Below, in pieces: positions 1 through 64,000 of a stretch of 64,000 nucleotides of DNA (position 1 is its first letter; each line of letters begins with the position of its first letter). The notes under the pieces were generated by a model. The model did not search any database, was not told where the DNA came from, and saw only the letters and a list, made by a program, of their open reading frames with translations. The translations under genes were made by a program, and so were the position numbers. The DNA comes from Halalkalibacter suaedae (GTDB lineage Bacteria; Bacillota; Bacilli; Bacillales; Bacillaceae_D): NCBI RefSeq assembly GCF_017939705.1, contig NZ_JAGKSQ010000002.1:248001-312000 (forward strand), in the 5' to 3' direction.

Positions 1-1
1 A

Positions 2-592
2 GAAAATAAGCTCCAAGCAAATTTGTTTACAGCCTTATATAAGGAGTTACATTATTTTTTATCTACATGTAATGAGCTACAAGCAACTGTCTTTGTCTTT
101 CAATTGACAGGTAGAGAAAATATAGGTTTAACAAGGCTCCAAATTGCTGAGCTTATGAATAAAAGTCAGGATGAAATTACGCTTGTTCATCTTTCTGTTA
201 TCCATAAACTTTGTAAAGAGACGGAGCAACAATCTCTTTATCCGATTTTATCACTATTTGCTAAAGATTTGACTTCAACGCTCGTCTTAACTGAATCGGC
301 CTCTAAGACGTTAGAATTGTTTCAAATGGGGTATACGGTTGAAGAAATAAGTCAAAAGAGGAAATTAAAAGTAAGTACGATTGAAGACCATATTGTTGAA
401 ATTGCCCTACTAGATAAGAATTTTCCTATTGAACAGTTTGTGCCGAATCAGATAGCTGAGGCGATTGTTAGATCGTCGAATGTTCTTCAAACGAGTCGAT
501 TAAGAGTAATTAAAGAAAATGTAGAAGAGGATGTTAGTTATTTTATGATTCGTTTGGTTTTGGCTAGGAGGAAGGTAAATGATGGGACTTGA
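2..592 (+). CDS. ypbB: YpbB-like helix-turn-helix protein, 5' end outside window
   Basis: The reading frame is open to the left edge, so only the C-terminal part (about 196 residues) is visible. A TTG at 23 is in frame but has no ribosome binding site and is probably internal. The last third, around STIEDHIVEIAL, looks like the C-terminal helix-turn-helix found in YpbB and RQC-type helicase partners. In B. subtilis ypbB sits directly upstream of the RecQ-like helicase gene, as here, and the two genes overlap by 14 bases, implying translational coupling. Its biochemical role is not established; an accessory role for the helicase is inference. Confidence 0.8.
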   Translation, partial: ENKLQANLFTALYKELHYFLSTCNELQATVFVFQLTGRENIGLTRLQIAELMNKSQDEITLVHLSVIHKLCKETEQQSLYPILSLFAKDLTSTLVLTESASKTLELFQMGYTVEEISQKRKLKVSTIEDHIVEIALLDKNFPIEQFVPNQIAEAIVRSSNVLQTSRLRVIKENVEEDVSYFMIRLVLARRKVNDGT

Positions 593-2096
593 ACAATCAC
601 TTAAGCAATATTTTGGTTACACAGCCTTCCGTGAGGGGCAACGTGAGATTATCGAAGCGGTCCTAGAGAAGAAGGATGTTGTAGCAATGCTACCAACAGG
701 AACAGGAAAATCAATTTGTTATCAGTTACCGGCACTACTTCTTAATGGAGCAACGATTGTTGTTTCACCGCTTCTATCACTAATGGAGGATCAGGTACAG
801 CAATTACGTTCAGAAGGAATTCGTTCTGTTATTGCTTTAAATAGTTTTATGAGTAAGGAAGAACGTGAGCAAGCTCTTCACAAGCTTCATTTGTACAAAC
901 TAATCTATGTATCACCGGAAATGCTTCAATATAGGTTTATCCAGTTTGCCTTGAAAAGATTAGCCATTTCATTATTTGTTATTGATGAAGCCCATTGTAT
1001 CTCACAGTGGGGGCCAGATTTTAGACCAGATTATTTAAGACTTGGTGCTGTAAGAGAATGGTTAAAAGATGCACCTTGTTTAGCAATTACAGCCACAGCG
1101 ACTAGTGAAGTACAAGAGGATTTAAAAAAACAGCTTCAAATGAAAAATCCAATTTCTATTATTTATTCAGTCGATCGCCCAATGATCTCATATCAGGTTG
1201 AAGCTGTATCATCAACAGAAGAAAAAAAACAGAGAGTAAGGGAATTGGTTCAGCAATTACAAGGACCTGGCATGATTTATTTTTCTAGCCGGATGTGGGC
1301 AGAATCAATTTGTCATATGCTCAAACTAGAAGGTTTTGAGCGAGTTGCTTATTATCATGGAGGTCTAACAACTGAGGATCGTTTGCTCATTCAACAACAG
1401 TTTATGATGGGACAAATTGATATCATTTGCTGTACTAGTGCCTTTGGGATGGGAATTAACAAAAAAGATATTCGTTTTGTTATTCATTTCCATTACCCAA
1501 TAGAACTAGAATCTTATGTACAAGAAATTGGACGGGCTGCTCGTGATGGAAAGCCAAGTGTTGCAATATTACTTTATTGCGATGATGATAAAGGCTTATC
1601 AAGGATGTTAATTGAAAGGGATGTTCTCACAGAAAGTCAACTACATCATCTTGTCGCACAATTAGGTGAACATAATCAGTGGAATCGCCGCATTGAAGAG
1701 AATATCTTCAACCAACTCGCATGCTCTGAAACAAGTTGGAGGAGCGTTCTTTACACACTTGAAAAGCTAAACATCATTCAAAACGAACAAGTCGCTTCAT
1801 TTACACCAGCAAAGCTTGTCAATAAGCTTAAAGAGATTCAGAGAAAACGAATAGAAGAGAAAGAAAAAAAGGTTATGCAGTTTGAAGCTTGGATTAAAAG
1901 GAAATCTTGTAGGAGAGAATCACTTTTAGGATATTTTCAAGAAATGTTAACATCCCATCCAATCCATTGTTGTGATAACTGTGGTGCTGATTTGGGTCCG
2001 TTTACCTCTAACAAAAGTCATTCATTAACTATAGAGTTTTCTTGGGAATTGAAATTAGCTGAGGTATTTGAACTAAATGAGCGGGGTACGGAATGA
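579..2096 (+). CDS. recS: RecQ-family ATP-dependent DNA helicase (RecS type)
   Basis: This is a 505-aa superfamily 2 DNA helicase of the short RecQ type that lacks an HRDC extension. The Walker A motif TGTGKS is at residues 40-45, the DEAH box at 136-139 and the SQWGPDFRPDY aromatic-loop region follows. Motifs V and VI (TSAFGMGINK, QEIGRAARDG) are intact. Near the C-terminus a CRRESLLGYF segment and an HCCDNC segment form the RecQ zinc-binding site. It is expected to unwind 3'-tailed or branched DNA during recombination repair. The ATG has AGGAGG seven bases upstream. It overlaps ypbB and ends in an ATGA overlap with ypbD. B. subtilis RecS has nearly the same length. Confidence 0.93.
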   Translation: MMGLEQSLKQYFGYTAFREGQREIIEAVLEKKDVVAMLPTGTGKSICYQLPALLLNGATIVVSPLLSLMEDQVQQLRSEGIRSVIALNSFMSKEEREQALHKLHLYKLIYVSPEMLQYRFIQFALKRLAISLFVIDEAHCISQWGPDFRPDYLRLGAVREWLKDAPCLAITATATSEVQEDLKKQLQMKNPISIIYSVDRPMISYQVEAVSSTEEKKQRVRELVQQLQGPGMIYFSSRMWAESICHMLKLEGFERVAYYHGGLTTEDRLLIQQQFMMGQIDIICCTSAFGMGINKKDIRFVIHFHYPIELESYVQEIGRAARDGKPSVAILLYCDDDKGLSRMLIERDVLTESQLHHLVAQLGEHNQWNRRIEENIFNQLACSETSWRSVLYTLEKLNIIQNEQVASFTPAKLVNKLKEIQRKRIEEKEKKVMQFEAWIKRKSCRRESLLGYFQEMLTSHPIHCCDNCGADLGPFTSNKSHSLTIEFSWELKLAEVFELNERGTE

Positions 2097-2689
2097 AAAA
2101 ACAAAGGGAAATTGTTTCTCACTTGACGGACAAAGAACTACTATTAAACGTTTACTATACTCAAGCTATTATTTTTTTGATTAGTGTAGGATTAGCATTC
2201 TTTGTTTTTGATTCTTGGAAGGAACTAGGTTTATTATTTGGTCCTATAAGAATCGAGTTCATTTTCTTAGCTATGGGCAGTGCTGTATTCGTCGTTTTAA
2301 TTGATATCATATTAGAAAAGAAGCTACCGTCCGATTGGCTAGATGATGGTGGCATTAATGAGAGGGTTTTTAGGAATCTGTCTTTGCCACAGCTTGTATT
2401 TATCTGTTTGACTGTTGCGCTAACGGAGGAGTTGTTATTTCGTGCTGTCCTTCAAACATCATTTGGAATTGTTGTGGCGAGTTTAATATTTGCCTTAATC
2501 CATTTTCGCTATTTAGATAAGCCAATTCTCTTCATTAATGTTGTTTGTGTGAGCTTTTTGTTAGGTGGCTTATTCTGGTGGTCAGGGAATATTCTTGTTT
2601 CCATTTTAGCTCATTTTTTAATTGACCTTATCTTGGGGTTTATTATTAGACAGAGACATATACACGGAGAGGGTGAGGGAGTTGGATGA
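2093..2689 (+). CDS. ypbD: CPBP-family (CAAX-type) intramembrane protease YpbD
   Basis: This 198-aa multi-pass membrane protein has the Abi/CPBP signature: paired glutamates with arginine at E112-E113-xxx-R117, then H137 and H174 in later helices. Those residues form the putative glutamic protease site of Rce1-like enzymes. Six or so hydrophobic segments are visible. The start ATG overlaps the recS stop by four bases (ATGA), so the genes are probably translationally coupled. The order recQ-ypbD matches B. subtilis. The substrate is unknown. Membrane topology and protease class are inferred from motifs only. Confidence 0.85.
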   Translation: MKKQREIVSHLTDKELLLNVYYTQAIIFLISVGLAFFVFDSWKELGLLFGPIRIEFIFLAMGSAVFVVLIDIILEKKLPSDWLDDGGINERVFRNLSLPQLVFICLTVALTEELLFRAVLQTSFGIVVASLIFALIHFRYLDKPILFINVVCVSFLLGGLFWWSGNILVSILAHFLIDLILGFIIRQRHIHGEGEGVG

Positions 2690-2936
2690 AAGAAAACAGT
2701 ATCATGATCAGGCGAGGCGGTTACGGCAGAAAATGAAAGATCATCAAGACGATGAGCAACAAGAAGAAAAAAAAGAAGTGCACTCATTGCCGCCAAGAAG
2801 CAGTGTTCATCAAAGAAATGACAGAAAAAAGAAAACAAAATGGAGATTGCGATTTCCGCTGATTCGTTTCTTGCTACTTCTTTTTTTCTTGATCATTATT
2901 GCAGCTATTACTTCTCCAATGTGGTTGAATAATTAA
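2682..2936 (+). CDS. Small single-pass membrane protein in the ypbE position
   Basis: This is an 84-aa protein with a very charged N-terminal half (DERKQYHDQARRLRQKMKDHQ) and one strong C-terminal hydrophobic helix (roughly residues 60-80), so it is probably a type II membrane protein. The frame is open from 2622, but the best start is TTG at 2682, nine bases after GGAGAGG and overlapping the end of ypbD. The position equals that of B. subtilis ypbE, which encodes a longer protein with a LysM domain; no LysM repeat is visible here, so it may be a shortened counterpart or an unrelated gene. Function unknown. Confidence 0.6.
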   Translation: MDERKQYHDQARRLRQKMKDHQDDEQQEEKKEVHSLPPRSSVHQRNDRKKKTKWRLRFPLIRFLLLLFFLIIIAAITSPMWLNN

Positions 2937-2998
2937 CTTTTGTACTTCTAACCCTTGTCTTACTAACATATATAGTAATGATTAGGGGGTGTGATGGG

Positions 2999-3451
2999 AT
3001 GAAGGTGTTTAAGGAATGGAACATTAGATCAGGACCAGAAATAGTAAAGGTGATGTTAGAAGAACTAGTAAAAAGGAAAGATAAGCTTGAAAAAATGGAG
3101 AAAGCGAAAATGAGATGGTCATTATATGCTCTCTTTTGTTTAGCTATTTTATTTTTGTTAGGATTTCAAGTGTTTTCTTCCCATCATGTATCCTTCAATA
3201 CAAATGTATTATCATTAATCGTGACTCATCCATATATGTTGTTTTTGATGCTGCTTCTATCTATTGGCTTTATACAGATCCGTTTCTTTACAAAAAAGTC
3301 GACGAAAGCAGAAAAAGAGTTTGAGGCGTTAAGAGAAGAATTAATCATTCGAAGTACAGAACTATGGGAAGAAGATATCAACTGGGAAGCTAGGGAACAT
3401 GTCTTTTCATATATGAAGAAGGAATATGACATAAATTTATACCATAAGTAA
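2999..3451 (+). CDS. ypbF: YpbF-like two-helix membrane protein (DUF2663-like)
   Basis: A 150-aa protein with two hydrophobic segments (about residues 36-55 and 72-92) flanked by basic and charged regions. The chosen ATG at 2999 follows AGGGGG by nine bases; an upstream in-frame ATG at 2978 has no ribosome binding site. Length, topology and position after ypbD and the small ypbE-like gene match YpbF of B. subtilis. Nothing in the sequence suggests catalysis. It ends directly at a strong terminator, closing the ypbB-ypbF group. Confidence 0.65.
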   Translation: MKVFKEWNIRSGPEIVKVMLEELVKRKDKLEKMEKAKMRWSLYALFCLAILFLLGFQVFSSHHVSFNTNVLSLIVTHPYMLFLMLLLSIGFIQIRFFTKKSTKAEKEFEALREELIIRSTELWEEDINWEAREHVFSYMKKEYDINLYHK

Positions 3452-3500
3452 AAAGGGTTTCTTAAAAGGAATGGTAAATCACTTTTAAGAAACCCTTTTT
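3451..3500. terminator. Bidirectional intrinsic terminator
   Basis: Perfect 18-bp arms (3451-3468 and 3482-3499) are separated by 13 bases. They start with an A tract and end with a T tract, so the hairpin can terminate both the ypbF transcript and the convergent minus-strand gene. Confidence 0.9.
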
Positions 3501-3506
3501 GGGAAC

Positions 3507-3734
3507 CTAGGATGTCTCCTCTAATGATGGATGACCAAAAAATAAGAATTGAGATCGCAGAAAAGCCTTTCCTTGGATAACGATAAGCTGATCATTAAAA
3601 TGACTCATTTGCCCAAAAGCAACGGTCTTTCTTTCTTTTAAACAAAAAACTTCAACAGGTATCCCTAAACGATGGTTAAATGATAAGTCTTGATTTGTCA
3701 CGAGCGATTTGTCGGTTACTTTTGTTAATATCAA
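3507..3734 (-). CDS. Small conserved-looking protein of unknown function
   Basis: A 75-aa protein read on the minus strand from TTG at 3734, with GGGAG about nine bases upstream. It alternates short hydrophobic strands (IPVEVFCLKE, KTVAFGQMSH, DQLIVIQGKAF, SQFLFFG), which suggests a small beta-barrel of the Sm/OB type rather than a membrane protein; this is only a pattern impression. It stops just before the bidirectional terminator shared with ypbF. A good ribosome binding site, terminator and normal codon use support a real gene. I do not recognise the family. Confidence 0.6.
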   Translation of the reverse strand: MILTKVTDKSLVTNQDLSFNHRLGIPVEVFCLKERKTVAFGQMSHFNDQLIVIQGKAFLRSQFLFFGHPSLEETS

Positions 3735-3893
3735 GTTTGATCACTCCCAATCTAAAGTTTTTCGTTCTTGAAAGCGTTTTCTGTTATCTGATAATTTCAG
3801 TATATCCTTTTATTTCTAAATCTTCAATTAAAATGTTGCTTTATCTTACACAATATTTAATTCGTTTTGAACGTTTATCAAAATAGGGATGTA

Positions 3894-3902
3894 TGGTATA
3901 AT
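3894..3902 (+). promoter_or_regulatory. Extended -10 SigA promoter
   Basis: TGG directly precedes a perfect TATAAT at 3897-3902, forming an extended -10. The best -35 (TTTATC at 3874, 17 bases away) is poor, as is common for extended -10 promoters. It would drive the 35-aa membrane peptide at 3974. Confidence 0.6.
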
Positions 3903-3973
3903 ACACGTAACAACGACATTATAGTGTATGTGCTTTTTCTATAAGCGTGATAAGATTGTAGGGAGTGGTAATT

Positions 3974-4081
3974 ATGTCAGCTGTTCAACTTGTAGCCATA
4001 CTTGGTTTCGGATTTCTAGCAATGATATTAGCTGTTGTTATGGCGATTTATATGCTAAAAGTTTCTGATCAATCTGAATAA
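3974..4081 (+). CDS. 35-aa single-pass membrane peptide
   Basis: A short gene from ATG at 3974 to TAA at 4081, with GGGAGTGG ending five bases upstream. The peptide has a single hydrophobic stretch from about residue 5 to 28 and a polar tail ending VSDQSE, typical of small bacterial membrane peptides. It stands alone between an extended -10 promoter (3894-3902) and a dedicated intrinsic terminator (4095-4124), so it is a complete monocistronic unit. It lies below the usual length cut-off for gene finding. No family was recognised; a regulatory role at a membrane protein is only inference. Confidence 0.65.
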   Translation: MSAVQLVAILGFGFLAMILAVVMAIYMLKVSDQSE

Positions 4082-4094
4082 GCATAATGCAGCT

Positions 4095-4124
4095 GAAGCT
4101 GACTCCATAGGTCAGCTTCTTTTT
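4095..4124 (+). terminator. Intrinsic terminator
   Basis: Nine-bp perfect stem GAAGCTGAC / GTCAGCTTC with a seven-base loop, followed by five T. It ends the 35-aa peptide transcript just before the M20 amidohydrolase gene. Confidence 0.9.
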
Positions 4125-4155
4125 AATAAGTAATTATAGGTGAGGAGATGTACAT

Positions 4156-5382
4156 ATGGTTGAACAAATGTTTAGACGTTTAGAACAGCTTTTTCCTGAA
4201 ATGGTCGATATTCGTAGATTACTGCATGAACAGCCAGAGCTTTCCTTTCATGAAGAGAAAACACCGCAGATGATAGCGGATTATCTTGAGCGACTTGGTA
4301 TTGAAGTGCGAAGAGGAGTCGGTGGTAGAGGCGTAGTTGGCTATATAAAAGGAGACAAACCTGGAAAAACAGTGGCACTACGAGCAGACTTTGATGCACT
4401 TCCAATACAAGAAGAGACAAACCTACCGTTTTCTTCAAAAAAACCTGGTGTGATGCACGCTTGTGGCCATGATGGCCATACCGCAACATTACTCGTCTTA
4501 GCCAAAGTGTTAGTAGAGCTTAGAACTGAGTTGAAGGGGACGGTTGTGTTAATCCATCAGTTTGCTGAGGAATTAGCTCCGGGTGGTGCAATCGAAATGA
4601 TTAAAGATGGCTGTCTAGAAGGCGTTGATGCCATTTACGGAACTCATCTTTGGTCACCAATACCAGTTGGGGATATTGCTTATTGTAGTGGTCCAATGAT
4701 GGCTGCATCTGATCGTTTTGATCTTACAATTCAAGGAAGAGGTGGACACGGGGCTAGTCCACATGAGACAGTCGATTCAATTACAGTAGGAGCAGCTGTT
4801 GTCGGTCAGCTCCAGCATATCGTTAGTAGAAACGTCGATCCATTAAAGGCAGCTGTAGTAACTGTTGGTTCATTTCATTCTGGCGGTGCATTTAATGTTA
4901 TTGCGGATTCTGCAACAATTGTCGGTACTGTCCGAACGTTTGATCCTGAAGTTCAGGACCTCATTATTGCTAGAATGGAACAGATTACAAAAGGTATTTG
5001 TGAAGCGATGAATGCAACCTACACGCTATCCTATAAAAAAGGTTATCCTGCAGTTGTTAATGATCCAAGTGAAACCGAAGCTCTTGTTATCTCCACAAAA
5101 GAATTCTATAACGAAGAAAAGATATATGAAATTGATCCAGTTATGGGTGGTGAGGATTTTGCTTATTATCTGCAGCACGTTCCTGGAACATTCTTTTTCA
5201 CTGGTGCTGGAAATGTAGAAAAAGGTATAACCTATCCCCATCATCACCCGAAGTTCGATTTTGATGAAGAAGCGATGTTAGTTGCAGCAAAATGCTTAGG
5301 GAAAGCCGCCGTTGATTTTCTTGATCGTGATGTAAATAAGCAGAAGGAATCAATGAGCCAAGTAAGTCATAATTTAAAATAG
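4156..5382 (+). CDS. M20-family amidohydrolase (N-acyl-amino-acid deacylase type)
   Basis: A 408-aa M20D-type metallopeptidase or amidohydrolase. The metal-binding segment HACGHDGHT is at residues 101-109, the catalytic glutamate pair at 138-139 (FAEELAPGG), a further ligand H164 in THLW and the C-terminal GGEDFAYY motif. The dimerisation (lid) domain is in the middle. Such enzymes hydrolyse N-acyl or conjugated amino acids in the cytoplasm; substrate cannot be told from sequence, and B. subtilis has several paralogues (YhaA, AmhX, YxeP). The start has GAGGAG eight bases upstream. It is flanked by terminators on both sides, so probably monocistronic. Confidence 0.88.
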   Translation: MVEQMFRRLEQLFPEMVDIRRLLHEQPELSFHEEKTPQMIADYLERLGIEVRRGVGGRGVVGYIKGDKPGKTVALRADFDALPIQEETNLPFSSKKPGVMHACGHDGHTATLLVLAKVLVELRTELKGTVVLIHQFAEELAPGGAIEMIKDGCLEGVDAIYGTHLWSPIPVGDIAYCSGPMMAASDRFDLTIQGRGGHGASPHETVDSITVGAAVVGQLQHIVSRNVDPLKAAVVTVGSFHSGGAFNVIADSATIVGTVRTFDPEVQDLIIARMEQITKGICEAMNATYTLSYKKGYPAVVNDPSETEALVISTKEFYNEEKIYEIDPVMGGEDFAYYLQHVPGTFFFTGAGNVEKGITYPHHHPKFDFDEEAMLVAAKCLGKAAVDFLDRDVNKQKESMSQVSHNLK

Positions 5383-5389
5383 TTTTGCT

Positions 5390-5432
5390 AGTATGTCATA
5401 AGATTGATTACTTCCTATGGCATACTTTTTTT
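5390..5432 (+). terminator. Intrinsic terminator
   Basis: Eleven-bp stem AGTATGTCATA / TATGGCATACT (one G-T pair) followed by a run of seven T, eight bases after the amidohydrolase stop. Confidence 0.85.
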
Positions 5433-5435
5433 GTC

Positions 5436-5463
5436 TTTACATAGGGGATCAGTTGATTATAAA
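5436..5463 (+). promoter_or_regulatory. Candidate SigA promoter for the ypbG-like gene
   Basis: TTTACA at 5436 and TATAAA at 5458 are separated by 16 bases. This would leave a leader of about 160 bases before ATG 5630. The leader shows no strong fold; it contains a seven-codon mini-ORF at 5578-5601 with a weak GGAAGGA site, which may be chance. Confidence 0.35.
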
Positions 5464-5629
5464 TAGTAATAGGGTTAAAGCTGGAACTAAAATGGATTAA
5501 TGAATTGAATAGACTCAAGGTGTTTGTTCAAATAAGGTAGAGTGTGATCTAGAATTGATAGACGGAAGGAAGTAATAATGATCATCTTTATGGTTAGTTA
5601 GTAACATCATAGTGTCTTGGGGGTTAAAA

Positions 5630-6388
5630 ATGGTGATTTTTCTTAGTTTATTATTAGTTGCATTATTATTGGTTGGATATATGTGGAAGGAAGCTTTTAG
5701 GGATGCTGTGTTAAGTCATAATCTCTTTTTCACAAGTATCCCTAAGGAGTTTCACAATTTTCAGATTTATTTTATTAGTGATGTTCATAAAAGAAATATT
5801 TCAAAATCATTACTTAACACTGTCGAAGGAGATGTTGATTTAATCGTAATTGGCGGAGATCTTTGTGAGAAAGGTGTTTCATATTCCAGAATAGAAAACA
5901 ATGTCAAACAACTCACATGTCTGGCTCCAACGTATTTTATATGGGGAAACAATGATGTTGAAGTGAACTCACAAAAGTTACAGGAGATATTCAAATTACA
6001 TGGAGTAATTGAGCTTGTGAACGATATTGACACTATTAGGAGAGGTGAAGAATCTATTCATCTCATAGGCACTTCTTTTGATCTGACAAGAGATGAAGCC
6101 AAAGGTCTTGAACAACGTATTGATGAAACTCAATTCAACATCCTTCTATGTCATGATCCACAAGAGAAAAAACATCTTTTGAAAAAAATTCCATTAATTC
6201 TTAGTGGTCATACGCATGGCGGACAAATACGTTTTTTAGGATTTGGGCTTAAGGAAAAAGGCAGATTAATAAAGGCAACAAATGAGTACCACTTAATTAG
6301 TAATGGCTACGGTACAACCTTACTGCCTTTTAGGTTGGGTGCTCGTGCCCAAACACATCTTCTAAGACTACTAAAGCAATCTGTGTAA
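5630..6388 (+). CDS. ypbG: YpbG-like calcineurin-type metallophosphoesterase, membrane-anchored
   Basis: A 252-aa protein with an N-terminal hydrophobic anchor (about residues 1-20) followed by a calcineurin-like phosphoesterase domain. The metal-site motifs are present in order: SDVH near residues 50-53, GGDLCEKG, GNND and GHTHGGQ. ATG 5630 is preferred because GGGGG ends six bases upstream; a GTG at 5612 would add six residues but has no site. Order and length match B. subtilis ypbG, although here a regulator separates it from mecB. The physiological substrate is unknown. Confidence 0.85.
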   Translation: MVIFLSLLLVALLLVGYMWKEAFRDAVLSHNLFFTSIPKEFHNFQIYFISDVHKRNISKSLLNTVEGDVDLIVIGGDLCEKGVSYSRIENNVKQLTCLAPTYFIWGNNDVEVNSQKLQEIFKLHGVIELVNDIDTIRRGEESIHLIGTSFDLTRDEAKGLEQRIDETQFNILLCHDPQEKKHLLKKIPLILSGHTHGGQIRFLGFGLKEKGRLIKATNEYHLISNGYGTTLLPFRLGARAQTHLLRLLKQSV

Positions 6389-6402
6389 CCTATTTAATAT
6401 GT

Positions 6403-6440
6403 TATACAAAGTTTACACAGCTTGTATGATTAGATATACT
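6403..6440 (+). promoter_or_regulatory. SigA promoter with overlapping repeats upstream of the CarH-like gene
   Basis: TTTACA at 6412-6417 and TATACT at 6435-6440 are spaced by exactly 17 bases. Two TnnACA half-repeats start 11 bases apart at 6403 and 6414 and cover the -35. An inverted pair ATACAA (6404-6409) / TTGTAT (6422-6427) overlaps the same place. The arrangement suggests autoregulation by the MerR/B12 protein encoded just downstream; the operator assignment is inference. Confidence 0.6.
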
Positions 6441-6487
6441 TAATAAGATTATCGGATGTGTTTTTTTTGGTATAGGAGGAAAAGAAT

Positions 6488-7399
6488 ATGACATCCAAAG
6501 AAGGGAAATATAATATTAAAGCAATATCAACGATGCTCGGAATCCAAGCTGGTACATTGAGGGCTTGGGAGAGACGTTACCATATTATTGAACCCGTCCG
6601 TAATGAAGCTGGACATCGCTTATACTCAGATGAACATGTTGCTATCTTAAAGTGGCTCATTGACAAAGTAAATAAAGGTTTTACGATTGGACAAGCAGTC
6701 GGTTTGTATGAAAAAGGGTCAATATCGTTGGAGACAAATGAAGCCAATAAACATGAAGACTATTCAATCCAATTATCCAACGAAATATTAGACGCACTTC
6801 TGTCTTTTAAAGAAAACCAAGCAAACCAGCTTTTAAATCAAGCTTTTTGTTTATTTAGTATTGAGAAGGTCACTATCGATATTTTAGGAACCCTTCTTGT
6901 GAAAGTTGGAACGATGTGGGAAAAGAATGAGATCACAGTCGCACATGAGCACTTTGTTACTGCTTTTCTACGAACAAAAATTGGAACGATCTTCCATAGT
7001 ATGCCGATAGATGGTTTTCTACCGAAAGTGATTGCTGTTTGCGGACCGGATGAAACACATGAATTAGGGTTATTAATTTACACTTTATTTTTGAGGCGAA
7101 AAGGTTTTGAGGTTATTTATTTAGGGTTAGGCATACCAACAGGGGATATTGAGCTTGTTATTAATGAAGTAGGTGCACAAATGTTCTTTACGTCGTGTAC
7201 GATGAAGGATAATCTTGACATTACGATGAAGCTTATTGATGATCTTCATTTGAAATTTCCGGAATTAGTAATTGGAACAGGCGGGTACGCGTTTGACCAT
7301 TTGAATGAGGACCAACAAAAAGAGTATGGACATTATGTCGTAGGCAAGACTAAACAGGATTGGGAAGATTGGTTAAAGAACCAGCTTCAAGCAAAATAA
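6488..7399 (+). CDS. MerR-type regulator with cobalamin-binding domain (CarH/LitR-like photoreceptor)
   Basis: A 303-aa protein. Residues 8-75 form a MerR helix-turn-helix (GTLRAWERRYHIIEP). Residues 95-175 are the B12-binding helical cap and 178-300 the Rossmann-like cobalamin-binding domain, with ETHELG (H191) corresponding to the E/DxHxxG lower-ligand motif. The cap carries W144, then nine residues, then E154-H155, the W-x9-EH signature of CarH-type adenosylcobalamin light sensors. The residue after the tryptophan is Glu, not the His present in Thermus CarH. Predicted to repress genes in the dark with AdoCbl. AGGAGG precedes the start. In B. subtilis ypbG and mecB are adjacent, so this gene is an insertion. 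Confidence 0.85.
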   Translation: MTSKEGKYNIKAISTMLGIQAGTLRAWERRYHIIEPVRNEAGHRLYSDEHVAILKWLIDKVNKGFTIGQAVGLYEKGSISLETNEANKHEDYSIQLSNEILDALLSFKENQANQLLNQAFCLFSIEKVTIDILGTLLVKVGTMWEKNEITVAHEHFVTAFLRTKIGTIFHSMPIDGFLPKVIAVCGPDETHELGLLIYTLFLRRKGFEVIYLGLGIPTGDIELVINEVGAQMFFTSCTMKDNLDITMKLIDDLHLKFPELVIGTGGYAFDHLNEDQQKEYGHYVVGKTKQDWEDWLKNQLQAK

Positions 7400-7512
7400 C
7401 AGATGTGTTAAAACTTAGTCTCTAGTTTGCGAACCTTCTTTTCTGTCCTTTCATACCGTATAGTATGAAGTTTTTGGGAACGAATGATTTGCAGTATGAG
7501 GAGGGTGATAGG

Positions 7513-8118
7513 ATGCGTCTAGAGCGATTAAATACAAATAAATTTAAAGTGTTCTTAACATATGATGATATGCGTGAACGGGGGTTAACGAAAGAAGATC
7601 TTTGGCAGGACCTCCCTAAAGTGCACGATTTATTTCGAGATATGATGCATGAGGCTGATGATGAACTAGGGTTTAAGGTTGATGGACCAATTGCAGTTGA
7701 AGTTTATGCTATGCCTGCCCAAGGTATGATTATAATAGTATCAAAAAGCGATGCAGATGATTTTGATGAAGAAGGTTTTGAAGAAGGCTATATTGAGATG
7801 CAAGTAACATTAGATGAGACAGATGACATTTTTTATGAGTTCGAAAATATAGAAGATGTTATTGCTCTCACGTCTAGACTATATCCCTTTGGTATTAGAG
7901 GAGGCAGCCTTTATGCCTTTGAAAGTCGCTATTTCATCCGATTTGATGAATTTGATTTCGATATGAATAATGAAGAGGCATTTGTTGCGTTATTATCTGA
8001 GTTTGGTACACCTTCAACAGTTTCCTCTCATCGGGTTGAAGAATATGGAAAAGAAATTATCATGTACGAGGCAATGCAGCGATTATATGTACATTTCATT
8101 AAAAGGAAACAGGACTGA
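7513..8118 (+). CDS. mecB: MecA/YpbH-family ClpC adaptor protein
   Basis: A 201-aa adaptor of the MecA family. The N-terminus MRLERLNTNKFKVFLTYDD matches the conserved MecA start, and the acidic middle leads to a C-terminal domain that binds ClpC. ATG 7513 is chosen over upstream in-frame 7465 because GAGGAGGG lies just ahead and the family starts exactly here. MecA-type adaptors deliver substrates such as ComK to ClpCP; the paralogue YpbH (MecB) is the syntenic match. The TGA stop lies inside the left arm of the downstream terminator, so transcription ends immediately. Confidence 0.9.
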   Translation: MRLERLNTNKFKVFLTYDDMRERGLTKEDLWQDLPKVHDLFRDMMHEADDELGFKVDGPIAVEVYAMPAQGMIIIVSKSDADDFDEEGFEEGYIEMQVTLDETDDIFYEFENIEDVIALTSRLYPFGIRGGSLYAFESRYFIRFDEFDFDMNNEEAFVALLSEFGTPSTVSSHRVEEYGKEIIMYEAMQRLYVHFIKRKQD

Positions 8119-8141
8119 TCGGTTTTCAGTCCTCTTTTTTT
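8111..8141 (+). terminator. Intrinsic terminator overlapping the mecB stop codon
   Basis: Eight-bp stem AGGACTGA / TCAGTCCT, seven-base loop, then C and seven T. The TGA stop of mecB (8116-8118) is part of the stem. Confidence 0.88.
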
Positions 8142-8187
8142 ATGTTAGGTTAAACGGAAAAGGGAATAAAAAGTGTTCAAAAAAAAG

Positions 8188-8216
8188 TGGAAATTCGATT
8201 ATGATTTGATTATAGT
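8188..8216 (+). promoter_or_regulatory. Candidate SigA promoter for the glutamate dehydrogenase gene
   Basis: TGGAAA at 8188 and TATAGT at 8211, 17-base spacing. The -35 matches consensus at four of six positions. It lies 50 bases before the gene start. Confidence 0.4.
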
Positions 8217-8265
8217 AAATTGGTGTGACAGGTTTAAGTGAAACTCATTAGAGGTGAAAAAACAC

Positions 8266-9528
8266 ATGGATGAAAAAATGAAGAGTACAGAGCAAATGGA
8301 CGTACTCCTTTCAACACAACAAGTAATTAAAAAGGCTTTGGACAAGCTTGGCTATCCAGAAGAAATGTTTGAGTTATTAAAAGAGCCAATTCGAATGCTA
8401 ACTGTTCGGATCCCAATTCGAATGGATGATGGGTCGACGAAAATATTTACGGGGTATCGTGCACAACACAATGATGCTGTTGGTCCAACAAAAGGTGGTG
8501 TTCGCTTTCACCCACATGTCAGTGAGAAGGAAGTAAAGGCATTATCCATTTGGATGAGTTTGAAGGCTGGGATTGTGGATCTCCCATACGGAGGAGGTAA
8601 AGGTGGAATTATTTGCGATCCTCGTGAAATGTCTTTTCGTGAGTTAGAGCGATTAAGTCGCGGTTATGTTCGAGCGATAAGCCAGATTGTAGGTCCAACA
8701 AAGGATATTCCAGCACCAGATGTGTTTACTAATTCACAAATCATGGCTTGGATGCTTGATGAGTATAGTCGGATTCGCGAATTTGATTCTCCTGGCTTTA
8801 TAACAGGGAAACCACTTGTTCTTGGCGGTTCACATGGTAGAGAATCGGCTACTGCAAAAGGAGTAACCATTTGTATACGTGAAGCAGCTAAGAAAAGAGG
8901 AATTGATATAGATGGAGCCCGAGTAGTAATTCAAGGATTTGGAAATGCGGGTAGCTTTTTAGCTAAATTCATGCATGATGCAGGAGCGATCGTTGTTGGA
9001 ATTTCGGACGCTTACGGTGGATTATACGATCCTGAGGGTCTTGACGTTGATTATTTATTAGATCGTAGAGATAGCTTTGGTACAGTTACAAAGTTGTTTA
9101 AAGAAACAATCACAAACAAGGAACTTTTGGAACTTGACTGTGATATCCTCGTTCCAGCAGCAATCGAGAACCAAATTACCGAGGAAAATGCTCATAATAT
9201 TAAAGCATCTATTATTGTTGAAGCAGCCAATGGCCCAACAACGATGGAAGCAACGAGAATTTTAACTGAACGTGATATATTATTAGTTCCAGATGTGTTG
9301 GCAAGTGCGGGTGGTGTAACGGTTTCTTATTTTGAGTGGGTTCAAAATAATCAAGGATATTATTGGACAGAGGATGAAGTTGAAGGTCGTTTAGAAAAAG
9401 TAATGGTTCAATCATTTGAAACGATCTATCAGACGGCTCGGAATCGAAAAGTAGACATGCGTTTAGCTGCTTATATGACAGGCGTGAGAAAAATGGCGGA
9501 AGCTTCACGTTTCCGTGGCTGGGTATAA
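8266..9528 (+). CDS. gudB: NAD-dependent glutamate dehydrogenase (GudB/RocG family)
   Basis: A 420-aa Glu/Leu/Phe/Val dehydrogenase that converts glutamate to 2-oxoglutarate and ammonia. Visible motifs are PTKGGVRFHP (substrate site), LPYGGGKGGI (catalytic lysine), the PAPDV hinge and the Rossmann segment GFGNAGSF. ATG 8266 has AGAGGTG nine bases upstream; the GTG at 8254 lies inside that site. The order gudB-ypdA-(prsW) matches the B. subtilis gudB locus. The tandem nine-base duplication that inactivates GudB in laboratory B. subtilis is not present, so the enzyme should be active. Confidence 0.93.
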   Translation: MDEKMKSTEQMDVLLSTQQVIKKALDKLGYPEEMFELLKEPIRMLTVRIPIRMDDGSTKIFTGYRAQHNDAVGPTKGGVRFHPHVSEKEVKALSIWMSLKAGIVDLPYGGGKGGIICDPREMSFRELERLSRGYVRAISQIVGPTKDIPAPDVFTNSQIMAWMLDEYSRIREFDSPGFITGKPLVLGGSHGRESATAKGVTICIREAAKKRGIDIDGARVVIQGFGNAGSFLAKFMHDAGAIVVGISDAYGGLYDPEGLDVDYLLDRRDSFGTVTKLFKETITNKELLELDCDILVPAAIENQITEENAHNIKASIIVEAANGPTTMEATRILTERDILLVPDVLASAGGVTVSYFEWVQNNQGYYWTEDEVEGRLEKVMVQSFETIYQTARNRKVDMRLAAYMTGVRKMAEASRFRGWV

Positions 9529-9546
9529 TCTGGTATACTAAATAAA

Positions 9547-9582
9547 AAAATCCCTTGTGTCTAAGATACAGGGGATTTTATT
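9547..9582 (+). terminator. Intrinsic terminator
   Basis: AAAATCCC...GGGGATTTT dyad with an inner TGT/ACA pairing, followed by TATT, between the gudB stop and the bdr start. Confidence 0.75.
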
Positions 9583-9594
9583 GTAGGTGATAAG

Positions 9595-10563
9595 ATGAGA
9601 AAAGAACAGGTCATTATAATTGGTGGAGGACCTTGCGGCTTGTCTGCAGCGATTGCCTGTATGGATAGGGGATTGGATCCATTAGTAATTGAAAAGGAAA
9701 ATGTTGTGAATTCTATCTACAACTATCCAACACATCAGACTTTTTTCAGTACGAGTGAAAAATTAGAAATTGGTGGCGTAGCTTTCATGACAGAAGAGCG
9801 AAAGCCAAGACGAAATCAGGCACTCGTCTATTATCGGGACGTCGTAAAACGTAAAAATATTAGAATTCATTCTTATGAGCGTGTTTTGTCAGTAAAGAAA
9901 TATGTTGAAGGTTTTACCGTAGATACAACAAATGATACATATGAAGCTAATTTTGTTATTGTTGCGACAGGATATTATGATTCACCAAATCTAATGAATA
10001 TACCTGGAGAAGATCAAGATCATGTTTATCATTATTTTAAAGAAGCACATCCGTTTTTTGATATGGATGTGGTGGTTATCGGTGGAAAGAATTCTGCTGT
10101 AGATGCTTCACTAGAACTCGAAAAAGCTGGGGCTAGAGTAACCAACTTATATCGTGGAAGTCACTATTCAAACAGTGTCAAGCCATGGATTTTACCTGAG
10201 TTTGAAGCACTCGTTCGTCATGGGAAGATTGGAATGGAATTTGAAGCGAGTATTAAGGAAATCACAGCTACTCACGTTATTTATGAAGTAAACAGTATAG
10301 AAAAGAAAATTAAAGCGGATGCAGTGTTTGCAATGACTGGGTATCACCCAGATCATACATTTATCCAAAGTATGGGGGTGAGTGTAGATTCAGAAACAGG
10401 GAGACCGTTTTTTGAACCAGAATCGATGGAAACGAATGTAGAAGGCCTTTATATTGCGGGTGTTATTGCAGCAGGTAATGATGCGAATGAAATCTTCATT
10501 GAGAATGGGCGTTTTCATGGAGGATTAATTGCTAAACATATAGTAGAGATGGACAATGATTAG
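9595..10563 (+). CDS. bdr: Bacilliredoxin reductase Bdr (YpdA)
   Basis: A 322-aa flavoprotein of the thioredoxin-reductase-like YpdA family. It uses NADPH to reduce bacilliredoxins oxidised to the bacillithiol mixed disulphide. The FAD motif GGGPCGLSAA starts at residue 10 and includes Cys14, the conserved active-site cysteine of YpdA. The NADPH Rossmann motif VVIGGKNSAVDASLEL lies mid-protein and a second FAD motif (GLYIAGVIAAGNDANE) near the C-terminus. No CxxC pair is present, separating it from TrxB. Synteny with gudB supports the call. Confidence 0.92.
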   Translation: MRKEQVIIIGGGPCGLSAAIACMDRGLDPLVIEKENVVNSIYNYPTHQTFFSTSEKLEIGGVAFMTEERKPRRNQALVYYRDVVKRKNIRIHSYERVLSVKKYVEGFTVDTTNDTYEANFVIVATGYYDSPNLMNIPGEDQDHVYHYFKEAHPFFDMDVVVIGGKNSAVDASLELEKAGARVTNLYRGSHYSNSVKPWILPEFEALVRHGKIGMEFEASIKEITATHVIYEVNSIEKKIKADAVFAMTGYHPDHTFIQSMGVSVDSETGRPFFEPESMETNVEGLYIAGVIAAGNDANEIFIENGRFHGGLIAKHIVEMDND

Positions 10564-10588
10564 TTGGAACTACGGTTATAAAACTGAA

Positions 10589-10623
10589 AATCCAGCTGTA
10601 AGTTATTAGCTTACGGCTGGATT
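10589..10623. terminator. Bidirectional terminator between convergent bdr and ansA
   Basis: Fourteen-bp stem AATCCAGCTGTAAG / CTTACGGCTGGATT (one G-T pair) with a seven-base loop between the two convergent genes. A tracts on the left and a T-rich right side serve both directions. Confidence 0.8.
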
Positions 10624-10629
10624 ATTTCG

Positions 10630-11598
10630 CTATTTTAGAAATGCATCTTGTAAATTGGTATGGTCGGTTGTCTGTTCAAGTACAGCCATCAGTTTCAGAC
10701 GTGCCTTAGGTCCATTTAAGCCATTTGTGAAAATAACTCCTAAATCTTTAAGCATCTTACCGCCACCTTCATAGGCGTAAGTATCTTGAACGACACCATT
10801 GAAGCAACGCGAGACTAATACAACCGGAGTATTTCGTTTAATTAATTCATTAAGTGCTGGGAGAATGGAAGGAGGGATATTTCCTTGACCCATTGCTTCA
10901 ATGACTAGACCGTCTATGTTTGTACTACTGATTGCTTCTAATATAGAATTATCCATTCCTGCATATGTTTTTAACAAGGCTACATTTTTTGTCAATTTAG
11001 TTAGTGGATAGGTTTCTCTCGTAGCTAATGTATGGTGGAATGAAACTCCCCGTTTCGTCACAATGCCAATAGGTCCATATTGGGGGCTCTGGAATGTTGC
11101 GATATTACTTGAATGTGTTTTTGTGACATTTTTTGCCGTATGTATTTCATCATTGAGTACGACAAGCACACCTTTCCCAGAGGCTTGATCACTCTCCGCT
11201 ACTCTGACAGATGCAATTAAGTTATGAGGACCATCCGCCCCTAACTCGTTACTAGAACGCATCGCACCAGTAATCACGACTGGAATATCCCAATCAAGAA
11301 GTAGATCCAATAAATAAGCTGTCTCCTCAAGAGTATCTGTCCCGTGAGTAACAACGATTCCATCGAGCTTATCTTCTCGGACTCTTTCCTTTAGTCGTTC
11401 GGCTAAATCAACCATTAAATTCGGAGTCATATGCGGTGAAGGTAAATTTAAATAATCATCAACAATAACAGATGCGATGGTTGAAAGGGACTCTATTGTG
11501 GAATATAATGGGTTTACTAGATGTGTGGTAACAGATCCTTGTTCATTTTCATGCATAGCGATCGTTCCACCAGTATGCAACACTAATATCTTTTTCAT
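10630..11598 (-). CDS. ansA: L-asparaginase, type I cytoplasmic
   Basis: A 322-aa asparaginase that hydrolyses asparagine to aspartate and ammonia. The two catalytic threonine motifs are present: HTGGTIA (residues 8-14) and THGTDT (84-89). There is no signal peptide, so it is the cytoplasmic type I enzyme. The minus-strand ATG has GAGGTG about seven bases upstream. It is transcribed divergently from prsW and convergently to bdr. The 110-base region to prsW must hold the promoters of both; I could not identify a convincing one. Confidence 0.92.
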   Translation of the reverse strand: MKKILVLHTGGTIAMHENEQGSVTTHLVNPLYSTIESLSTIASVIVDDYLNLPSPHMTPNLMVDLAERLKERVREDKLDGIVVTHGTDTLEETAYLLDLLLDWDIPVVITGAMRSSNELGADGPHNLIASVRVAESDQASGKGVLVVLNDEIHTAKNVTKTHSSNIATFQSPQYGPIGIVTKRGVSFHHTLATRETYPLTKLTKNVALLKTYAGMDNSILEAISSTNIDGLVIEAMGQGNIPPSILPALNELIKRNTPVVLVSRCFNGVVQDTYAYEGGGKMLKDLGVIFTNGLNGPKARLKLMAVLEQTTDHTNLQDAFLK

Positions 11599-11708
11599 TT
11601 TAGCACCTCAACTTTATGTATCTATGATGTTAGTTTATCACAATATCTTTATTTAGCCTTTTTTTATACTCAATAAACCTAATGATGAATTAGAAGAAAG
11701 GATTAATA

Positions 11709-12356
11709 ATGTTTGCCCTTATTACTGCAGCGATCGCTCCAGGCATGGCCTTATTATCTTATTTTTATTTACGAAACCACTATAATGATACAACAATCGG
11801 TCTAATTTTTAGAACCTTTTTTATTGGTGCTCTCCTAGTGTTTCCTGTTATGGTATTACAGTACGCTTTTACAACCGAGGGTTATTTTGAGCAAGCTTTT
11901 GTACGTGCCTTTCTTTTATATGGGTTTACTGAGGAGTTCTTTAAATGGTTTTTACTCTACTTTTTTACGTATCAGCACGCAATGTTTACTAGGAGATATG
12001 ACGGAATCGTTTTTGGGGTTTCGCTTTCTTTAGGTTTTGCTTCTTTGGAGAACCTATTCTATCTCATTGCAAATGGTTTAGAAACGGCTATTGGTCGTGC
12101 ACTTTTACCCGTTTCGAGTCATGCGTTGTACGGAGTGTTAATGGGTTATTATTTGGGTAGGAGTAAAGTAGAAGCAGAAAAACGAAAAAGGTATTTAGCT
12201 TATTCATTACTTTTGCCTGTTATATCACATGGTAGCTATGATTTAATTCTGGTTGTTTTTGATATGTACTTTCTAATTGGCATCGTTCCTTTTATGTTTT
12301 TCTTATGGTGGGTTGCTTTGAAGAAGGTGAAGCGGGCGAATGAGCTAGATATCTAA
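11709..12356 (+). CDS. prsW: Intramembrane protease PrsW
   Basis: A 215-aa polytopic membrane protein of the PrsW family, the site-1 protease that cleaves anti-sigma factor RsiW in B. subtilis to release SigW. Conserved segments are FTEEFFKW (E75-E76), the SLGFASLENLFY helix, SHALYGVLMGYYLG and ISHGSYDL near the C-terminus, all lying in membrane helices. The start has AAAGGA upstream. In B. subtilis prsW (ypdC) is followed directly by sleB; here a zinc-ribbon gene and the methionine cluster intervene. No rsiW/sigW genes are in the window. Confidence 0.92.
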   Translation: MFALITAAIAPGMALLSYFYLRNHYNDTTIGLIFRTFFIGALLVFPVMVLQYAFTTEGYFEQAFVRAFLLYGFTEEFFKWFLLYFFTYQHAMFTRRYDGIVFGVSLSLGFASLENLFYLIANGLETAIGRALLPVSSHALYGVLMGYYLGRSKVEAEKRKRYLAYSLLLPVISHGSYDLILVVFDMYFLIGIVPFMFFLWWVALKKVKRANELDI

Positions 12357-12383
12357 TTTAGGAGTATGGATGGAGGAGTTACG

Positions 12384-12548
12384 ATGATTACAAACAAACG
12401 ATACCGGATCGTCATTCGTTGTTCACAATGTGGTGAAAAGTATATTTTACGTGGAAGACAAAATGAACAAGGTGAATATGAAACCGGATTTAAAAGATGT
12501 GTATGTGGAAATGAAGCCCATTTACATGTTGATGCAACACCTGAGTAA
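12384..12548 (+). CDS. Small zinc-ribbon-like protein
   Basis: A 54-aa protein with CSQC near residues 13-16 and CVC near 37-39, a likely four-cysteine zinc ribbon if a further ligand contributes. ATG 12384 follows GGAGGAG by five bases; an ATG at 12366 would add six residues but lacks a site. It is 27 bases downstream of prsW and probably cotranscribed. I do not recognise a named family; nucleic-acid binding is a guess from the ribbon. Confidence 0.65.
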   Translation: MITNKRYRIVIRCSQCGEKYILRGRQNEQGEYETGFKRCVCGNEAHLHVDATPE

Positions 12549-12649
12549 GCTTAGAAAAGAGAAGTTGATTTTTAAATTCTATTAAAAAAATCTCTTGCAA
12601 AATGACCTAACTTGTTGTAATTTTAGACTAATAAAATAATTTTTGAATT

Positions 12650-12806
12650 CTTATCAAGAGAGACGGAGGGAATGGCCCTATGATGTCTCAGCAACCAGCC
12701 TATAGTAGGTCAGGTGCTAAATCCATCAAGTCATTGACTTGAAAGATAAGAAGGAGTGCTTGCTGATAACAACAACACCTTCTTCTTACCGAGAAGGTGT
12801 TTTTTA
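12650..12806 (+). promoter_or_regulatory. SAM-I (S-box) riboswitch with transcription terminator
   Basis: The S-box core is recognisable in order: P1 5' strand CTTATC (12650-12655), AAGAGAGACGGAGGGA, GGCCCTATGA, CAGCAACC, GGTGCTAA and the closing GAAAGATAAG, with P1 3' strand GATAAG at 12745-12750. A terminator follows: ACACCTTCT (12775-12783) / AGAAGGTGT (12792-12800) plus six T. AAGAAGG at 12748-12754, just after P1, can pair with CCTTCTT at 12778-12784 to form the antiterminator. With SAM bound, P1 forms and transcription stops; without SAM it reads into metI. Confidence 0.96.
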
Positions 12807-12826
12807 TTATACTTAGGGGGATTAAC

Positions 12827-13945
12827 ATGAATCGTGAAAAATTAGAAACAATTTTAGTGCAAATTGGAAATAGATCAGAGGATCGAACTGGAACCATTAA
12901 TACACCTGTTTATTTTTCGACAGCGTACCGACACACTGGAATTGGTGAATCAACAGGATATGATTATGCGAGAACAGGAAATCCAACTCGAGAAGTCGTT
13001 GAAAATGCAATCGCTACCCTTGAAGAGGGAGACAGGGGCTTTGCGTGTAGTTCTGGTATGGCTGCAATCCAAACTGTTTTCTCTTTATTTGAACAAGGTG
13101 ATGAGATTCTAGCGTCTAAAGATTTATACGGAGGTACTTATCGTTTATTTGAACAAGGCTGGAACCGATGGGGGCTGTCATTCGCTTATGCTGATCCCCG
13201 GAATCTTGAAGAATTTGAAAAGTCGATTAATGAAAGAACGAAAGCGTTATTTATTGAAACACCGACAAACCCACTAATGCAGGAAGCTTCGATTCCTGAT
13301 TTGGCAAAGTTAGCCGAAAAACATGGACTATTGTTAATAGTAGATAATACCTTCTATACCCCGTTATTACAGCAACCACTTGTGGATGGGGCTCACATCG
13401 TCATACATAGTGCCTCTAAATATTTAGGTGGACATAATGATGTCATTGCGGGATTAATTGTTGCACGAGGTGAAGAGCTTTGTAATAAATTATTCTACTA
13501 TCATAATGGAATAGGGGCAATCCTTTCAGCGTTTGACTCTTGGCTACTAATAAGAGGAATGAAAACGTTAGCCTTGAGAATGGAAAAACACGAGTCAAAT
13601 GCGAAAGCACTTGTTTCATATTTAGAAACACAAGATGGAGTAACAGATGTGCTGTATCCAGGTAAAGGTGGAATGATCTCATTTCGTATTTTAGACGAAA
13701 AGTGGGTTAATCCATTCTTGCAACAGTTAAAGCTAGTTTCATTTGCAGAAAGTCTTGGTGGAGTAGAAAGCTTAATGACGTACCCTGCTACACAAACTCA
13801 TATGGATATTCCTGAAGACATTCGTATTGCGAATGGTGTGTGTAATAGACTACTACGCTTTTCTGTTGGTATAGAACGTGAACAAGATTTAATTCAAGAT
13901 TTAGATCAAGCATTTCGTTATGTAAAGGAACAGGTTGGTCGTTAA
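12827..13945 (+). CDS. metI: Cystathionine gamma-synthase / O-acetylhomoserine thiolyase MetI
   Basis: A 372-aa PLP enzyme of the Cys/Met metabolism family. SSGMAAIQ, the IETPTNPLMQ segment and the PLP lysine K198 in SASKYLGGHND are present. B. subtilis MetI has both cystathionine gamma-synthase and O-acetylhomoserine thiolyase activity. ATG 12827 has AGGGGG six bases upstream, just after the riboswitch terminator. It is the first gene of the S-box unit metI-yitJ-metH. Unlike B. subtilis, no metC follows, so cystathionine lyase must be elsewhere or sulphide is used directly. Confidence 0.92.
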   Translation: MNREKLETILVQIGNRSEDRTGTINTPVYFSTAYRHTGIGESTGYDYARTGNPTREVVENAIATLEEGDRGFACSSGMAAIQTVFSLFEQGDEILASKDLYGGTYRLFEQGWNRWGLSFAYADPRNLEEFEKSINERTKALFIETPTNPLMQEASIPDLAKLAEKHGLLLIVDNTFYTPLLQQPLVDGAHIVIHSASKYLGGHNDVIAGLIVARGEELCNKLFYYHNGIGAILSAFDSWLLIRGMKTLALRMEKHESNAKALVSYLETQDGVTDVLYPGKGGMISFRILDEKWVNPFLQQLKLVSFAESLGGVESLMTYPATQTHMDIPEDIRIANGVCNRLLRFSVGIEREQDLIQDLDQAFRYVKEQVGR

Positions 13946-13960
13946 TAAGGGGGAGAGTAG

Positions 13961-15793
13961 ATGAAGAATTTTTTAGAAAGATTGGCTACAGAGATACTTA
14001 TTGGCGACGGGGCAATGGGAACGGTTCTTTATGAACAGGGTATTGATCAATGCTTTGAAGAGATAAATCTAACAAAACCAGACAAGATCATTGATGTTCA
14101 TCTTCAATACATTCAAGCAGGTGCTGATGTTATTCAAACAAATACGTATGCAGCAAATAGATTAAAGCTTGAAAAGTATGGATTAATTGACAAGGTTCCA
14201 GAAATTAACCGTAAAGCAGTAGAGTTAGCCCAACAAGCAGCGACAGAGGCTACGTATATTTTTGGAACGGTTGGTGGGATTCGGCGTTTTCATTTAGAAG
14301 AGTGGGAACTAGAAGTAATTGAAGAAGCATTTAAAGAACAAATTGAAGTGCTAGTAGCAGCTGGAGTCGATGGGCTTTTACTTGAAACCTTTTACGACTT
14401 AGAAGAAGCGATTATGGCAGTGACACTCGCTCGACGTTTGACTGATTTGCCGATTGTCATGAACATTTCACTAGGTGAGGTTGGGGTGTTAAATGGTGGG
14501 ATTGCTGTGTCTGATGCATTCGATCAATTGTATTTAAGTGGTGCAGATATAGTAGGGTTGAACTGTCGTATGGGGCCGTTTCATATGCTTCGTTCATTTG
14601 AAACGATTCCATTGCCTGCTAAAGGTTATTTTTCTGCTTTTCCAAATGCAAGTCTACCTGATTATCGTGATGGTCGAGTGTTTTATCAATCGAATGCGGA
14701 CTATTTTGAATCAATGGGTAGGAAATTTGTTGAACAGGGTGTACGTTTTTTAGGCGGGTGCTGCGGTACAACGCCAGCTCATATTGAGGCATTTGCACAA
14801 GTTAAGGCAACGGAAAAACCAGTTACGAATAAAATCGTACGTCCTATTGTCTTTACTACATTAGAGTCTCAGGTAACAAAACGTAATCAAAAGCCTTTAA
14901 CTGAAATAATTAAAGTGAAAAAATCGGTCATTGTTGAGTTAGATCCACCGAAAAAATTAAATACTGTTAAATTTATGCAAGGAGCACAGGCATTAAAGAA
15001 CGCAGGTGTTGATGCCGTAACAATGGCAGACAATTCCCTTGCCTCTCCTCGAGTAGACAATTTGGCATTGGGTTCAATGATTAAAAGTCAGGGAGTGCGT
15101 CCACTCGTTCATATTACCTGCCGTGATCGTAATCTAATTGGACTTCAATCTCACTTAATGGGACTGCATGCTTTAGGAATAGATGATGTGCTTGCAATTA
15201 CTGGTGACCCTACAAAAGTTGGTGATTTTCCAGGAGCAACCTCTGTCTATGATCTAACATCTTTTCAATTAATTCAATTCATTAAGCAATTAAATGAAGG
15301 GCTTTCTTTTTCAGGCAAGGAGCTTGGCCAAAAAGCTTCTTTCTCGATCGGGGCAGCATTTAATCCTAACGTTCGTCATTTAGATAAGGCTGTTCAACGA
15401 ATGGAGAAAAAGATTGAAAGTGGTGCTGATTATTTTATGACACAGCCAATGTATAGTGCTGATCAAATAGAGGCGCTCTATCATGAAACGAAGCATATTG
15501 AACAACCAATTTATATTGGAATTATGCCACTAACAGGCACAAGAAATGCAGAATTTTTGCACAATGAAGTTCCGGGAATTAAGCTCACCGATGATATTCG
15601 TCAAGCAATGGCGGCATGCGGTGAAAATAGAGATGCTGCAACCCTTGAAGGATTAACGATTGCGAAATCATTGATTGACACAGCACTTACCTATTTTAAT
15701 GGAATATATTTAATTACTCCATTTTTACGTTATGAAATGACTGTCGAGTTAACGAATTATATTCATGCACAGAAATTATCGTTACAAAACTAG
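13961..15793 (+). CDS. yitJ: Bifunctional homocysteine S-methyltransferase / methylenetetrahydrofolate reductase (YitJ type)
   Basis: A 610-aa fusion. Residues 1-290 are a zinc homocysteine S-methyltransferase barrel (GDGAMGTVLYEQG; zinc ligands in LNCRMGP and GGCCGTTPAH). Residues 320-605 are a MetF-like FAD-dependent 5,10-methylene-THF reductase barrel (DPPKKLNT, ITGDPTKVGDFPGA, FMTQPMY). It would supply 5-methyl-THF for MetH and can methylate homocysteine itself. Length and order equal B. subtilis YitJ (612 aa). It starts 15 bases after metI and is cotranscribed under the S-box. Confidence 0.93.
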   Translation: MKNFLERLATEILIGDGAMGTVLYEQGIDQCFEEINLTKPDKIIDVHLQYIQAGADVIQTNTYAANRLKLEKYGLIDKVPEINRKAVELAQQAATEATYIFGTVGGIRRFHLEEWELEVIEEAFKEQIEVLVAAGVDGLLLETFYDLEEAIMAVTLARRLTDLPIVMNISLGEVGVLNGGIAVSDAFDQLYLSGADIVGLNCRMGPFHMLRSFETIPLPAKGYFSAFPNASLPDYRDGRVFYQSNADYFESMGRKFVEQGVRFLGGCCGTTPAHIEAFAQVKATEKPVTNKIVRPIVFTTLESQVTKRNQKPLTEIIKVKKSVIVELDPPKKLNTVKFMQGAQALKNAGVDAVTMADNSLASPRVDNLALGSMIKSQGVRPLVHITCRDRNLIGLQSHLMGLHALGIDDVLAITGDPTKVGDFPGATSVYDLTSFQLIQFIKQLNEGLSFSGKELGQKASFSIGAAFNPNVRHLDKAVQRMEKKIESGADYFMTQPMYSADQIEALYHETKHIEQPIYIGIMPLTGTRNAEFLHNEVPGIKLTDDIRQAMAACGENRDAATLEGLTIAKSLIDTALTYFNGIYLITPFLRYEMTVELTNYIHAQKLSLQN

Positions 15794-15821
15794 ATAGAGA
15801 AGTGGTAGAAGGGATGAACAT

Positions 15822-18800
15822 ATGACTAAGTCTTTGTTTGAACAACAGCTGGAAAAGAAAATTTTAATACTAGATGGTGCGATGGGAACAATGCTTCAGC
15901 AAGCAGACTTAACTGCTGAGGATTTTGGTGGCGAAGAATTTGAGGGGTGCAATGAGTATTTGAATGAAACTGCCCCTCATGTGCTTGAACGGATTCATCG
16001 TGAGTACTTAGAGGCTGGGGCTGATATCATTTCAACGAACACGTTCGGGTCAAGTGATATTGTTTTAGATGACTATGATTTAGGTCACAAAGCAGAAGAA
16101 CTAAGTCGGATCGCAACAGAAATCGCCCGAAAGGTCGCAGATGAATTTTCAACTGCAGAGTGGCCGAGGTTTGTTGCTGGTGCAATGGGACCAACGACCA
16201 AATCACTATCTGTAACTGGTGGAACGACATTTGAAAAATTAGTGGAATCATACCAAGAACAGGCTCGAGGTATCATCCTCGGTGGTGCAGATATCCTTTT
16301 ACTTGAAACAAGTCAAGATATGAGAAATGTTAAAGCCGGATATATCGGAATTGAACAAGCATTCGCGGAATTAGATGTGCATCTACCCATTTTTATCTCT
16401 GGAACGATTGAACCAATGGGGACAACACTAGCGGGACAAAATATTGAGGCGTTTTATCTCTCGCTTGAACATATGAATCCTACTGTAGTTGGGTTAAATT
16501 GTGCAACAGGACCTGAGTTCATGCGAGATCATATTCGATCGCTTTCAGAATTGGCTACTACTTATGTTAGTTGTTATCCGAATGCTGGCCTACCTGATGA
16601 AGAGGGACATTATCATGAATCGCCAGAATCACTTGCCCTAAAGTTAGCGGCATTTGCCGAAAAAGGGTGGTTAAATGTTGTGGGAGGTTGTTGTGGAACG
16701 ACACCAAAGCATATCGAAGCAATGGTTGAAGCAACAAAGAACTTTGAACCTCGTGTGTTTGAGAAGGAACACCCACACGCAGTTTCTGGGATTGAGCCGC
16801 TGATTTATGATGATAGCATGAGACCATTATTTGTTGGCGAAAGAACAAATGTCATTGGATCGAGAAAATTTAAGCGACTTATTGCCGAGGGGAAATTTGA
16901 AGAAGCATCTGAAATTGCACGTGCTCAAGTAAAACGTGGTGCCCATGTTGTTGATGTATGTTTAGCTGATCCGGATCGGGAAGAGATGGAGGACATGGAA
17001 CAATTCTTGCAATTTGTTGTCAATAAAGTGAAAGTTCCTCTTATGATTGATTCTACCGATGAGAAGGTCATAGAAAAAGCTTTAACTTACTCACAAGGAA
17101 AAGCAATCATTAATTCAATTAATCTTGAAGATGGAGAAGAGCGCTTTGAAGCTGTTATTCCAATTGTCAAAAGGTTTGGTGCAGCAATAGTTGTTGGAAC
17201 AATTGATGAAGAAGGTATGGCTGTTTCTGCCCAGCGGAAATTAGAGGTCGCCAAACGTTCACATGATCTCCTTGTTCATAAATATGGAATGAAGCCAGAG
17301 GATATTATCTTTGATCCACTCGTATTCCCTGTTGGTACAGGTGATGAACAGTATATTGGTTCTGCTAATGCAACAGTTGAAGGAATTCGATTGATTAAAG
17401 AAGCACTGCCAAAGTGTTTAACGATCCTTGGAGTTAGTAATGTTTCTTTTGGATTGCCACCAGTTGGACGAGAAGTTCTGAATGCTGTTTATTTATATCA
17501 CTGTACACAAGCAGGTCTTGACTACGCCATTGTTAATACTGAAAAATTAGAACGCTATGCATCGATATCTGATGAGGAAAAAGAGATGTCGACAACGCTT
17601 CTTTTTGACACAACTGATGAAACACTTGCAGAATTCACAGCCTTTTACCGAGGGAAGAAAGCAGAGAAAAAGGTAGAGCTTACGAATATGTCACTAGAGG
17701 AGCGACTTGCTTCTTATATTGTTGAAGGAACAAAAGAGGGGCTAGCAACCGATCTTGATCTAGCTCTTGCAAGTTATGAAGATCCGCTTGATATTATTAA
17801 TGGACCACTTATGACAGGTATGGACGAAGTTGGTCGCTTATTTAATAATAATGAACTTATAGTTGCTGAAGTACTACAAAGTGCCGAAGTAATGAAAGCC
17901 TCTGTTGCTCATCTAGAACCATATATGGAAAAGAAGGAAGATGACAATGGCAAAGGTAAAATCCTTTTAGCAACAGTCAAGGGAGATGTCCATGATATAG
18001 GGAAAAATCTTGTTGAAATTATTTTAGGGAACAATGGTTTTAAAATTATCAACTTGGGAATTAAAGTGACATCAAATGAACTGATCGAAGCAGTCGAAAG
18101 GGAGAATCCTGACGCAATTGGTCTATCAGGGTTACTTGTTAAATCTGCACAGCAAATGGTGTTAACGGCACAAGATTTAAAACAACAGCAAATTTCAATT
18201 CCGATTTTAGTTGGAGGAGCGGCTTTAACAAGGAAATTCACAAATACAAAAATCGCCGCTGAGTATGATGGACTCGTTCTGTACGCGAAGGATGCAATGA
18301 ACGGTTTGGAAATTGCCAATCGTTTGGCGAAGCCTGATGAACGAGAGAAATTAACGATTGAACTGGCTGAGGAGAGAGCAAAGAAGGAAGCTGTTCGCTT
18401 ACCTGAACGAGAACCTATAGAGGACCGACCGATTGTTGAGATGAAATCTGACGTTGTAAGAGATGGCAGAATCTACACACCAACAGATTTAGATCCCCAT
18501 ATTTTAAGGGATTATAAGTTATCTCATTTAGAGCCTTATATAAATATGCAGATGCTGCTTGGTCGACATCTTGGCTTACAAGGTAAAGTGAGTCGCCTAC
18601 TAGAAGAAGGGGATGAACGAGCTACAACGTTAAAAGAAAAAGTTGATCATTTCTTAGCTGAAGCTAAGAAAAATCAAGTTATTCAAGCACATGGTATGTA
18701 TCAGTTCTTTCCAGCACAAGCAGATGGTAATGATATTATCATCTATGATCCTAAAGATCAGACAAAGATACTTGAGCGATTTTCTTTTCCAAGACAACGT

Positions 18801-19271
18801 CAAAAACCATACTTATGTCTAGCTGATTATCTAAGACCTATTTCAAGTGGAGAAATGGACTATGTTGGTTTCTTAGCAGTGACTGCTGGTCATGGAGTAC
18901 GAGATTTAGGGGAAAAAGCAAAAAATGATGGTGATTATCTATATAGTCATTTAATCCAAGCAGCAGCTTTGGAAATTGCAGAAGGCTTTGCTGAGCGTGT
19001 CCATCAACAAATGCGTGATCGGATGGGTTATCCGGACTCTGCTGATATGACAATGGACCAACGCTTTGCAGCAAAATATCAAGGAGTACGAGTATCGTTT
19101 GGTTATCCGGCATGTCCGAATCTTGAAGATCAGGAAAAACTATTTAAGTTGTTAAAACCAGAAAAAATCGGTATTCAATTAACTGAAGGATTTATGATGG
19201 AGCCAGAAGCCTCTGTAACGGCAATGGTATTTGCCCATCCAGAAGGTCGTTATTTTAATGTTTTAGGATAA
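15822..19271 (+). CDS. metH: Cobalamin-dependent methionine synthase MetH
   Basis: A 1149-aa four-module MetH: homocysteine domain (about 1-320; zinc ligands in GLNCATGP and GGCCGTTPKH), pterin/methyl-THF domain (about 335-610), cobalamin cap and Rossmann domain (about 630-870, with DVHDIGKN at 722-729 and His724 as cobalt ligand) and the C-terminal SAM reactivation domain (about 900-1149; GYPACPNLEDQ). It transfers the methyl group from 5-methyl-THF to homocysteine via B12. B. subtilis 168 has only the B12-independent MetE, so this is a lineage difference; a B12 supply is required. It ends the S-box transcript. Confidence 0.96.
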   Translation: MTKSLFEQQLEKKILILDGAMGTMLQQADLTAEDFGGEEFEGCNEYLNETAPHVLERIHREYLEAGADIISTNTFGSSDIVLDDYDLGHKAEELSRIATEIARKVADEFSTAEWPRFVAGAMGPTTKSLSVTGGTTFEKLVESYQEQARGIILGGADILLLETSQDMRNVKAGYIGIEQAFAELDVHLPIFISGTIEPMGTTLAGQNIEAFYLSLEHMNPTVVGLNCATGPEFMRDHIRSLSELATTYVSCYPNAGLPDEEGHYHESPESLALKLAAFAEKGWLNVVGGCCGTTPKHIEAMVEATKNFEPRVFEKEHPHAVSGIEPLIYDDSMRPLFVGERTNVIGSRKFKRLIAEGKFEEASEIARAQVKRGAHVVDVCLADPDREEMEDMEQFLQFVVNKVKVPLMIDSTDEKVIEKALTYSQGKAIINSINLEDGEERFEAVIPIVKRFGAAIVVGTIDEEGMAVSAQRKLEVAKRSHDLLVHKYGMKPEDIIFDPLVFPVGTGDEQYIGSANATVEGIRLIKEALPKCLTILGVSNVSFGLPPVGREVLNAVYLYHCTQAGLDYAIVNTEKLERYASISDEEKEMSTTLLFDTTDETLAEFTAFYRGKKAEKKVELTNMSLEERLASYIVEGTKEGLATDLDLALASYEDPLDIINGPLMTGMDEVGRLFNNNELIVAEVLQSAEVMKASVAHLEPYMEKKEDDNGKGKILLATVKGDVHDIGKNLVEIILGNNGFKIINLGIKVTSNELIEAVERENPDAIGLSGLLVKSAQQMVLTAQDLKQQQISIPILVGGAALTRKFTNTKIAAEYDGLVLYAKDAMNGLEIANRLAKPDEREKLTIELAEERAKKEAVRLPEREPIEDRPIVEMKSDVVRDGRIYTPTDLDPHILRDYKLSHLEPYINMQMLLGRHLGLQGKVSRLLEEGDERATTLKEKVDHFLAEAKKNQVIQAHGMYQFFPAQADGNDIIIYDPKDQTKILERFSFPRQRQKPYLCLADYLRPISSGEMDYVGFLAVTAGHGVRDLGEKAKNDGDYLYSHLIQAAALEIAEGFAERVHQQMRDRMGYPDSADMTMDQRFAAKYQGVRVSFGYPACPNLEDQEKLFKLLKPEKIGIQLTEGFMMEPEASVTAMVFAHPEGRYFNVLG

Positions 19272-19291
19272 AAAGAAAAAAATATGTACTG

Positions 19292-19320
19292 ACTCTCAGT
19301 TTATAACTGGGAGTTTCTTT
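19292..19320 (+). terminator. Intrinsic terminator after metH
   Basis: Ten-bp stem ACTCTCAGTT / AACTGGGAGT (one G-T pair), three-base loop, followed by TTCTTT. Confidence 0.8.
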
Positions 19321-19436
19321 GTGTTTTTCACTTTTTTTTCATATTTTGTATAAAAAAATAGCTAAAACAAACAATATCCCTATCAATCATGACAAATACA
19401 GGATATGTCATGAATCAGAGACAAGGAGGATACAAC

Positions 19437-20588
19437 ATGAAACACAATCTGTTTTCGTTAAAGATTCCATTTATTATGGTAATCATTTGTTTCGGTATTC
19501 TGAGTCATTCAGAAACTACCCATGCCTTCTCAGATCAGGTGATTCAAAAGGGAGCAACGGGTGATGATGTTGTAGAATTACAGTCACGACTTCAATATAT
19601 TGGCTTTTACAACGGCACCATTGATGGAGTCTTTGGATGGGGGACTTACTGGGCTGTTCGAAACTTTCAAGACGAATTTGGCATGACAGTGGATGGATTA
19701 GTAGGACCACAAATGAAAGATAGGCTAAATAAAACGACAAATTATAATAAAGAATTTGTCCAGAATGCATTAGAAGAAGGAAGGAAATTTACTCATTATG
19801 GAACGACCCCACTAGAAATACAAAAAGGACCTAAAGGAAGTGCAAGTGGAGGTCAAAAAAAACCAGCTAATCAAGGTCAAGCGAACGAGCAAGGTCAAGG
19901 GAACCAACAACAAGAGCAAGCTAATGAGCAAGGACAAGAAGGTGGCAACCAAGGCGAAGAGCAACAACGAGGTGAAGGTCAAGCGAACGAGCAGGGGCAA
20001 ACGACAGGTGACCAAACCGAGCAAGCAGAACAGCAGCAGCAAGAGCAGGAAGATCAAGCTCAGGGTCAAGCAGCTGAACCTAATGAAGCTGATGACCAAA
20101 CTGCACAACCCGAGCAACAGCCGCAACCAGCTGAAGAAACACCGGTTGAAGAGCCAGCTCCAGAACCAGAGCAACCCGAGGAGCAAGATAACAACGCAGA
20201 TATTCAGAAGGCAACGAATGTTCCAGCAGGCTATTCTGATAACGATATCCAATTAATGGCTCAAGCAGTTTACGGAGAAGCCAGAGGTGAATCGTATGTT
20301 GGACAAGTAGCAATAGCAGCAGTGATTATTAATCGCATCAACAGTCCAATCTTCCCTAATACAGTTTCTGGAGTTATTTTTGAACCTCGTGCCTTTACAG
20401 CTGTTGCAGATGGACAGATTTATATGACACCAAATGAAACGGCAAGACGTGCTGTACTAGATGCGTTAAACGGGCAAGATCCAACCGGAAATGCGATTTA
20501 CTACTTCAATCCAGATACGGCTACATCAGCATGGATTTGGTCAAGACCGCAAATAAAGAGAATTGGAAAGCATGTGTTCTGTCATTAA
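19437..20588 (+). CDS. sleB: Spore cortex-lytic enzyme SleB with long Q/E-rich linker
   Basis: A 383-aa protein: signal peptide (about 1-30), peptidoglycan-binding domain (35-105; KGATGDDVVELQSRLQYIGFY), a low-complexity linker rich in Q, E, G, N and P (about 127-255), then the SleB/hydrolase_2 catalytic domain (about 260-383; AVYGEARGES with the catalytic Glu). It is a lytic transglycosylase that degrades cortex at germination. ATG 19437 follows AAGGAGG by seven bases. B. subtilis SleB is about 305 aa; the excess is the linker. sleB-ypeB is SigG-dependent in B. subtilis; I found no convincing SigG promoter upstream. Confidence 0.93.
   Translation: MKHNLFSLKIPFIMVIICFGILSHSETTHAFSDQVIQKGATGDDVVELQSRLQYIGFYNGTIDGVFGWGTYWAVRNFQDEFGMTVDGLVGPQMKDRLNKTTNYNKEFVQNALEEGRKFTHYGTTPLEIQKGPKGSASGGQKKPANQGQANEQGQGNQQQEQANEQGQEGGNQGEEQQRGEGQANEQGQTTGDQTEQAEQQQQEQEDQAQGQAAEPNEADDQTAQPEQQPQPAEETPVEEPAPEPEQPEEQDNNADIQKATNVPAGYSDNDIQLMAQAVYGEARGESYVGQVAIAAVIINRINSPIFPNTVSGVIFEPRAFTAVADGQIYMTPNETARRAVLDALNGQDPTGNAIYYFNPDTATSAWIWSRPQIKRIGKHVFCH
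19860..20205 (+). repeat. Low-complexity repetitive linker region within sleB
   Basis: The DNA encodes mostly GQ, EQ, NQ and QQ units. An imperfect direct repeat of about 20 bases beginning GGTCAAGCGAACGAGCA occurs at 19875 and again at 19977, exactly 102 bases (34 codons) apart. In-frame repeats of this kind allow length change by slippage without frameshift. Confidence 0.75.
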
Positions 20589-20607
20589 TTTTTGGAGGTG
20601 AAAAGAG

Positions 20608-21960
20608 ATGGTGCGAAATTTTATAATTGGTTTTTTAACAATTGCTGTTATCGCGACTGGAATCTGGGGATTTCAAGAGCAGAGTAAAAATGAAACACTA
20701 AGTATTACAGCGGAAAATAATTATCAACGAGCGTTTCATGAATTGGCTTTTCACTTAGATCAGATCGAGGAAGAGCTTGGATCTACTTTAGCAATGAATA
20801 CACGCCGTCAATTAACGCCGGCTTTGTCAGAGGTTTGGCGTTTAACAAGCTTGGCAAGAGAAGATATTGGGCAACTTCCTTTAAATTTTGTTGAAATAGG
20901 GAAAACAGAAGAATTTCTATTTAAACTAGGTCGTTTCAGTTATCGAACATCGATTAGGGATTTGGAAAAAGACCCTCTGACCGATGAGGAGTATGAGACA
21001 CTTAAGAAATTATACGGATATTCAAGTGAAATCCGTGATGAAATTCGTCATGCACAAGGAATGATGCTAAGTAACGGAGATCGTTGGTTAGATGTTGAAC
21101 AGGCACTTGAGGAATCTAAGGAGCCGATTGATAACAAATTAGTTGCGAATTTCGAGATTATGAATAAATCAGTAAAAGGATATAGTGAGACAGAATGGGG
21201 TGCAAGTCTAGCATCAATTGACGATTTAAATGGTGAGTTGAAAAAAGCACTAGAGTCTGGCGAAGAGACATCAAAGGAAGAAGCTGAGTCGATAGCTCTA
21301 GAGTACTTAGACATGAGTGAAGAAACAGACGTACATGTGTCAGAGACCGGGAATGGACTGGAGTATCCTGCATACACTATTGTCATTGATGACCCTGAGC
21401 ATGAAAAACACTACTACATGGATCTAAGTGTTTTTGGTGGACAACCGTTATGGTTCTTGCAAGATCGACAAGTGGAAGAGCCGGAGATCGGTTTAAATGA
21501 GGCAGTTAAAAGAGGACAGGAATTCTTAGAGAAGCATGACAAAGATGGTATGCAACTTGTAGAAAGTAAACAATATAATTCAATTGGGATGTTAGAATAC
21601 GTCTATATTGATGAAGGTGTTAGAATATACCCAGATCTTATCCGACTTGAAGTCGCACTTGATGATGGTGATATTTTGGGATATGAAGCGAAAAGCTATT
21701 TAATAAACCATAAGGAAAGAACGATTCCTGAGCCGAAACTTACTGCGGAAGAGGCGAAAGATCGTCTAAATCCCCGCCTTGAAGTTATGGAGGATCACAT
21801 AGCAGTCATTGAAAATGACTTAGGTCAAGAAGTTCTTTGCTATGAGTTCTTTGGAGTCATTGACGATAACACCTATCGTATTTTTGTTAATGCTGAAGAT
21901 GGTGAAGAAGAGAAGGTTGAGTTACTTGAACCAGCAGAACCTGTGTACGATTTTAGCTAA
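20608..21960 (+). CDS. ypeB: Germination protein YpeB
   Basis: A 450-aa protein with an N-terminal membrane anchor or uncleaved signal (residues 1-20), a helical N-terminal half and a C-terminal half with PepSY-like repeats. YpeB is needed for assembly and stability of SleB in the spore, and the two depend on each other. It lies 19 bases after sleB with GGAGGTG ahead of the ATG, so the two form an operon as in B. subtilis and B. anthracis. A terminator follows immediately. Confidence 0.93.
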   Translation: MVRNFIIGFLTIAVIATGIWGFQEQSKNETLSITAENNYQRAFHELAFHLDQIEEELGSTLAMNTRRQLTPALSEVWRLTSLAREDIGQLPLNFVEIGKTEEFLFKLGRFSYRTSIRDLEKDPLTDEEYETLKKLYGYSSEIRDEIRHAQGMMLSNGDRWLDVEQALEESKEPIDNKLVANFEIMNKSVKGYSETEWGASLASIDDLNGELKKALESGEETSKEEAESIALEYLDMSEETDVHVSETGNGLEYPAYTIVIDDPEHEKHYYMDLSVFGGQPLWFLQDRQVEEPEIGLNEAVKRGQEFLEKHDKDGMQLVESKQYNSIGMLEYVYIDEGVRIYPDLIRLEVALDDGDILGYEAKSYLINHKERTIPEPKLTAEEAKDRLNPRLEVMEDHIAVIENDLGQEVLCYEFFGVIDDNTYRIFVNAEDGEEEKVELLEPAEPVYDFS

Positions 21961-21976
21961 AATGATGAAAGAAATT

Positions 21977-22009
21977 AAAGAAGAGGCTTCTAAGGCTTCT
22001 TCTTTTTTT
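21977..22009 (+). terminator. Intrinsic terminator after ypeB
   Basis: Eleven-bp stem AAAGAAGAGGC / GCTTCTTCTTT (one G-T pair) with a seven-base loop, followed by further T residues. Confidence 0.85.
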
Positions 22010-22074
22010 CTTTTCGTGTAATAATAGAAATATCTATACAAATTGCTCATTTTGTATGAGAGGAGAAAATAAGT

Positions 22075-22743
22075 GTGATAGAAATAGGTGCAACCATCTT
22101 CTTGGAGTTGCAAGAAGTTGATGAAAAAGAAACAAAACCTCAGCGCTTTCGTTGCCGTTTGGTCGATAGAACCGAGACTAATTTAGTAATAGATTATCCA
22201 ATTAATGAAAATACCCAAAAACCTAGTTTCTTTTTTGATGGAACAGAATTTAGAGCTTCTTTCGTTGGCAATGACCAGGCTGTTTATAGCTTTGACACTG
22301 AGATAGTCGGTCGAAAAAAGATAAATATTCCTGTCTTATTTATTAAAAATCCAGGAGAAGATAGGTATACAAGAATTCAGAGAAGAAATTATGTCAGGGT
22401 AGAAACGTCAGTAGATGTTGCTGTCCATCCTACTTCTAATGAGTTTGCCCCCTTTCGGTCAATAACTGTAGACATTAGTGGTGGTGGGTGTGCGGTTGTG
22501 ATTCCACCTGGAAAATCATTACCTGAAAAAGGTGAGATAGAACTTTGGCTCGCTTTAACAATGCAATCAGGAGAAATGGTTTACGTTAAGACGATATGCA
22601 AAATTATTCGTATTATCAAGACAGCTAATGAGCGTGAAAGAGCTTCATTACAGTTTTCTACGATTGCTGATCAGGATCAGCAGAAAATCATCCGTTTTTG
22701 TTTTGAAAGACAATTGCTTCTTAGAAGAAAAGAGCAAATTTAG
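22075..22743 (+). CDS. motI: c-di-GMP-binding flagellar brake protein MotI (YpfA), PilZ domain
   Basis: A 222-aa YcgR-like protein with an N-terminal YcgR_2-type domain (about 1-95) and a C-terminal PilZ domain. The two c-di-GMP motifs are intact: RxxxR as R104-NYV-R108 and D/NxSxxG as DISGGG (133-138). In B. subtilis MotI (DgrA, YpfA) binds c-di-GMP and inhibits the flagellar stator MotA. The start is GTG 22075 with AGGAGA eight bases upstream. Position between ypeB and cmk matches B. subtilis. Expected to be functional as all binding residues are kept. Confidence 0.92.
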   Translation: MIEIGATIFLELQEVDEKETKPQRFRCRLVDRTETNLVIDYPINENTQKPSFFFDGTEFRASFVGNDQAVYSFDTEIVGRKKINIPVLFIKNPGEDRYTRIQRRNYVRVETSVDVAVHPTSNEFAPFRSITVDISGGGCAVVIPPGKSLPEKGEIELWLALTMQSGEMVYVKTICKIIRIIKTANERERASLQFSTIADQDQQKIIRFCFERQLLLRRKEQI

Positions 22744-22839
22744 TGTATGAATTGTTTCTTTCGTTAGACCGGTAAGGTGAGAGTATGATAAAATTTATTT
22801 AAATCCAATTTAGGAAGTTTGCTGGAAGGTGTAAAACAG

Positions 22840-23502
22840 ATGAATATTGCAATCGATGGACCTGCAGGTGCAGGGAAAAGTACAGTAGCTAAGCTTGTTG
22901 CAGAGAAGTTATCATATTTGTATATTGATACTGGTGCCATGTATCGTTCGTTAACGTTTGCTGCACTACGTCAAAGGGTAAATTTAGAAAATGGTTCTGA
23001 ATTACGTACCCTTTTAGATACGCTTACAATTGATTTAAAACATGACTCAGAGCAAGTAAAAGTATTTCTTAATAATGAGGATATCACTGAACAAATCCGT
23101 TCCAATGAAGTAACCTCAAATGTGTCGCTCGTATCGAGTCATGAAGAGGTGCGAACTGAAATGGTCGAACGTCAAAGACTACTAGCAAAAGTGGGACGTG
23201 CTGTTTTGGACGGTAGAGACATAGGGACTTATGTTTTACCGAAAGCTGAAGTTAAGGTGTTTTTAACAGCTACTGTCGAGGAGCGGGCACGACGACGTCA
23301 TGAGGAGCTTCAAGCTAAAGGACTTCAGTCAGATTATGAACAACTTAAGATTGAGATTGCTAGACGTGATGAACTAGATTCTAGCCGCGTATTTGCTCCT
23401 TTAAGAAAAGCCGATGATGCTATAGAAATTGATTCAACGCATTTAACGATCCCCGAGGTGGCAGATGCAATTATCGATTTAACAAAGGAGAGAACGGTAT
23501 AG
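22840..23502 (+). CDS. cmk: Cytidylate kinase
   Basis: A 220-aa nucleoside monophosphate kinase that phosphorylates CMP and dCMP. The P-loop GPAGAGKST is at residues 7-15, followed by YIDTGAMYRSLT and the substrate motif LDGRDIGTYVLP. ATG 22840 is chosen over TTG 22819 because GGAAGGTG lies about eight bases upstream and the family starts with this short strand. It is followed one base later by plsC and then the S1-like gene, the usual cmk-plsC-rpsA arrangement. Confidence 0.95.
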   Translation: MNIAIDGPAGAGKSTVAKLVAEKLSYLYIDTGAMYRSLTFAALRQRVNLENGSELRTLLDTLTIDLKHDSEQVKVFLNNEDITEQIRSNEVTSNVSLVSSHEEVRTEMVERQRLLAKVGRAVLDGRDIGTYVLPKAEVKVFLTATVEERARRRHEELQAKGLQSDYEQLKIEIARRDELDSSRVFAPLRKADDAIEIDSTHLTIPEVADAIIDLTKERTV

Positions 23503-23503
23503 T

Positions 23504-24082
23504 ATGGGGATTTATGAAGTGGGTCAGGCGGTTAGCCGTTTGTTTCTATCTAGCTCTTATAACGTAAAAATCATTGGCAAAGAGAACATTCCTAATGAAG
23601 GAGGAGTGATTCTTTGTTGTAATCATATTAGTAATTTTGATCCACCTTTGCTTGGGGCGTACATTACGCGTAAGGTTCATTATATGGCAAAGCAGGAGTT
23701 ATTTGAAAAGCCTGTATTAAAAGGGCTACTACCAAAACTTGGTGCATTTCCAGTTCGACGTGGAATGAGTGATAAGCAAGCATTAAGAACGGCTTTAACT
23801 CTATTGAAAAACGGAGAAATGATTGGCCTATTTCCTGAAGGTACACGTAGTAAAAATGGTCAATTAGGAAAAGGAATGGCAGGGGCTGGATTTTTTGCAT
23901 TACGATCTAATGCTACTGTTGTTCCATGTGCGATAATTGGACCATATAAAAGGAATACATTAATACTTGTTTATGGAAAACCAATTGATTTCACTGATAT
24001 GAAAGAAAACAAAGCTACCGCTGAAGATGCTACGGAGCTTATTATGAAGGAAATTAAACATTTAATTGAAACAACAAATTAA
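23504..24082 (+). CDS. plsC: 1-acyl-sn-glycerol-3-phosphate acyltransferase
   Basis: A 192-aa PlsC-type acyltransferase that makes phosphatidic acid from lysophosphatidate at the membrane. The catalytic NHxxxxD motif is NHISNFD (residues 40-46) and the glycerol-phosphate-binding motif is PEGTRSK (111-117). The ATG comes one base after the cmk stop, so translation is coupled. In B. subtilis 168 the plsC gene is elsewhere (yhdO), but the cmk-plsC pair is common in other bacilli. Confidence 0.92.
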
Positions 24083-24119
24083 TCTGTTATTCATATTCTT
24101 TCGCAAGTGTGAAAGATTT

Positions 24120-24125
24120 TATAAT
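24120..24125 (+). promoter_or_regulatory. Candidate -10 upstream of the S1-like gene
   Basis: Perfect TATAAT at 24120-24125 with no good -35 at 16-18 bases. It lies 53 bases before the start of ypfD and could allow expression independent of cmk-plsC. Confidence 0.35.
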
Positions 24126-24177
24126 AATAAACAGAATACCGCACCAAGCTGCGAGTATTGAAGGAGGCAAAAGTCAA

Positions 24178-25335
24178 ATGGTCGAAGAAATGAACAATGA
24201 AATGACAGAATTTAAGTCTTTATCTGTAGGTGAAATTGTCACAGGTAAGGTAACGAAAGTCGAAGAAAAACAGGCGTTTGTTCACGTCGGGTTTAAAGTA
24301 GATGGCATCGTTCCAATTAGCGAACTTTCAAGTTTACACATTGAAAAAGTGAGCGATGTTCTTTCAGTTGACGATGAGCTCGAGTTAAAAGTAATTAAGG
24401 TAGAAGACGATGAGCTGATTCTTTCCAAGCGTGCAGTACAAGCGGAGAAAGCATGGGACGAACTCCAACAAGCATATCAGTCAGGTGAAATTATTGAAGC
24501 AGAAGTAGCAGAGGTTGTTAAAGGTGGTTTAGTCGTTGATGTAGGTGTTCGTGGTTTTATTCCAGCATCATTGGTTGAACGCCACTTTGTTGAAGATTTT
24601 TCTGACTATAAAGGGCGCAGACTTCGTTTAAAGGTTGCCGAAATTGACCAAGAAAATAATAAGTTGATTCTTTCACAACGTTCTGTGCTCGATGAAGAGG
24701 TTGAATTTAAAAAACGTAATGTGCTTCAATCACTAAGAACAGGTGATATTGTCGAAGGAAAAGTACAAAGACTTACAGACTTTGGTGCTTTCGTTGATAT
24801 TGGTGGTATAGATGGTCTAGTACATATTTCTCAGCTAGCACATCAACGTGTTGAGAAGCCATCTGACGTTGTATCAGAAGGTGACGCAGTGAAAGTGAAA
24901 ATTCTTTCAGTTGATATTGATGGAGAGCGCGTCTCACTATCGATTAAAGATACATTAGCGGGTCCATGGGAATCTTTTTCAGAAACCGTGAAAACAGGTG
25001 ATGTATTAGAAGGAACCGTTCGTCGTCTTGTGACGTTTGGCGCATTTGTTGAAGTCGCTCCAGGTGTTGAAGGACTTGTACACATATCACAAATTGCTAA
25101 TCGTCATATTGGAACTCCGTCCGAGGCACTATCAGAAGGTGAAAAAGTTCAAGTGAAGGTGCTTGATGTTAATGCTGATGAAAAACGAATTTCATTAAGC
25201 ATCAGAGCTCTAATAGAAGAAGAAGAATCAAATGAGGAAGATTATAAAGCCTATGCAGCATCCAAAAGAGATGAACCAACCGGTTTTTCTTTAGGAGATA
25301 TGATTGGCGATCAATTAAATAAATATAAAAAATAG
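24178..25335 (+). CDS. ypfD: Ribosomal protein S1 homologue with four S1 domains (YpfD)
   Basis: A 385-aa protein made of four consecutive S1/OB RNA-binding domains, beginning near residues 15, 97, 183 and 268; the last two show the typical [15 protein letters not shown] and [15 protein letters not shown] starts. Low-GC Gram-positive S1 homologues have four rather than six domains and their ribosome association is weaker than in E. coli. ATG 24178 has AAGGAGG ten bases upstream; the upstream in-frame ATG at 24109 lies in the -10 region and is rejected. Order cmk-plsC-ypfD supports the call. Confidence 0.93.
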
Positions 25336-25346
25336 GTGATGTGGCT

Positions 25347-26411
25347 TTGAGTAGATCGACTCGGAAAATAGATCATATTAACCATGCATTAAAAACAGGA
25401 CAAAGTCGTTTTCATGGTTTTGACGATGTTACTTTTGTTCATAATAGTATCCCTGAGTCGAAGGTTGAAGCTATCAGTCTCTCATCTATAATCGGCGAAC
25501 TTCATTTAAGTTCGCCGATTTTTATTAATGCAATGACTGGTGGCGGTGGCGAAAAAACTGAACAGATTAATCGAGAATTTGCTGAAGTTGCAGCTGAAAC
25601 AGGTGTTGCGATGGCAGTTGGTTCACAAATGTCTGCGATTCGTGATGTAGAACAACGACGAAGTTATCAAATTGTTAGAAAAGCAAATCCAAGTGGAGTT
25701 GTTTTCGCAAACCTTGGTAGTGAAGCAACCGTTGAACAAGCAAAACAGGCTGTTGATATGTTAGAGGCAAATGCAATGCAAATCCATTTGAATATCATTC
25801 AGGAATTAGTAATGCCAGAGGGCGATCGTGATTTCAGTAATACATTGACTCGAATTGAATCAATTGTTCGTCATTTGGATGTTCCTGTTGTCGTCAAAGA
25901 AGTTGGCTTTGGAATGAGTAAAGAGACTGTTGATAGACTAGCCTCAGTCGGGGTGTCTATTGTAGATATAGGTGGCTATGGGGGAACTAATTTTTCTAAA
26001 ATAGAAAATGAACGTAGAGAAAGACGCTTAAGTGTATTTGAAGACTGGGGAATTTCAACAACCTGTTCTATCCTGGAAGCATGTTCGGTACAAAAAGATG
26101 TAGAAGTCATTGCTTCAGGAGGCATCCAATCATCACTAGACTTGGCTAAAGCGTTAGCGCTTGGGGCGAAAGCAGGTGGTTTTGCTGGTCATTTCCTTAG
26201 AATTCTAACGAATCAAGGTCAAGAGGCGTTAATCAAGGAAATAGAGACCATGCATATGGAGCTTCGTTATATATTAGCAGCCGTTCAAGCAGATAATCCT
26301 CTTGAATTAATGAATGTCCCTATCGTTTTATCTGGACAGACCTATCATTGGGCTAGTCAAAGAGGGATTGATCCGTTAAATTACAGCTTACGTACAGGAA
26401 AAGGATATTAA
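25347..26411 (+). CDS. fni: Type 2 isopentenyl-diphosphate delta-isomerase
   Basis: A 354-aa FMN- and NADPH-dependent IDI-2 enzyme that interconverts IPP and DMAPP. Typical segments are [37 protein letters not shown] and [22 protein letters not shown] 25347 is preferred: AGGTG lies eight bases upstream and the family starts with the segment RKxDHINHAL, whereas GTG 25341 is only two bases from that site. It supplies precursors for the heptaprenyl chain made by HepS/HepT in this window. B. subtilis has fni (ypgA) at the same place. Confidence 0.93.
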
Positions 26412-26428
26412 AGATAAGGATTTAGGAA

Positions 26429-26460
26429 ATCCCCAAAAGACAATTGTCTTTTGGGGATTT
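26429..26460. terminator. Bidirectional terminator between fni and ypzI
   Basis: Perfect 32-base palindrome centred at 26444/26445 (AATCCCCAAAAGACAATT and its complement) between convergent genes. T-rich sequence follows on the plus side. Confidence 0.85.
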
Positions 26461-26462
26461 CT

Positions 26463-26597
26463 TTATTTGCGTTGTTGCTCTCTTGCCTCTTCTGGACTTT
26501 GTAATTCACTAGCCCCTGAGTACTTTATGCTTTGATCGCGATCTGATTCAACTCGGTTAGATTCTTTTAGCTTCTGTTCTTGACGATCTTTTCCCAT
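26463..26597 (-). CDS. ypzI: YpzI-family small protein
   Basis: A 44-aa hydrophilic protein starting MGKDRQEQKLKES, read on the minus strand from ATG at 26597 with a strong GAGGAGG site about eight bases upstream. It is highly charged and without cysteine or membrane segment. The sequence and place between fni and yphA match the YpzI family of B. subtilis. Too short for routine ORF cut-offs. Function unknown. Confidence 0.8.
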   Translation of the reverse strand: MGKDRQEQKLKESNRVESDRDQSIKYSGASELQSPEEAREQQRK

Positions 26598-26722
26598 TAT
26601 TCATACCTCCTCAGAAAACCTAAATTTCAACGCTTATTTTGCCCTTTTTCTACTCTTTCTATGTATCAAAATGGTTAAAATTATTCCTGTTCGTCGATAC
26701 TTTAGTAAGAGGAGGGGAAGAA

Positions 26723-27352
26723 ATGGACGGGGTTTTTTTATATTGGTTTGGGTGGGGATTTTGGATTATCATTACCTTTTTATGGACTAAATCATCAAAG
26801 CGTTTTTGGAGTGCATTTGCCATTTTGCTTTTGTTATGTCTTTTTCCGATAACGATAACGATAAGTGAACGAACCTTTCACATTGTGTTTTTATTATTTT
26901 TGCTATTTATTTATTACCAAATTGGACAATTTAAGAAAAGACAAAAATATTTCAGCTTTCCGATTTCCACGATTGGCATTGCCGCGTTTTATGCAGGATT
27001 TCAATTCATACTGATCTTTGATCCCGTTGTCCAAATAATCGATAGTCGTTGGATGATTGGAAGTGTATCAGCAATGTTAGCTTATTTAATGTCAAATACG
27101 TTTAAAACAAGGCTTATTCTTGGTATTGTTGGTGTTATGCACGGGGAGCTGTTAGTTAAGTTTAATGAGAATTTTTTTGATACTAGTAGTGCGATTGGTA
27201 GTGCCTATTTTTTTGATGTGTTGGCAATTATTTGTAGTATTTATGGAGTCGGTTGGTTGTTACGAATGCTCTCGATCACACTTTCTAAAATGGCTTCATC
27301 CCAATTAAAATGGAGAAATGGTCGACAATATTCGGGAAATCAGATAAAATGA
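26723..27352 (+). CDS. yphA: YphA-like integral membrane protein
   Basis: A 209-aa membrane protein with about six hydrophobic helices (for example FAILLLLCLFPITITI and HIVFLLFLLFIYYQI) and a basic C-terminal tail. ATG 26723 has AGGAGGGG upstream; earlier in-frame ATG codons have none. The location between fni/ypzI and der equals yphA in B. subtilis, and length is similar. No catalytic motif is visible and the function is unknown. Confidence 0.75.
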   Translation: MDGVFLYWFGWGFWIIITFLWTKSSKRFWSAFAILLLLCLFPITITISERTFHIVFLLFLLFIYYQIGQFKKRQKYFSFPISTIGIAAFYAGFQFILIFDPVVQIIDSRWMIGSVSAMLAYLMSNTFKTRLILGIVGVMHGELLVKFNENFFDTSSAIGSAYFFDVLAIICSIYGVGWLLRMLSITLSKMASSQLKWRNGRQYSGNQIK

Positions 27353-27401
27353 ACAAGTTGTAAAGAAATACTTGGAAATTTAGAAGGAAGGTTGTGACTG
27401 A

Positions 27402-28715
27402 ATGTCAAAGCCAGTTGTAGCAATAGTGGGACGTCCAAATGTCGGGAAATCAACAATTTTTAATCGAATAGTAGGAGAAAGAGTAGCCATTGTAGAGGAT
27501 ATGCCAGGTGTTACTCGTGATCGTATATACAGCAGAGGTGAATGGTTAAATCGTGAATTTAACCTAATTGACACTGGAGGTATTGAGCTTGGTGATGAAC
27601 CATTACTGATTCAAATGAGAGCACAAGCAGAGCTAGCGATTAAAGAAGCTGATGTGATTATTTTTATTGTTAATGGAAGAGAAGGAATTACTGCAGCCGA
27701 TCAAGAAGTATCTAAAATCTTATTCCGCTCAGACAAGCCGGTCGTTCTTGGTGTAAATAAAATTGATAATCCAGAAATGCATGAAGAATTATACGAATTT
27801 TACTCTTTAGGGATGGATACACCTTACCCTATTTCAGGCTCACACGGACTAGGATTAGGGGATCTTCTTGATGCCGTTATCAATCATTTTCCTGAAGAAC
27901 AAGAAGATCCGTATGATGAGGATACCATCCGCATATCATTAATTGGACGACCTAATGTTGGAAAATCGTCTATTGTCAATGCAATGCTTGGCGAAGAACG
28001 CGTAATTGTGAGTAATATTCCTGGAACGACTCGCGATGCAATTGACACACCTTTTTCGCGGGATGATCAAGATTATGTCTTGATCGATACGGCAGGTATG
28101 AGAAAACGCGGAAAAGTTTACGAGGCTACTGAAAAGTACAGTGTCCTGCGTTCACTAAAAGCAATTGAACGTTCGAATGTCGTTCTCGTTGTAATTAATG
28201 CAGAGGAGGGACTAATTGAACAAGATAAAAAGATTGCTGGTTATGCACACGAGGCAGGACGAGCGGTTATCATTGTTGTCAACAAATGGGATGCAATTGA
28301 AAAAGACGACAAAACAATGAAAAACTTTGAAACGAAACTAAGAGAAGAGCTCTTATTCTTAACGTATGCGCCAATCTTATTTGTTTCAGCTTTGAAAAAG
28401 CAACGTCTCCAGCATGTGCTACCAATGGTACTTAAGGTTTCACAAAACCACTCACTACGTGTACCTACAAACGTGTTGAATGATATGATTATGGATGCTG
28501 TTGCAATGAACCCTACACCAACCGATAAGGGGAAGCGTTTAAAGATTAATTATGTGACACAGGTTGCTGTCGAACCACCAACTTTTGTTTTCTTCGTAAA
28601 TGAACCAGAATTGATGCATTTTTCATATGAACGGTTTTTAGAAAATCGCTTAAGAGCAACTTTTGAATTTGAAGGAACGCCGATTAAAATTTTTGCTAGA
28701 AAGAAAAATGTGTAA
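27402..28715 (+). CDS. der: GTPase Der (EngA), ribosome assembly
   Basis: A 437-aa protein with two tandem G domains and a C-terminal KH-like domain, the hallmark of Der. G1 motifs GRPNVGKS occur at residues 10-17 and again near 183; both DTxG switch II motifs and both NKxD motifs (NKID, NKWD) are present. Der is essential for 50S subunit maturation. AGAAGGAAGG lies upstream of the ATG. The order yphA-der-(plsY)-gpsA follows B. subtilis except for the inserted plsY. Confidence 0.96.
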
Positions 28716-28747
28716 AAGGGAGAGAGAGCGATATGGAGGAAGGAACA

Positions 28748-29356
28748 ATGGCTATTGCCCTCATATTCGTCATAATTTTCAGTTATTTACTCGGTTCGAT
28801 TAGCTTTAGTTATTTAATCGCAAAAAAAATTAGGAAAGTCGACATTCGTCAACATGGAAGTGGGAATGCAGGTGCGACAAATACCTTACGTGTTCTTGGT
28901 GTAGGCCCTGCTGTTGCTGTACTTTCACTTGATATACTTAAGGGGATTGCGGCTGTCTGGTTTGGTGTGCTACTAGCTCCAGATAACATGGGTGTATTTC
29001 CAGCATTAGCCGGATTCGCGGCCATTATTGGCCATAACTGGCCAATATATTATGGTTTTCGTGGGGGGAAAGGGGTAGCGACAACAATTGGTGTTTTAGC
29101 TACTTTAGTATTTTTACCAGCTCTGATTGCCGGAATTATTGCCATACTTAGTATCATTTTTACAAAGTATGTCTCTCTAGGATCTCTTATATTTGTCATT
29201 GGTACATCGATTGTGACATTTATCATGGGTGATTATCCAGATGCCTATTTCTATTTGACAATTGTTGTAGCTCTTTTATCTTTATGGAGACATCGTACTA
29301 ATGTTCAACGTCTTTTATCTGGAAATGAGAGTCGTATTGGTCAAAAAACAAAATAG
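28748..29356 (+). CDS. plsY: Acyl-phosphate:glycerol-3-phosphate acyltransferase PlsY
   Basis: A 202-aa membrane enzyme that acylates glycerol-3-phosphate from acyl-phosphate, the first step of phospholipid synthesis. The three PlsY motifs are visible: HGSGNAGATNTLR, the GHNWPIYYGFRGGKGVATT segment and a final charged motif. ATG 28748 is preferred over 28733 because GGAGGAAGG lies between them. It sits immediately before gpsA, which makes its substrate. In B. subtilis 168 plsY (yneS) is at a different locus. Confidence 0.93.
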   Translation: MAIALIFVIIFSYLLGSISFSYLIAKKIRKVDIRQHGSGNAGATNTLRVLGVGPAVAVLSLDILKGIAAVWFGVLLAPDNMGVFPALAGFAAIIGHNWPIYYGFRGGKGVATTIGVLATLVFLPALIAGIIAILSIIFTKYVSLGSLIFVIGTSIVTFIMGDYPDAYFYLTIVVALLSLWRHRTNVQRLLSGNESRIGQKTK

Positions 29357-29387
29357 TTTAATCTGAAGTTTGGGAGGGAATTGTGTG

Positions 29388-30437
29388 ATGAAGAAGGTTG
29401 CTGTCATTGGTGCAGGAAGTTGGGGAACAGCTCTAGCGATGGTTTTAGCGGATAATGGGCATGATGTCCGACTTTGGGGGAGAAGGAAAGAGCAGATTGA
29501 TGAAATCAACCATCAGAAAACAAACTCTAAATACTTACCAGGTATTACTCTTCCTTCACAAATAAAAGGTCATTATATCCTAGCAGATGCCGTTAAAGAT
29601 ACAGAGATTATCTTACTGGTTGTCCCTACTAAAGCAATGAGAGAAACAGTTCAGGAGCTTAAACTAATCATATCTCGTGATGTCACGGTCATCCACGCTA
29701 GTAAAGGGATTGAGCCAGGTACACATAAGCGAATATCAGAAATTATTGAAGAGGAATTTACAGGTTCTAACTTCTTAAAGCATGTTGTCGTTCTCTCAGG
29801 TCCAAGTCATGCAGAAGAAGTCAGTAAACATCAACCGACAACCGTTACTGTTTCCTCAAAGAGTGAACAGGCGTCAGAACTCGCTCAGGATTTATTCTTT
29901 AATCAATATTTCCGTGTCTATACAAATCCTGATTTAATTGGTGTTGAAATCGGTGGTGCTTTAAAAAATATTATTGCACTTGTTTGTGGGCTAACTGAAG
30001 GACTAGGTCTAGGGGATAATACGAAAGCAGCGATTATGACAAGAGGGTTAACTGAGATTGCCCGGATTGGTATGGCACTTGGTGCAAACCCAATGACATT
30101 TGCTGGTCTTTCCGGTTTAGGTGATTTAATTGTTACGTGCACGAGCATTCATTCGAGAAATTACCGTGCAGGTCAGTTACTTGGACAAGGAAAGACATTA
30201 GAAGAAGTTCTTGATACAATGGGTATGGTTGTTGAAGGAATTCGAACAACGAAAGCTACATATGAATTAGCTAAACAAATAAATGTTGAAATGCCAATTA
30301 CAAACGCATTATATAAAGTTTTATTTGAACAGCTTAGTCCAAAGGAGGCAACTGGTGAGCTGATGGGTCGTGTCAAAAAACATGAAGTTGAACGATTGCC
30401 AACAGATCTCTTGCAAGCTGATTTTAAAGAGGACTAA
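29388..30437 (+). CDS. gpsA: Glycerol-3-phosphate dehydrogenase [NAD(P)+]
   Basis: A 349-aa enzyme that reduces dihydroxyacetone phosphate to sn-glycerol-3-phosphate. The Rossmann motif GAGSWGTALA is at residues 8-17; LSGPSHAEEV and the catalytic-lysine segment GALKNIIAL follow. ATG 29388 has GGGAGGG about nine bases upstream, while 29370 has none. Placement next to plsY couples supply and use of glycerol-3-phosphate. A strong terminator follows. Confidence 0.95.
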   Translation: MKKVAVIGAGSWGTALAMVLADNGHDVRLWGRRKEQIDEINHQKTNSKYLPGITLPSQIKGHYILADAVKDTEIILLVVPTKAMRETVQELKLIISRDVTVIHASKGIEPGTHKRISEIIEEEFTGSNFLKHVVVLSGPSHAEEVSKHQPTTVTVSSKSEQASELAQDLFFNQYFRVYTNPDLIGVEIGGALKNIIALVCGLTEGLGLGDNTKAAIMTRGLTEIARIGMALGANPMTFAGLSGLGDLIVTCTSIHSRNYRAGQLLGQGKTLEEVLDTMGMVVEGIRTTKATYELAKQINVEMPITNALYKVLFEQLSPKEATGELMGRVKKHEVERLPTDLLQADFKED

Positions 30438-30451
30438 TTCTGAACAAAAGA

Positions 30452-30492
30452 AAAAAACCGCTGAAAATGGTGAAATCCATCAGCGGTTTTTT
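30452..30492 (+). terminator. Intrinsic terminator after gpsA
   Basis: Thirteen-bp arms AAAAAACCGCTGA / TCAGCGGTTTTTT (30452-30464, 30480-30492), potentially bidirectional. Confidence 0.88.
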
Positions 30493-30548
30493 CGATGTGA
30501 AAATAGATATTTAACCAATAATCAGCCATTCTTTTCTTGCAAGCATGC

Positions 30549-30575
30549 ACCATCTTCGTTCTTCGGCATATGATA
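30549..30575 (+). promoter_or_regulatory. Candidate SigK promoter for the spoVIF homologue
   Basis: An AC at 30549-30550 is followed after 16 bases by CATATGATA (30567-30575), which fits the SigK pattern AC-N16/17-CATAnnnTA. It is 31 bases ahead of the gene start, leaving room for the GGGAGGG ribosome binding site. Confidence 0.55.
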
Positions 30576-30606
30576 TGGTGATATTACGATTGAGGGAGGG
30601 CATCAC

Positions 30607-30867
30607 ATGTTTGGAAACAGTGACTTTATGGATCAAATCTCTAAGAAGACTAGTGTAAGACCAGATGAATTATTAAAGCTAGCAAACTCAGTAAGTAATG
30701 CAAACCTTCAAGATGAAGAAACAGTTAGACAATTAATTAAAGACGTAGCAAAACTAGCAAATAAAGAAGTAACAAAGGAAAAAGAAGATCAAATTGTTGA
30801 AGCGATTGTTAAAAACGATATGCCAATGGACTTTGCTTCGCTTGCTAAAATGTTCAATAAAAAATAA
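30607..30867 (+). CDS. spoVIF: Stage VI sporulation protein F (SpoVIF-like)
   Basis: An 86-aa helical, highly charged protein starting MFGNSDFMDQISKKTSV and containing the LANSVSNANLQDEETVRQLI segment typical of SpoVIF (YjcC) proteins. SpoVIF acts late in coat assembly in the mother cell. The ATG has GGGAGGG six bases upstream and a SigK-like promoter just ahead, consistent with that role. In B. subtilis spoVIF is at another locus; here it is inserted between gpsA and yphE. It is likely monocistronic, closed by the terminator at 30973. Confidence 0.8.
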   Translation: MFGNSDFMDQISKKTSVRPDELLKLANSVSNANLQDEETVRQLIKDVAKLANKEVTKEKEDQIVEAIVKNDMPMDFASLAKMFNKK

Positions 30868-30972
30868 AGTGTGTTAGGCGAAAACCACAGTCAATCAAGT
30901 GGCTTTTGCATATACTTTAAGGAACGAACATTACTACTATAGGGCTGTGTACTCGACGAAGGGTTTCGTCAG

Positions 30973-31011
30973 GGTTGAAGAAGTGTGCCCCCACTTCTTC
31001 AACCTTTTTTT
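30973..31011 (+). terminator. Strong intrinsic terminator after spoVIF
   Basis: Thirteen-bp perfect stem GGTTGAAGAAGTG / CACTTCTTCAACC with a six-base loop and seven T. Confidence 0.93.
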
Positions 31012-31029
31012 GCGGGACAAGCTAATGCT

Positions 31030-31082
31030 TCACAGATTGTCCAAAAGGGAAGAACGCTCTGCTGGACAATCTGTGATATACT
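31030..31082 (+). promoter_or_regulatory. Perfect 14-bp inverted repeat abutting an extended -10 upstream of yphE
   Basis: TCACAGATTGTCCA (31030-31043) and its exact complement (31063-31076) flank 19 bases. The right arm ends directly at TATACT (31077-31082), preceded by TGA, which is an extended -10. There is no T run, so it is not a simple terminator. It could be an operator or a 5' structure; see findings. Confidence 0.6.
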
Positions 31083-31118
31083 ATATGACAGAATTGTTAT
31101 GAAAGTGAGGAATCATTT

Positions 31119-31319
31119 GTGTCTCAAGCGTTGTTAAATATGTGGATTTCATTTATTGCTCTTGGTCTGATGTTTGTTTCAGCTGGTACGGCTATTTTTA
31201 GTCGTGCAAAATTAAAAGGCTGGCTGCAAACGACCGTTCTTGTTTTTTCTTTTATTTGTTTAATGATATCTGGAATTATTGTCTTTTTTATTGTTCTTGG
31301 TGGGCCGACATCTACATGA
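31119..31319 (+). CDS. yphE: YphE-like small membrane protein (DUF2768-like)
   Basis: A 66-aa protein with two hydrophobic helices (about residues 8-27 and 38-60) joined by a short basic loop (SRAKLKGW). The start is GTG 31119 with GTGAGG eight bases upstream. Length, topology and position before yphF and spoIVA match B. subtilis YphE. The function is unknown. Confidence 0.8.
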   Translation: MSQALLNMWISFIALGLMFVSAGTAIFSRAKLKGWLQTTVLVFSFICLMISGIIVFFIVLGGPTST

Positions 31320-31343
31320 TTATAAAGGAGTCATGATTGAGTA

Positions 31344-32066
31344 ATGAAACAAGTTTTGATAGGCAGTATTTGCTTCGTATTGTTATTGTTAACTGGTTGT
31401 TTTTTACCAGAAAATCAACGGATGGAAAATAGAGTGGCTTACCCAGATCAACTTGAATCTGTTCAATTTGCGATTAAGCAATTTAAGGAAGATACGGGAA
31501 TGCTTCCGATTCGAACATTTGATGAGAACACTTCATTATACAGCCGGTATATTATTGAATTTAATCAATTGATTCCTCGTTATCTCCAACAGCCGCCAGG
31601 TACAGCCTTTGAAAATGGCGGAGTGTTTCAATATGTACTTGTTAATGTCGAGGACGAGCCTGAGGTGAAAGTGATTGATCTAACTGCTCAGAAAGTAATT
31701 CAACAATACCAGCAACGTGTGAATGATTATATTAGACAGAATACGTATGCTCCAATTGAGGAAATTGTTGATGATGGCTTATTTAAGCTAGATTATGAAG
31801 AACTTGGTTATAAAGAAGACCCACATGTTCAAAGTCCATATTCAGATACCTTTTTACCACTTTTGTTTACAGCGGATCGGGAAGTGATTATTGATTATTC
31901 AATTGATCTTAATCTGATGTTATTAGAACACGATCATGCATTTAAAGAAGGTGAGGATATAAGATCGATCCTCTATAATCACTCTGCCTTTGTCCCTTCC
32001 CGAAGTGTTCCGTATGTACTTGATGAAAACGGCGAACCAGCATTTGCTATGAATTTAAGAAATTAA
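31344..32066 (+). CDS. yphF: YphF-like lipoprotein
   Basis: A 240-aa exported protein with a type II signal peptide and lipobox LLTGC, so Cys19 would be lipidated and the mature protein anchored outside the membrane. The rest is soluble and mixed alpha/beta without recognised catalytic residues. Position between yphE and spoIVA and the length match YphF of B. subtilis. A role linked to sporulation is suggested only by neighbourhood. Confidence 0.78.
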   Translation: MKQVLIGSICFVLLLLTGCFLPENQRMENRVAYPDQLESVQFAIKQFKEDTGMLPIRTFDENTSLYSRYIIEFNQLIPRYLQQPPGTAFENGGVFQYVLVNVEDEPEVKVIDLTAQKVIQQYQQRVNDYIRQNTYAPIEEIVDDGLFKLDYEELGYKEDPHVQSPYSDTFLPLLFTADREVIIDYSIDLNLMLLEHDHAFKEGEDIRSILYNHSAFVPSRSVPYVLDENGEPAFAMNLRN

Positions 32067-32088
32067 CTAGAAAAAGATGGTCTATTTT

Positions 32089-32132
32089 GCTTCTTCCATT
32101 GATATATATAATCAAAGGAAGGGGCATTTTTT
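32089..32132 (+). terminator. Intrinsic terminator after yphF
   Basis: A long stem (32089-32103 with 32111-32125, one A-A mismatch) GCTTCTTCC..TTGAT / ATCAA..GGAAGGGGC followed by six T. Confidence 0.85.
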
Positions 32133-32204
32133 GATTTTCCCCTTCTCGTTTGCCCAAACGAGAGACATCATCTTTCATTGGGTACAATTCTTTTTAAAAG
32201 AATA

Positions 32205-32234
32205 GTCATAAACCTTGTACAATTTCATAGATAT
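32205..32234 (+). promoter_or_regulatory. Candidate SigE-type promoter for spoIVA
   Basis: GTCATAAA at 32205 and CATAGATAT at 32226 roughly fit SigE -35 and -10 elements with a 13-base gap. spoIVA is SigE-dependent in B. subtilis. The match is approximate. Confidence 0.4.
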
Positions 32235-32299
32235 GATAGTGTCCAAGGTTTACGGAAAGAAGATGAATCTCAAATCTTTACTGATCGGGAGGGGATCAC

Positions 32300-33778
32300 G
32301 TGGAAAAGGTTGATATTTTTAAAGATATTGCTGAGCGTACAGGCGGCGATATTTATCTCGGAGTAGTAGGTGCGGTTCGAACAGGGAAGTCGACATTCAT
32401 TAAGAAATTTATGGAGCTAGTCGTTCTCCCGAATATTGAAAATGAATCAGAAAAAGCACGTGCACAGGATGAACTACCGCAAAGTGCAGCAGGAAAAACG
32501 ATTATGACAACGGAACCGAAATTTGTTCCAAATCAAGCTGTATCGGTCCATGTAGATGATGGTTTGGATGTCAATATACGTTTGGTAGATTGCGTTGGAT
32601 ACGCTGTACCGGGTGCGAAAGGGTACGAGGATGACAATGGTCCACGTATGATTAATACACCATGGTATGAGGAGCCAATTCCATTTCAAGAAGCAGCTGA
32701 AATTGGCACAAGAAAGGTAATCCAGGAGCATTCAACACTTGGAATTCTTGTAACAACTGACGGTTCGATTGGTGAAATCCCACGTCATGATTATAAAGAA
32801 TCAGAGGCACGTGTTGTAGAGGAATTAAAAGAGGTTGGCAAGCCATTTATTATGGTGGTAAATAGTGTTAGACCTCATCATCCAGATACAGAACAACTGC
32901 GTCAAAACTTAAGTGAGGAATACGATATTCCTGTATTATCAATGAGCATTGAAAGCATGACAGATCAGGATATTAATAATGTTCTTCGTGAAGTATTATA
33001 TGAATTCCCGGTTCATGAAGTGAACGTGAATCTTCCGAGCTGGGTTATGGTATTACGCGAGGATCACTGGTTACGTCAAAGCTATGAAGAATCTGTACGT
33101 GAAACAGTTAAAGATATCAAACGTCTTCGCGATGTTGATCGTGTTGTCGGACATTTTACTGAGTATGAATTTATTGATGACGCACGTCTTGCTGGGATTG
33201 AAATGGGCCAAGGTATTGCTGAAATCGATTTGTATGCACCAGATGACTTATATGATCAAGTGTTAAAAGAAGTTGTAGGTGTCGAAATTAGAGGTAAGGA
33301 TCATCTACTTCAACTTATGCAGGATTTTGCATATGCTAAAGAAGAGTATGACCAAGTTGCCGATGCATTAAGAATGGTGAAGCAAACAGGATACGGTATT
33401 GCTGCACCTGCCTTGTCGGATATGAGTCTTGATGAGCCGGAAATTATTCGTCAAGGATCCAGATTTGGTGTTCGATTAAAAGCCGTTGCTCCTTCGATTC
33501 ATATGATTAAAGTTGATGTTGAATCAGAGTTTGCTCCAATCATTGGCACAGAAAAGCAAAGTGAAGAGCTTGTTCGTTACTTAATGCAGGATTTTGAAGA
33601 AAATCCACTTTCAATTTGGAACTCTGATATTTTCGGACGTTCACTTAACTCAATTGTAAGAGAAGGGATTTCTGCAAAGCTATCACTAATGCCTGAAAAT
33701 GCACGCTATAAGTTGAAAGAAACATTAGAAAGAATAATTAACGAAGGATCCGGTGGACTTATCGCTATTATCCTTTAA
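32300..33778 (+). CDS. spoIVA: Stage IV sporulation protein A, spore coat morphogenetic ATPase
   Basis: A 492-aa protein, the cytoskeletal basement layer of the spore coat that polymerises with ATP hydrolysis on the forespore surface. The Walker A GAVRTGKS is at residues 24-31, and the C-terminus ends EGSGGLIAIIL, the conserved tail needed for localisation. Length equals B. subtilis SpoIVA (492). The start is GTG 32300 with GGGAGGGG about eight bases upstream. It is monocistronic, with terminators before and after. Confidence 0.97.
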   Translation: MEKVDIFKDIAERTGGDIYLGVVGAVRTGKSTFIKKFMELVVLPNIENESEKARAQDELPQSAAGKTIMTTEPKFVPNQAVSVHVDDGLDVNIRLVDCVGYAVPGAKGYEDDNGPRMINTPWYEEPIPFQEAAEIGTRKVIQEHSTLGILVTTDGSIGEIPRHDYKESEARVVEELKEVGKPFIMVVNSVRPHHPDTEQLRQNLSEEYDIPVLSMSIESMTDQDINNVLREVLYEFPVHEVNVNLPSWVMVLREDHWLRQSYEESVRETVKDIKRLRDVDRVVGHFTEYEFIDDARLAGIEMGQGIAEIDLYAPDDLYDQVLKEVVGVEIRGKDHLLQLMQDFAYAKEEYDQVADALRMVKQTGYGIAAPALSDMSLDEPEIIRQGSRFGVRLKAVAPSIHMIKVDVESEFAPIIGTEKQSEELVRYLMQDFEENPLSIWNSDIFGRSLNSIVREGISAKLSLMPENARYKLKETLERIINEGSGGLIAIIL

Positions 33779-33784
33779 TTATCC

Positions 33785-33818
33785 AAAGCCTGTAATGAGA
33801 CAACTCGTTACAGGCTTT
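33785..33818 (+). terminator. Intrinsic terminator after spoIVA
   Basis: Fifteen-bp stem AAAGCCTGTAATGAG / CTCGTTACAGGCTTT (one G-T pair) with an ACAA tetraloop. Confidence 0.92.
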
Positions 33819-34025
33819 TAATTGATATAGAAAGCGAAGTGCAGTTTATAAGTCACTATTGTTAGATCTAGTCTTTTGCTTTCTTACTGAGCAATATGCT
33901 AAGATTTTTAGAAATGAAAACGATTGATCAATACAGCTAATCAGAATAATTTATGTTAATATAGTAAGATACAGACTTTACATATTCATGATAGCTGAGA
34001 TAAGACTAAGACAGGAGAGTATAGA
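33819..34025. other. Gap where hbs and folE would be expected
   Basis: No coding frame is visible. An imperfect inverted repeat AGAAAGCGAAG (33829-33839) / CTTTTGCTTTCT (33873-33884) encloses the near-palindrome TTAGATCTAG. The region before mtrB is AT-rich with possible but unconvincing promoter hexamers. In B. subtilis hbs and folE (mtrA) lie between spoIVA and mtrB. Confidence 0.6.
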
Positions 34026-34244
34026 ATGGCTAATAATAATGATTTTTTTGTAATTAAAGCAAAGGAAAATGGGGTTAATGTAATTGGATTAACTCGTGGT
34101 TCTGATACAAGATTTCATCACTCGGAAAAATTAGATAAAGGAGAAGTGATGATTGCTCAATTTACTGAACATACGTCGGCGGTGAAAATTAGAGGGAAAG
34201 CAACGATTCAGACAAGTCATGGTACGGTTGATACAGATGAGTAG
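34026..34244 (+). CDS. mtrB: Tryptophan RNA-binding attenuation protein TRAP
   Basis: A 72-aa protein with the TRAP sequence: [20 protein letters not shown], the RNA-contact segment [25 protein letters not shown] and a short tail. TRAP forms an 11-mer ring that, with tryptophan bound, wraps RNA containing G/UAG repeats. Its expected target is the trp leader at 43454-43672, which shows such repeats. ACAGGAGAG precedes the ATG. The B. subtilis partner gene folE (mtrA) is not adjacent here. Confidence 0.96.
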
Positions 34245-34273
34245 CTTTTCATTTAGCTTAGACTGACCGGCTA

Positions 34274-34282
34274 TGGTATACT
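34274..34282 (+). promoter_or_regulatory. Extended -10 promoter ahead of hepS
   Basis: TGG directly before TATACT (34277-34282); the -35 region is weak. It is 46 bases upstream of hepS and could drive hepS to hepT. Confidence 0.55.
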
Positions 34283-34327
34283 AACTTAGATTATTATAAA
34301 TGTTGGACGGAATTTGGGGGACAGAGT

Positions 34328-35113
34328 ATGGGAAGCTTTGAGCATTATAACAAGCATGTAGAAGAAATAAAAAATCAATTTTATCATCTTACAAAACACC
34401 AGTATTTGCAGACCTATTTACCAAGACCAGTGGTGGACGAAGATAAAATTCGTTTCTTATATGCAATGCTGAATGAGAATCTTTCGGAGAAGGATGCTCA
34501 GTTATTCACACTTTCTGCCTTACTCGTGCAGGCTGGTTTAGATATTCATGAGGAGGTCTCTCTTCATGAAGTTCAATCAGATTCATTAAGGAAAAAAAGG
34601 CAGTTAACGGTCTTAGCTGGTGATTATTATGTCGGACTTTATTATCACATGTTGGCTAAGCATAAACATGTTCCCCTTATACAAGTCATCAGCAATACCA
34701 TTCAAGAGATAAATGAAGTGAAAATGAATACGTATGAAAACCATGATCGAAAGTATGAAGATTTGGAAGAAACGGTCTCAATTATTGAAACAGGATTAAT
34801 GCAAAATATCGCAGATTACTTCGAACAAAGTGCCTGGAAAGAGTTGATTAAGGATTTCTTTTATTTAAAGAGATTGGTGAGTGAAAAATTAGAGTGGCTT
34901 TCTGGTAAAAAAACACCACTACTTAAATCAATCATTAAAGATACACTTCAATTAGAGGATGCTGTTGGGATTATTGAGCAAAAAGTAGAAGAAGTAAAGG
35001 ATCGTTTAATAAAAAATAGCAAAGCAGTTACTTCAATTGAAGCATTTATCACATGGCATATTGATCAAGTATCTGACCATGCATTTTATGAGAACGTTGC
35101 AAAGGGTGAGTAA
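34328..35113 (+). CDS. hepS: Heptaprenyl diphosphate synthase component I
   Basis: A 261-aa all-helical protein matching HepS (GerCA), the small regulatory subunit of heptaprenyl diphosphate synthase. It carries no DDxxD catalytic motif, as expected; the motif is in HepT, encoded 3 kb downstream. The pair makes the C35 side chain of menaquinone-7. GGGGGACAG lies upstream of the ATG. The genes hepS-menG-hepT are contiguous in B. subtilis, but here three extra quinone genes separate menG and hepT. Confidence 0.9.
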
Positions 35114-35114
35114 G

Positions 35115-35825
35115 TTGGCACAATCAAAGGAAGAAAGAGTTCATCAAGTATTTGAATCAATTTATAAGAAATATGATCTTATGAATTCGGTCATTAGCTT
35201 TCAGCGTCATAAGGCGTGGCGGAAGGACACTATGAAGAGAATGAACGTACAAAAAGGAGACCATGCCCTAGATGTCTGTTGTGGAACAGCGGATTGGACA
35301 ATTGCCCTTGGCGAAGCTGTCGGAAGAAATGGACGAGTGGTTGGACTCGATTTCAGCAAAAATATGCTTAAAATAGGTGTGGAAAAAATTAAGGAACATC
35401 GACTAGAGCAGGTTGAGCTTGTCCATGGCAATGCGATGGATCTACCTTATGATTCTAATTCTTTCGACTATGTCACGATCGGATTTGGTCTTCGTAATGT
35501 CCCAGATTATATGCAAGTATTAAGAGAGTTACACCGAGTTGTTAAACCTGGTGGAATGGTTGTCTGTTTGGAGACGTCACAACCAACGATTCCAGTCTTT
35601 AAGCAACTATACTTTTTTTATTTCAGAAAGATCATGCCTGTTTTCGGTAAGCTATTTGCAAAAAGCTATGATGAATATTCTTGGTTACAGGAATCGACGA
35701 TGTCATTTCCTGACCGTAATAAACTTGCCCAAATGTTTAAAGAAGCTGGACTTACTCAAATAGAGGTAAAGGCTTATTCTGGTGGGGTTGCTGCTATGCA
35801 TTTAGGAGTGAAACCAACAAATTAA
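35115..35825 (+). CDS. menG: Demethylmenaquinone methyltransferase
   Basis: A 236-aa SAM-dependent methyltransferase of the UbiE/MenG family, which does the last step of menaquinone synthesis. The SAM motif is [14 protein letters not shown], followed by GLDFSKNML and [12 protein letters not shown] 35115 is chosen: it lies one base after the hepS stop with AGGGTGAG upstream, and the protein begins [13 protein letters not shown] as in the family. An upstream ATG at 35037 is inside hepS and lacks a site. Confidence 0.93.
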
Positions 35826-35852
35826 TAGTAAGAAGAATGGGAGCCGATTCAA

Positions 35853-36716
35853 GTGCTTAAAAAATTAAAAATCATCTTAGAAATGATCAAATTTGAACAT
35901 ACTGTTTTTGCATTACCGTTCGCTTTCTTAGGAGCAATACTCGGATCTGCGATCATGAATGGTACATTTCCTTCTATCAACCAATGGATCTGGATCTCGC
36001 TCGCGATGGTTGGTGCTAGAAGTGCAGCGATGTCATTAAATCGCGTGATAGATGAACAAATTGATAAGAGAAATCCAAGAACGTCTAATCGGGCAATACC
36101 TGCGGGATTAATTTCAAGAATGGAAGTTTTGTTATTTATTATTGTTTCATTTGCTCTTTTATTTTATTCTGCCTTTCAATTAAATATGTTGGCTGTTTAT
36201 TTATTGCCGATAGCGGTCTTCTTTCTTGTCATTTATTCTTATACGAAGCGTTTCACATGGACATGCCATCTCATTTTAGGTGTAACAATTGGAATTGCCC
36301 CACTCGGAGGTTGGGTCGGAGCAACAGGAACATTGCCTGTAGAAGCATTCCTTTTGTTCTTGGCGGTTGCTCTATGGATTGCAGGATTTGATGTTATTTA
36401 TTCAACCCAAGACGCGGATTATGATAAAGAGCATCAACTTCACTCTATTCCAAGTCGTTTTGGAATTAAACATGCATTACTCATTGCCCGCTATTTACAT
36501 GTTGGTAGTTTTTTTGCTTTTTTAAGTTTGTTTTTTGTAACACCATTAGGTTGGATCTATTTCATTGGCGTGTTAATATCAGGAGCAATTCTCGTTTATG
36601 AACACTCTCTTGTTAAAGAGGATGATCTATCAAAGGTTCAAATAGCATTTTTCCCGATGAATGGTATCTTAAGTGTGGTCTTATTTGTTTTTGCTATTGG
36701 AGATGTTCTACTATGA
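35853..36716 (+). CDS. mqnP: UbiA-family prenyltransferase (probable MqnP of the futalosine pathway)
   Basis: A 287-aa polytopic membrane prenyltransferase. The two aspartate motifs are NRVIDEQIDKRNPRT and STQDADYDKEHQLHSIP, the sites for magnesium and prenyl diphosphate. It starts at GTG 35853 with GGGAG upstream and overlaps the next gene by four bases. Because it is joined to ubiX-like and mqnA genes and to heptaprenyl synthase, I read it as MqnP, which prenylates 1,4-dihydroxy-6-naphthoate, rather than MenA or UbiA of ubiquinone synthesis. That choice is inferred from context. Confidence 0.85.
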   Translation: MLKKLKIILEMIKFEHTVFALPFAFLGAILGSAIMNGTFPSINQWIWISLAMVGARSAAMSLNRVIDEQIDKRNPRTSNRAIPAGLISRMEVLLFIIVSFALLFYSAFQLNMLAVYLLPIAVFFLVIYSYTKRFTWTCHLILGVTIGIAPLGGWVGATGTLPVEAFLLFLAVALWIAGFDVIYSTQDADYDKEHQLHSIPSRFGIKHALLIARYLHVGSFFAFLSLFFVTPLGWIYFIGVLISGAILVYEHSLVKEDDLSKVQIAFFPMNGILSVVLFVFAIGDVLL

Positions 36717-37321
36717 GTCAATCGATAAAAGGTATTTATACTGTTGGAATTACTGGTGCAAGTGGTGCACAGTATGGTATTTATTTAGTTCAAGAGCTTC
36801 TAAGACAATCATATAAAGTCCATCTAGTGCTAACAGAAGCCTCCTGGCAAGTCTTTCGTGCTGAGTTGAACTTAGATACAACTAATCGTGATGCTGTCAT
36901 TGACAAGTTATTCGGTGGACTACCAGGTGAATTACACACTCATGATCTTCACGATTATACAGCTCCGATCGCAAGTGGTTCTTATCGAAATGACGGAATG
37001 ATTATTATTCCTTGTTCAATGGGAACTCTTGCAGGAATAGCGAATGGAGCATCTGGAAATCTTTTAGAACGGACAGCCGACGTCATGTTGAAGGAAAGAC
37101 GTAAGCTTGTCTTAGTTCCAAGGGAAACGCCTTTAAATGAACTGCATCTTGAGAACATGTTACGTGTATCAAAAGTAGGAGGGATTATCCTACCTGCAAT
37201 GCCTGGTTTTTATCATCAACCTAAAACAATGGATGATCTTATTAATTTCCTTGTCGGTAAGGCACTTGACAGTTTGGGTGTTGAACATCAACTGTTTACT
37301 AGATGGGGGGAAGAATCATGA
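36713..37321 (+). CDS. ubiX: UbiX-family flavin prenyltransferase
   Basis: A 202-aa flavoprotein that attaches dimethylallyl to FMN to make prenyl-FMN, the cofactor of UbiD decarboxylases. The N-terminal GITGASGAQYGIYLVQEL, the PCSMGTLAGIANGAS segment and the MLKERRKLVLVPRETPL motif are typical. It overlaps the prenyltransferase stop (ATGA) and the mqnA start. In the futalosine pathway a UbiX/UbiD pair (MqnM/MqnL) decarboxylates the prenylated naphthoate; a UbiD partner is not in the window. Confidence 0.92.
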   Translation: MSQSIKGIYTVGITGASGAQYGIYLVQELLRQSYKVHLVLTEASWQVFRAELNLDTTNRDAVIDKLFGGLPGELHTHDLHDYTAPIASGSYRNDGMIIIPCSMGTLAGIANGASGNLLERTADVMLKERRKLVLVPRETPLNELHLENMLRVSKVGGIILPAMPGFYHQPKTMDDLINFLVGKALDSLGVEHQLFTRWGEES

Positions 37322-38166
37322 GCCTAAGAATTGGAGAAATTTCCTATACAAACATCCTACCATTTTTTTATTATTTAGACCGTGATGAGTTAGCACGAAG
37401 AAACTATCAGTTCATTCCGCAAGTACCAGCCCAACTCAATCAAGCAATGGCAGATGATAGAGTTGATATCGGTGGGATTTCTTCATTTGCGTATGCAAAG
37501 CATGTTGATTCCTTTACCCTGTTGCCCAATTTATCTGTAACAACCTACGGGGCTGTTAATTCGATTTTTTTATTTTCAAAATTTCCAATTAACGAATTAG
37601 ATGGCAAAAAAGTTGCCCTTACATCTAGTTCTGAAACATCAATTCATTTATTGAAAATTATTCTTGATTATTTCTATAAACTGACTGTTTCCTATAATAT
37701 AGTAAAGCCAAATCTAGATGAAATGTTAAAGGATTATGATGCATGCTTGCTTATCGGGGATGACGCAATTACTGCTCGCCGTGAGCAATCTCCTGCTCTG
37801 TACACATATGATCTTGGTGAGATTTGGTATCAACAAACAGGTCTTCCGATGACTTTTGCTGTGTTTGCCGTCCGTAATGAAACGATTGAAACATTAACGA
37901 ATGAAGTAAATTATTTGTATAATTCCTTTTTAGATAGTAAAAATCAAAGTGAAAAGGATAAGTACCAACCGATGATTTCTGATATTATCAAATCACAGGG
38001 GGGGCCAAAACAGTTTTGGGAGATGTATTTCCATAATCTCTGTAATGACTTCGGTCCTGAGGAGCATAAAGGCCTCCTCTATTATTTCTATTTGAACAAG
38101 AAATTAAATTTTTTAGATAATGATATCAAGGAAATAAAAGTTTGGAATCCTGTCTTACAACGATAA
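37318..38166 (+). CDS. mqnA: Chorismate dehydratase MqnA
   Basis: A 282-aa protein of the MqnA/MqnD periplasmic-binding-protein-like fold. It begins LRIGEISYTNILPFFYYLD and contains GGISSFAYAKH and CLLIGDDAI segments typical of MqnA. It dehydrates chorismate to 3-enolpyruvylbenzoate, the first step of the futalosine menaquinone route. ATG 37318 is used (GGGGGG six bases upstream, ATGA overlap with ubiX); 37303 would add five residues. B. subtilis lacks this gene and uses the Men pathway. The chorismate comes from the aro genes downstream. Confidence 0.9.
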   Translation: MSLRIGEISYTNILPFFYYLDRDELARRNYQFIPQVPAQLNQAMADDRVDIGGISSFAYAKHVDSFTLLPNLSVTTYGAVNSIFLFSKFPINELDGKKVALTSSSETSIHLLKIILDYFYKLTVSYNIVKPNLDEMLKDYDACLLIGDDAITARREQSPALYTYDLGEIWYQQTGLPMTFAVFAVRNETIETLTNEVNYLYNSFLDSKNQSEKDKYQPMISDIIKSQGGPKQFWEMYFHNLCNDFGPEEHKGLLYYFYLNKKLNFLDNDIKEIKVWNPVLQR

Positions 38167-38248
38167 AAGGACTTGCCAGTATTCGATTTGGATGTTCTAA
38201 TTAATAAGATGAATGAAATGAAATCGTTAAGTGAATAAGGTGGACGAC

Positions 38249-39220
38249 ATGAAACTAGCTGAAATTTATATGCAATTCCAATCGGATATTACTATTATTG
38301 AAAACGAGCTAGAGGCAACAGTTAAGGCTAGAAATGACGTACTTTCTAAGGCGTCTATTCAACTGTTAAAAGCAGGGGGGAAACGAATTCGTCCTGTATT
38401 TGTCCTTCTCGCTGCTAAATTTGGTCATTATGATATAAATTCGTTAAAGCATATCGCTGTTCCGCTTGAGCTGATTCATATGGCTTCTCTCGTTCATGAT
38501 GATGTGATCGATGACGCAGACCTACGACGAGGTAGAGAGACGATCAAGTCACAATGGGATAACCGTGTTGCTATGTATACGGGAGATTTCATCTTTGGTA
38601 AAGCGTTAGAAACCTCTACCTATTTTGATAATCCACGTATCCATCAAATTTTGTCTCATGCAATGCTTGAAATGTGTTTAGGAGAAATTGAACAAATTCG
38701 TGATCAATATAATTGGCAACAGAACTTCCGTGTGTACTTAAGACGAATTAAACGTAAAACGGCTCTACTAATTGCTGTTAGCTGTCAGCTCGGAGCGATT
38801 GCTGCTAATGCTGATGTATTTGTTCAAAAACAGCTTTATAAATTCGGATATAATGTCGGAATGTCTTTTCAGATCACTGATGATATATTAGACTTTGTTG
38901 GTACTGAAAAACAACTTGGAAAGCCAGCTGGTGGAGATTTACTACAAGGAAATGTAACACTGCCAGCACTCTATGTTATGCATCATGACCCTAAAATGAA
39001 AAAGTTGATTGAGGATCTTTTGTCCTCGGAATCACCAAACGAGACTGAGATTGGCCCAATTATTGAAATGATTAAAAACTCTGAGGCGATTAATTATTCT
39101 GTTAAGATTAGTGATCAGTATCTAAGTAAGGCATTTGACGCATTAGATAAATTACCTGACCAAATTGAAAAGAAATATTTACATGAAATCGCTGCATACA
39201 TAGGTAAACGAAAATTTTGA
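38249..39220 (+). CDS. hepT: Heptaprenyl diphosphate synthase component II
   Basis: A 323-aa trans-isoprenyl diphosphate synthase catalytic subunit. The first aspartate-rich motif DDVID is at residues 84-88 followed by DLRRG, and the second motif is DDILD within QITDDILDFVGT. It condenses farnesyl diphosphate with IPP to C35 together with HepS. ATG 38249 has AAGGTGG seven bases upstream. The TGA stop is part of the terminator stem. Confidence 0.95.
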   Translation: MKLAEIYMQFQSDITIIENELEATVKARNDVLSKASIQLLKAGGKRIRPVFVLLAAKFGHYDINSLKHIAVPLELIHMASLVHDDVIDDADLRRGRETIKSQWDNRVAMYTGDFIFGKALETSTYFDNPRIHQILSHAMLEMCLGEIEQIRDQYNWQQNFRVYLRRIKRKTALLIAVSCQLGAIAANADVFVQKQLYKFGYNVGMSFQITDDILDFVGTEKQLGKPAGGDLLQGNVTLPALYVMHHDPKMKKLIEDLLSSESPNETEIGPIIEMIKNSEAINYSVKISDQYLSKAFDALDKLPDQIEKKYLHEIAAYIGKRKF

Positions 39221-39276
39221 AGGTTAGTGAAAAAGGTATGTTTTTCCCCTTTTTCACTGGCCTTCTCTACTTTTTT
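39219..39276 (+). terminator. Intrinsic terminator overlapping the hepT stop
   Basis: Eighteen-bp stem (39219-39236 with 39248-39265, two G-T pairs) and a T-rich tail ending in six T. The stop codon lies at the base of the stem. Confidence 0.85.
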
Positions 39277-39298
39277 GCCCGTTCCCTTCACTTTGTGA

Positions 39299-39327
39299 TT
39301 GTGGCTTAACAAGTCGTTTGCTATACT
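39299..39327 (+). promoter_or_regulatory. SigA promoter for ndk-cheR
   Basis: TTGTGG at 39299 and TATACT at 39322 with 17-base spacing, 32 bases before ndk. Confidence 0.6.
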
Positions 39328-39359
39328 TAACTGTATGAATCAATAAGGGGTGTTAGTAG

Positions 39360-39806
39360 ATGGAACGTACATATGTAATGGTAAAGCCAGACGGGGTTCA
39401 ACGTAATTTAATTGGAGATATTATTTCGCGTTGGGAAAAGAAAGGGTTTACATTGATTGCTGCTAAATTAACAACACTATCCAAAGAAAAGGCAGAGCTT
39501 CATTACGCCGAACATGTCGGACAACCTTTTTTTGAAAACTTAGTTCGTTTCATAACATCAGGACCGGTATTTGCGATGGTATGGGAAGGTGCAGATGTAG
39601 TGAGTACCTCTCGTCTAATGATAGGAAAGACTAATCCCGCTGAAGCTACACCTGGCACGGTAAGAGGGGATTATGGAGTAAAGATTCCTAATAACATTAT
39701 CCACGGTTCTGATTCACCAGAAAGTGCAAATCGTGAGATATCGATCTTCTTTGATGAGAGTGAATTAAATGATTATGTAAAATCAGGCAACGAATGGATA
39801 TACTAA
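39360..39806 (+). CDS. ndk: Nucleoside diphosphate kinase
   Basis: A 148-aa enzyme that balances nucleoside triphosphate pools. The N-terminus [18 protein letters not shown] and the active-site [12 protein letters not shown] with phospho-acceptor His115 are intact. AAGGGGTG lies upstream of the ATG. It keeps the B. subtilis order hepT-ndk-cheR and has its own promoter after the hepT terminator. Confidence 0.97.
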
Positions 39807-39838
39807 ACGTGGTTGAATAGCTGACTGGAGAGACATAC

Positions 39839-40624
39839 ATGAATAACAATGATTATGAGCAATTTATTATTAATATAAAAAATAGAACTGCGATTGATTT
39901 GTCCTTATATAAAGAGGCTCAGATGAAGAGGCGATTAACATCCTTACATGAAAAAAGGGGCTTTCAAACTTTTGCAGACTATTATCGTGCCATGAGTAAT
40001 GACGAGGATTTATTTAACGAATTTCTTGAGAGAATGACGATTAATGTCTCAGAATTTTTTAGGAATGCAAATCGCTGGGACGTCCTTGAAAAGAAAATAT
40101 TACCTCGATTGCTTAAAGAAAATAGCCGTCCAAAAATTTGGAGTGCAGCTTGTTCTACAGGGGAAGAGCCCTATACATTAGCAATGATCATGGCTCAGTT
40201 TATGCCCCTTTCTCAAGTGTCTATTTTCGCTACGGACTTAGATCGAATGATTCTAGAAAGAGCTAAATTAGGACTCTATACGGATCGTTCTTTAAAAGAA
40301 CTTCCGCAGTCCTATTTAACCAAGTATTTTGATAAGGATCCAATGGGCTACAAAGTGAACCAAGAGGTTAAAAATGCAGTAAAGTTTAAACAACAGAACC
40401 TTTTAGCCGATCGATTTGAAGATAAGTATGATTTAATTGTCTGTAGAAATGTTATGATTTATTTTACAGAGGAAGCTAAAAACGAGCTTTATCATAAATT
40501 TAGTCGTGCATTAAGACCTGGAGGGGTCTTGTTTGTAGGAAGTACAGAGCAAATTTTTAACCCTGCAACATATCATTTTGAAACAGAAGATACATTTTTC
40601 TATAAAAAAGTCGGTATACAATAA
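39839..40624 (+). CDS. cheR: Chemotaxis protein methyltransferase CheR
   Basis: A 261-aa SAM-dependent methyltransferase that methylates glutamates of chemoreceptors. It has the small N-terminal helical domain (about 1-75) and the catalytic domain with [15 protein letters not shown] (SAM motif) and [19 protein letters not shown] precedes the ATG. It is followed by a terminator, so it ends the ndk-cheR unit. Together with motI it shows that the organism is flagellated. Confidence 0.95.
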
Positions 40625-40654
40625 AACTCACAATTTGTTTGTGAGTTTTTTTTT
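40623..40654 (+). terminator. Intrinsic terminator after cheR
   Basis: Eleven-bp stem AAAACTCACAA / TTGTGAGTTTT overlapping the cheR stop, with a tract of nine T. Confidence 0.9.
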
Positions 40655-40738
40655 CTTAGACGAAAGTGATTTGTTTTGATAGAATAATACAAATAACAAA
40701 ATGTTCTAAATTTTTTACGAGACAGTTATTCGATATCA

Positions 40739-40747
40739 TGTTATAAT
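40739..40747 (+). promoter_or_regulatory. Extended -10 promoter for the aroF supraoperon
   Basis: TGT directly followed by perfect TATAAT at 40742-40747, about 53 bases before aroF. The -35 is weak. Confidence 0.6.
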
Positions 40748-40799
40748 TTAACGCATAAAAGCGATAAAGAGAATTGGGTTAAAAATTGGAGGAGTAAAG

Positions 40800-41972
40800 A
40801 TGAGATACTTAACAGCTGGAGAGTCACATGGTCCACAATTAACAACGATTATTGAAGGAATTCCTGCACAATTAGAGTTACTTGCAGAAGACATTAATGG
40901 AGAGCTTGCGAGACGTCAGGGTGGATACGGACGAGGAAGAAGAATGCAAATTGAAAAAGACCAAGTCCAAATCTTAAGTGGAGTTAGACATGGACGCACA
41001 ACTGGGGCACCAATTGCACTAGTTGTTGAAAATAAAGATTGGACGCATTGGACAAAAATTATGGGTGCAGAACCAATTGATGAAGAGGCAGAAAAAGAAG
41101 TGAAACGTAAATTGACTCGCCCTCGCCCTGGACATGCAGATTTAAACGGAGCGATTAAGTATGGTCATAGAGATATGCGAAATGTGCTAGAACGCTCGTC
41201 TGCACGAGAAACGACGGTTCGTGTAGCAGCAGGGGCTGTTGCTAAAAAGCTACTTTCTGAATTTGGTATTAAGGTTGGTGGACATGTTCTTGAGATTGGG
41301 GGCGTGAAAGCAGAGAATATTTCCTACGATTCAGTCGAGGATTTGCAAACACGTTCTGAAGCATCTCAAGTTCGCTGTTTAGATGAGAATGCTAGTGTCA
41401 AAATGATGGAAGCGATCGATCAAGCAAAGCAAGATGGTGATTCAATCGGTGGAATTGTTGAAGTTGTCATTGAAAATGTACCAATTGGTCTTGGTAGCCA
41501 TGTTCAGTATGATCGCAAGCTTGATGCGAAAATCGCCGCTGCCGTTATGAGTATTAATGCATTCAAAGGTGTGGAAATTGGTATTGGGTTTGAGGCAGCA
41601 CGATTACCGGGCAGTCAAGTTCATGATGAAATTATCTGGGATGAGGAAAAGGGGTACACACGTCGTACAAACCGTCTAGGAGGATTTGAAGGTGGAATGA
41701 CAACTGGTATGCCAATTGTAGTCAAAGGCGTAATGAAGCCTATCCCAACCCTTTACAAGCCACTTCAAAGTGTTGATATCGATTCAAAGGAACCTTTTGC
41801 AGCAAGTATCGAACGATCAGATAGCTGTGCTGTACCAGCAGCCGCGGTAGTTGCAGAAGCTGTTGTTGCATGGGAAGTCGCTAATGCAATACTAGAAACT
41901 TTTGGTCACGATAAGATGAGCACAATTCAAGCTACTGTAGATCGCCATAAGGAAGAAGCGAGGACGTTTTAA
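40800..41972 (+). CDS. aroF: Chorismate synthase
   Basis: A 390-aa FMN-dependent enzyme that converts 5-enolpyruvylshikimate-3-phosphate to chorismate, the branch point for tryptophan, tyrosine, phenylalanine, folate and, here, menaquinone via MqnA. Signature segments are [46 protein letters not shown] and [25 protein letters not shown] precedes the ATG. It is the first gene of the aromatic supraoperon, as in B. subtilis (aroF there; aroC in E. coli). Confidence 0.97.
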
Positions 41973-43069
41973 TGAAAAAGGTTGAAATTAGAGCTGCATC
42001 AAAAACATATCAAGTGTTTATCGGAAGTGGGCTCCGTCATCAAATTGGTTCCCAGCTAAAGAGCATTCTATCTCAACCGCCTTCCTCTATTTTCATTATT
42101 TCTGATACAAATGTTGCACCAAAATACTTAGACGATGTGAAAGCTAGCTTTGATAAGGAATTATCAGTATTTGATTATGTGATAAAAAGTGGGGAAGCTT
42201 CAAAGTCTTTTCAAGTCTATGAGGATGTGCTAACAAAAGCACTTGAAAGTAATCTGGATCGCAAATCGGTTGTAATTGCACTCGGTGGCGGTGTTGTTGG
42301 AGATCTGGCTGGTTTTGTTGCTGCGACGTATATGAGAGGAATTCGATTTGTTCAAGTCCCTACAACATTACTCGCACATGATAGTAGTGTTGGTGGGAAG
42401 GTGGCCATCAATCATCCATTAGGTAAAAATATGATTGGAAGTTTTCATCAGCCAGAAGTTGTTTTCTATGACACGGAAACACTTTATTCCTTACCAAAAA
42501 GAGAGTGGCGATCTGGCTTTGCTGAAGTGATCAAACACGGGTTTATCCGTAATCGCCGATTTCTTGAAGAGCTTGAACGCGACTGGACCTCTTTTGAAAA
42601 CATCCCGATTGAGCAGTTGAATACAATGCTAGAAAAGTCAATTTCGGTCAAAGCTGATGTGGTAGCTGAGGATGAAAAGGAACTAGGTGTAAGAGCTCAT
42701 CTTAATTTAGGTCACACTCTTGGTCATGCATTAGAAGCTGAGCTTGGATATGGTGTTATGACTCACGGAGAAGCCGTTGCAATTGGAATTTTATATGCAA
42801 TGAGATTAAGTGAAGAAATTAATCAAATTGATTTGAATATTCCTCACTATGAAGAATGGTTCAGACGATTAGGATATGAAACAAGAATCCCTGCCTCTTT
42901 AAAAGGTGAAAAGTTATTAAAAACCATGAGTCAGGACAAAAAGGTAGAAGCAGGAACGATACGCATGGTTTTACTAGAGAAGATTGGTCAGGCAACTGTA
43001 ACTAATATTCCTCCTGACATCATATTAGCATTGATTGAAGAACGAATGGAGGAGGGATCACGTGGTTAG
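41972..43069 (+). CDS. aroB: 3-Dehydroquinate synthase
   Basis: A 365-aa NAD- and metal-dependent enzyme of the shikimate pathway. It has GGGVVGDLAGFVAATYMRG, the VPTTLLAHDSSVGGK motif and the metal ligand region HLNLGHTLGHALE. The ATG overlaps the last base of the aroF stop (TAATG), so the two are coupled. It ends eight bases inside aroH. Confidence 0.97.
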   Translation: MKKVEIRAASKTYQVFIGSGLRHQIGSQLKSILSQPPSSIFIISDTNVAPKYLDDVKASFDKELSVFDYVIKSGEASKSFQVYEDVLTKALESNLDRKSVVIALGGGVVGDLAGFVAATYMRGIRFVQVPTTLLAHDSSVGGKVAINHPLGKNMIGSFHQPEVVFYDTETLYSLPKREWRSGFAEVIKHGFIRNRRFLEELERDWTSFENIPIEQLNTMLEKSISVKADVVAEDEKELGVRAHLNLGHTLGHALEAELGYGVMTHGEAVAIGILYAMRLSEEINQIDLNIPHYEEWFRRLGYETRIPASLKGEKLLKTMSQDKKVEAGTIRMVLLEKIGQATVTNIPPDIILALIEERMEEGSRG

Positions 43070-43433
43070 AGGAATTAGAGGGGCAACTACAATTGCAACA
43101 AATACAGAGCAAGAAATATCCCATGCTTCATTAGAACTTGTAAGGGAATTGATAAATAAAAATAAGATAGAGCCAGAACAAGTGGCCCACGTATTATTTA
43201 CCGTAACTTCAGATGTTTCAGCAGCATTTCCTGCCAAAGTCTTGCGTGAAATCTCAGGGTGGTCATTTGTTCCAGTAGTCTGTGCACAAGAGATTCCAGT
43301 TCCTGGAAGCCTACCGCTATGTATAAGAGTATTGATGACTGTTAATACAGACGAAAGCCAAGAAAATATTTCTCATGTCTATTTGAAGGATGCTGTTAAG
43401 CTTAGACCAGATTTGGCCTTGACTAAAGAGTAA
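43062..43433 (+). CDS. aroH: Chorismate mutase, AroH type
   Basis: A 123-aa monofunctional chorismate mutase of the trimeric B. subtilis AroH fold, making prephenate. Conserved residues include RGIRGATTIATN at the start (Arg7 equivalent) and FPAKVLREISGW and the PLCIRVLMTVN strand carrying the active-site Arg. The start is GTG 43062 with GGAGGAGGG upstream; the ATG at 43035 lies inside aroB without a site. The trp promoter overlaps its last codons. Confidence 0.93.
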   Translation: MVRGIRGATTIATNTEQEISHASLELVRELINKNKIEPEQVAHVLFTVTSDVSAAFPAKVLREISGWSFVPVVCAQEIPVPGSLPLCIRVLMTVNTDESQENISHVYLKDAVKLRPDLALTKE

Positions 43434-43447
43434 TAACAGAGTAGACT
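43419..43447 (+). promoter_or_regulatory. trp promoter inside the end of aroH
   Basis: TTGACT at 43419 and TAGACT at 43442 with exactly 17 bases between. The predicted start near 43454 gives a trpE leader of about 219 bases, close to the 203-base leader of B. subtilis. Confidence 0.6.
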
Positions 43448-43573
43448 TGGGTCAGATGAGATGAAGGGATAGCCCTTCTAGCCTAGAGCTTAGAGAAGCA
43501 CGTAATTAATGAGAAGAGAATGAGATTGAGCTGAGGAGAGCTGAGTTTAGTTGAGGGAATAGTAATCTATAAT

Positions 43574-43607
43574 CCCCCTAATTCAATTATGGTTTAGGGG
43601 GTTTCTC
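43574..43607 (+). terminator. trp attenuator terminator
   Basis: Stem of five C-G pairs plus TAA/TTA with a 12-base loop, followed by TTTCTCT. Its 5' arm is shared with the antiterminator. Confidence 0.85.
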
Positions 43608-43642
43608 TATAAAAATGTGTATTCGTTCTCCCCTCCCACTCG

Positions 43643-43672
43643 TTTCATTCATTCCAAAAGGAGTGAAAGAAA
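43643..43672 (+). promoter_or_regulatory. Hairpin sequestering the trpE ribosome binding site
   Basis: Thirteen-base arms 43643-43655 and 43660-43672 pair with one A-A mismatch and one G-T pair around an AAAA loop. The right arm contains the whole AGGAGTG site and ends at the base before the trpE ATG. Confidence 0.65.
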
Positions 43673-45181
43673 ATGATAACCCCTAATGTAGAAACATTTC
43701 AATCCCTAGCAAAACAATTCAAAACAATCCCGGTGACCGAGCAATTATTTGCTGATGGTCTCACCCCTGTACAAATTGTCCATCAATTAGGTGACCAAGT
43801 ATCCTTTTTACTAGAGAGTAAGGATGATCATTCACCATGGTCAAGATTCTCATTTATCGGTCTTAACCCAATGTTTGAGCTTGTTGAGGATGCAGGAACG
43901 TATCGTACCGTATCAAAGGATCAAGAAGTCGTTGTTGAAGCAAATACCTTCCAAGAAGCATTTGAGCAGACAATGACATTCCTAGATGTTCAACCACTAG
44001 AAATGGAGATTCCTTTTCGTGGTGGAGCTGTAGGCTATATGAGTTATGATGCTATAGAAACAATTGAACCTTCTTTGACAGTTGAACGAAAGGAGAGACT
44101 TCCTCACTATCAATTTCTTTTTTGCCAAACATTAATCGCTTACGATCATGTAAAGAAGGAATTAACGATTTTATATCATGCAAGACCCGAGAAGCACTCT
44201 GAGGTAGAAGCTTACACTGAAGCTAAAAATGAAATCGAGAAAATATCTTTTTTACTTGAACAGCCACAAAGTGGACTCCTTTTAAAGAGAGTTCCGGAAA
44301 CAAGTGACGACGTTTCATTTGACGGTGTGACTTCAAACTATGATAAGGAAACATTCATTTCACATGTTAATAAGATTAAGGATTATATTCGTTCGGGTGA
44401 TGTATTTCAAACGGTTCTCTCTCAACGATTCGAAATGAATGTGACGGCTAAAGCCTTAGAAGTATATCGAGTGCTTCGAATGGTTAATCCTTCTCCTTAT
44501 TTGTTTTATCTTAAATTTGATGAAATAGAGGTTGTCGGTAGCTCGCCAGAACGTCTAGTGCAGGTTCAGGATGGGCATGTAGAGATCCATCCGATTGCTG
44601 GTACTAGGAAGCGCGGAAGAAGTGTAGAGGAAGATCAATCACTTGCAACTGAGTTATTAGCTGATGAAAAAGAACGTGCAGAGCATTATATGCTCGTTGA
44701 TCTTGCCAGAAATGATGTTGGCCGGATAGCGGAGTATGGATCAGTTGAAACCCCAACTTTACTTGAAATTGGTCGGTTTTCGCATGTGATGCATATTATT
44801 TCAAAAGTTACAGGACGACTTCGCAAAGGAACAGAGCCACTTGAGGCTTTAATGGCTTCATTTCCAGCAGGAACGGTCTCTGGTGCACCGAAGATTAGAG
44901 CAATGGAAATTTTACAAGAGCTAGAGCCAACCAATCGTGGATTGTATGCCGGAGCCATCGGTTACTTAGGGTATGACGGGAATATTGATTCTTGTATTGC
45001 CATTCGGACAATGGTTATACAAAACGGGAAGGCATATATTCAAGCAGGGGCTGGTGTTGTTGCTGATTCAGTACCAGAGAAAGAATATGAAGAAACACAA
45101 AATAAAGCAAAAGCATTGATTCGAGCAGTGCAGTTAGCGGAAAGTATGTTTGGTACTAAGGGGGTTAAAACACATGCTTAA
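43673..45181 (+). CDS. trpE: Anthranilate synthase component I
   Basis: A 502-aa enzyme that uses chorismate and ammonia or glutamine to make anthranilate. The tryptophan feedback site LLES is at about residues 47-50, and the chorismate-binding C-terminal half has SGDVFQTVLSQRF, PIAGTRKRG and FPAGTVSGAPKIRAMEI. No trpG is present in the operon; as in B. subtilis the glutamine amidotransferase subunit is presumably pabA in a folate operon. Expression is governed by the TRAP leader and the site-sequestering hairpin ahead. Confidence 0.97.
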   Translation: MITPNVETFQSLAKQFKTIPVTEQLFADGLTPVQIVHQLGDQVSFLLESKDDHSPWSRFSFIGLNPMFELVEDAGTYRTVSKDQEVVVEANTFQEAFEQTMTFLDVQPLEMEIPFRGGAVGYMSYDAIETIEPSLTVERKERLPHYQFLFCQTLIAYDHVKKELTILYHARPEKHSEVEAYTEAKNEIEKISFLLEQPQSGLLLKRVPETSDDVSFDGVTSNYDKETFISHVNKIKDYIRSGDVFQTVLSQRFEMNVTAKALEVYRVLRMVNPSPYLFYLKFDEIEVVGSSPERLVQVQDGHVEIHPIAGTRKRGRSVEEDQSLATELLADEKERAEHYMLVDLARNDVGRIAEYGSVETPTLLEIGRFSHVMHIISKVTGRLRKGTEPLEALMASFPAGTVSGAPKIRAMEILQELEPTNRGLYAGAIGYLGYDGNIDSCIAIRTMVIQNGKAYIQAGAGVVADSVPEKEYEETQNKAKALIRAVQLAESMFGTKGVKTHA

Positions 45182-46199
45182 ACAATTATTGCGTTCATGT
45201 ATGGAAGGACAGACACTCTCTGAATCAGAAGCTGAAAAGGCTATGGATGAAATTATGGCAGGGAATGCAACGCCGAGCCAAATTGCTAGCTTATTAACGA
45301 TTCTCAGGTTTAGAGGGGAAACGGTTGAAGAAATGTTAGGATTTGTTCGATCAATGCGTTCGCATTCAATCACAATTGAAGCTTCTGGTTTGGACATCAT
45401 CGATACATGTGGAACCGGTGGAGATGATTTAAAAACATTTAATATCTCAACAGCTACTGCGATTGTTCTATCAAGTATGGGTGTCCCTGTTGCTAAGCAT
45501 GGCAATCGTGCTGTTTCATCGAAAAGTGGAAGTGCGGATGTGCTTGAGAAATTAGGTATTCAGACGCAGCATACACCTGAGGAAGCAAGTCAATCCTTGC
45601 TCGAGAATCAGCTGTGTTTCCTTTTTGCCCCGCTCTATCATCAATCGATGAAGCATGCTGTCGCCCCGCGAAAAGAAATTGGCTTTAGGACAATATTTAA
45701 TTTACTTGGTCCAATGACTAATCCTGCGAACGCGAAACGACAGCTTCTTGGTGTATACGATCATGAATTCGCAAAAAAAATGGCAGAGACTGTTGCTGTA
45801 TTAGGAACAGAGCGGACACTGCTAGTTACAGGAGCAGAGGGTCTTGATGAACTGTCTATTACAAATGAGTCAACAGTTATTGAAGTGAATGGGACCGATC
45901 AACAAATTTATACAATCTCTCCTGAAGACGTAGGGCTTGAGAGAGGAATCTTAGAAGAAATTCAGGTAAGTACGCCTGCTGAAAGTGCCTCTGTTATTTT
46001 GAGTGTGCTTAAAGGAGAAGCGAATCCTTCAGCTCAAGGAATTGTAACTTTGAATGCAGGTGCAGCACTTTATGTTTCTGGAAGAGTCGATTCTATTGAA
46101 GCTGGAGTGAAAGCAGTCAAAGAAGCGTTTGAGGTGGGCGATGTTTATCAACATTTCCTAGTATTATCGAAGGGGGAGCTTCAACAACATGCTAAATAA
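45174..46199 (+). CDS. trpD: Anthranilate phosphoribosyltransferase
   Basis: A 341-aa enzyme that joins anthranilate to PRPP. Typical segments are the PRPP site DTCGTGGDDLKTFNIST, KHGNRAVSSKSGSADVLE and LGPMTNPA. ATG 45174 overlaps the last eight bases of trpE and follows GGGGGT; the upstream ATG 45150 would be inside trpE without a site. It overlaps trpC by eleven bases, part of a tightly coupled operon. Confidence 0.96.
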   Translation: MLKQLLRSCMEGQTLSESEAEKAMDEIMAGNATPSQIASLLTILRFRGETVEEMLGFVRSMRSHSITIEASGLDIIDTCGTGGDDLKTFNISTATAIVLSSMGVPVAKHGNRAVSSKSGSADVLEKLGIQTQHTPEEASQSLLENQLCFLFAPLYHQSMKHAVAPRKEIGFRTIFNLLGPMTNPANAKRQLLGVYDHEFAKKMAETVAVLGTERTLLVTGAEGLDELSITNESTVIEVNGTDQQIYTISPEDVGLERGILEEIQVSTPAESASVILSVLKGEANPSAQGIVTLNAGAALYVSGRVDSIEAGVKAVKEAFEVGDVYQHFLVLSKGELQQHAK

Positions 46200-46965
46200 A
46201 ATATTAGAAACAAAGCGTCGGGAGATTGATGAACTTGTTCTTCCAGAGCAAAAAAAAGTTGCTCATTTTTCACTATATGAGTCACTGAAGAATCCAAACC
46301 ATACGATTGGATTAATAGCTGAGGTAAAGAAAGCCTCTCCTTCTAAAGGGCTTATATGTGAAAATTTCGACCCTGAAATGATTGCAAAAGGATATGAGGC
46401 TGGCGGTGCTGATGCGATTTCAGTTCTTACTGATATCGAATACTTTCAAGGACATCGTGACTTCCTATCTGCTGTTAAGGATGTTTGTTCCTTACCAGTT
46501 ATGCGTAAAGACTTTATTATAGATAAAAAACAAATTGATGAGACGGTCCGTATTGGTGCTGATGCGATGCTCTTAATTGTTGGAACAGTTCCGATTAAAG
46601 AGCTTGAAATCTTATATAATTATGCATATGACAATGGCTTGGAATGCTTAGTTGAAGTCCATGCAAAAGACGAATTAGTCGAATTGCTGTCAACTTTCAC
46701 ACCTAAAATAATTGGTGTGAATAATCGTAATTTAAAAACATTTGAAACATCTCTTAATCAAACAGAAGAAATGGCTTCTTTAATTCCAGAGGGCAGTTTG
46801 TTTATTAGTGAGAGTGGAATTCATAAGGAAGCTGACATTTTACGTGTAAAGTCAGTCGGTGCGACTGGTGTTCTTGTCGGTGAATCATTAATGCGTGCAC
46901 AATCACCGACAATTGGTATTAAAAAACTATTTGGAGGCGAGTTTCGTGAGTCAGCCACTACTTAA
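46189..46965 (+). CDS. trpC: Indole-3-glycerol phosphate synthase
   Basis: A 258-aa TIM barrel. It carries IAEVKKASPSKGLI (catalytic lysines), VMRKDFIIDKKQI, LVEVHAKDEL and GVNNRNLKTFETSL. The ATG lies inside the end of trpD with GGGGGAG upstream, and the gene ends within trpF, so translation is coupled on both sides. Confidence 0.96.
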   Translation: MLNKILETKRREIDELVLPEQKKVAHFSLYESLKNPNHTIGLIAEVKKASPSKGLICENFDPEMIAKGYEAGGADAISVLTDIEYFQGHRDFLSAVKDVCSLPVMRKDFIIDKKQIDETVRIGADAMLLIVGTVPIKELEILYNYAYDNGLECLVEVHAKDELVELLSTFTPKIIGVNNRNLKTFETSLNQTEEMASLIPEGSLFISESGIHKEADILRVKSVGATGVLVGESLMRAQSPTIGIKKLFGGEFRESATT

Positions 46966-47596
46966 ATTGTGTGGAAATCACTCATTAAATGATGTTGAAG
47001 TCTCGTTTGGAAGTTCAGCTGATTATGTTGGTTTTGTCTTTGCAAAAAGCAAACGTCAAGTTACTAGAGGGCAAATTGCTGAATGGTTGCAGCATCATGA
47101 ACCAACTCAAAAAAAGCTTGTCGCCCTTTTCGTTAATGCTTCAACTGATGAAATTGTTGAGGCAGTTAGCTCGCTTCCAATCTCGATTATTCAATGTCAC
47201 GGAAATGAAAGCCCTTCTCAAATATCTGAGATAAAAGAACGGTTGAATATCCCCGTTTGGAAAGTCATTCATCATAGTGAAGATGGAAGTCTAGTTATGC
47301 AATCATACGAAAATATTGCTGATGGCTATATTGTTGATTGTAAAGTAGGTAAGCAGTGGGGTGGAACAGGCGTATCTTTTGATTGGACTTATGTCCCTAC
47401 CTATATGGAGGAAGGACAAAGACAAAACGTTCCTGTGTTCATAGCAGGTGGAATTCGACCAGATAATATCGCTGACCTTCTTGTCTATCAACCAGACGGG
47501 ATTGATGTCTCAAGTGGTATTGAAGACAATGGTCTAAAGTCAAGAAAACTAGTTAGAGAGTTAGAGGAGAGGATGAGAAACAATGCTACCAGATAA
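46946..47596 (+). CDS. trpF: Phosphoribosylanthranilate isomerase
   Basis: A 216-aa TIM barrel that performs the Amadori rearrangement. The N-terminal [12 protein letters not shown] contains the catalytic cysteine in KLCG; VQCHG-like IIQCHGNES and the phosphate site [11 protein letters not shown] with VSSGIEDNG follow. GTG 46946 has GGAGGCG about six bases upstream; the ATG at 46895 is inside trpC. It overlaps trpB by 14 bases. Confidence 0.94.
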
Positions 47597-48776
47597 GCGA
47601 GGACGTTTCGGTGAATTTGGAGGAAAGTATGTACCAGAAACATTAATGAGTGTTATTGAGGAATTAGAAGCGGCTCTAGATGAAGCACTAGCTGACGAGG
47701 CATTTGTGGCAGAATATCATGAGCATCTACGTGAATATGCAGGTAGACCAACAGCTCTATCTTATGCAGAAAATATTACGAAACAATTAGGTGGAGCAAA
47801 AATCTATTTAAAGCGTGAAGATTTGTTACATACAGGTGCTCACAAATTGAACAACGCCATGGGGCAGGCCCTTCTTGCTAAACGAATGGGTAAGAAGAAA
47901 ATCGTTGCTGAAACTGGAGCTGGTCAACATGGGGTTGCAACGGCAACAATAGCAGCAAGATTTGGTCTTGAATGCAAGGTATTCATGGGTGCTGAAGATA
48001 TGGAGCGTCAAGCTCTGAATGTATTCCGAATGGAATTATTAGGAGCTGAGGTTATTCCTGCTAACTCCGGTAGTCAAACACTAAAAGATGCGACTAATGA
48101 GGCGATTAGGTACTGGGTTTCTAACGCTGAAGATACATTTTATTTAATTGGTTCAGTTGTTGGACCACATCCATATCCTAAAATGGTACGTGACTTTCAA
48201 CGAATTATTGGAGATGAAGCAAAGCGACAATTTTTAGAAAGGGAAGGACGACTTCCAACGGAAATTATCGCTTGTGTAGGTGGTGGGAGCAATGCGATCG
48301 GAACCTTTTATCCGTTTTTAGAAGATGATATTCCCTTAATTGGTGTAGAAGCCGCTGGACAAGGTGTCGATACAGACAAGCATGCTGCAACTATTTCAAA
48401 AGGTCGTAAAGGGGTCATTCATGGATCATTAACTTATTTACTTCAAGATGAAGCAGGTCAAATTACTGAACCGTATTCGATCTCTGCTGGTCTTGATTAT
48501 CCTGGAGTTGGGCCGGAGCACGCCTATCTTGCAAGTAGTGGTCGTGTGAAATATGAAGCAGTTACTGATCAAGAGGCATTAGATGCTCTTAAGTTATTAT
48601 GTGTGACAGAGGGAATTATTCCAGCAATTGAGTCAGCCCATGCATTAGCTAAGGCATTCGAACGTGCGAAACAATTAAAGCCTGAAGACACGATTCTTGT
48701 TTGCTTGTCAGGACGAGGAGATAAGGATGTTCATACATTAATGAAGCATTTTAAGGAGGATCAAGATGGCAACTGA
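47583..48776 (+). CDS. trpB: Tryptophan synthase beta subunit
   Basis: A 397-aa PLP enzyme that condenses indole with serine. The PLP lysine is in [10 protein letters not shown], followed by [13 protein letters not shown] and the [10 protein letters not shown] phosphate loop. The start [16 protein letters not shown] is typical of the major TrpB1 type. GAGGAGAGG precedes the ATG within trpF. It overlaps trpA by eleven bases. Confidence 0.97.
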
Positions 48777-49569
48777 GCGAATGTTAGCAGCAACTAATAC
48801 AGACAAACCACTTTTTATTCCGTTCATTACAGCGGGGGATCCTTCAGAGGAAGCGACGATTGATATTGCCTTGACCTTGCAAGAGGCTGGTGCAAGTATT
48901 CTGGAGCTCGGTATACCGTACTCTGACCCACTAGCAGATGGTCCGACAATTCAAGCAGCATCGAAGCGAGCACTCACACACGGAATGTCGCTTGAAAAAG
49001 CACTTAACTTAGTTCCGCAAATGCGTAAGCGTGGTCTGTCAATTCCAGTTATTATTTTTACGTATGTTAATCCTTTGATGCAGTATGGTGAGAGAAGAAT
49101 TGCTGAAGAAGCAGCTCATCACGGAATTGATGGGTTTATCGTTCCTGATTTGCCATATGAGGAAAGTGAAGAATTTGCAGATGTTTGTAATGAGTATGAT
49201 CTTTCACTTGTCCTTTTAGTTGCACCGACATCCAAGCAACGAATGATTAAAATCGCCGAGAGATCACAAGGCTTTTTGTATTGCGTTTCGTCAATGGGCG
49301 TAACAGGGGCAAGGGCTGATTTTGATCCAAAGGTATATGATTTCTTGAAAACCGTTCGCGAGGCAAGTAAGATACCAACTGCTGTAGGATTTGGTATCTC
49401 AACGCCTGAACATGTCAAGTCAATGAGAGAGCATTCAGACGGTGTTGTTGTTGGGAGTGCACTTGTTGCCAAAATTGGAGAACTAGAAGAGCAATTACTA
49501 GATCATAATTCTCGTCCTTCTGCTTTAAATGAAATAAAAACATTTGTTTCCTCTCTCATTTCGTCGTAA
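48766..49569 (+). CDS. trpA: Tryptophan synthase alpha subunit
   Basis: A 267-aa TIM barrel that cleaves indole-glycerol phosphate to indole. The catalytic Glu and Asp lie in [21 protein letters not shown], and the phosphate site is [11 protein letters not shown] with [14 protein letters not shown] lies eight bases upstream of the ATG, inside trpB. It is the last tryptophan gene; hisC, tyrA and aroA follow in the same direction. Confidence 0.96.
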
Positions 49570-49607
49570 CATAGAAGAGACGAAACTAAACTGATGAGGT
49601 GCTGAAT

Positions 49608-50702
49608 ATGGAAGTTAAAAAACAGTTACTTGGTTTGCCCTCGTACAAACCTGGTAAGCCAATTGATGAAGTAAAAAAAGAATTAGGTTTAACGAAGGTT
49701 GTTAAACTAGCTTCGAATGAAAATCCTTTTGGTGCTTCTCCTAAAGCAGCGGAGGCAATTCGTCAAATGGCCGCACAAACAGCGGTCTATCCAGATGGTT
49801 ATGCTGCCGAGCTTAGAGAAAAAGTCGCGAATAAAATTGGTGTTGAACCGAACCAATTGGTATTTGGAAATGGTTCAGATGAAGTTATCCAATTTTTGTG
49901 TCGATCGTTATTATCACCAGGTACAAATACAGTTACGGCAGATCCATCCTTTTCTCAATATAAGTTAAATGCAACAATTGAAGGTGCCGAGGTGCGTGAA
50001 GTCCCTTGTATTGATGGTGTACATGATTTAGACTCGATGCTAAAGGAAATTGATGCGAACACGAAAATTGTTTGGGTATGTAATCCGAACAATCCTTCGG
50101 GTACATATGTAAATGAACAAAAATTCAAACAATTCTTGGAACAGGTGCCATCAAATGTTTTAGTTGTTTCAGACGAGGCGTACTATGAGTATGTAACGGC
50201 TGAAGATTATCCAGAGACTCTGCCATTACTTAAAGAGTACGATAATTTAATGGTACTAAGAACATTTTCAAAAGCTTATGGATTAGCAGCATTAAGAGTT
50301 GGATACGGTGTAGCCAATTCTGAGTTGATTTCTAAAATTGATCCTGTTCGTCCTCCATTCAATAACAATACGTTTGCTCACGTAGCAGCATCTGCTGCTT
50401 TAGATGACGATCTCTTTATTTCTGAATGTGTTAGTAAAAATACAGACGGTTTAAAGCAATTTGAGGAGTTTTGTGATAAGCATGGCTTAACATATTACCC
50501 TTCACAGACGAATTTCATACTAATTGATTTCAAACAATCTGGTGATGTTGTCTTCGATTATTTATTACGTAAAGGTTTCATTGTCCGTTCTGGTGAAGCA
50601 CTTGGCTATCCGACATGCATTCGAATAACGGTAGGTAGTCAAGATGAGAACAAGGAGTTATTTGAGCATTTAGAATCTATGCTACAAGCCGCATTTCAAT
50701 AG
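49608..50702 (+). CDS. hisC: Histidinol-phosphate / aromatic aminotransferase
   Basis: A 364-aa class II PLP aminotransferase. It shows KLASNENPFGASPKAAEAI, the cofactor-site NPNNPSGTYV, DEAYYEYV and the PLP lysine in RTFSKAYGLAALRVGYG. In B. subtilis HisC serves both histidine and phenylalanine/tyrosine synthesis, which explains its place in the aromatic operon. ATG 49608 follows GAGGTG by about eight bases; GTG 49599 lies inside that site. Confidence 0.94.
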   Translation: MEVKKQLLGLPSYKPGKPIDEVKKELGLTKVVKLASNENPFGASPKAAEAIRQMAAQTAVYPDGYAAELREKVANKIGVEPNQLVFGNGSDEVIQFLCRSLLSPGTNTVTADPSFSQYKLNATIEGAEVREVPCIDGVHDLDSMLKEIDANTKIVWVCNPNNPSGTYVNEQKFKQFLEQVPSNVLVVSDEAYYEYVTAEDYPETLPLLKEYDNLMVLRTFSKAYGLAALRVGYGVANSELISKIDPVRPPFNNNTFAHVAASAALDDDLFISECVSKNTDGLKQFEEFCDKHGLTYYPSQTNFILIDFKQSGDVVFDYLLRKGFIVRSGEALGYPTCIRITVGSQDENKELFEHLESMLQAAFQ

Positions 50703-50718
50703 AGATAAGATGAAAATC

Positions 50719-50749
50719 CGTCTTTCATGCTAGATGAAGGGCGTTTTTT
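50719..50749 (+). terminator. Terminator-like hairpin between hisC and tyrA
   Basis: Ten-bp stem CGTCTTTCAT / ATGAAGGGCG (two G-T pairs), five-base loop, then six T. It may only partly terminate, since tyrA and aroA belong to the same supraoperon. Confidence 0.75.
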
Positions 50750-50778
50750 CGTAAAGATGTGGGTGGAAGGAGAACAGA

Positions 50779-51876
50779 ATGAAGCGTACGGTCTTTATCA
50801 TTGGACTTGGATTAATCGGTGGTTCAATTTCATTGTCCATTCGAGCTGAGCATGATGTACATATTAGAGGTTTTGATATTTCAGAAGAACAAATGAAAAT
50901 GGCTTTATCATTAAAAGTAATTGATTCTGCCGCGGCTTCGATTGAAGAAGGCGTTATTGATGCTGATCTAATTGTTTTTGCAACCCCTGTGCTAAAAACA
51001 GAGCAATTACTGCAAGAATTAGTAGATTATAAATTGAAGAATGGAGCTATTATAACAGATGTTGGTAGTACAAAACGTCGGATTGTTGAAAAAGCAACTT
51101 GCCTAGAAGATAAGGGTGTTACATTTATTGGTGGTCATCCAATGGCTGGGTCTCATAAAAGTGGGGTTGAAGCAGCGAAAGCACATTTGTTTGAAAATGC
51201 TTTTTACATATTTACCCCGGCACCACGAACGGATGTACGTTCAATTATTCAATTACAAAACTGGTTAAAAGGTACGAAGGCAACATTTATTGAATTGACA
51301 GCAGAGCAGCACGATCATTTAGCAGGTGCTATCAGTCACTTTCCTCATATTATTGCAGCGAGTCTTGTCCATCAAGTTGCGAAGTTAGAAGAAGAGGATC
51401 CTTTAGTCGCTCGCTTAGCTGCAGGGGGATTTCGTGATATTACACGAATCGCTTCTTCAAGTCCGATGATGTGGCGAGACATCTTGCTACACAATAAAGA
51501 AAGCCTACTTCATTTGTTGAAATCATGGTCGGATGAAATGGATTTGGTCCGTGACATGATTGAACAAGGAAATGCAGAGGACATTTATACCTACTTTGCT
51601 GAAGCAAAATCATTCAGAGATGAGATGCCTATCAGAGAAAAGGGAGCGATCCCGGCATTTTATGATTTATTTGTCGATGTTCCTGATCACCCAGGGGTTA
51701 TCTCTGATGTGACAAGCATTTTAGCAGAGCATCAAATTAGTTTAACGAATATTCGAATACTTGAAACAAGAGAAGATATTATGGGTGTTCTAAGCATTAG
51801 CTTTCGCTCTGAGGAAGATCGAGAACGTGCCCAATTGCATCTTAGTGAGCAAATGTATGAGACATATATTATGTAG
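50779..51876 (+). CDS. tyrA: Prephenate dehydrogenase with ACT domain
   Basis: A 365-aa NAD-dependent enzyme of tyrosine synthesis. The N-terminal Rossmann motif GLGLIGGSISLSI is at residues 8-20, GGHPMAGSHKSGVEAA forms the prephenate site, and the last 75 residues are an ACT domain (VDVPDHPGVISDVTSILAE) for feedback regulation. AAGGAGA precedes the ATG. It matches the B. subtilis order hisC-tyrA-aroE. Confidence 0.95.
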   Translation: MKRTVFIIGLGLIGGSISLSIRAEHDVHIRGFDISEEQMKMALSLKVIDSAAASIEEGVIDADLIVFATPVLKTEQLLQELVDYKLKNGAIITDVGSTKRRIVEKATCLEDKGVTFIGGHPMAGSHKSGVEAAKAHLFENAFYIFTPAPRTDVRSIIQLQNWLKGTKATFIELTAEQHDHLAGAISHFPHIIAASLVHQVAKLEEEDPLVARLAAGGFRDITRIASSSPMMWRDILLHNKESLLHLLKSWSDEMDLVRDMIEQGNAEDIYTYFAEAKSFRDEMPIREKGAIPAFYDLFVDVPDHPGVISDVTSILAEHQISLTNIRILETREDIMGVLSISFRSEEDRERAQLHLSEQMYETYIM

Positions 51877-51891
51877 AAGGGGTGTTATAAG

Positions 51892-53181
51892 TTGAAACAA
51901 GCTGTTGTTCAACCACTTGAAGTGGGATTAAAAGGAAAAATACGTGTACCAGGAGACAAATCGATTTCTCATAGAGCAGTGATGTTTGGGGCGATCGCAG
52001 ATGGAACAACAACTGTAGAAGGGTTTTTACCTGGTGAAGATTGTTTGAGTACAATTAGTTGTTTCAGGAAACTAGGAGTTGTGATCGAACAGGATGGTGA
52101 ACGTGTAACAATTGAAGGTAAGGGATGGGATGGTCTCGTTGAACCTAGTGACATTCTTGATGTAGGTAATTCGGGAACAACAACAAGGCTTATGTTGGGA
52201 ATTTTAGCAACACGTCCGTTTCACTCTGTTGTTATTGGAGATGACTCGATTGCGAAAAGGCCTATGGGTCGAGTGACCGATCCTCTTCGTGAGATGGGTT
52301 CAATCATTGATGGGCGTGATCACGGTAATTTTACTCCTCTATCTATACGTGGAGGTTCAACAAAAGGGATTTCCTTTCAGTCTAAAGTAGCGAGTGCTCA
52401 GGTGAAGTCTGCTATTCTTTTAGCGGGTTTGCAGAGTGAAGGAGTAACGTCGGTTACAGAGCCTGCCTTATCACGTGACCATACAGAAAGAATGCTTGAA
52501 GCATATGGTGTTGAAGTTAAAAGAGATGGACTAAGTGTTTCTGTTGAAGGTGGACAATCATTAAAAGCACAACATATTATTGTTCCTGGTGACATCTCAT
52601 CTGCAGCTTTTTTTCTTGTTGCTGGTGCGATCGTTCCAAATAGTAAATTGACGCTACAAGGAGTAGGGATTAATCCCACTCGTTCAGGAATTATTGATGT
52701 TCTTGAAAAAATGGGTGCTTCAATTGAAATTGAAAATAAAAAAATGGTTGGAGGGGAGCCAATTGCAGACTTAACGATCTCTACCTCTAATCTAAAAGGA
52801 ATTGAAATCGGTGGTGATCTAATTCCAAGATTAATTGATGAAATTCCTGTAATAGCTGTTTTGGCAACTCAAGCCGAAGGAAAGACGGTTATTTTTGATG
52901 CGGAAGAATTAAAAGTGAAAGAGACAAATCGAATTGATACAGTTGTCACTCAATTAGAAAAGCTTGGTGCTACGATTACAGCTACTGATGATGGCATGAT
53001 CATCGAAGGGAAAACAACCTTAAATGGAGCTTCTGTTAGTAGTTTTGGTGATCATCGTATTGGCATGGCAATGGCGATCGCTGGCTTAATTGCAAAAGGT
53101 AAGATGGAGATTGAACGGAGTGAAGCGATAGCTGTTTCCTATCCCGACTTTTTTGAACATATTGAAGCTTTAACAAAGTAG
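51892..53181 (+). CDS. aroA: 3-Phosphoshikimate 1-carboxyvinyltransferase (EPSP synthase)
   Basis: A 429-aa two-domain enzyme that makes EPSP, the substrate of AroF. It has [51 protein letters not shown] and [13 protein letters not shown]. The GDKSISHR and GNSGTTTR patterns resemble class II enzymes. The start is TTG 51892 with AGAAGGGGTG about nine bases upstream. In B. subtilis the gene is named aroE. It closes the supraoperon. Confidence 0.95.
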
Positions 53182-53190
53182 TGAATATAA

Positions 53191-53226
53191 GCGGTTTGAC
53201 CAGCACTTTGGTTAAACCGTTTATTT
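53191..53226 (+). terminator. Intrinsic terminator after aroA
   Basis: Eleven-bp stem GCGGTTTGACC / GGTTAAACCGT with G-T pairs and an eight-base loop, followed by T-rich sequence. Confidence 0.8.
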
Positions 53227-53241
53227 TTATATGAGATTAAC

Positions 53242-53332
53242 AAAAAAAGAGCCTTGAATTAAACTCGAAAGCGTTTACATTCAAGGCCAAAATAATAATG
53301 TATGGATAGGAGTGGAGAGAAACCATACGCTT
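53242..53332 (-). ncRNA. Predicted small regulatory RNA, about 91 nt
   Basis: On the minus strand a near-perfect SigA promoter (53366-53339) is followed by a non-coding stretch and a strong intrinsic terminator. The predicted RNA starts near 53332. Its first hairpin has arms 53328-53323 and 53305-53300 (GTATGG / CCATAC) around a 17-base C/U-rich loop reading TTTCTCTCCACTCCTAT, which is complementary to Shine-Dalgarno sequences. An AU-rich linker leads to the terminator: GCCTTGAAT (53287-53279) with ATTCAAGGC (53259-53251), extended inside by TAAAC/GTTTA, then TCTTTTTTT. No start codon with a site lies in it. Function by antisense pairing with mRNA start regions is inferred. Confidence 0.75.
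53251..53287 (-). terminator. Intrinsic terminator of the small RNA
   Basis: Nine perfect base pairs extended by an inner five-pair helix, followed on the minus strand by TC and seven T. On the plus strand the stem is not followed by T, so it acts leftward. Confidence 0.85.
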
Positions 53333-53338
53333 AATTTC

Positions 53339-53366
53339 ATTATACTTCTATTCTATATAATGTCAA
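53339..53366 (-). promoter_or_regulatory. Consensus SigA promoter for the minus-strand small RNA
   Basis: On the minus strand TTGACA (53366-53361) and TATAAT (53344-53339) are perfect hexamers separated by 16 bases. A plus-strand TATAAT at 53356-53361 overlaps it and may serve the divergent gene. Confidence 0.8.
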
Positions 53367-53391
53367 CAGCTTTTTACGATTTATTTTCAGA

Positions 53392-54396
53392 ATGTTGTTC
53401 TCTTTTATTAATCGAATTCATAGCTTGTCTTATAGAAATGAAAAGGAGGAGATCGAACTGTATCTATTAGATCGTGCTATTAAACTAGACGAAGAATGCA
53501 ATTCTCTCAGATCTTACTTAATTGATAATGGACAAGTAAATTATGTGACGACAACGTTTAATAAATGGAACAAGGGAAGAGTCTGTATGGCTGGGACAAG
53601 AATGTTAAATGGTCGAATCCTTCTAGATGACTTCATTTTACAAACAGAGCAGTTTGAGGATTTCCAAGACAGGCAGAAAGAACTGATCCAAAAAGGCTGT
53701 ACAACACTTGCAGTAGCTCCAAAGGTTCAATACGAATGTGAGATTGATAGTGAGTACAAAAGAACGATTCATAAACTAGCTAGTAGTACGTTAGATTTTG
53801 TTATTGGTTTAACAATCCCAGCAACGATGCTTAGATCTGAAGTCTTAAGGAAATGTCAGCTGCTTAAGATTCCCTTTTTAAGAGTAATGATTGATCATGA
53901 AAATGAGCTAGAATGTTTTCATTGGACACATCTTTCGAACACTTTACTTTCCTATCCCTTGACAATTATTCCGATTTTTAAGGCGGCTTCTAAGAAAATT
54001 GAGGAAAGTTGGAGAACATTTTGTTGCCATTATGGGATTCATACATCCGCTGAGATTATACATGAGCAGATTTGGAATAAGGCGTTACTTCAAAAAACAG
54101 GACTTTATCCACAAAAGGGTGCCCTAATTGGGGGGAGTGATGCAGATTATTTACTCTTTGCTGAAGCTAGCAAAGAAACAACTTCATCAATCGGAAAAGT
54201 TGCAACTGAAGCACACATTGTTTATCATAAAAAAGAACCCGATGTCGTTGTCTTAAAAGGTGAAATTGTTAAAGTTTATGATTCGATTTTGCTGAAACCA
54301 GGTTTTGGGAAGAAAATACAAGTAATTAGACCAGGAAGATTCTTATCTTTAATAGATATAGAAAGTAATGATCAGCAGCAAGTAAACTATGTGTAA
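53392..54396 (+). CDS. Amidohydrolase-like protein lacking metal ligands, function unknown
   Basis: A protein of up to 334 aa. The C-terminal segment TGLYPQKGALIGGSDADYLLF strongly resembles the end of cyclic amidohydrolases (dihydropyrimidinase, allantoinase, dihydroorotase), and GTRMLNGRILLDDFI resembles their N-terminal beta-sandwich. However, no HxH metal motif or other His/Asp ligands can be seen and the barrel is short, so it is probably not a normal hydrolase. ATG 53392 has no ribosome binding site, whereas an in-frame CTG at 53458 follows AAAAGGAGG by eight bases and matches the usual family start; the true protein may be 312 aa. It is a single gene closed by a palindromic terminator. 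Confidence 0.7.
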   Translation: MLFSFINRIHSLSYRNEKEEIELYLLDRAIKLDEECNSLRSYLIDNGQVNYVTTTFNKWNKGRVCMAGTRMLNGRILLDDFILQTEQFEDFQDRQKELIQKGCTTLAVAPKVQYECEIDSEYKRTIHKLASSTLDFVIGLTIPATMLRSEVLRKCQLLKIPFLRVMIDHENELECFHWTHLSNTLLSYPLTIIPIFKAASKKIEESWRTFCCHYGIHTSAEIIHEQIWNKALLQKTGLYPQKGALIGGSDADYLLFAEASKETTSSIGKVATEAHIVYHKKEPDVVVLKGEIVKVYDSILLKPGFGKKIQVIRPGRFLSLIDIESNDQQQVNYV

Positions 54397-54440
54397 TGTA
54401 GAAGAGTCAGTATTTTCTGTTGCGTTTCGCTTAATATGAG

Positions 54441-54483
54441 TTAAAAACAAGAAAAACCGATGATCGGTTTTTCTTGTTTTTAA
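54441..54483. terminator. Perfect 21-bp palindromic terminator
   Basis: Arms 54441-54461 and 54463-54483 are exact complements around a single G. Both ends are A- or T-rich, so it can terminate in either direction; it separates the amidohydrolase-like gene from ypiA. Confidence 0.88.
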
Positions 54484-54541
54484 AGGGGAATCATTATAAG
54501 TGTCGAAATGGAGAATAGGACTTAATGACGGAGGAATGAAT

Positions 54542-55801
54542 GTGATAAAAGAGATAGAAAAAGCGATTGCGGCAATTGAATTAGGAGATGTAGATAAAGG
54601 ACTCGGTGACTTGAAGCAACTGCTAAAGCGTGCTGACCATCAATCGAAATATGATATTGCTCAAGTTTTCCATGAACTAGGTCATGTTGAGCAAGCGAAA
54701 GAAATTATTGATGAACTAATGATGATGTACCCAGATGAAGGAAGTTTGAATGCACTCGCAGCAGAACTGTTAATTGATATGGATCAGGAAGACGAGGCAA
54801 TTGAACTTCTGCAGGATATAAAAGAGGACGATGAAGCTTTTTTGCAAGCGCAGTTGTTGTTAGCCGATTTGTACCAAATGCAATCACTTGATGAGGTTGC
54901 AGAGCAAAAGCTGTTACTAGCTTTCAAAAAGGCTCCAGACGAAATGATTATCTCATACGGACTTGGGGAATTTTATTTAGAACGAGGGGATTATGTTAAA
55001 AGCATACCTTATTTAAAAAAAGCGGTTCATTCAGGTGAAGAAATCAAAGATGTTCATCTTGAACTGAGACTAGCGGAAGCATACAGTGCAAGCGGGCAAT
55101 TTGAGGATGCTCTTATCTACTATCAACGAGGACTAAAAAACCATTTAGAACCACATGCTTTGTTTGGCTATGGATTCACAGCATATCAAGTAGAGGATAT
55201 GGTTTTAGCGATTGAACAGTTTGAAGCACTCAAGGCATTGGATCCAGACTTTTCAACCGTTTATCCTTATCTAGCAAAGGCTTATGAAGCAGAGGGGCGG
55301 ATCGATGATGCACTTGAAACATTAAAAGCGGGTATGAGTGTTGATGAATTTAATGAATCCCTTTATATTCATGCAGCAAAGTTATCCTTTAAAAAGAATA
55401 CTGCAATTGATGGTGAAGCGTTCTTACGACAAGCGATTGCGATGAACCCATCAAATGTTGAAGCTGTACATACGCTTGCTGCCTTTTTGAAGCATGAGGA
55501 GATGTTTGAAGAATTATTGGATTTAATGAAACATATGAAGGAATACGGGGAAGAAGATGTTTTATATACATGGTATGAAGCTACGGCTTTAAAAGAACAA
55601 GATCTCTATGATGAAGCATATACTCTTTATAAGGAAATAGCAGGGCAACTAATAGAAGATGTTGATTTCTTAGAAGAATACGGATACTTTTTGTTAGAAT
55701 ATGGTCAACGCGAACGTGCAAAACAAATATTTTCAGAACTACTTAAACTGCAACCTGAACGAGGAGATATCCAAGAATTAATTGTAGATCTTTCAAATTA
55801 G
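54542..55801 (+). CDS. ypiA: Tetratricopeptide-repeat protein YpiA
   Basis: A 419-aa acidic protein made of about ten TPR-like helix pairs (for example DVKSIPYLKKAVH-type and DDALETLKAGM segments), with no enzyme motif or signal peptide; it is probably a cytoplasmic scaffold. GTG 54542 is chosen because GGAGG ends seven bases upstream; in-frame ATG 54536 is too close to that site and GTG 54500 has none. B. subtilis YpiA has the same length and lies between aroE and ypiB. Confidence 0.85.
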   Translation: MIKEIEKAIAAIELGDVDKGLGDLKQLLKRADHQSKYDIAQVFHELGHVEQAKEIIDELMMMYPDEGSLNALAAELLIDMDQEDEAIELLQDIKEDDEAFLQAQLLLADLYQMQSLDEVAEQKLLLAFKKAPDEMIISYGLGEFYLERGDYVKSIPYLKKAVHSGEEIKDVHLELRLAEAYSASGQFEDALIYYQRGLKNHLEPHALFGYGFTAYQVEDMVLAIEQFEALKALDPDFSTVYPYLAKAYEAEGRIDDALETLKAGMSVDEFNESLYIHAAKLSFKKNTAIDGEAFLRQAIAMNPSNVEAVHTLAAFLKHEEMFEELLDLMKHMKEYGEEDVLYTWYEATALKEQDLYDEAYTLYKEIAGQLIEDVDFLEEYGYFLLEYGQRERAKQIFSELLKLQPERGDIQELIVDLSN

Positions 55802-55863
55802 AGGAAATGAATTTGAGGTTGACGAATATCATATTTATACATCATCTTTAAGGAGGGATGAAA

Positions 55864-56412
55864 ATGGGTAATATCATTCCGGTTGTAGAAAAGAAAGAAT
55901 TCCTAAAAGGTTTTTTGCAACAATATGAATTAAAACGTCGTGAGTGTGCCTGGTTATTAAACTTTTTGATGAGTGATGATGATTTAATGAAGAAGGTGCA
56001 TTTTGTTGAGCAAGCAGCACATACGCCGAAAGCATTGATCATTTCAGCGAAAGGCGTTGATGGTATTCCCTTTTCCTTTCATAAAGAACACCAGGTGACG
56101 ACAGATACGGAGAAAGCTTTTCATGATATTCGTCTTAATCAAACAGAAGATATCTATATCGAACTTCACTTCACAGGTGCAAAACAATATCCTCCATATC
56201 TCGTTGTTCTTGAGGAGAACCCACACATTCCTGAGAATATTGAGCTTTCCGTTGCCTATCAGAAAGAAGCAGAGTACTTATTAAATCGCTCATTACGTTC
56301 ATTTAGAAAGGCTAAGCTAATTGAATCGATTGATGCGGCTCTGGATAAGCAGGATCGAGATCAATTTAATAAACTTGTAAATGAACTTTTACTACTAGAT
56401 AAAAAGGAATGA
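55864..56412 (+). CDS. ypiB: YpiB family protein (UPF0302)
   Basis: A 182-aa soluble protein of the YpiB family, recognisable from FLKGFLQQYELKRRECAWLLNFLMSDD and LNRSLRSFRKAKLIESIDAALD. ATG 55864 lies six bases after AGGAGGG, while ATG 55858 directly abuts the site and is unlikely. Function unknown; synteny ypiA-ypiB-ypiF-qcrA is kept. The stop codon is inside the downstream terminator stem. Confidence 0.88.
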   Translation: MGNIIPVVEKKEFLKGFLQQYELKRRECAWLLNFLMSDDDLMKKVHFVEQAAHTPKALIISAKGVDGIPFSFHKEHQVTTDTEKAFHDIRLNQTEDIYIELHFTGAKQYPPYLVVLEENPHIPENIELSVAYQKEAEYLLNRSLRSFRKAKLIESIDAALDKQDRDQFNKLVNELLLLDKKE

Positions 56413-56434
56413 CATTCAATCATTCCTTTTTTTA
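56401..56434 (+). terminator. Intrinsic terminator overlapping the ypiB stop
   Basis: Twelve-bp perfect stem AAAAAGGAATGA / TCATTCCTTTTT with a seven-base loop and T tract; the TGA stop is in the stem. Confidence 0.9.
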
Positions 56435-56453
56435 GTGGTTAATAATGATAATC

Positions 56454-56483
56454 TTGAACTTTAAAGTCGATTTACGTTACACT
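56454..56483 (+). promoter_or_regulatory. Candidate SigA promoter for ypiF
   Basis: TTGAAC at 56454 and TACACT at 56478 with 18-base spacing, just upstream of the ypiF ribosome binding site. Confidence 0.4.
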
Positions 56484-56503
56484 AAGTAAATGGAGGTGTC
56501 TCA

Positions 56504-56965
56504 ATGAAATGGCAGGCTAGTGATATGGATACATATTTACAGGCGAAGGAATATGTTGATACAGCTTTAATACCGCTTGTCCCAATATCTTGGAACAAAA
56601 ATGTCAAAGGAACCGTTTCATGGGGGGAATTTATCTCGATTATTTCTGTTGAAATCGAGAAGCAGTTTCAAGGGAGGATTGTTCATTTTCCTCCATTCAC
56701 ATATTTGATAAATGAGCCTATGAATCAGCGACTTGAACGGGTTAAGCTTTGGGAAGAAGAATTACAGGCTGGTGGAATTAAACACATCATTTACATAACT
56801 TCAGATGGTGATTGGCGTCAAATTGAGAACGATTTAAGTGGATTACATATATGGTTGCCTTCAATTCCATTGGAGCATCTGGAAGCAAAGAATCGACGTA
56901 CAGTTATCTCAGACCAACTGACCCAAATTATTCCAATATTTACTAAAAATTGGCAAGGTAATTAA
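56504..56965 (+). CDS. ypiF: YpiF-like protein (DUF2487-like)
   Basis: A 153-aa soluble protein beginning MKWQASDMDTYLQAKEYVDTALIPLVPI, which matches the YpiF family. No catalytic or membrane features are seen. GGAGGTG lies upstream of the ATG. It keeps the B. subtilis position directly ahead of qcrABC. Function unknown. Confidence 0.83.
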   Translation: MKWQASDMDTYLQAKEYVDTALIPLVPISWNKNVKGTVSWGEFISIISVEIEKQFQGRIVHFPPFTYLINEPMNQRLERVKLWEEELQAGGIKHIIYITSDGDWRQIENDLSGLHIWLPSIPLEHLEAKNRRTVISDQLTQIIPIFTKNWQGN

Positions 56966-57014
56966 ATGGACAAAATGTTCATAAATTTGCCTAATTTGTG
57001 CCGAATTGTAGATT

Positions 57015-57043
57015 TTGTTGCACATTGATTGCGGTTGTATTAT
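57015..57043 (+). promoter_or_regulatory. Candidate SigA promoter for qcrABC
   Basis: TTGTTG at 57015 and TATTAT at 57038, 17-base spacing, about 80 bases before qcrA. Confidence 0.5.
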
Positions 57044-57124
57044 CATGAGTATGTCCTAGTATGATATGTGCTGAAATTACACCCAATATTGGGTTCACTT
57101 TATTTGTGCAAGGGGGGAAAACGA

Positions 57125-57625
57125 GTGAGCGAAAAAGACCACAAAGTATCACGAAGACAGTTTCTTACGTACACGCTTACGGGTGTTGGCGGATTCATGG
57201 CAGCTGGAATGATTATGCCGATGGCGCGCTTTGCCCTAGACCCTGCTTTAAAAGCTGGTGCAGCATCTGATTTCGTATATGTCTGTGATGAAGCAGAACT
57301 AACGGAAGAACCGCAGAAATTTTCTTTTTCATTTGATCAAGTAGATGCTTGGTATGAATCAGAAGTGTCACGTGATGCGTATATTTACATTCGTAACAAC
57401 GAAGTAACAGCATTGTCGGCAAAGTGTACACATTTAGGCTGTACCGTGGCGTTTGACACGCAAGAAGAATATCCGAACCAGTTTTACTGTCCATGTCACT
57501 TTGGACGGTTTGACACAAATGGAATCAACATCGAAGGAACTCCACCACAACGACCACTTGATGCTTATGAAGTCAAGGTAGAAGACGGGAAAGTTTACTT
57601 AGGATCCATTTATCAACGAACATAA
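57125..57625 (+). CDS. qcrA: Menaquinol:cytochrome c reductase Rieske iron-sulphur subunit
   Basis: A 166-aa Rieske protein. A twin-arginine motif SRRQFL (residues 9-14) precedes the N-terminal membrane helix, indicating Tat export. The 2Fe-2S ligands are in CTHLGC (101-106) and CPCHFG (122-127). GTG 57125 is chosen over ATG 57068 because AAGGGGGG lies about seven bases upstream and the product then has the B. subtilis length. It oxidises menaquinol as part of the b6c complex. Confidence 0.95.
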   Translation: MSEKDHKVSRRQFLTYTLTGVGGFMAAGMIMPMARFALDPALKAGAASDFVYVCDEAELTEEPQKFSFSFDQVDAWYESEVSRDAYIYIRNNEVTALSAKCTHLGCTVAFDTQEEYPNQFYCPCHFGRFDTNGINIEGTPPQRPLDAYEVKVEDGKVYLGSIYQRT

Positions 57626-57640
57626 GGGGGAGCGTAATCG

Positions 57641-58312
57641 ATGCTTCAAAAAATTTACGACTACGTTGATGAGCGTCTTGATATTACGCCAATGTGGCGG
57701 GATATTGCTGACCACGAAGTACCTGAGCATGTTAACCCTGCTCACCACTTCTCTGCGTTCGTTTACTGTTTTGGTGGTCTCACCTTTTTCATTACAGTAA
57801 TCCAAATCTTATCTGGTATGTTTTTAACGATGTACTACGCACCAGATATTATCAACGCTTATCGATCGGTAGAATTCTTACAAAATGAAGTAGCTTTCGG
57901 TGTCATCGTACGTGGGATGCATCACTGGGGCGCAAGTTTGGTTATTGTTATGATGTTTTTACACACTCTACGTGTCTTCTTTACAGGTTCTTATAAGAAG
58001 CCTCGTGAATTAAACTGGGTTGTGGGTGTCCTTATTTTCTTTGTTATGCTTGCTTTAGGTGTAACTGGTTATTTATTACCTTGGGATATGAAAGCGTACT
58101 TTGCAACTGCAGTAGTATTGCAAATCGCTGAGAGTGTTCCGTTAATTGGAGGATTTGCGAAGGCGTTGCTTGCAGGTGGGGACATCATTGGTGCGACAAC
58201 CTTAACGCGTTTCTTTGCGATTCATGTCTTCTTCTTACCAGGTGCTCTACTTGGACTATTAGCGGCCCATTTCTATATGATCCGTAAACAAGGTATTTCA
58301 GGACCATTGTAA
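57641..58312 (+). CDS. qcrB: Menaquinol:cytochrome c reductase cytochrome b6 subunit
   Basis: A 223-aa cytochrome b6-type membrane protein with four helices and two paired histidine ligands for b hemes. Cys43 in VYCFGG corresponds to the residue that covalently binds an extra heme in B. subtilis QcrB. GGGGGAG precedes the ATG, 15 bases after qcrA. It works with the menaquinone made by the hepS-mqnA-hepT genes in this window. Confidence 0.96.
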   Translation: MLQKIYDYVDERLDITPMWRDIADHEVPEHVNPAHHFSAFVYCFGGLTFFITVIQILSGMFLTMYYAPDIINAYRSVEFLQNEVAFGVIVRGMHHWGASLVIVMMFLHTLRVFFTGSYKKPRELNWVVGVLIFFVMLALGVTGYLLPWDMKAYFATAVVLQIAESVPLIGGFAKALLAGGDIIGATTLTRFFAIHVFFLPGALLGLLAAHFYMIRKQGISGPL

Positions 58313-58352
58313 AAACTAAAGTAATCCGAACATTGTAAAGGAGGGAAACGAG

Positions 58353-59141
58353 ATGGAACGAGGTAAAGGAATGCAGTTTGTCGGTGACTCTCGTGTCAAG
58401 GCAAATAATCGTAAACCTAATATACCTAAAGATTATTCTGAATATCCAGGTAAAACGGAAGCGTTCTGGCCAAACTTTCTATTAAAAGAATGGTTAGTTG
58501 GTGCTGTATTCTTAATGGGTTTTCTCTGTTTAACAGTAGCACACCCGGCACCACTTGAGCGTATGGCTGATCCAAACGATGCTGGCTATATCCCATTACC
58601 GGACTGGTACTTTTTATTCTTGTATCAATTACTTAAATATCAATTTGCTTCTGGTGACTATAATGTCATTGGAGTAATTGTAATGCCTGGTTTAGCATTT
58701 GGTGGGTTACTACTTGCACCATGGTTAGATACAGGGAAAGAGCGTAAGCCTTCAAAACGTCCAATTGCTACATCAATTATGTTGTTATCTTTCATTTCTG
58801 TTGCATACTTAACGTGGGAATCGGTTGACCAGCATGACTGGGAAGCTGCTGCCCAACAAGGTGCAATTGTAGAGGAAGTCGAAATTAACACCGAAGCACA
58901 AGGCTATGAGATTTATTCAGTTCAATCAACATGTATTGGCTGTCATGGTGATCAAATGGCCGGTGTTCCAGGAGTGGGACCATCTCTTTTAGAAACTGAA
59001 AGAAGTGCAGAAGAAATTGTTGATGTTATTACTAATGGTATTGAAGGAACAGCGATGCCTGCAGGAGCATTCCAAGGTACAGAGGAAGAGCTACAAATTC
59101 TTGCCGAGTACATTGCAGCACATGGCCAACCTGAAGAATAA
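58353..59141 (+). CDS. qcrC: Menaquinol:cytochrome c reductase subunit IV / cytochrome c fusion
   Basis: A 262-aa fusion: a subunit IV-like membrane part (three helices, about residues 45-155, with the PDWYF segment of the quinol site) followed by a cytochrome c domain with heme motif CIGCH at 194-198 and axial Met in GTAMPAG. The fusion is typical of Bacillus. AAGGAGGG precedes the ATG. It ends the qcrABC operon at a terminator. Confidence 0.95.
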   Translation: MERGKGMQFVGDSRVKANNRKPNIPKDYSEYPGKTEAFWPNFLLKEWLVGAVFLMGFLCLTVAHPAPLERMADPNDAGYIPLPDWYFLFLYQLLKYQFASGDYNVIGVIVMPGLAFGGLLLAPWLDTGKERKPSKRPIATSIMLLSFISVAYLTWESVDQHDWEAAAQQGAIVEEVEINTEAQGYEIYSVQSTCIGCHGDQMAGVPGVGPSLLETERSAEEIVDVITNGIEGTAMPAGAFQGTEEELQILAEYIAAHGQPEE

Positions 59142-59146
59142 GACAG

Positions 59147-59174
59147 AAGCTGACTTTTATAGTCAGCTTTTTTT
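59147..59174 (+). terminator. Intrinsic terminator after qcrC
   Basis: Nine-bp stem AAGCTGACT / AGTCAGCTT with five-base loop and T run. Confidence 0.9.
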
Positions 59175-59214
59175 ATCAAAATAAGGTTAATTATACATAA
59201 AGGTAGGTACCGCT

Positions 59215-59814
59215 ATGACCCGATATTTACTCTCTTTATTTGGGCATAAATTTGTTATTGTTTTGTTGTTGCTAATTAATATCCCAGGTACCATTTACGG
59301 GTATATGTGGTATGGAAGTCAGTTAGAACAAACTCCATTTATGTTTCTTCCTTTTGTCCCAGACAGTCCTACAGCTAGTTTATTCTTTGTCATTGTTTTA
59401 ATCGCTTTGTTATTGAATAAACGATGGCCATTGTTCGAAGCATTAGCTGCTGTTACTTTAATTAAGTACGGACTCTGGGCAGTTGTAATGAACCTAGCAG
59501 CTGGCCTTACGGGGAGTCATTTGAATTGGCAACATTATATGCTGATATTTTCACATGCTGGAATGGCCCTTCAGGCAGTCATATACGCACCTTACTATCG
59601 AATTAAACCTTGGCATTTACTTGTAGTTGCACTTTGGACTATTCATAATGATATCATCGACTATGTCTTTATGATGCATCCATGGTTATCAAGTGGCTTA
59701 CTGCCATATATTGAGCATGTTGGTTATTTTACGTTTTGGCTAAGTATTTTCTCGATTGGAACAGTGTATTTGATATCTGTTAGAAAAAACACATTGAAAT
59801 TAGAGGTTAATTAA
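59215..59814 (+). CDS. ypjA: YpjA membrane protein (DUF1405-like)
   Basis: A 199-aa polytopic membrane protein with six or so helices and conserved-looking HxxY-type residues (LNWQHYMLIFSHAGM, HNDIIDYVFMMHPWL). Family, length and place after qcrC match YpjA of B. subtilis, whose function is unknown. AAGGTAGG lies upstream of the ATG. It ends before a strong terminator. Confidence 0.85.
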   Translation: MTRYLLSLFGHKFVIVLLLLINIPGTIYGYMWYGSQLEQTPFMFLPFVPDSPTASLFFVIVLIALLLNKRWPLFEALAAVTLIKYGLWAVVMNLAAGLTGSHLNWQHYMLIFSHAGMALQAVIYAPYYRIKPWHLLVVALWTIHNDIIDYVFMMHPWLSSGLLPYIEHVGYFTFWLSIFSIGTVYLISVRKNTLKLEVN

Positions 59815-59837
59815 ATTAGGTAGTTATTTTACACTAT

Positions 59838-59884
59838 AGGTTAGAGTACGAGCTGATTATCAGCTTGTAATCTAACCTTTTTTT
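59838..59884 (+). terminator. Intrinsic terminator after ypjA
   Basis: AGGTTAGA (59838-59845) / TCTAACCT (59871-59878) outer stem with an inner AGCTGAT/ATCAGCT stem and a run of T. Confidence 0.88.
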
Positions 59885-59942
59885 CTTGGTCTACTCTTGT
59901 CCATTTCTTCATAGGATGAGAGTAGAAGAAGGAGGGACAAAC

Positions 59943-60728
59943 ATGCGTAAAATAATTCTAGCCCTATTTTTAATCCTACTCATATTTCCACTTAATGTTC
60001 AAGCAGATGGCTCTCCATCGCTACATACATGGAAAGAATTGAACCAAACATCAGATCAAATTCTTCAGTTAGTAAAACAAGAGAAATTTACTGAGGCGAA
60101 GCAGTTGATGGGTTATTTTTCTGTTTCATTTCTGGAAATGGATTTCCGTGATGAGGGAATTACTATGAGTGCGCTTCGTGCGGTAACATTGGCTTTTGAA
60201 AAAGCAGAAGAATCGGTAACCGCTACTGAGATGCCTCTCGAACAACGAATTAGTCAAGTGACTGCATTTCGTTTGGCTGTAGATGCATTATCAAGTGAAT
60301 ATCACCCACTTTGGCTTCATTCAGAAGAATCAATTATGAATGCTCTAAATTTGATGGAGGAATCGGTCAAACAAAAAGATAGTCAAGCATATCAAATTCG
60401 AATGAATCAATTTTTGGAACAATATGAGAAGATCAGACCAGCGTTATATATTGATACTGAACCACAGCAATTGCAAAGAATTGATTCTCAAATTACTTAC
60501 TTAGATCATAATCGTGCAAAAAGTCTAAATGAAGAAAATCTTATTCAGCATATTGACGTTATGAAAGATGAGTGGACAAATCTTTACAAACGAGTAAAAG
60601 AAGATAGTGCCGATCCATCGTTATGGTGGGTAATGTTTACAATTGGTGGAATGATAACGACATCGCTTTCGTATGTAGGGTGGCGAAAATATCGTGCTGA
60701 AAAGAAGAAAGTCCATGTTAAGCAATAA
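59943..60728 (+). CDS. ypjB: Sporulation protein YpjB
   Basis: A 261-aa exported or membrane-anchored protein with an N-terminal signal (residues 2-22) ending near VQADG, a helical extracytoplasmic domain and a C-terminal transmembrane helix (about 232-248) followed by basic residues. Domain layout and neighbours match YpjB, a sporulation-associated protein. ATG 59943 has GAAGGAGG seven bases upstream; ATG 59886 has none. Precise role unknown. Confidence 0.83.
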   Translation: MRKIILALFLILLIFPLNVQADGSPSLHTWKELNQTSDQILQLVKQEKFTEAKQLMGYFSVSFLEMDFRDEGITMSALRAVTLAFEKAEESVTATEMPLEQRISQVTAFRLAVDALSSEYHPLWLHSEESIMNALNLMEESVKQKDSQAYQIRMNQFLEQYEKIRPALYIDTEPQQLQRIDSQITYLDHNRAKSLNEENLIQHIDVMKDEWTNLYKRVKEDSADPSLWWVMFTIGGMITTSLSYVGWRKYRAEKKKVHVKQ

Positions 60729-60858
60729 GTGACAAATGTATGAAGTTAAAATGAAGGAAGTTAACATAAACAACGATAACTTGTTTGACTTTATTTGATG
60801 TTCTTATTAATATATAGTTATAACAAGATTCATATTCATCAATGAGGTGATTCGCAAA

Positions 60859-61542
60859 ATGTCAGCTGGGTTTATTGTTTATTTTATTCTTCTTCTGATT
60901 ATTCCAATTTGGGCACAGATGAGAGTGAAAGGTACCTACAAAAAATATTCTAAGGTTCAAACATCATCAGGGATGACCGGTGCACAAGTTGCTCGCAAAA
61001 TCTTGAACGATAATGGTTTGTACGATGTAAATGTTGAAGAAGTACGTGGAACATTAACGGATCATTACGATCCACGTTCAAAAGTTGTACGACTTTCTAC
61101 GAATAATTTTCATGGAACATCTGTAGCTGGTGCTGCTGTTGCAGCTCATGAAGTTGGTCATGCGATTCAAGATCAAGAGGAATATGCTTTTCTTCGTTTT
61201 CGTAGTGCATTAGTTCCTGTGGCAAGCTTTGGTTCTAACGCATCCTTCTTTTTGATTATTGCTGGGATGCTAATGTATAGTTCAAATTTGATTTTACTAG
61301 GGATTTTTGCAATGGCTGCTGCTGTATTATTCCAACTCGTTACACTACCTGTTGAATTCAATGCGAGTAGTCGTGCGATGGAAAAGATTGTTTCGTCTGG
61401 AGTAATCCGTAATGATGAAGAGCGTGAGACGAAAAAGGTGCTTAACGCTGCAGCATTAACATATGTAGCAGGGGCCCTTGTAGCATTATTAGAACTCGTT
61501 CGTTTCATTTTAATTTATGTCGGTATGAATAACGAAGATTAA
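60859..61542 (+). CDS. YugP-type neutral zinc metallopeptidase
   Basis: A 227-aa membrane-bound metallopeptidase. The zinc motif HEVGH is at residues 97-101 within AAHEVGHAIQDQ, and hydrophobic helices are at about 1-20, 118-160 and 195-225. It matches the YugP family (zinc metallopeptidase type 2); B. subtilis yugP is at another locus, so this gene is inserted between ypjB and ypjC. ATG 60859 follows GAGGTG by nine bases; GTG 60847 lies inside that site. Substrate unknown. Confidence 0.87.
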   Translation: MSAGFIVYFILLLIIPIWAQMRVKGTYKKYSKVQTSSGMTGAQVARKILNDNGLYDVNVEEVRGTLTDHYDPRSKVVRLSTNNFHGTSVAGAAVAAHEVGHAIQDQEEYAFLRFRSALVPVASFGSNASFFLIIAGMLMYSSNLILLGIFAMAAAVLFQLVTLPVEFNASSRAMEKIVSSGVIRNDEERETKKVLNAAALTYVAGALVALLELVRFILIYVGMNNED

Positions 61543-61560
61543 TTTTAACAAATACATTAG

Positions 61561-61603
61561 AAAGTCCAGTTAAGAGCTTATCCTCTTTACTGGACTTTTT
61601 TTA
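61561..61603. terminator. Terminator between the convergent metallopeptidase and ypjC
   Basis: Sixteen-bp stem (61561-61576 / 61583-61598, one mismatch) with six-base loop and seven T on the plus side; probably also used by ypjC. Confidence 0.88.
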
Positions 61604-61615
61604 ACATATATCTGT

Positions 61616-62485
61616 TCACAAAATTGGCTTTTTGTTCTCATCTAATGTAAAGCCTTCTCCAATAACGTCCTGTACATCATTTACAGTTACAAACGCATGT
61701 GGATCTATTTGTTCAACTAGCGATTTCAATCTAATTAATTCATTCCTACCAACAACACAATATAGGACCTCTTTTTCATTTCCAGTAAATGTTCCTTTTC
61801 CTTGTAGAACAGTTGCGCCACGGTCCATCTCTTTTAAAATTTTGTCAGCAATTTCTTGAACATGATCTGATATAATAAATGAGGCTTTCGCTGAATACGC
61901 ACCCTGTTGGATAAAGTCAATTACCTTTGCTGCGATAAAGACTGCGACTAATGTATACATGGCTTCTCGGTAATTCAAGTAGAGTAAGGATGTAGCTATA
62001 ACAAGGGCATCAAACATAAACATTGTTTTCCCCATACTCCAGCCAAGATATTTAAATCCAAGCTTAGCTATTATATCAACACCACCAGTAGTCCCACCAT
62101 ATCTAAAGACAATCCCTAGTCCGACACCGATGAAGACACCAGCAAACAATGCGGCAAGCGTCATATCATCATGAAGAGGGATCTTTACCATCGTGTAACG
62201 CTGAAAGACTTCTAGAAAGATCGAAACACCTATAGTGCCAATAATGGTGTAGATGAAAGTAGTTCTACCTAGTATTTTCCAACCCAGAAAAAACAAAGGA
62301 ATATTTAGAACGAGATTACTAATTGCTGGGTTAAATCCGAAAATAAAAAATAAAATGAGCGTGATTCCCGTAAAGCCACCATCTGCTAAATTATTTTCCA
62401 TGTTAAAATAAACAAGCCCAAATGATAAAATAGCAGAACCAAGTAAAATAAAAAAGATATTTTTAATTCGAACATGTTGAAGAAT
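61616..62485 (-). CDS. ypjC: YitT/YpjC-family membrane protein, probable AUU start
   Basis: A multi-pass membrane protein with a YitT-type domain (five helices) and a C-terminal DUF2179-like soluble domain (FIISDHVQEIADKILKEM, ATVLQGKGTFTG). The first ATG in frame is at 62401 and would remove the conserved first helix. Upstream, the frame continues through IFFILLGSAILSFGLVYFN, which is typical of the family N-terminus, up to an in-frame TAG at 62500. No ATG, GTG or TTG lies in that stretch. AGGAGG at 62499-62494 is eight bases before an ATT at 62485, giving a 289-aa protein of normal length. I therefore propose AUU initiation. Confidence 0.8.
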   Translation of the reverse strand: MLQHVRIKNIFFILLGSAILSFGLVYFNMENNLADGGFTGITLILFFIFGFNPAISNLVLNIPLFFLGWKILGRTTFIYTIIGTIGVSIFLEVFQRYTMVKIPLHDDMTLAALFAGVFIGVGLGIVFRYGGTTGGVDIIAKLGFKYLGWSMGKTMFMFDALVIATSLLYLNYREAMYTLVAVFIAAKVIDFIQQGAYSAKASFIISDHVQEIADKILKEMDRGATVLQGKGTFTGNEKEVLYCVVGRNELIRLKSLVEQIDPHAFVTVNDVQDVIGEGFTLDENKKPIL

Positions 62486-62508
62486 AACGATCTCCTCCTA
62501 AATTTAGC

Positions 62509-62538
62509 TTGACTACAACTAGCATTGATCATTATATA
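62509..62538 (+). promoter_or_regulatory. SigA promoter for ypjD-dapB-mgsA
   Basis: TTGACT at 62509 with TATATA at 62533 (18-base spacing; TTATAT at 17). Its -10 overlaps that of the divergent minus-strand promoter. Confidence 0.55.
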
Positions 62539-62559
62539 GAAAGTAATGGAAACCATCAA
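62531..62559 (-). promoter_or_regulatory. SigA promoter for ypjC
   Basis: On the minus strand TTGATG (62559-62554) and TATAAT (62536-62531) are separated by 17 bases, 46 bases ahead of the proposed ypjC start. Confidence 0.55.
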
Positions 62560-62623
62560 ATCGAGATTTACTATTTGTCAAATAAACAACAATTCGCTAA
62601 CATGTAGAAAGGAAGGTGAGAAC

Positions 62624-62968
62624 ATGGATAAATCAATGGTTCAAATGCAAGAGGAAGTTGATAAGTATATAGGTCAATTCAAGGAAGGTTATTTCAGTCC
62701 ACTTGCGATGCTCGCACGGATGAGCGAGGAGGTTGGTGAACTCGCTCGCGAAGTCAATCACTTCTACGGTGAAAAACCAAAGAAGGATACGGAAGCAACT
62801 AAGACGATGGAACAAGAAATGGGCGATATACTGTTTGTGTTAATTTGTTTCGCTAATTCCTTACATATTGATTTAGAAGAGGCTTTTGACCTCGTAATGA
62901 CGAAATTTAATACTCGAGATAAAAATCGTTGGACAAGATTAGAAGAAGAGGGTGCGTTAAATGACTAA
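62624..62968 (+). CDS. ypjD: MazG-like nucleotide pyrophosphohydrolase YpjD
   Basis: A 114-aa all-alpha NTP pyrophosphohydrolase of the MazG/dUTPase-2 superfamily. The metal-binding pattern is EEVGELAREV followed by EMGDILFVLICFAN (ExxD type). ATG 62624 has GAAGGTGAG about six bases upstream; the ATG at 62546 has none. It overlaps dapB by eight bases and keeps the B. subtilis order ypjD-dapB-mgsA. House-cleaning of non-canonical nucleotides is inferred. Confidence 0.9.
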   Translation: MDKSMVQMQEEVDKYIGQFKEGYFSPLAMLARMSEEVGELAREVNHFYGEKPKKDTEATKTMEQEMGDILFVLICFANSLHIDLEEAFDLVMTKFNTRDKNRWTRLEEEGALND

Positions 62969-63764
62969 AAGGATTAAAATTGTGGTAGCAGGGCCAAGAG
63001 GGAATATGGGACGTGAGGCTGTTCAACTCGTTGCCAAGACCGATACATTTGATCTAGTCGCTGTTGTTGATTCTAGAAATGACGGTAAGCTACTAGAAGA
63101 CGTTGAGGGTTTTTCAGGACTTTCAGTTCCCGTTTATACAGATATGCAAAATTGTTTTGAACAACATCAAGCAGATGTATTAATTGATTTAACTTCTCCT
63201 GCATTCGGTCGTAAGCATATGGAGATTGCCTTTGCTAATGGTGTGAGACCGGTTGTCGGGACAACAGGTTTTTCAGATGAAGATATTTCTGAGTTAAGAA
63301 AGATGGCTGAAGAAAAGGGGCTTGGTGCAATTATTGCTCCGAACTTTGCTATTGGAGCTATTTTAATGATGAAGTTTTCACAGCTTGCTGCTAAATTTTT
63401 GCCTGATGTAGAGATTATTGAAAGACATCATGACCGAAAGCTTGATGCCCCTTCTGGGACAGCATTGAAAACGGCTCAGTTAATTGCCGAAGTCCGCGAA
63501 GCGAAAAAACAAGGAAATGAGCTTGAAAAAGAAGAACTTGCAGGTGCACGTGGAGCAGATTTTGAAGGAATGCGGATTCACAGTGTCCGTTTACCTGGTT
63601 TGGTGGCACATCAGGAAGTTATTTTTGGTGGGGAAGGTCAAACACTAACGATTCGACACGATTCAATGAATCGAGCATCATTTATGCCAGGTGTGAAGCT
63701 TGCTGTAGAGACAGTATTAAAAATTGATACTCTAGTTTATGGTCTAGAACATATTATAGAGTAA
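62961..63764 (+). CDS. dapB: 4-Hydroxy-tetrahydrodipicolinate reductase
   Basis: A 267-aa NAD(P)H-dependent enzyme of the lysine, diaminopimelate and dipicolinate pathway. The cofactor motif [11 protein letters not shown] lies at residues 11-21 and the substrate motif [15 protein letters not shown] is in the middle. The ATG is within the last codons of ypjD. It supplies diaminopimelate for cell wall and dipicolinate for spores. Confidence 0.96.
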
Positions 63765-63781
63765 AAAGGGGAGAAATCGGG

Positions 63782-64000
63782 ATGAGAATCGCTTTAATTG
63801 CACACGACAAAAAGAAAAACGATATGATTACTTTTGCAATTGCTTATCAAAATATTCTGGCTGAACACGAATTAGTTGGAACTGGTACAACAGGGACAAA
63901 AGTAATGGAAGCGACAGGTCTTCATGTCACTCTGTTCAATTCAGGTCCACTTGGTGGTGATCAGCAAATTGGAGCATTAGTTGCCGAAAATAAGCTCGAT
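63782..64000 (+). CDS. mgsA: Methylglyoxal synthase, 3' end outside window
   Basis: The first 73 codons are present. The N-terminus [19 protein letters not shown], the phosphate loop [13 protein letters not shown] and [12 protein letters not shown] are typical of methylglyoxal synthase, which converts dihydroxyacetone phosphate to methylglyoxal. AAGGGGAG lies upstream of ATG 63782. It follows dapB by 17 bases as in B. subtilis. Confidence 0.95.

Follow-up and report, generated by a model that had tools for sequence, protein, structure and literature searches.

RsaI (RsaOG) of Staphylococcus aureus is repressed by CcpA and blocks translation by pairing with Shine-Dalgarno (SD) sequences (excerpts of PMC9266662). 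Excerpts of PMC8216469 describe RsaI as conserved in Staphylococcus and not in Bacilli, and name glcU_2, fn3K and icaR as reported targets; they also present RosA of Bacillus subtilis as a CcpA-repressed sRNA of carbon metabolism. According to excerpts of PMC8464778, RosA sponges RoxS and FsrA, for which it has G-rich regions. FsrA and RoxS/RsaE pair with their targets through C-rich regions; FsrA was proposed to act at ribosome-binding sites and also affects gltAB and the leu genes (same excerpts). SR1 of B. subtilis is made under gluconeogenic conditions and is partly repressed by CcpA (also PMC8464778, in excerpt).

The sRNA gene described here resembles RsaI in its predicted SD pairing and in a CcpA-type control deduced from cre-like boxes, and it has no Rfam match. 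It differs from RosA in having a C/U-rich seed that would act on mRNAs. FsrA and RoxS are controlled by Fur, or by ResD and Rex, and have another seed, and neither they nor any other Rfam family matched here. SR1 differs as well, being 205 nt long, mainly under CcpN control, encoding SR1P and targeting ahrC and kinA. Spot 42 of enterobacteria, an sRNA under catabolite control whose targets include the gal operon, answers to CRP, not to CcpA. It is unrelated in sequence; the candidate targets here are amino-acid genes widely and, in a single genus, galT. An earlier note on this DNA had likened the locus to FsrA and RoxS. The likeness is confined to the mechanism, and we regard RsaI and Spot 42 as closer analogues because of the CcpA-type cre boxes. 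No report of the family was found in CC-licensed PMC full text. The kind of regulator is known (RsaI, RosA, FsrA, RoxS, Spot 42), while the family itself appears to be new.

The window is the 64,000-nucleotide stretch of DNA that was analysed. Within it, the observation of an sRNA gene was confirmed as real, and its features are collected in Table 1. The minus-strand promoter named by the earlier note was borne out. It is the sole perfect consensus match among 17 promoter-like sites at 50000-57000, a total lower than the shuffle mean of 23. The hairpin with its 17-nt loop and the terminator with its T run were found as the note had described them, and the predicted start lies a few bases upstream of the hairpin. 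The 94-nt segment 53335-53242 folds with -23.5 kcal/mol, as compared to a mean of -10.8 for 200 dinucleotide shuffles (z -5.2), none of which was equally stable. The terminator is absent from the list of an automated scan of 50000-57000, perhaps because its stem is bulged. Conservation in related genomes, proposed by the note as a check, was observed for each part: a permissive promoter pattern is present in 133 of 135 distinct copies, the 22-mer ATGGTTTCTCTCCACTCCTATC is exact in 129/135 (116 of the 135 having been selected by a core pattern), and a stem precedes the T run in 116/116, by the crude criterion of a dG below -5. These features are those of a stand-alone gene with its own promoter and terminator, which is presumably transcribed.

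Table 1. Features of the sRNA locus and its neighbours (positions in the window)
Feature	Position	Strand	Remarks
aroA (EPSP synthase)	51892..53181	plus	NCBIfam TIGR01356; convergent neighbour, end of the trp-his-tyr-aro cluster
sRNA gene as a whole	53366-53242	minus	own consensus promoter, predicted ~91-nt transcript, terminator
Promoter TTGACA-N16-TATAAT	53339..53366	minus	consensus 12/12; -35 at 53366-53361, -10 at 53344-53339
Predicted sRNA, about 91 nt	53242..53332	minus	start predicted from -10 spacing, end from T run
5′ hairpin GTATGG/CCATAC, 17-nt loop TTTCTCTCCACTCCTAT	53300..53328	minus	GTATGG 53328-53323, CCATAC 53305-53300
Constant 22-mer AUGGUUUCUCUCCACUCCUAUC, proposed seed	53305..53326	minus	near-invariant across copies
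Intrinsic terminator stem-loop	53250..53288	minus	T run on to 53242
cre-like box ATGTAAACGCTTTCGA	53265..53280	minus	11/12 fixed positions; inside terminator stem-loop
AT-rich element upstream of -35	53382..53396	minus	UP-element-like; 12/15 to the CodY box as assumed here
ORF beside the sRNA gene	53392-54396	plus	relatives at the same place in many loci

A BLASTN match covering the core was obtained in 40 of 60 genomes, the window's own included; two weak hits that miss the core (G036 and G043) bring the raw tally to 42. The exact core pattern was found in 109 stretches of named genomes, and the 80 of them that were listed include Halalkalibacter, Shouchella, Fictibacillus, Aneurinibacillus, Paenibacillus, Melghirimyces and Kroppenstedtia. 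The same pattern gave 0 matches in viral contigs, and a phage origin was rejected. A covariance model built from 32 copies gave strong matches in 75 of 397 genomes sampled from the order (80 at E ≤ 0.01, less five weak ones) and, at E ≤ 1e-5, in 130 of 398 sampled from the class. Nearly throughout, there is one match per genome; in G642 there is a second copy (L450). Four weak hits of the model (G372, G255, G392 and G207) seem to be chance matches. In G139 (L197), the cre-bearing promoter and the terminator are kept and the core is broken; this is perhaps a degenerate, decaying copy. As the earlier note had found no named RNA, so the Rfam 15 covariance models gave no family over the sRNA: the four hits at E ≤ 5 within 53150-53450 are sub-threshold, none near its gathering score. 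A further 20 loci, including 18 that carry divergent copies, gave no Rfam match either. The one Rfam hit of the window is a SAM riboswitch at 12648-12752 (plus strand, 99.7 bits).

The position of the gene was surveyed with ten window proteins as queries against the 109 named loci (L031-L139). A match to hisC, tyrA or aroA lies within 400 nt of the sRNA gene in 98/109 loci and within 1.8 kb in 103/109. L049, L058, L075, L080 and L126 showed no match to these three genes, and L138 only a distant one. On the other side of the gene, the ORF at 53392-54396 has no Pfam or NCBIfam match. Its frame may start at CTG 53458, after a GGAGG motif; a relative in L037 starts with MYLLDK.

The earlier note had placed the key unit in the hairpin loop. 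The 29-nt hairpin is identical letter for letter in 28 of 30 loci, the window's own counted. Copies selected by the exact pattern are biased towards invariance; therefore 20 divergent copies were taken from the model hits, picked to spread over families and low scores. In these, the 22-mer is exact in 15/20 and its inner 17-mer in 18/20, whereas the CCAT of the 3′ stem half, present in 123/135 distinct copies, is found in 8/20 and missing from 12, some of which may form a weaker, bulged stem. Because of these 12 copies, we take the conserved unit to be linear, namely the 22-mer with its AUGG, rather than the closed loop; the hairpin is common in the window's relatives, yet is not the conserved feature. 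The 24-mer formed with the two preceding letters, which vary, is exact in 98/135 copies, and three copies (L190-L192) lack one loop base. The 17-nt part of the seed is predicted to be mostly unpaired, with a median probability of 0.96, a value above 0.7 in 115/135 copies and a minimum of 0.31. Covariation in the hairpin does not exceed that of shuffles, and it is uninformative since four of the six pairs never vary.

Candidate targets came to light in several searches. Two weak model hits, G278:C2 and G359:C21, are not RNA copies; they are galT start regions, on the opposite strand, which read GGAGAGGAGTGGAGAGAAACC-ATG. In these two genomes of one genus, the complementarity of galT to the seed is perfect over 19 nt, reaching from the SD into the AUG; galK lies just upstream of galT in G278. 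The seed is of the usual form in five genomes (L200, L201, L207-L209) that we take to belong to that genus. The pattern GGAGTGGAG-N(1-10)-ATG gave 393 hits in 41 genomes of family f1, as compared to 108 control hits. Among 20 strong f1 hits, serC and aroG (DAHP synthase) were found five times each, hom four times, serA once and other genes five times; the 29 loci supplied by the f1 search itself held one serC, two hom and one pheA, and 20 further hits held one serC, one aroG and one hom, each of them in G029. Outside f1, the 16 hits in genomes with the RNA (RNA+) included aroG, serA and hom once each, and none of the four hits in genomes without it (RNA-) was aroG, serA or hom. Named by eye, the other hits included a PTS EIIA gene, genes for sugar and for peptide transport, and unrelated genes. 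There was no genome-wide excess of GGAGTGGAG before ATG in 20 RNA+ genomes (115 hits to 38 controls) as compared to 20 RNA- genomes (87 to 28); therefore the target claim rests on the specific genes.

The leaders of serC, serA, aroG and hom orthologues were compared between 15 RNA+ and 15 RNA- genomes, with start codons set by rule rather than by annotation. Rows were dropped where no match was found, for serC in 5/15 RNA- genomes and for serA in 6/15 RNA- genomes and 1/15 RNA+ genomes (G000). The hom rows of G052 (alignment from residue 83) and G037 (41% paralogue) were excluded, as were second aroG matches in G080 and G047. GGAGTGG within 30 nt of the start was observed in 24 of 59 RNA+ leaders versus 0 of 47 RNA- leaders (Fisher 5.6e-8), in two groups of genomes that differ in ancestry. 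The four genes had been discovered in f1, and outside this family the counts are 13/32 versus 0/47 (1.3e-6). G013 (aroG) is the sole test genome represented in the selected discovery hits; two hits of G017 (aroG and hom, by position) were also visible in the f1 search. Exact complements of at least 8 nt to the hairpin sequence occur in 33/59 RNA+ versus 0/47 RNA- leaders, and of at least 10 nt in 16 versus 0. Permuted seeds reached a mean of 3.9/59 leaders and at most 26/59. As background, 45 of 799 ORF starts in the named loci matched, and beside the four genes 6/82 starts did so in RNA- and 8/108 in RNA+ genomes; some of the background matches are themselves amino-acid genes, named by eye (hisC, aroF-like, tyrA, thrC-like). 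Duplex energies evaluated against loop permutations gave a similar difference between RNA+ and RNA- genomes for three genes. GGAGTGG is missing from every leader tested in five of the 15 RNA+ genomes (G000, G003, G027, G069, G080). In the RNA- genome G051, GGAGTGGAG precedes a second, paralogous hom-like gene.

In the window's own genome, the hom leader contains a 13-nt perfect complement, and the serC and aroG leaders one of 8 nt each; GGAGTGG is found in none of these three leaders. The permutation p values of the pairing are 0.06 for serC, 0.52 for aroG and 0.07 for hom, and 2, 6 and 10 of 100 shuffled leaders, in the same order, did at least as well. The evidence from this genome is moderate; the pairing exceeds the thermodynamic controls by a modest margin, and these are no more than suggestive. 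Overall, the comparisons point to a seed that is conserved and accessible and is complementary to the start regions of mRNAs, with the starts of serC, serA, aroG and hom as likely targets. Among 64 starts in the window, those at 43673 and 47583 (plus strand), by eye trpE-like and trpB-like, are among the better seed matches (z -1.6 and -1.7).

Boxes for CcpA were scored against WTGNAANCGNWWNCAW, with 12 fixed positions, which we take to be the cre consensus. Of 116 distinct copies, 90 have a box with at least 10/12 positions in the terminator region (80 nt downstream of the core), versus 9.8% of shuffles, and 31 have one in the promoter region (60 nt upstream of the core), versus 9.5%. Counting either side, 98/116 copies have a box and 18/116 have none; the 20 divergent copies have 8 after the core and 7 before it. 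With this assumed consensus, the gene has the putative cre box expected of a CcpA-repressed sRNA of the RsaI or RosA type. CcpA would bind the predicted box and glucose would repress the gene, and the box in the terminator may work as a roadblock.

Building on the observed anatomy, conservation, position, cre-like boxes and gene-specific complementarity that tracks the presence of the RNA, we propose the following mechanism. The independent gene would give an RNA of ~91 nt whose 5′ region exposes the near-constant C/U-rich 22-mer. The 22-mer would pair with the SD-to-start regions of the serC and serA (serine), aroG and hom (homoserine) mRNAs and, in some lineages, of further genes, for example galT, thrC or hisC, and so block ribosome entry. 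CcpA, bound at the cre box in the terminator or, in other lineages, the promoter, would act on the gene as a repressor or a roadblock while a preferred sugar is available; therefore the RNA would be made when good sugar is absent. It would then reduce the amounts of 3-phosphoglycerate, PEP, erythrose-4-phosphate and aspartate that are drawn off for amino-acid synthesis. We infer the sign of the regulation, the repression of the targets and the physiology from sequence. The trans-acting anti-SD reading of the earlier note is supported by the conservation, the promoter, the terminator and the complementarity at the four genes. That the locus encodes a catabolite-repressed anti-SD sRNA cutting amino-acid synthesis in the absence of good sugar is, in our judgement, the probable reading, and the gene is probably a switch, so far unrecorded, through which amino-acid production is tied to sugar supply. 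More tentatively, with a chance slightly below even, a Bacilli family spanning the class would link catabolite control to the entry points of the serine, aromatic and aspartate families, the terminator box of the window's relatives acting as a CcpA roadblock at the end of the RNA and not at its promoter. If true, this would be an old riboregulator, common to many Bacilli, that ties sugar status to amino-acid synthesis. The seed hardly varies between the window's family and distant families of the class. The family would offer testable targets, and it suggests a cre-in-terminator arrangement worth attention.

Other readings of the constant stretch have to be considered. The earlier note had stated that no ORF exists. 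This is not literally so, since the core opens with ATG (MVSLHSYP...), soon after the predicted start in 133/135 distinct copies, and a leaderless micro-ORF, for example a leader peptide, could be translated from it. However, the frame does not look coding: third codon positions are invariant in the 116 copies selected by the core pattern, the exactness of the 22-mer extends to most divergent copies, and the frame runs from 8 to at least 100 codons with no common tail. Moreover, the ATG is missing in L437 and L439, and L190-L192 have lost one loop base. A micro-ORF is thus highly improbable and was rejected. The same holds for a leader or attenuator acting in cis on the neighbouring gene, a reading we find scarcely credible. 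Of the 109 named loci, 78 have the RNA co-directional with the aro cluster and the following genes, as such a leader would be, but in 29 it is inverted, as in the window, with its own promoter and terminator (2 were unassigned). Among the names listed, the inverted cases include Halalkalibacter, Shouchella and Alkalihalobacillus trypoxylicola. The gene flips yet keeps promoter and terminator, and therefore is a stand-alone gene and not a leader.

The constant stretch could also be read by a protein, the RNA being a protein-binding RNA or decoy. The constancy of ATGG, which lies in the stem in many species, exceeds what simple seed pairing needs, and the invariance of the hairpin pairs described above would fit as well. 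Nevertheless, leader complementarity tracks the presence of the RNA, and ATGG has its pairing partner, CCAU, at the galT start codon, so that we consider this reading unlikely. A general anti-SD mimic, acting on bulk translation without specific targets, is less probable still and was rejected: the seed resembles what we take to be the anti-SD tail of 16S rRNA, and genome-wide complement counts are alike with and without the RNA, but the enrichment is specific to serC, serA, aroG and hom.

In two copies, L446 at 1453-1477 and L447 at 1365-1389 (on the reverse complement), the seed is changed to TTTCTCTCTATTCCTTTCC, which offers a natural test of target co-variation: the matching leader would be GGAATAGAGAG, the unchanged one GGAGTGGAG. 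Upstream of the -35, a match of at least 12/15 to a CodY box is present in 44/115 copies versus 5.4% of shuffles, often at a fixed place. The match may equally be an UP element; the AT-rich element of the window fits both motifs, as we assume them to be. Finally, a seed complement of at least 8 nt lies within 120 nt upstream of the core in 6/135 copies. In L441, L407, L408 and L036, the promoter spacer holds a GAGTGGAGAG-like complement of the seed, on which a read-through RNA could fold.
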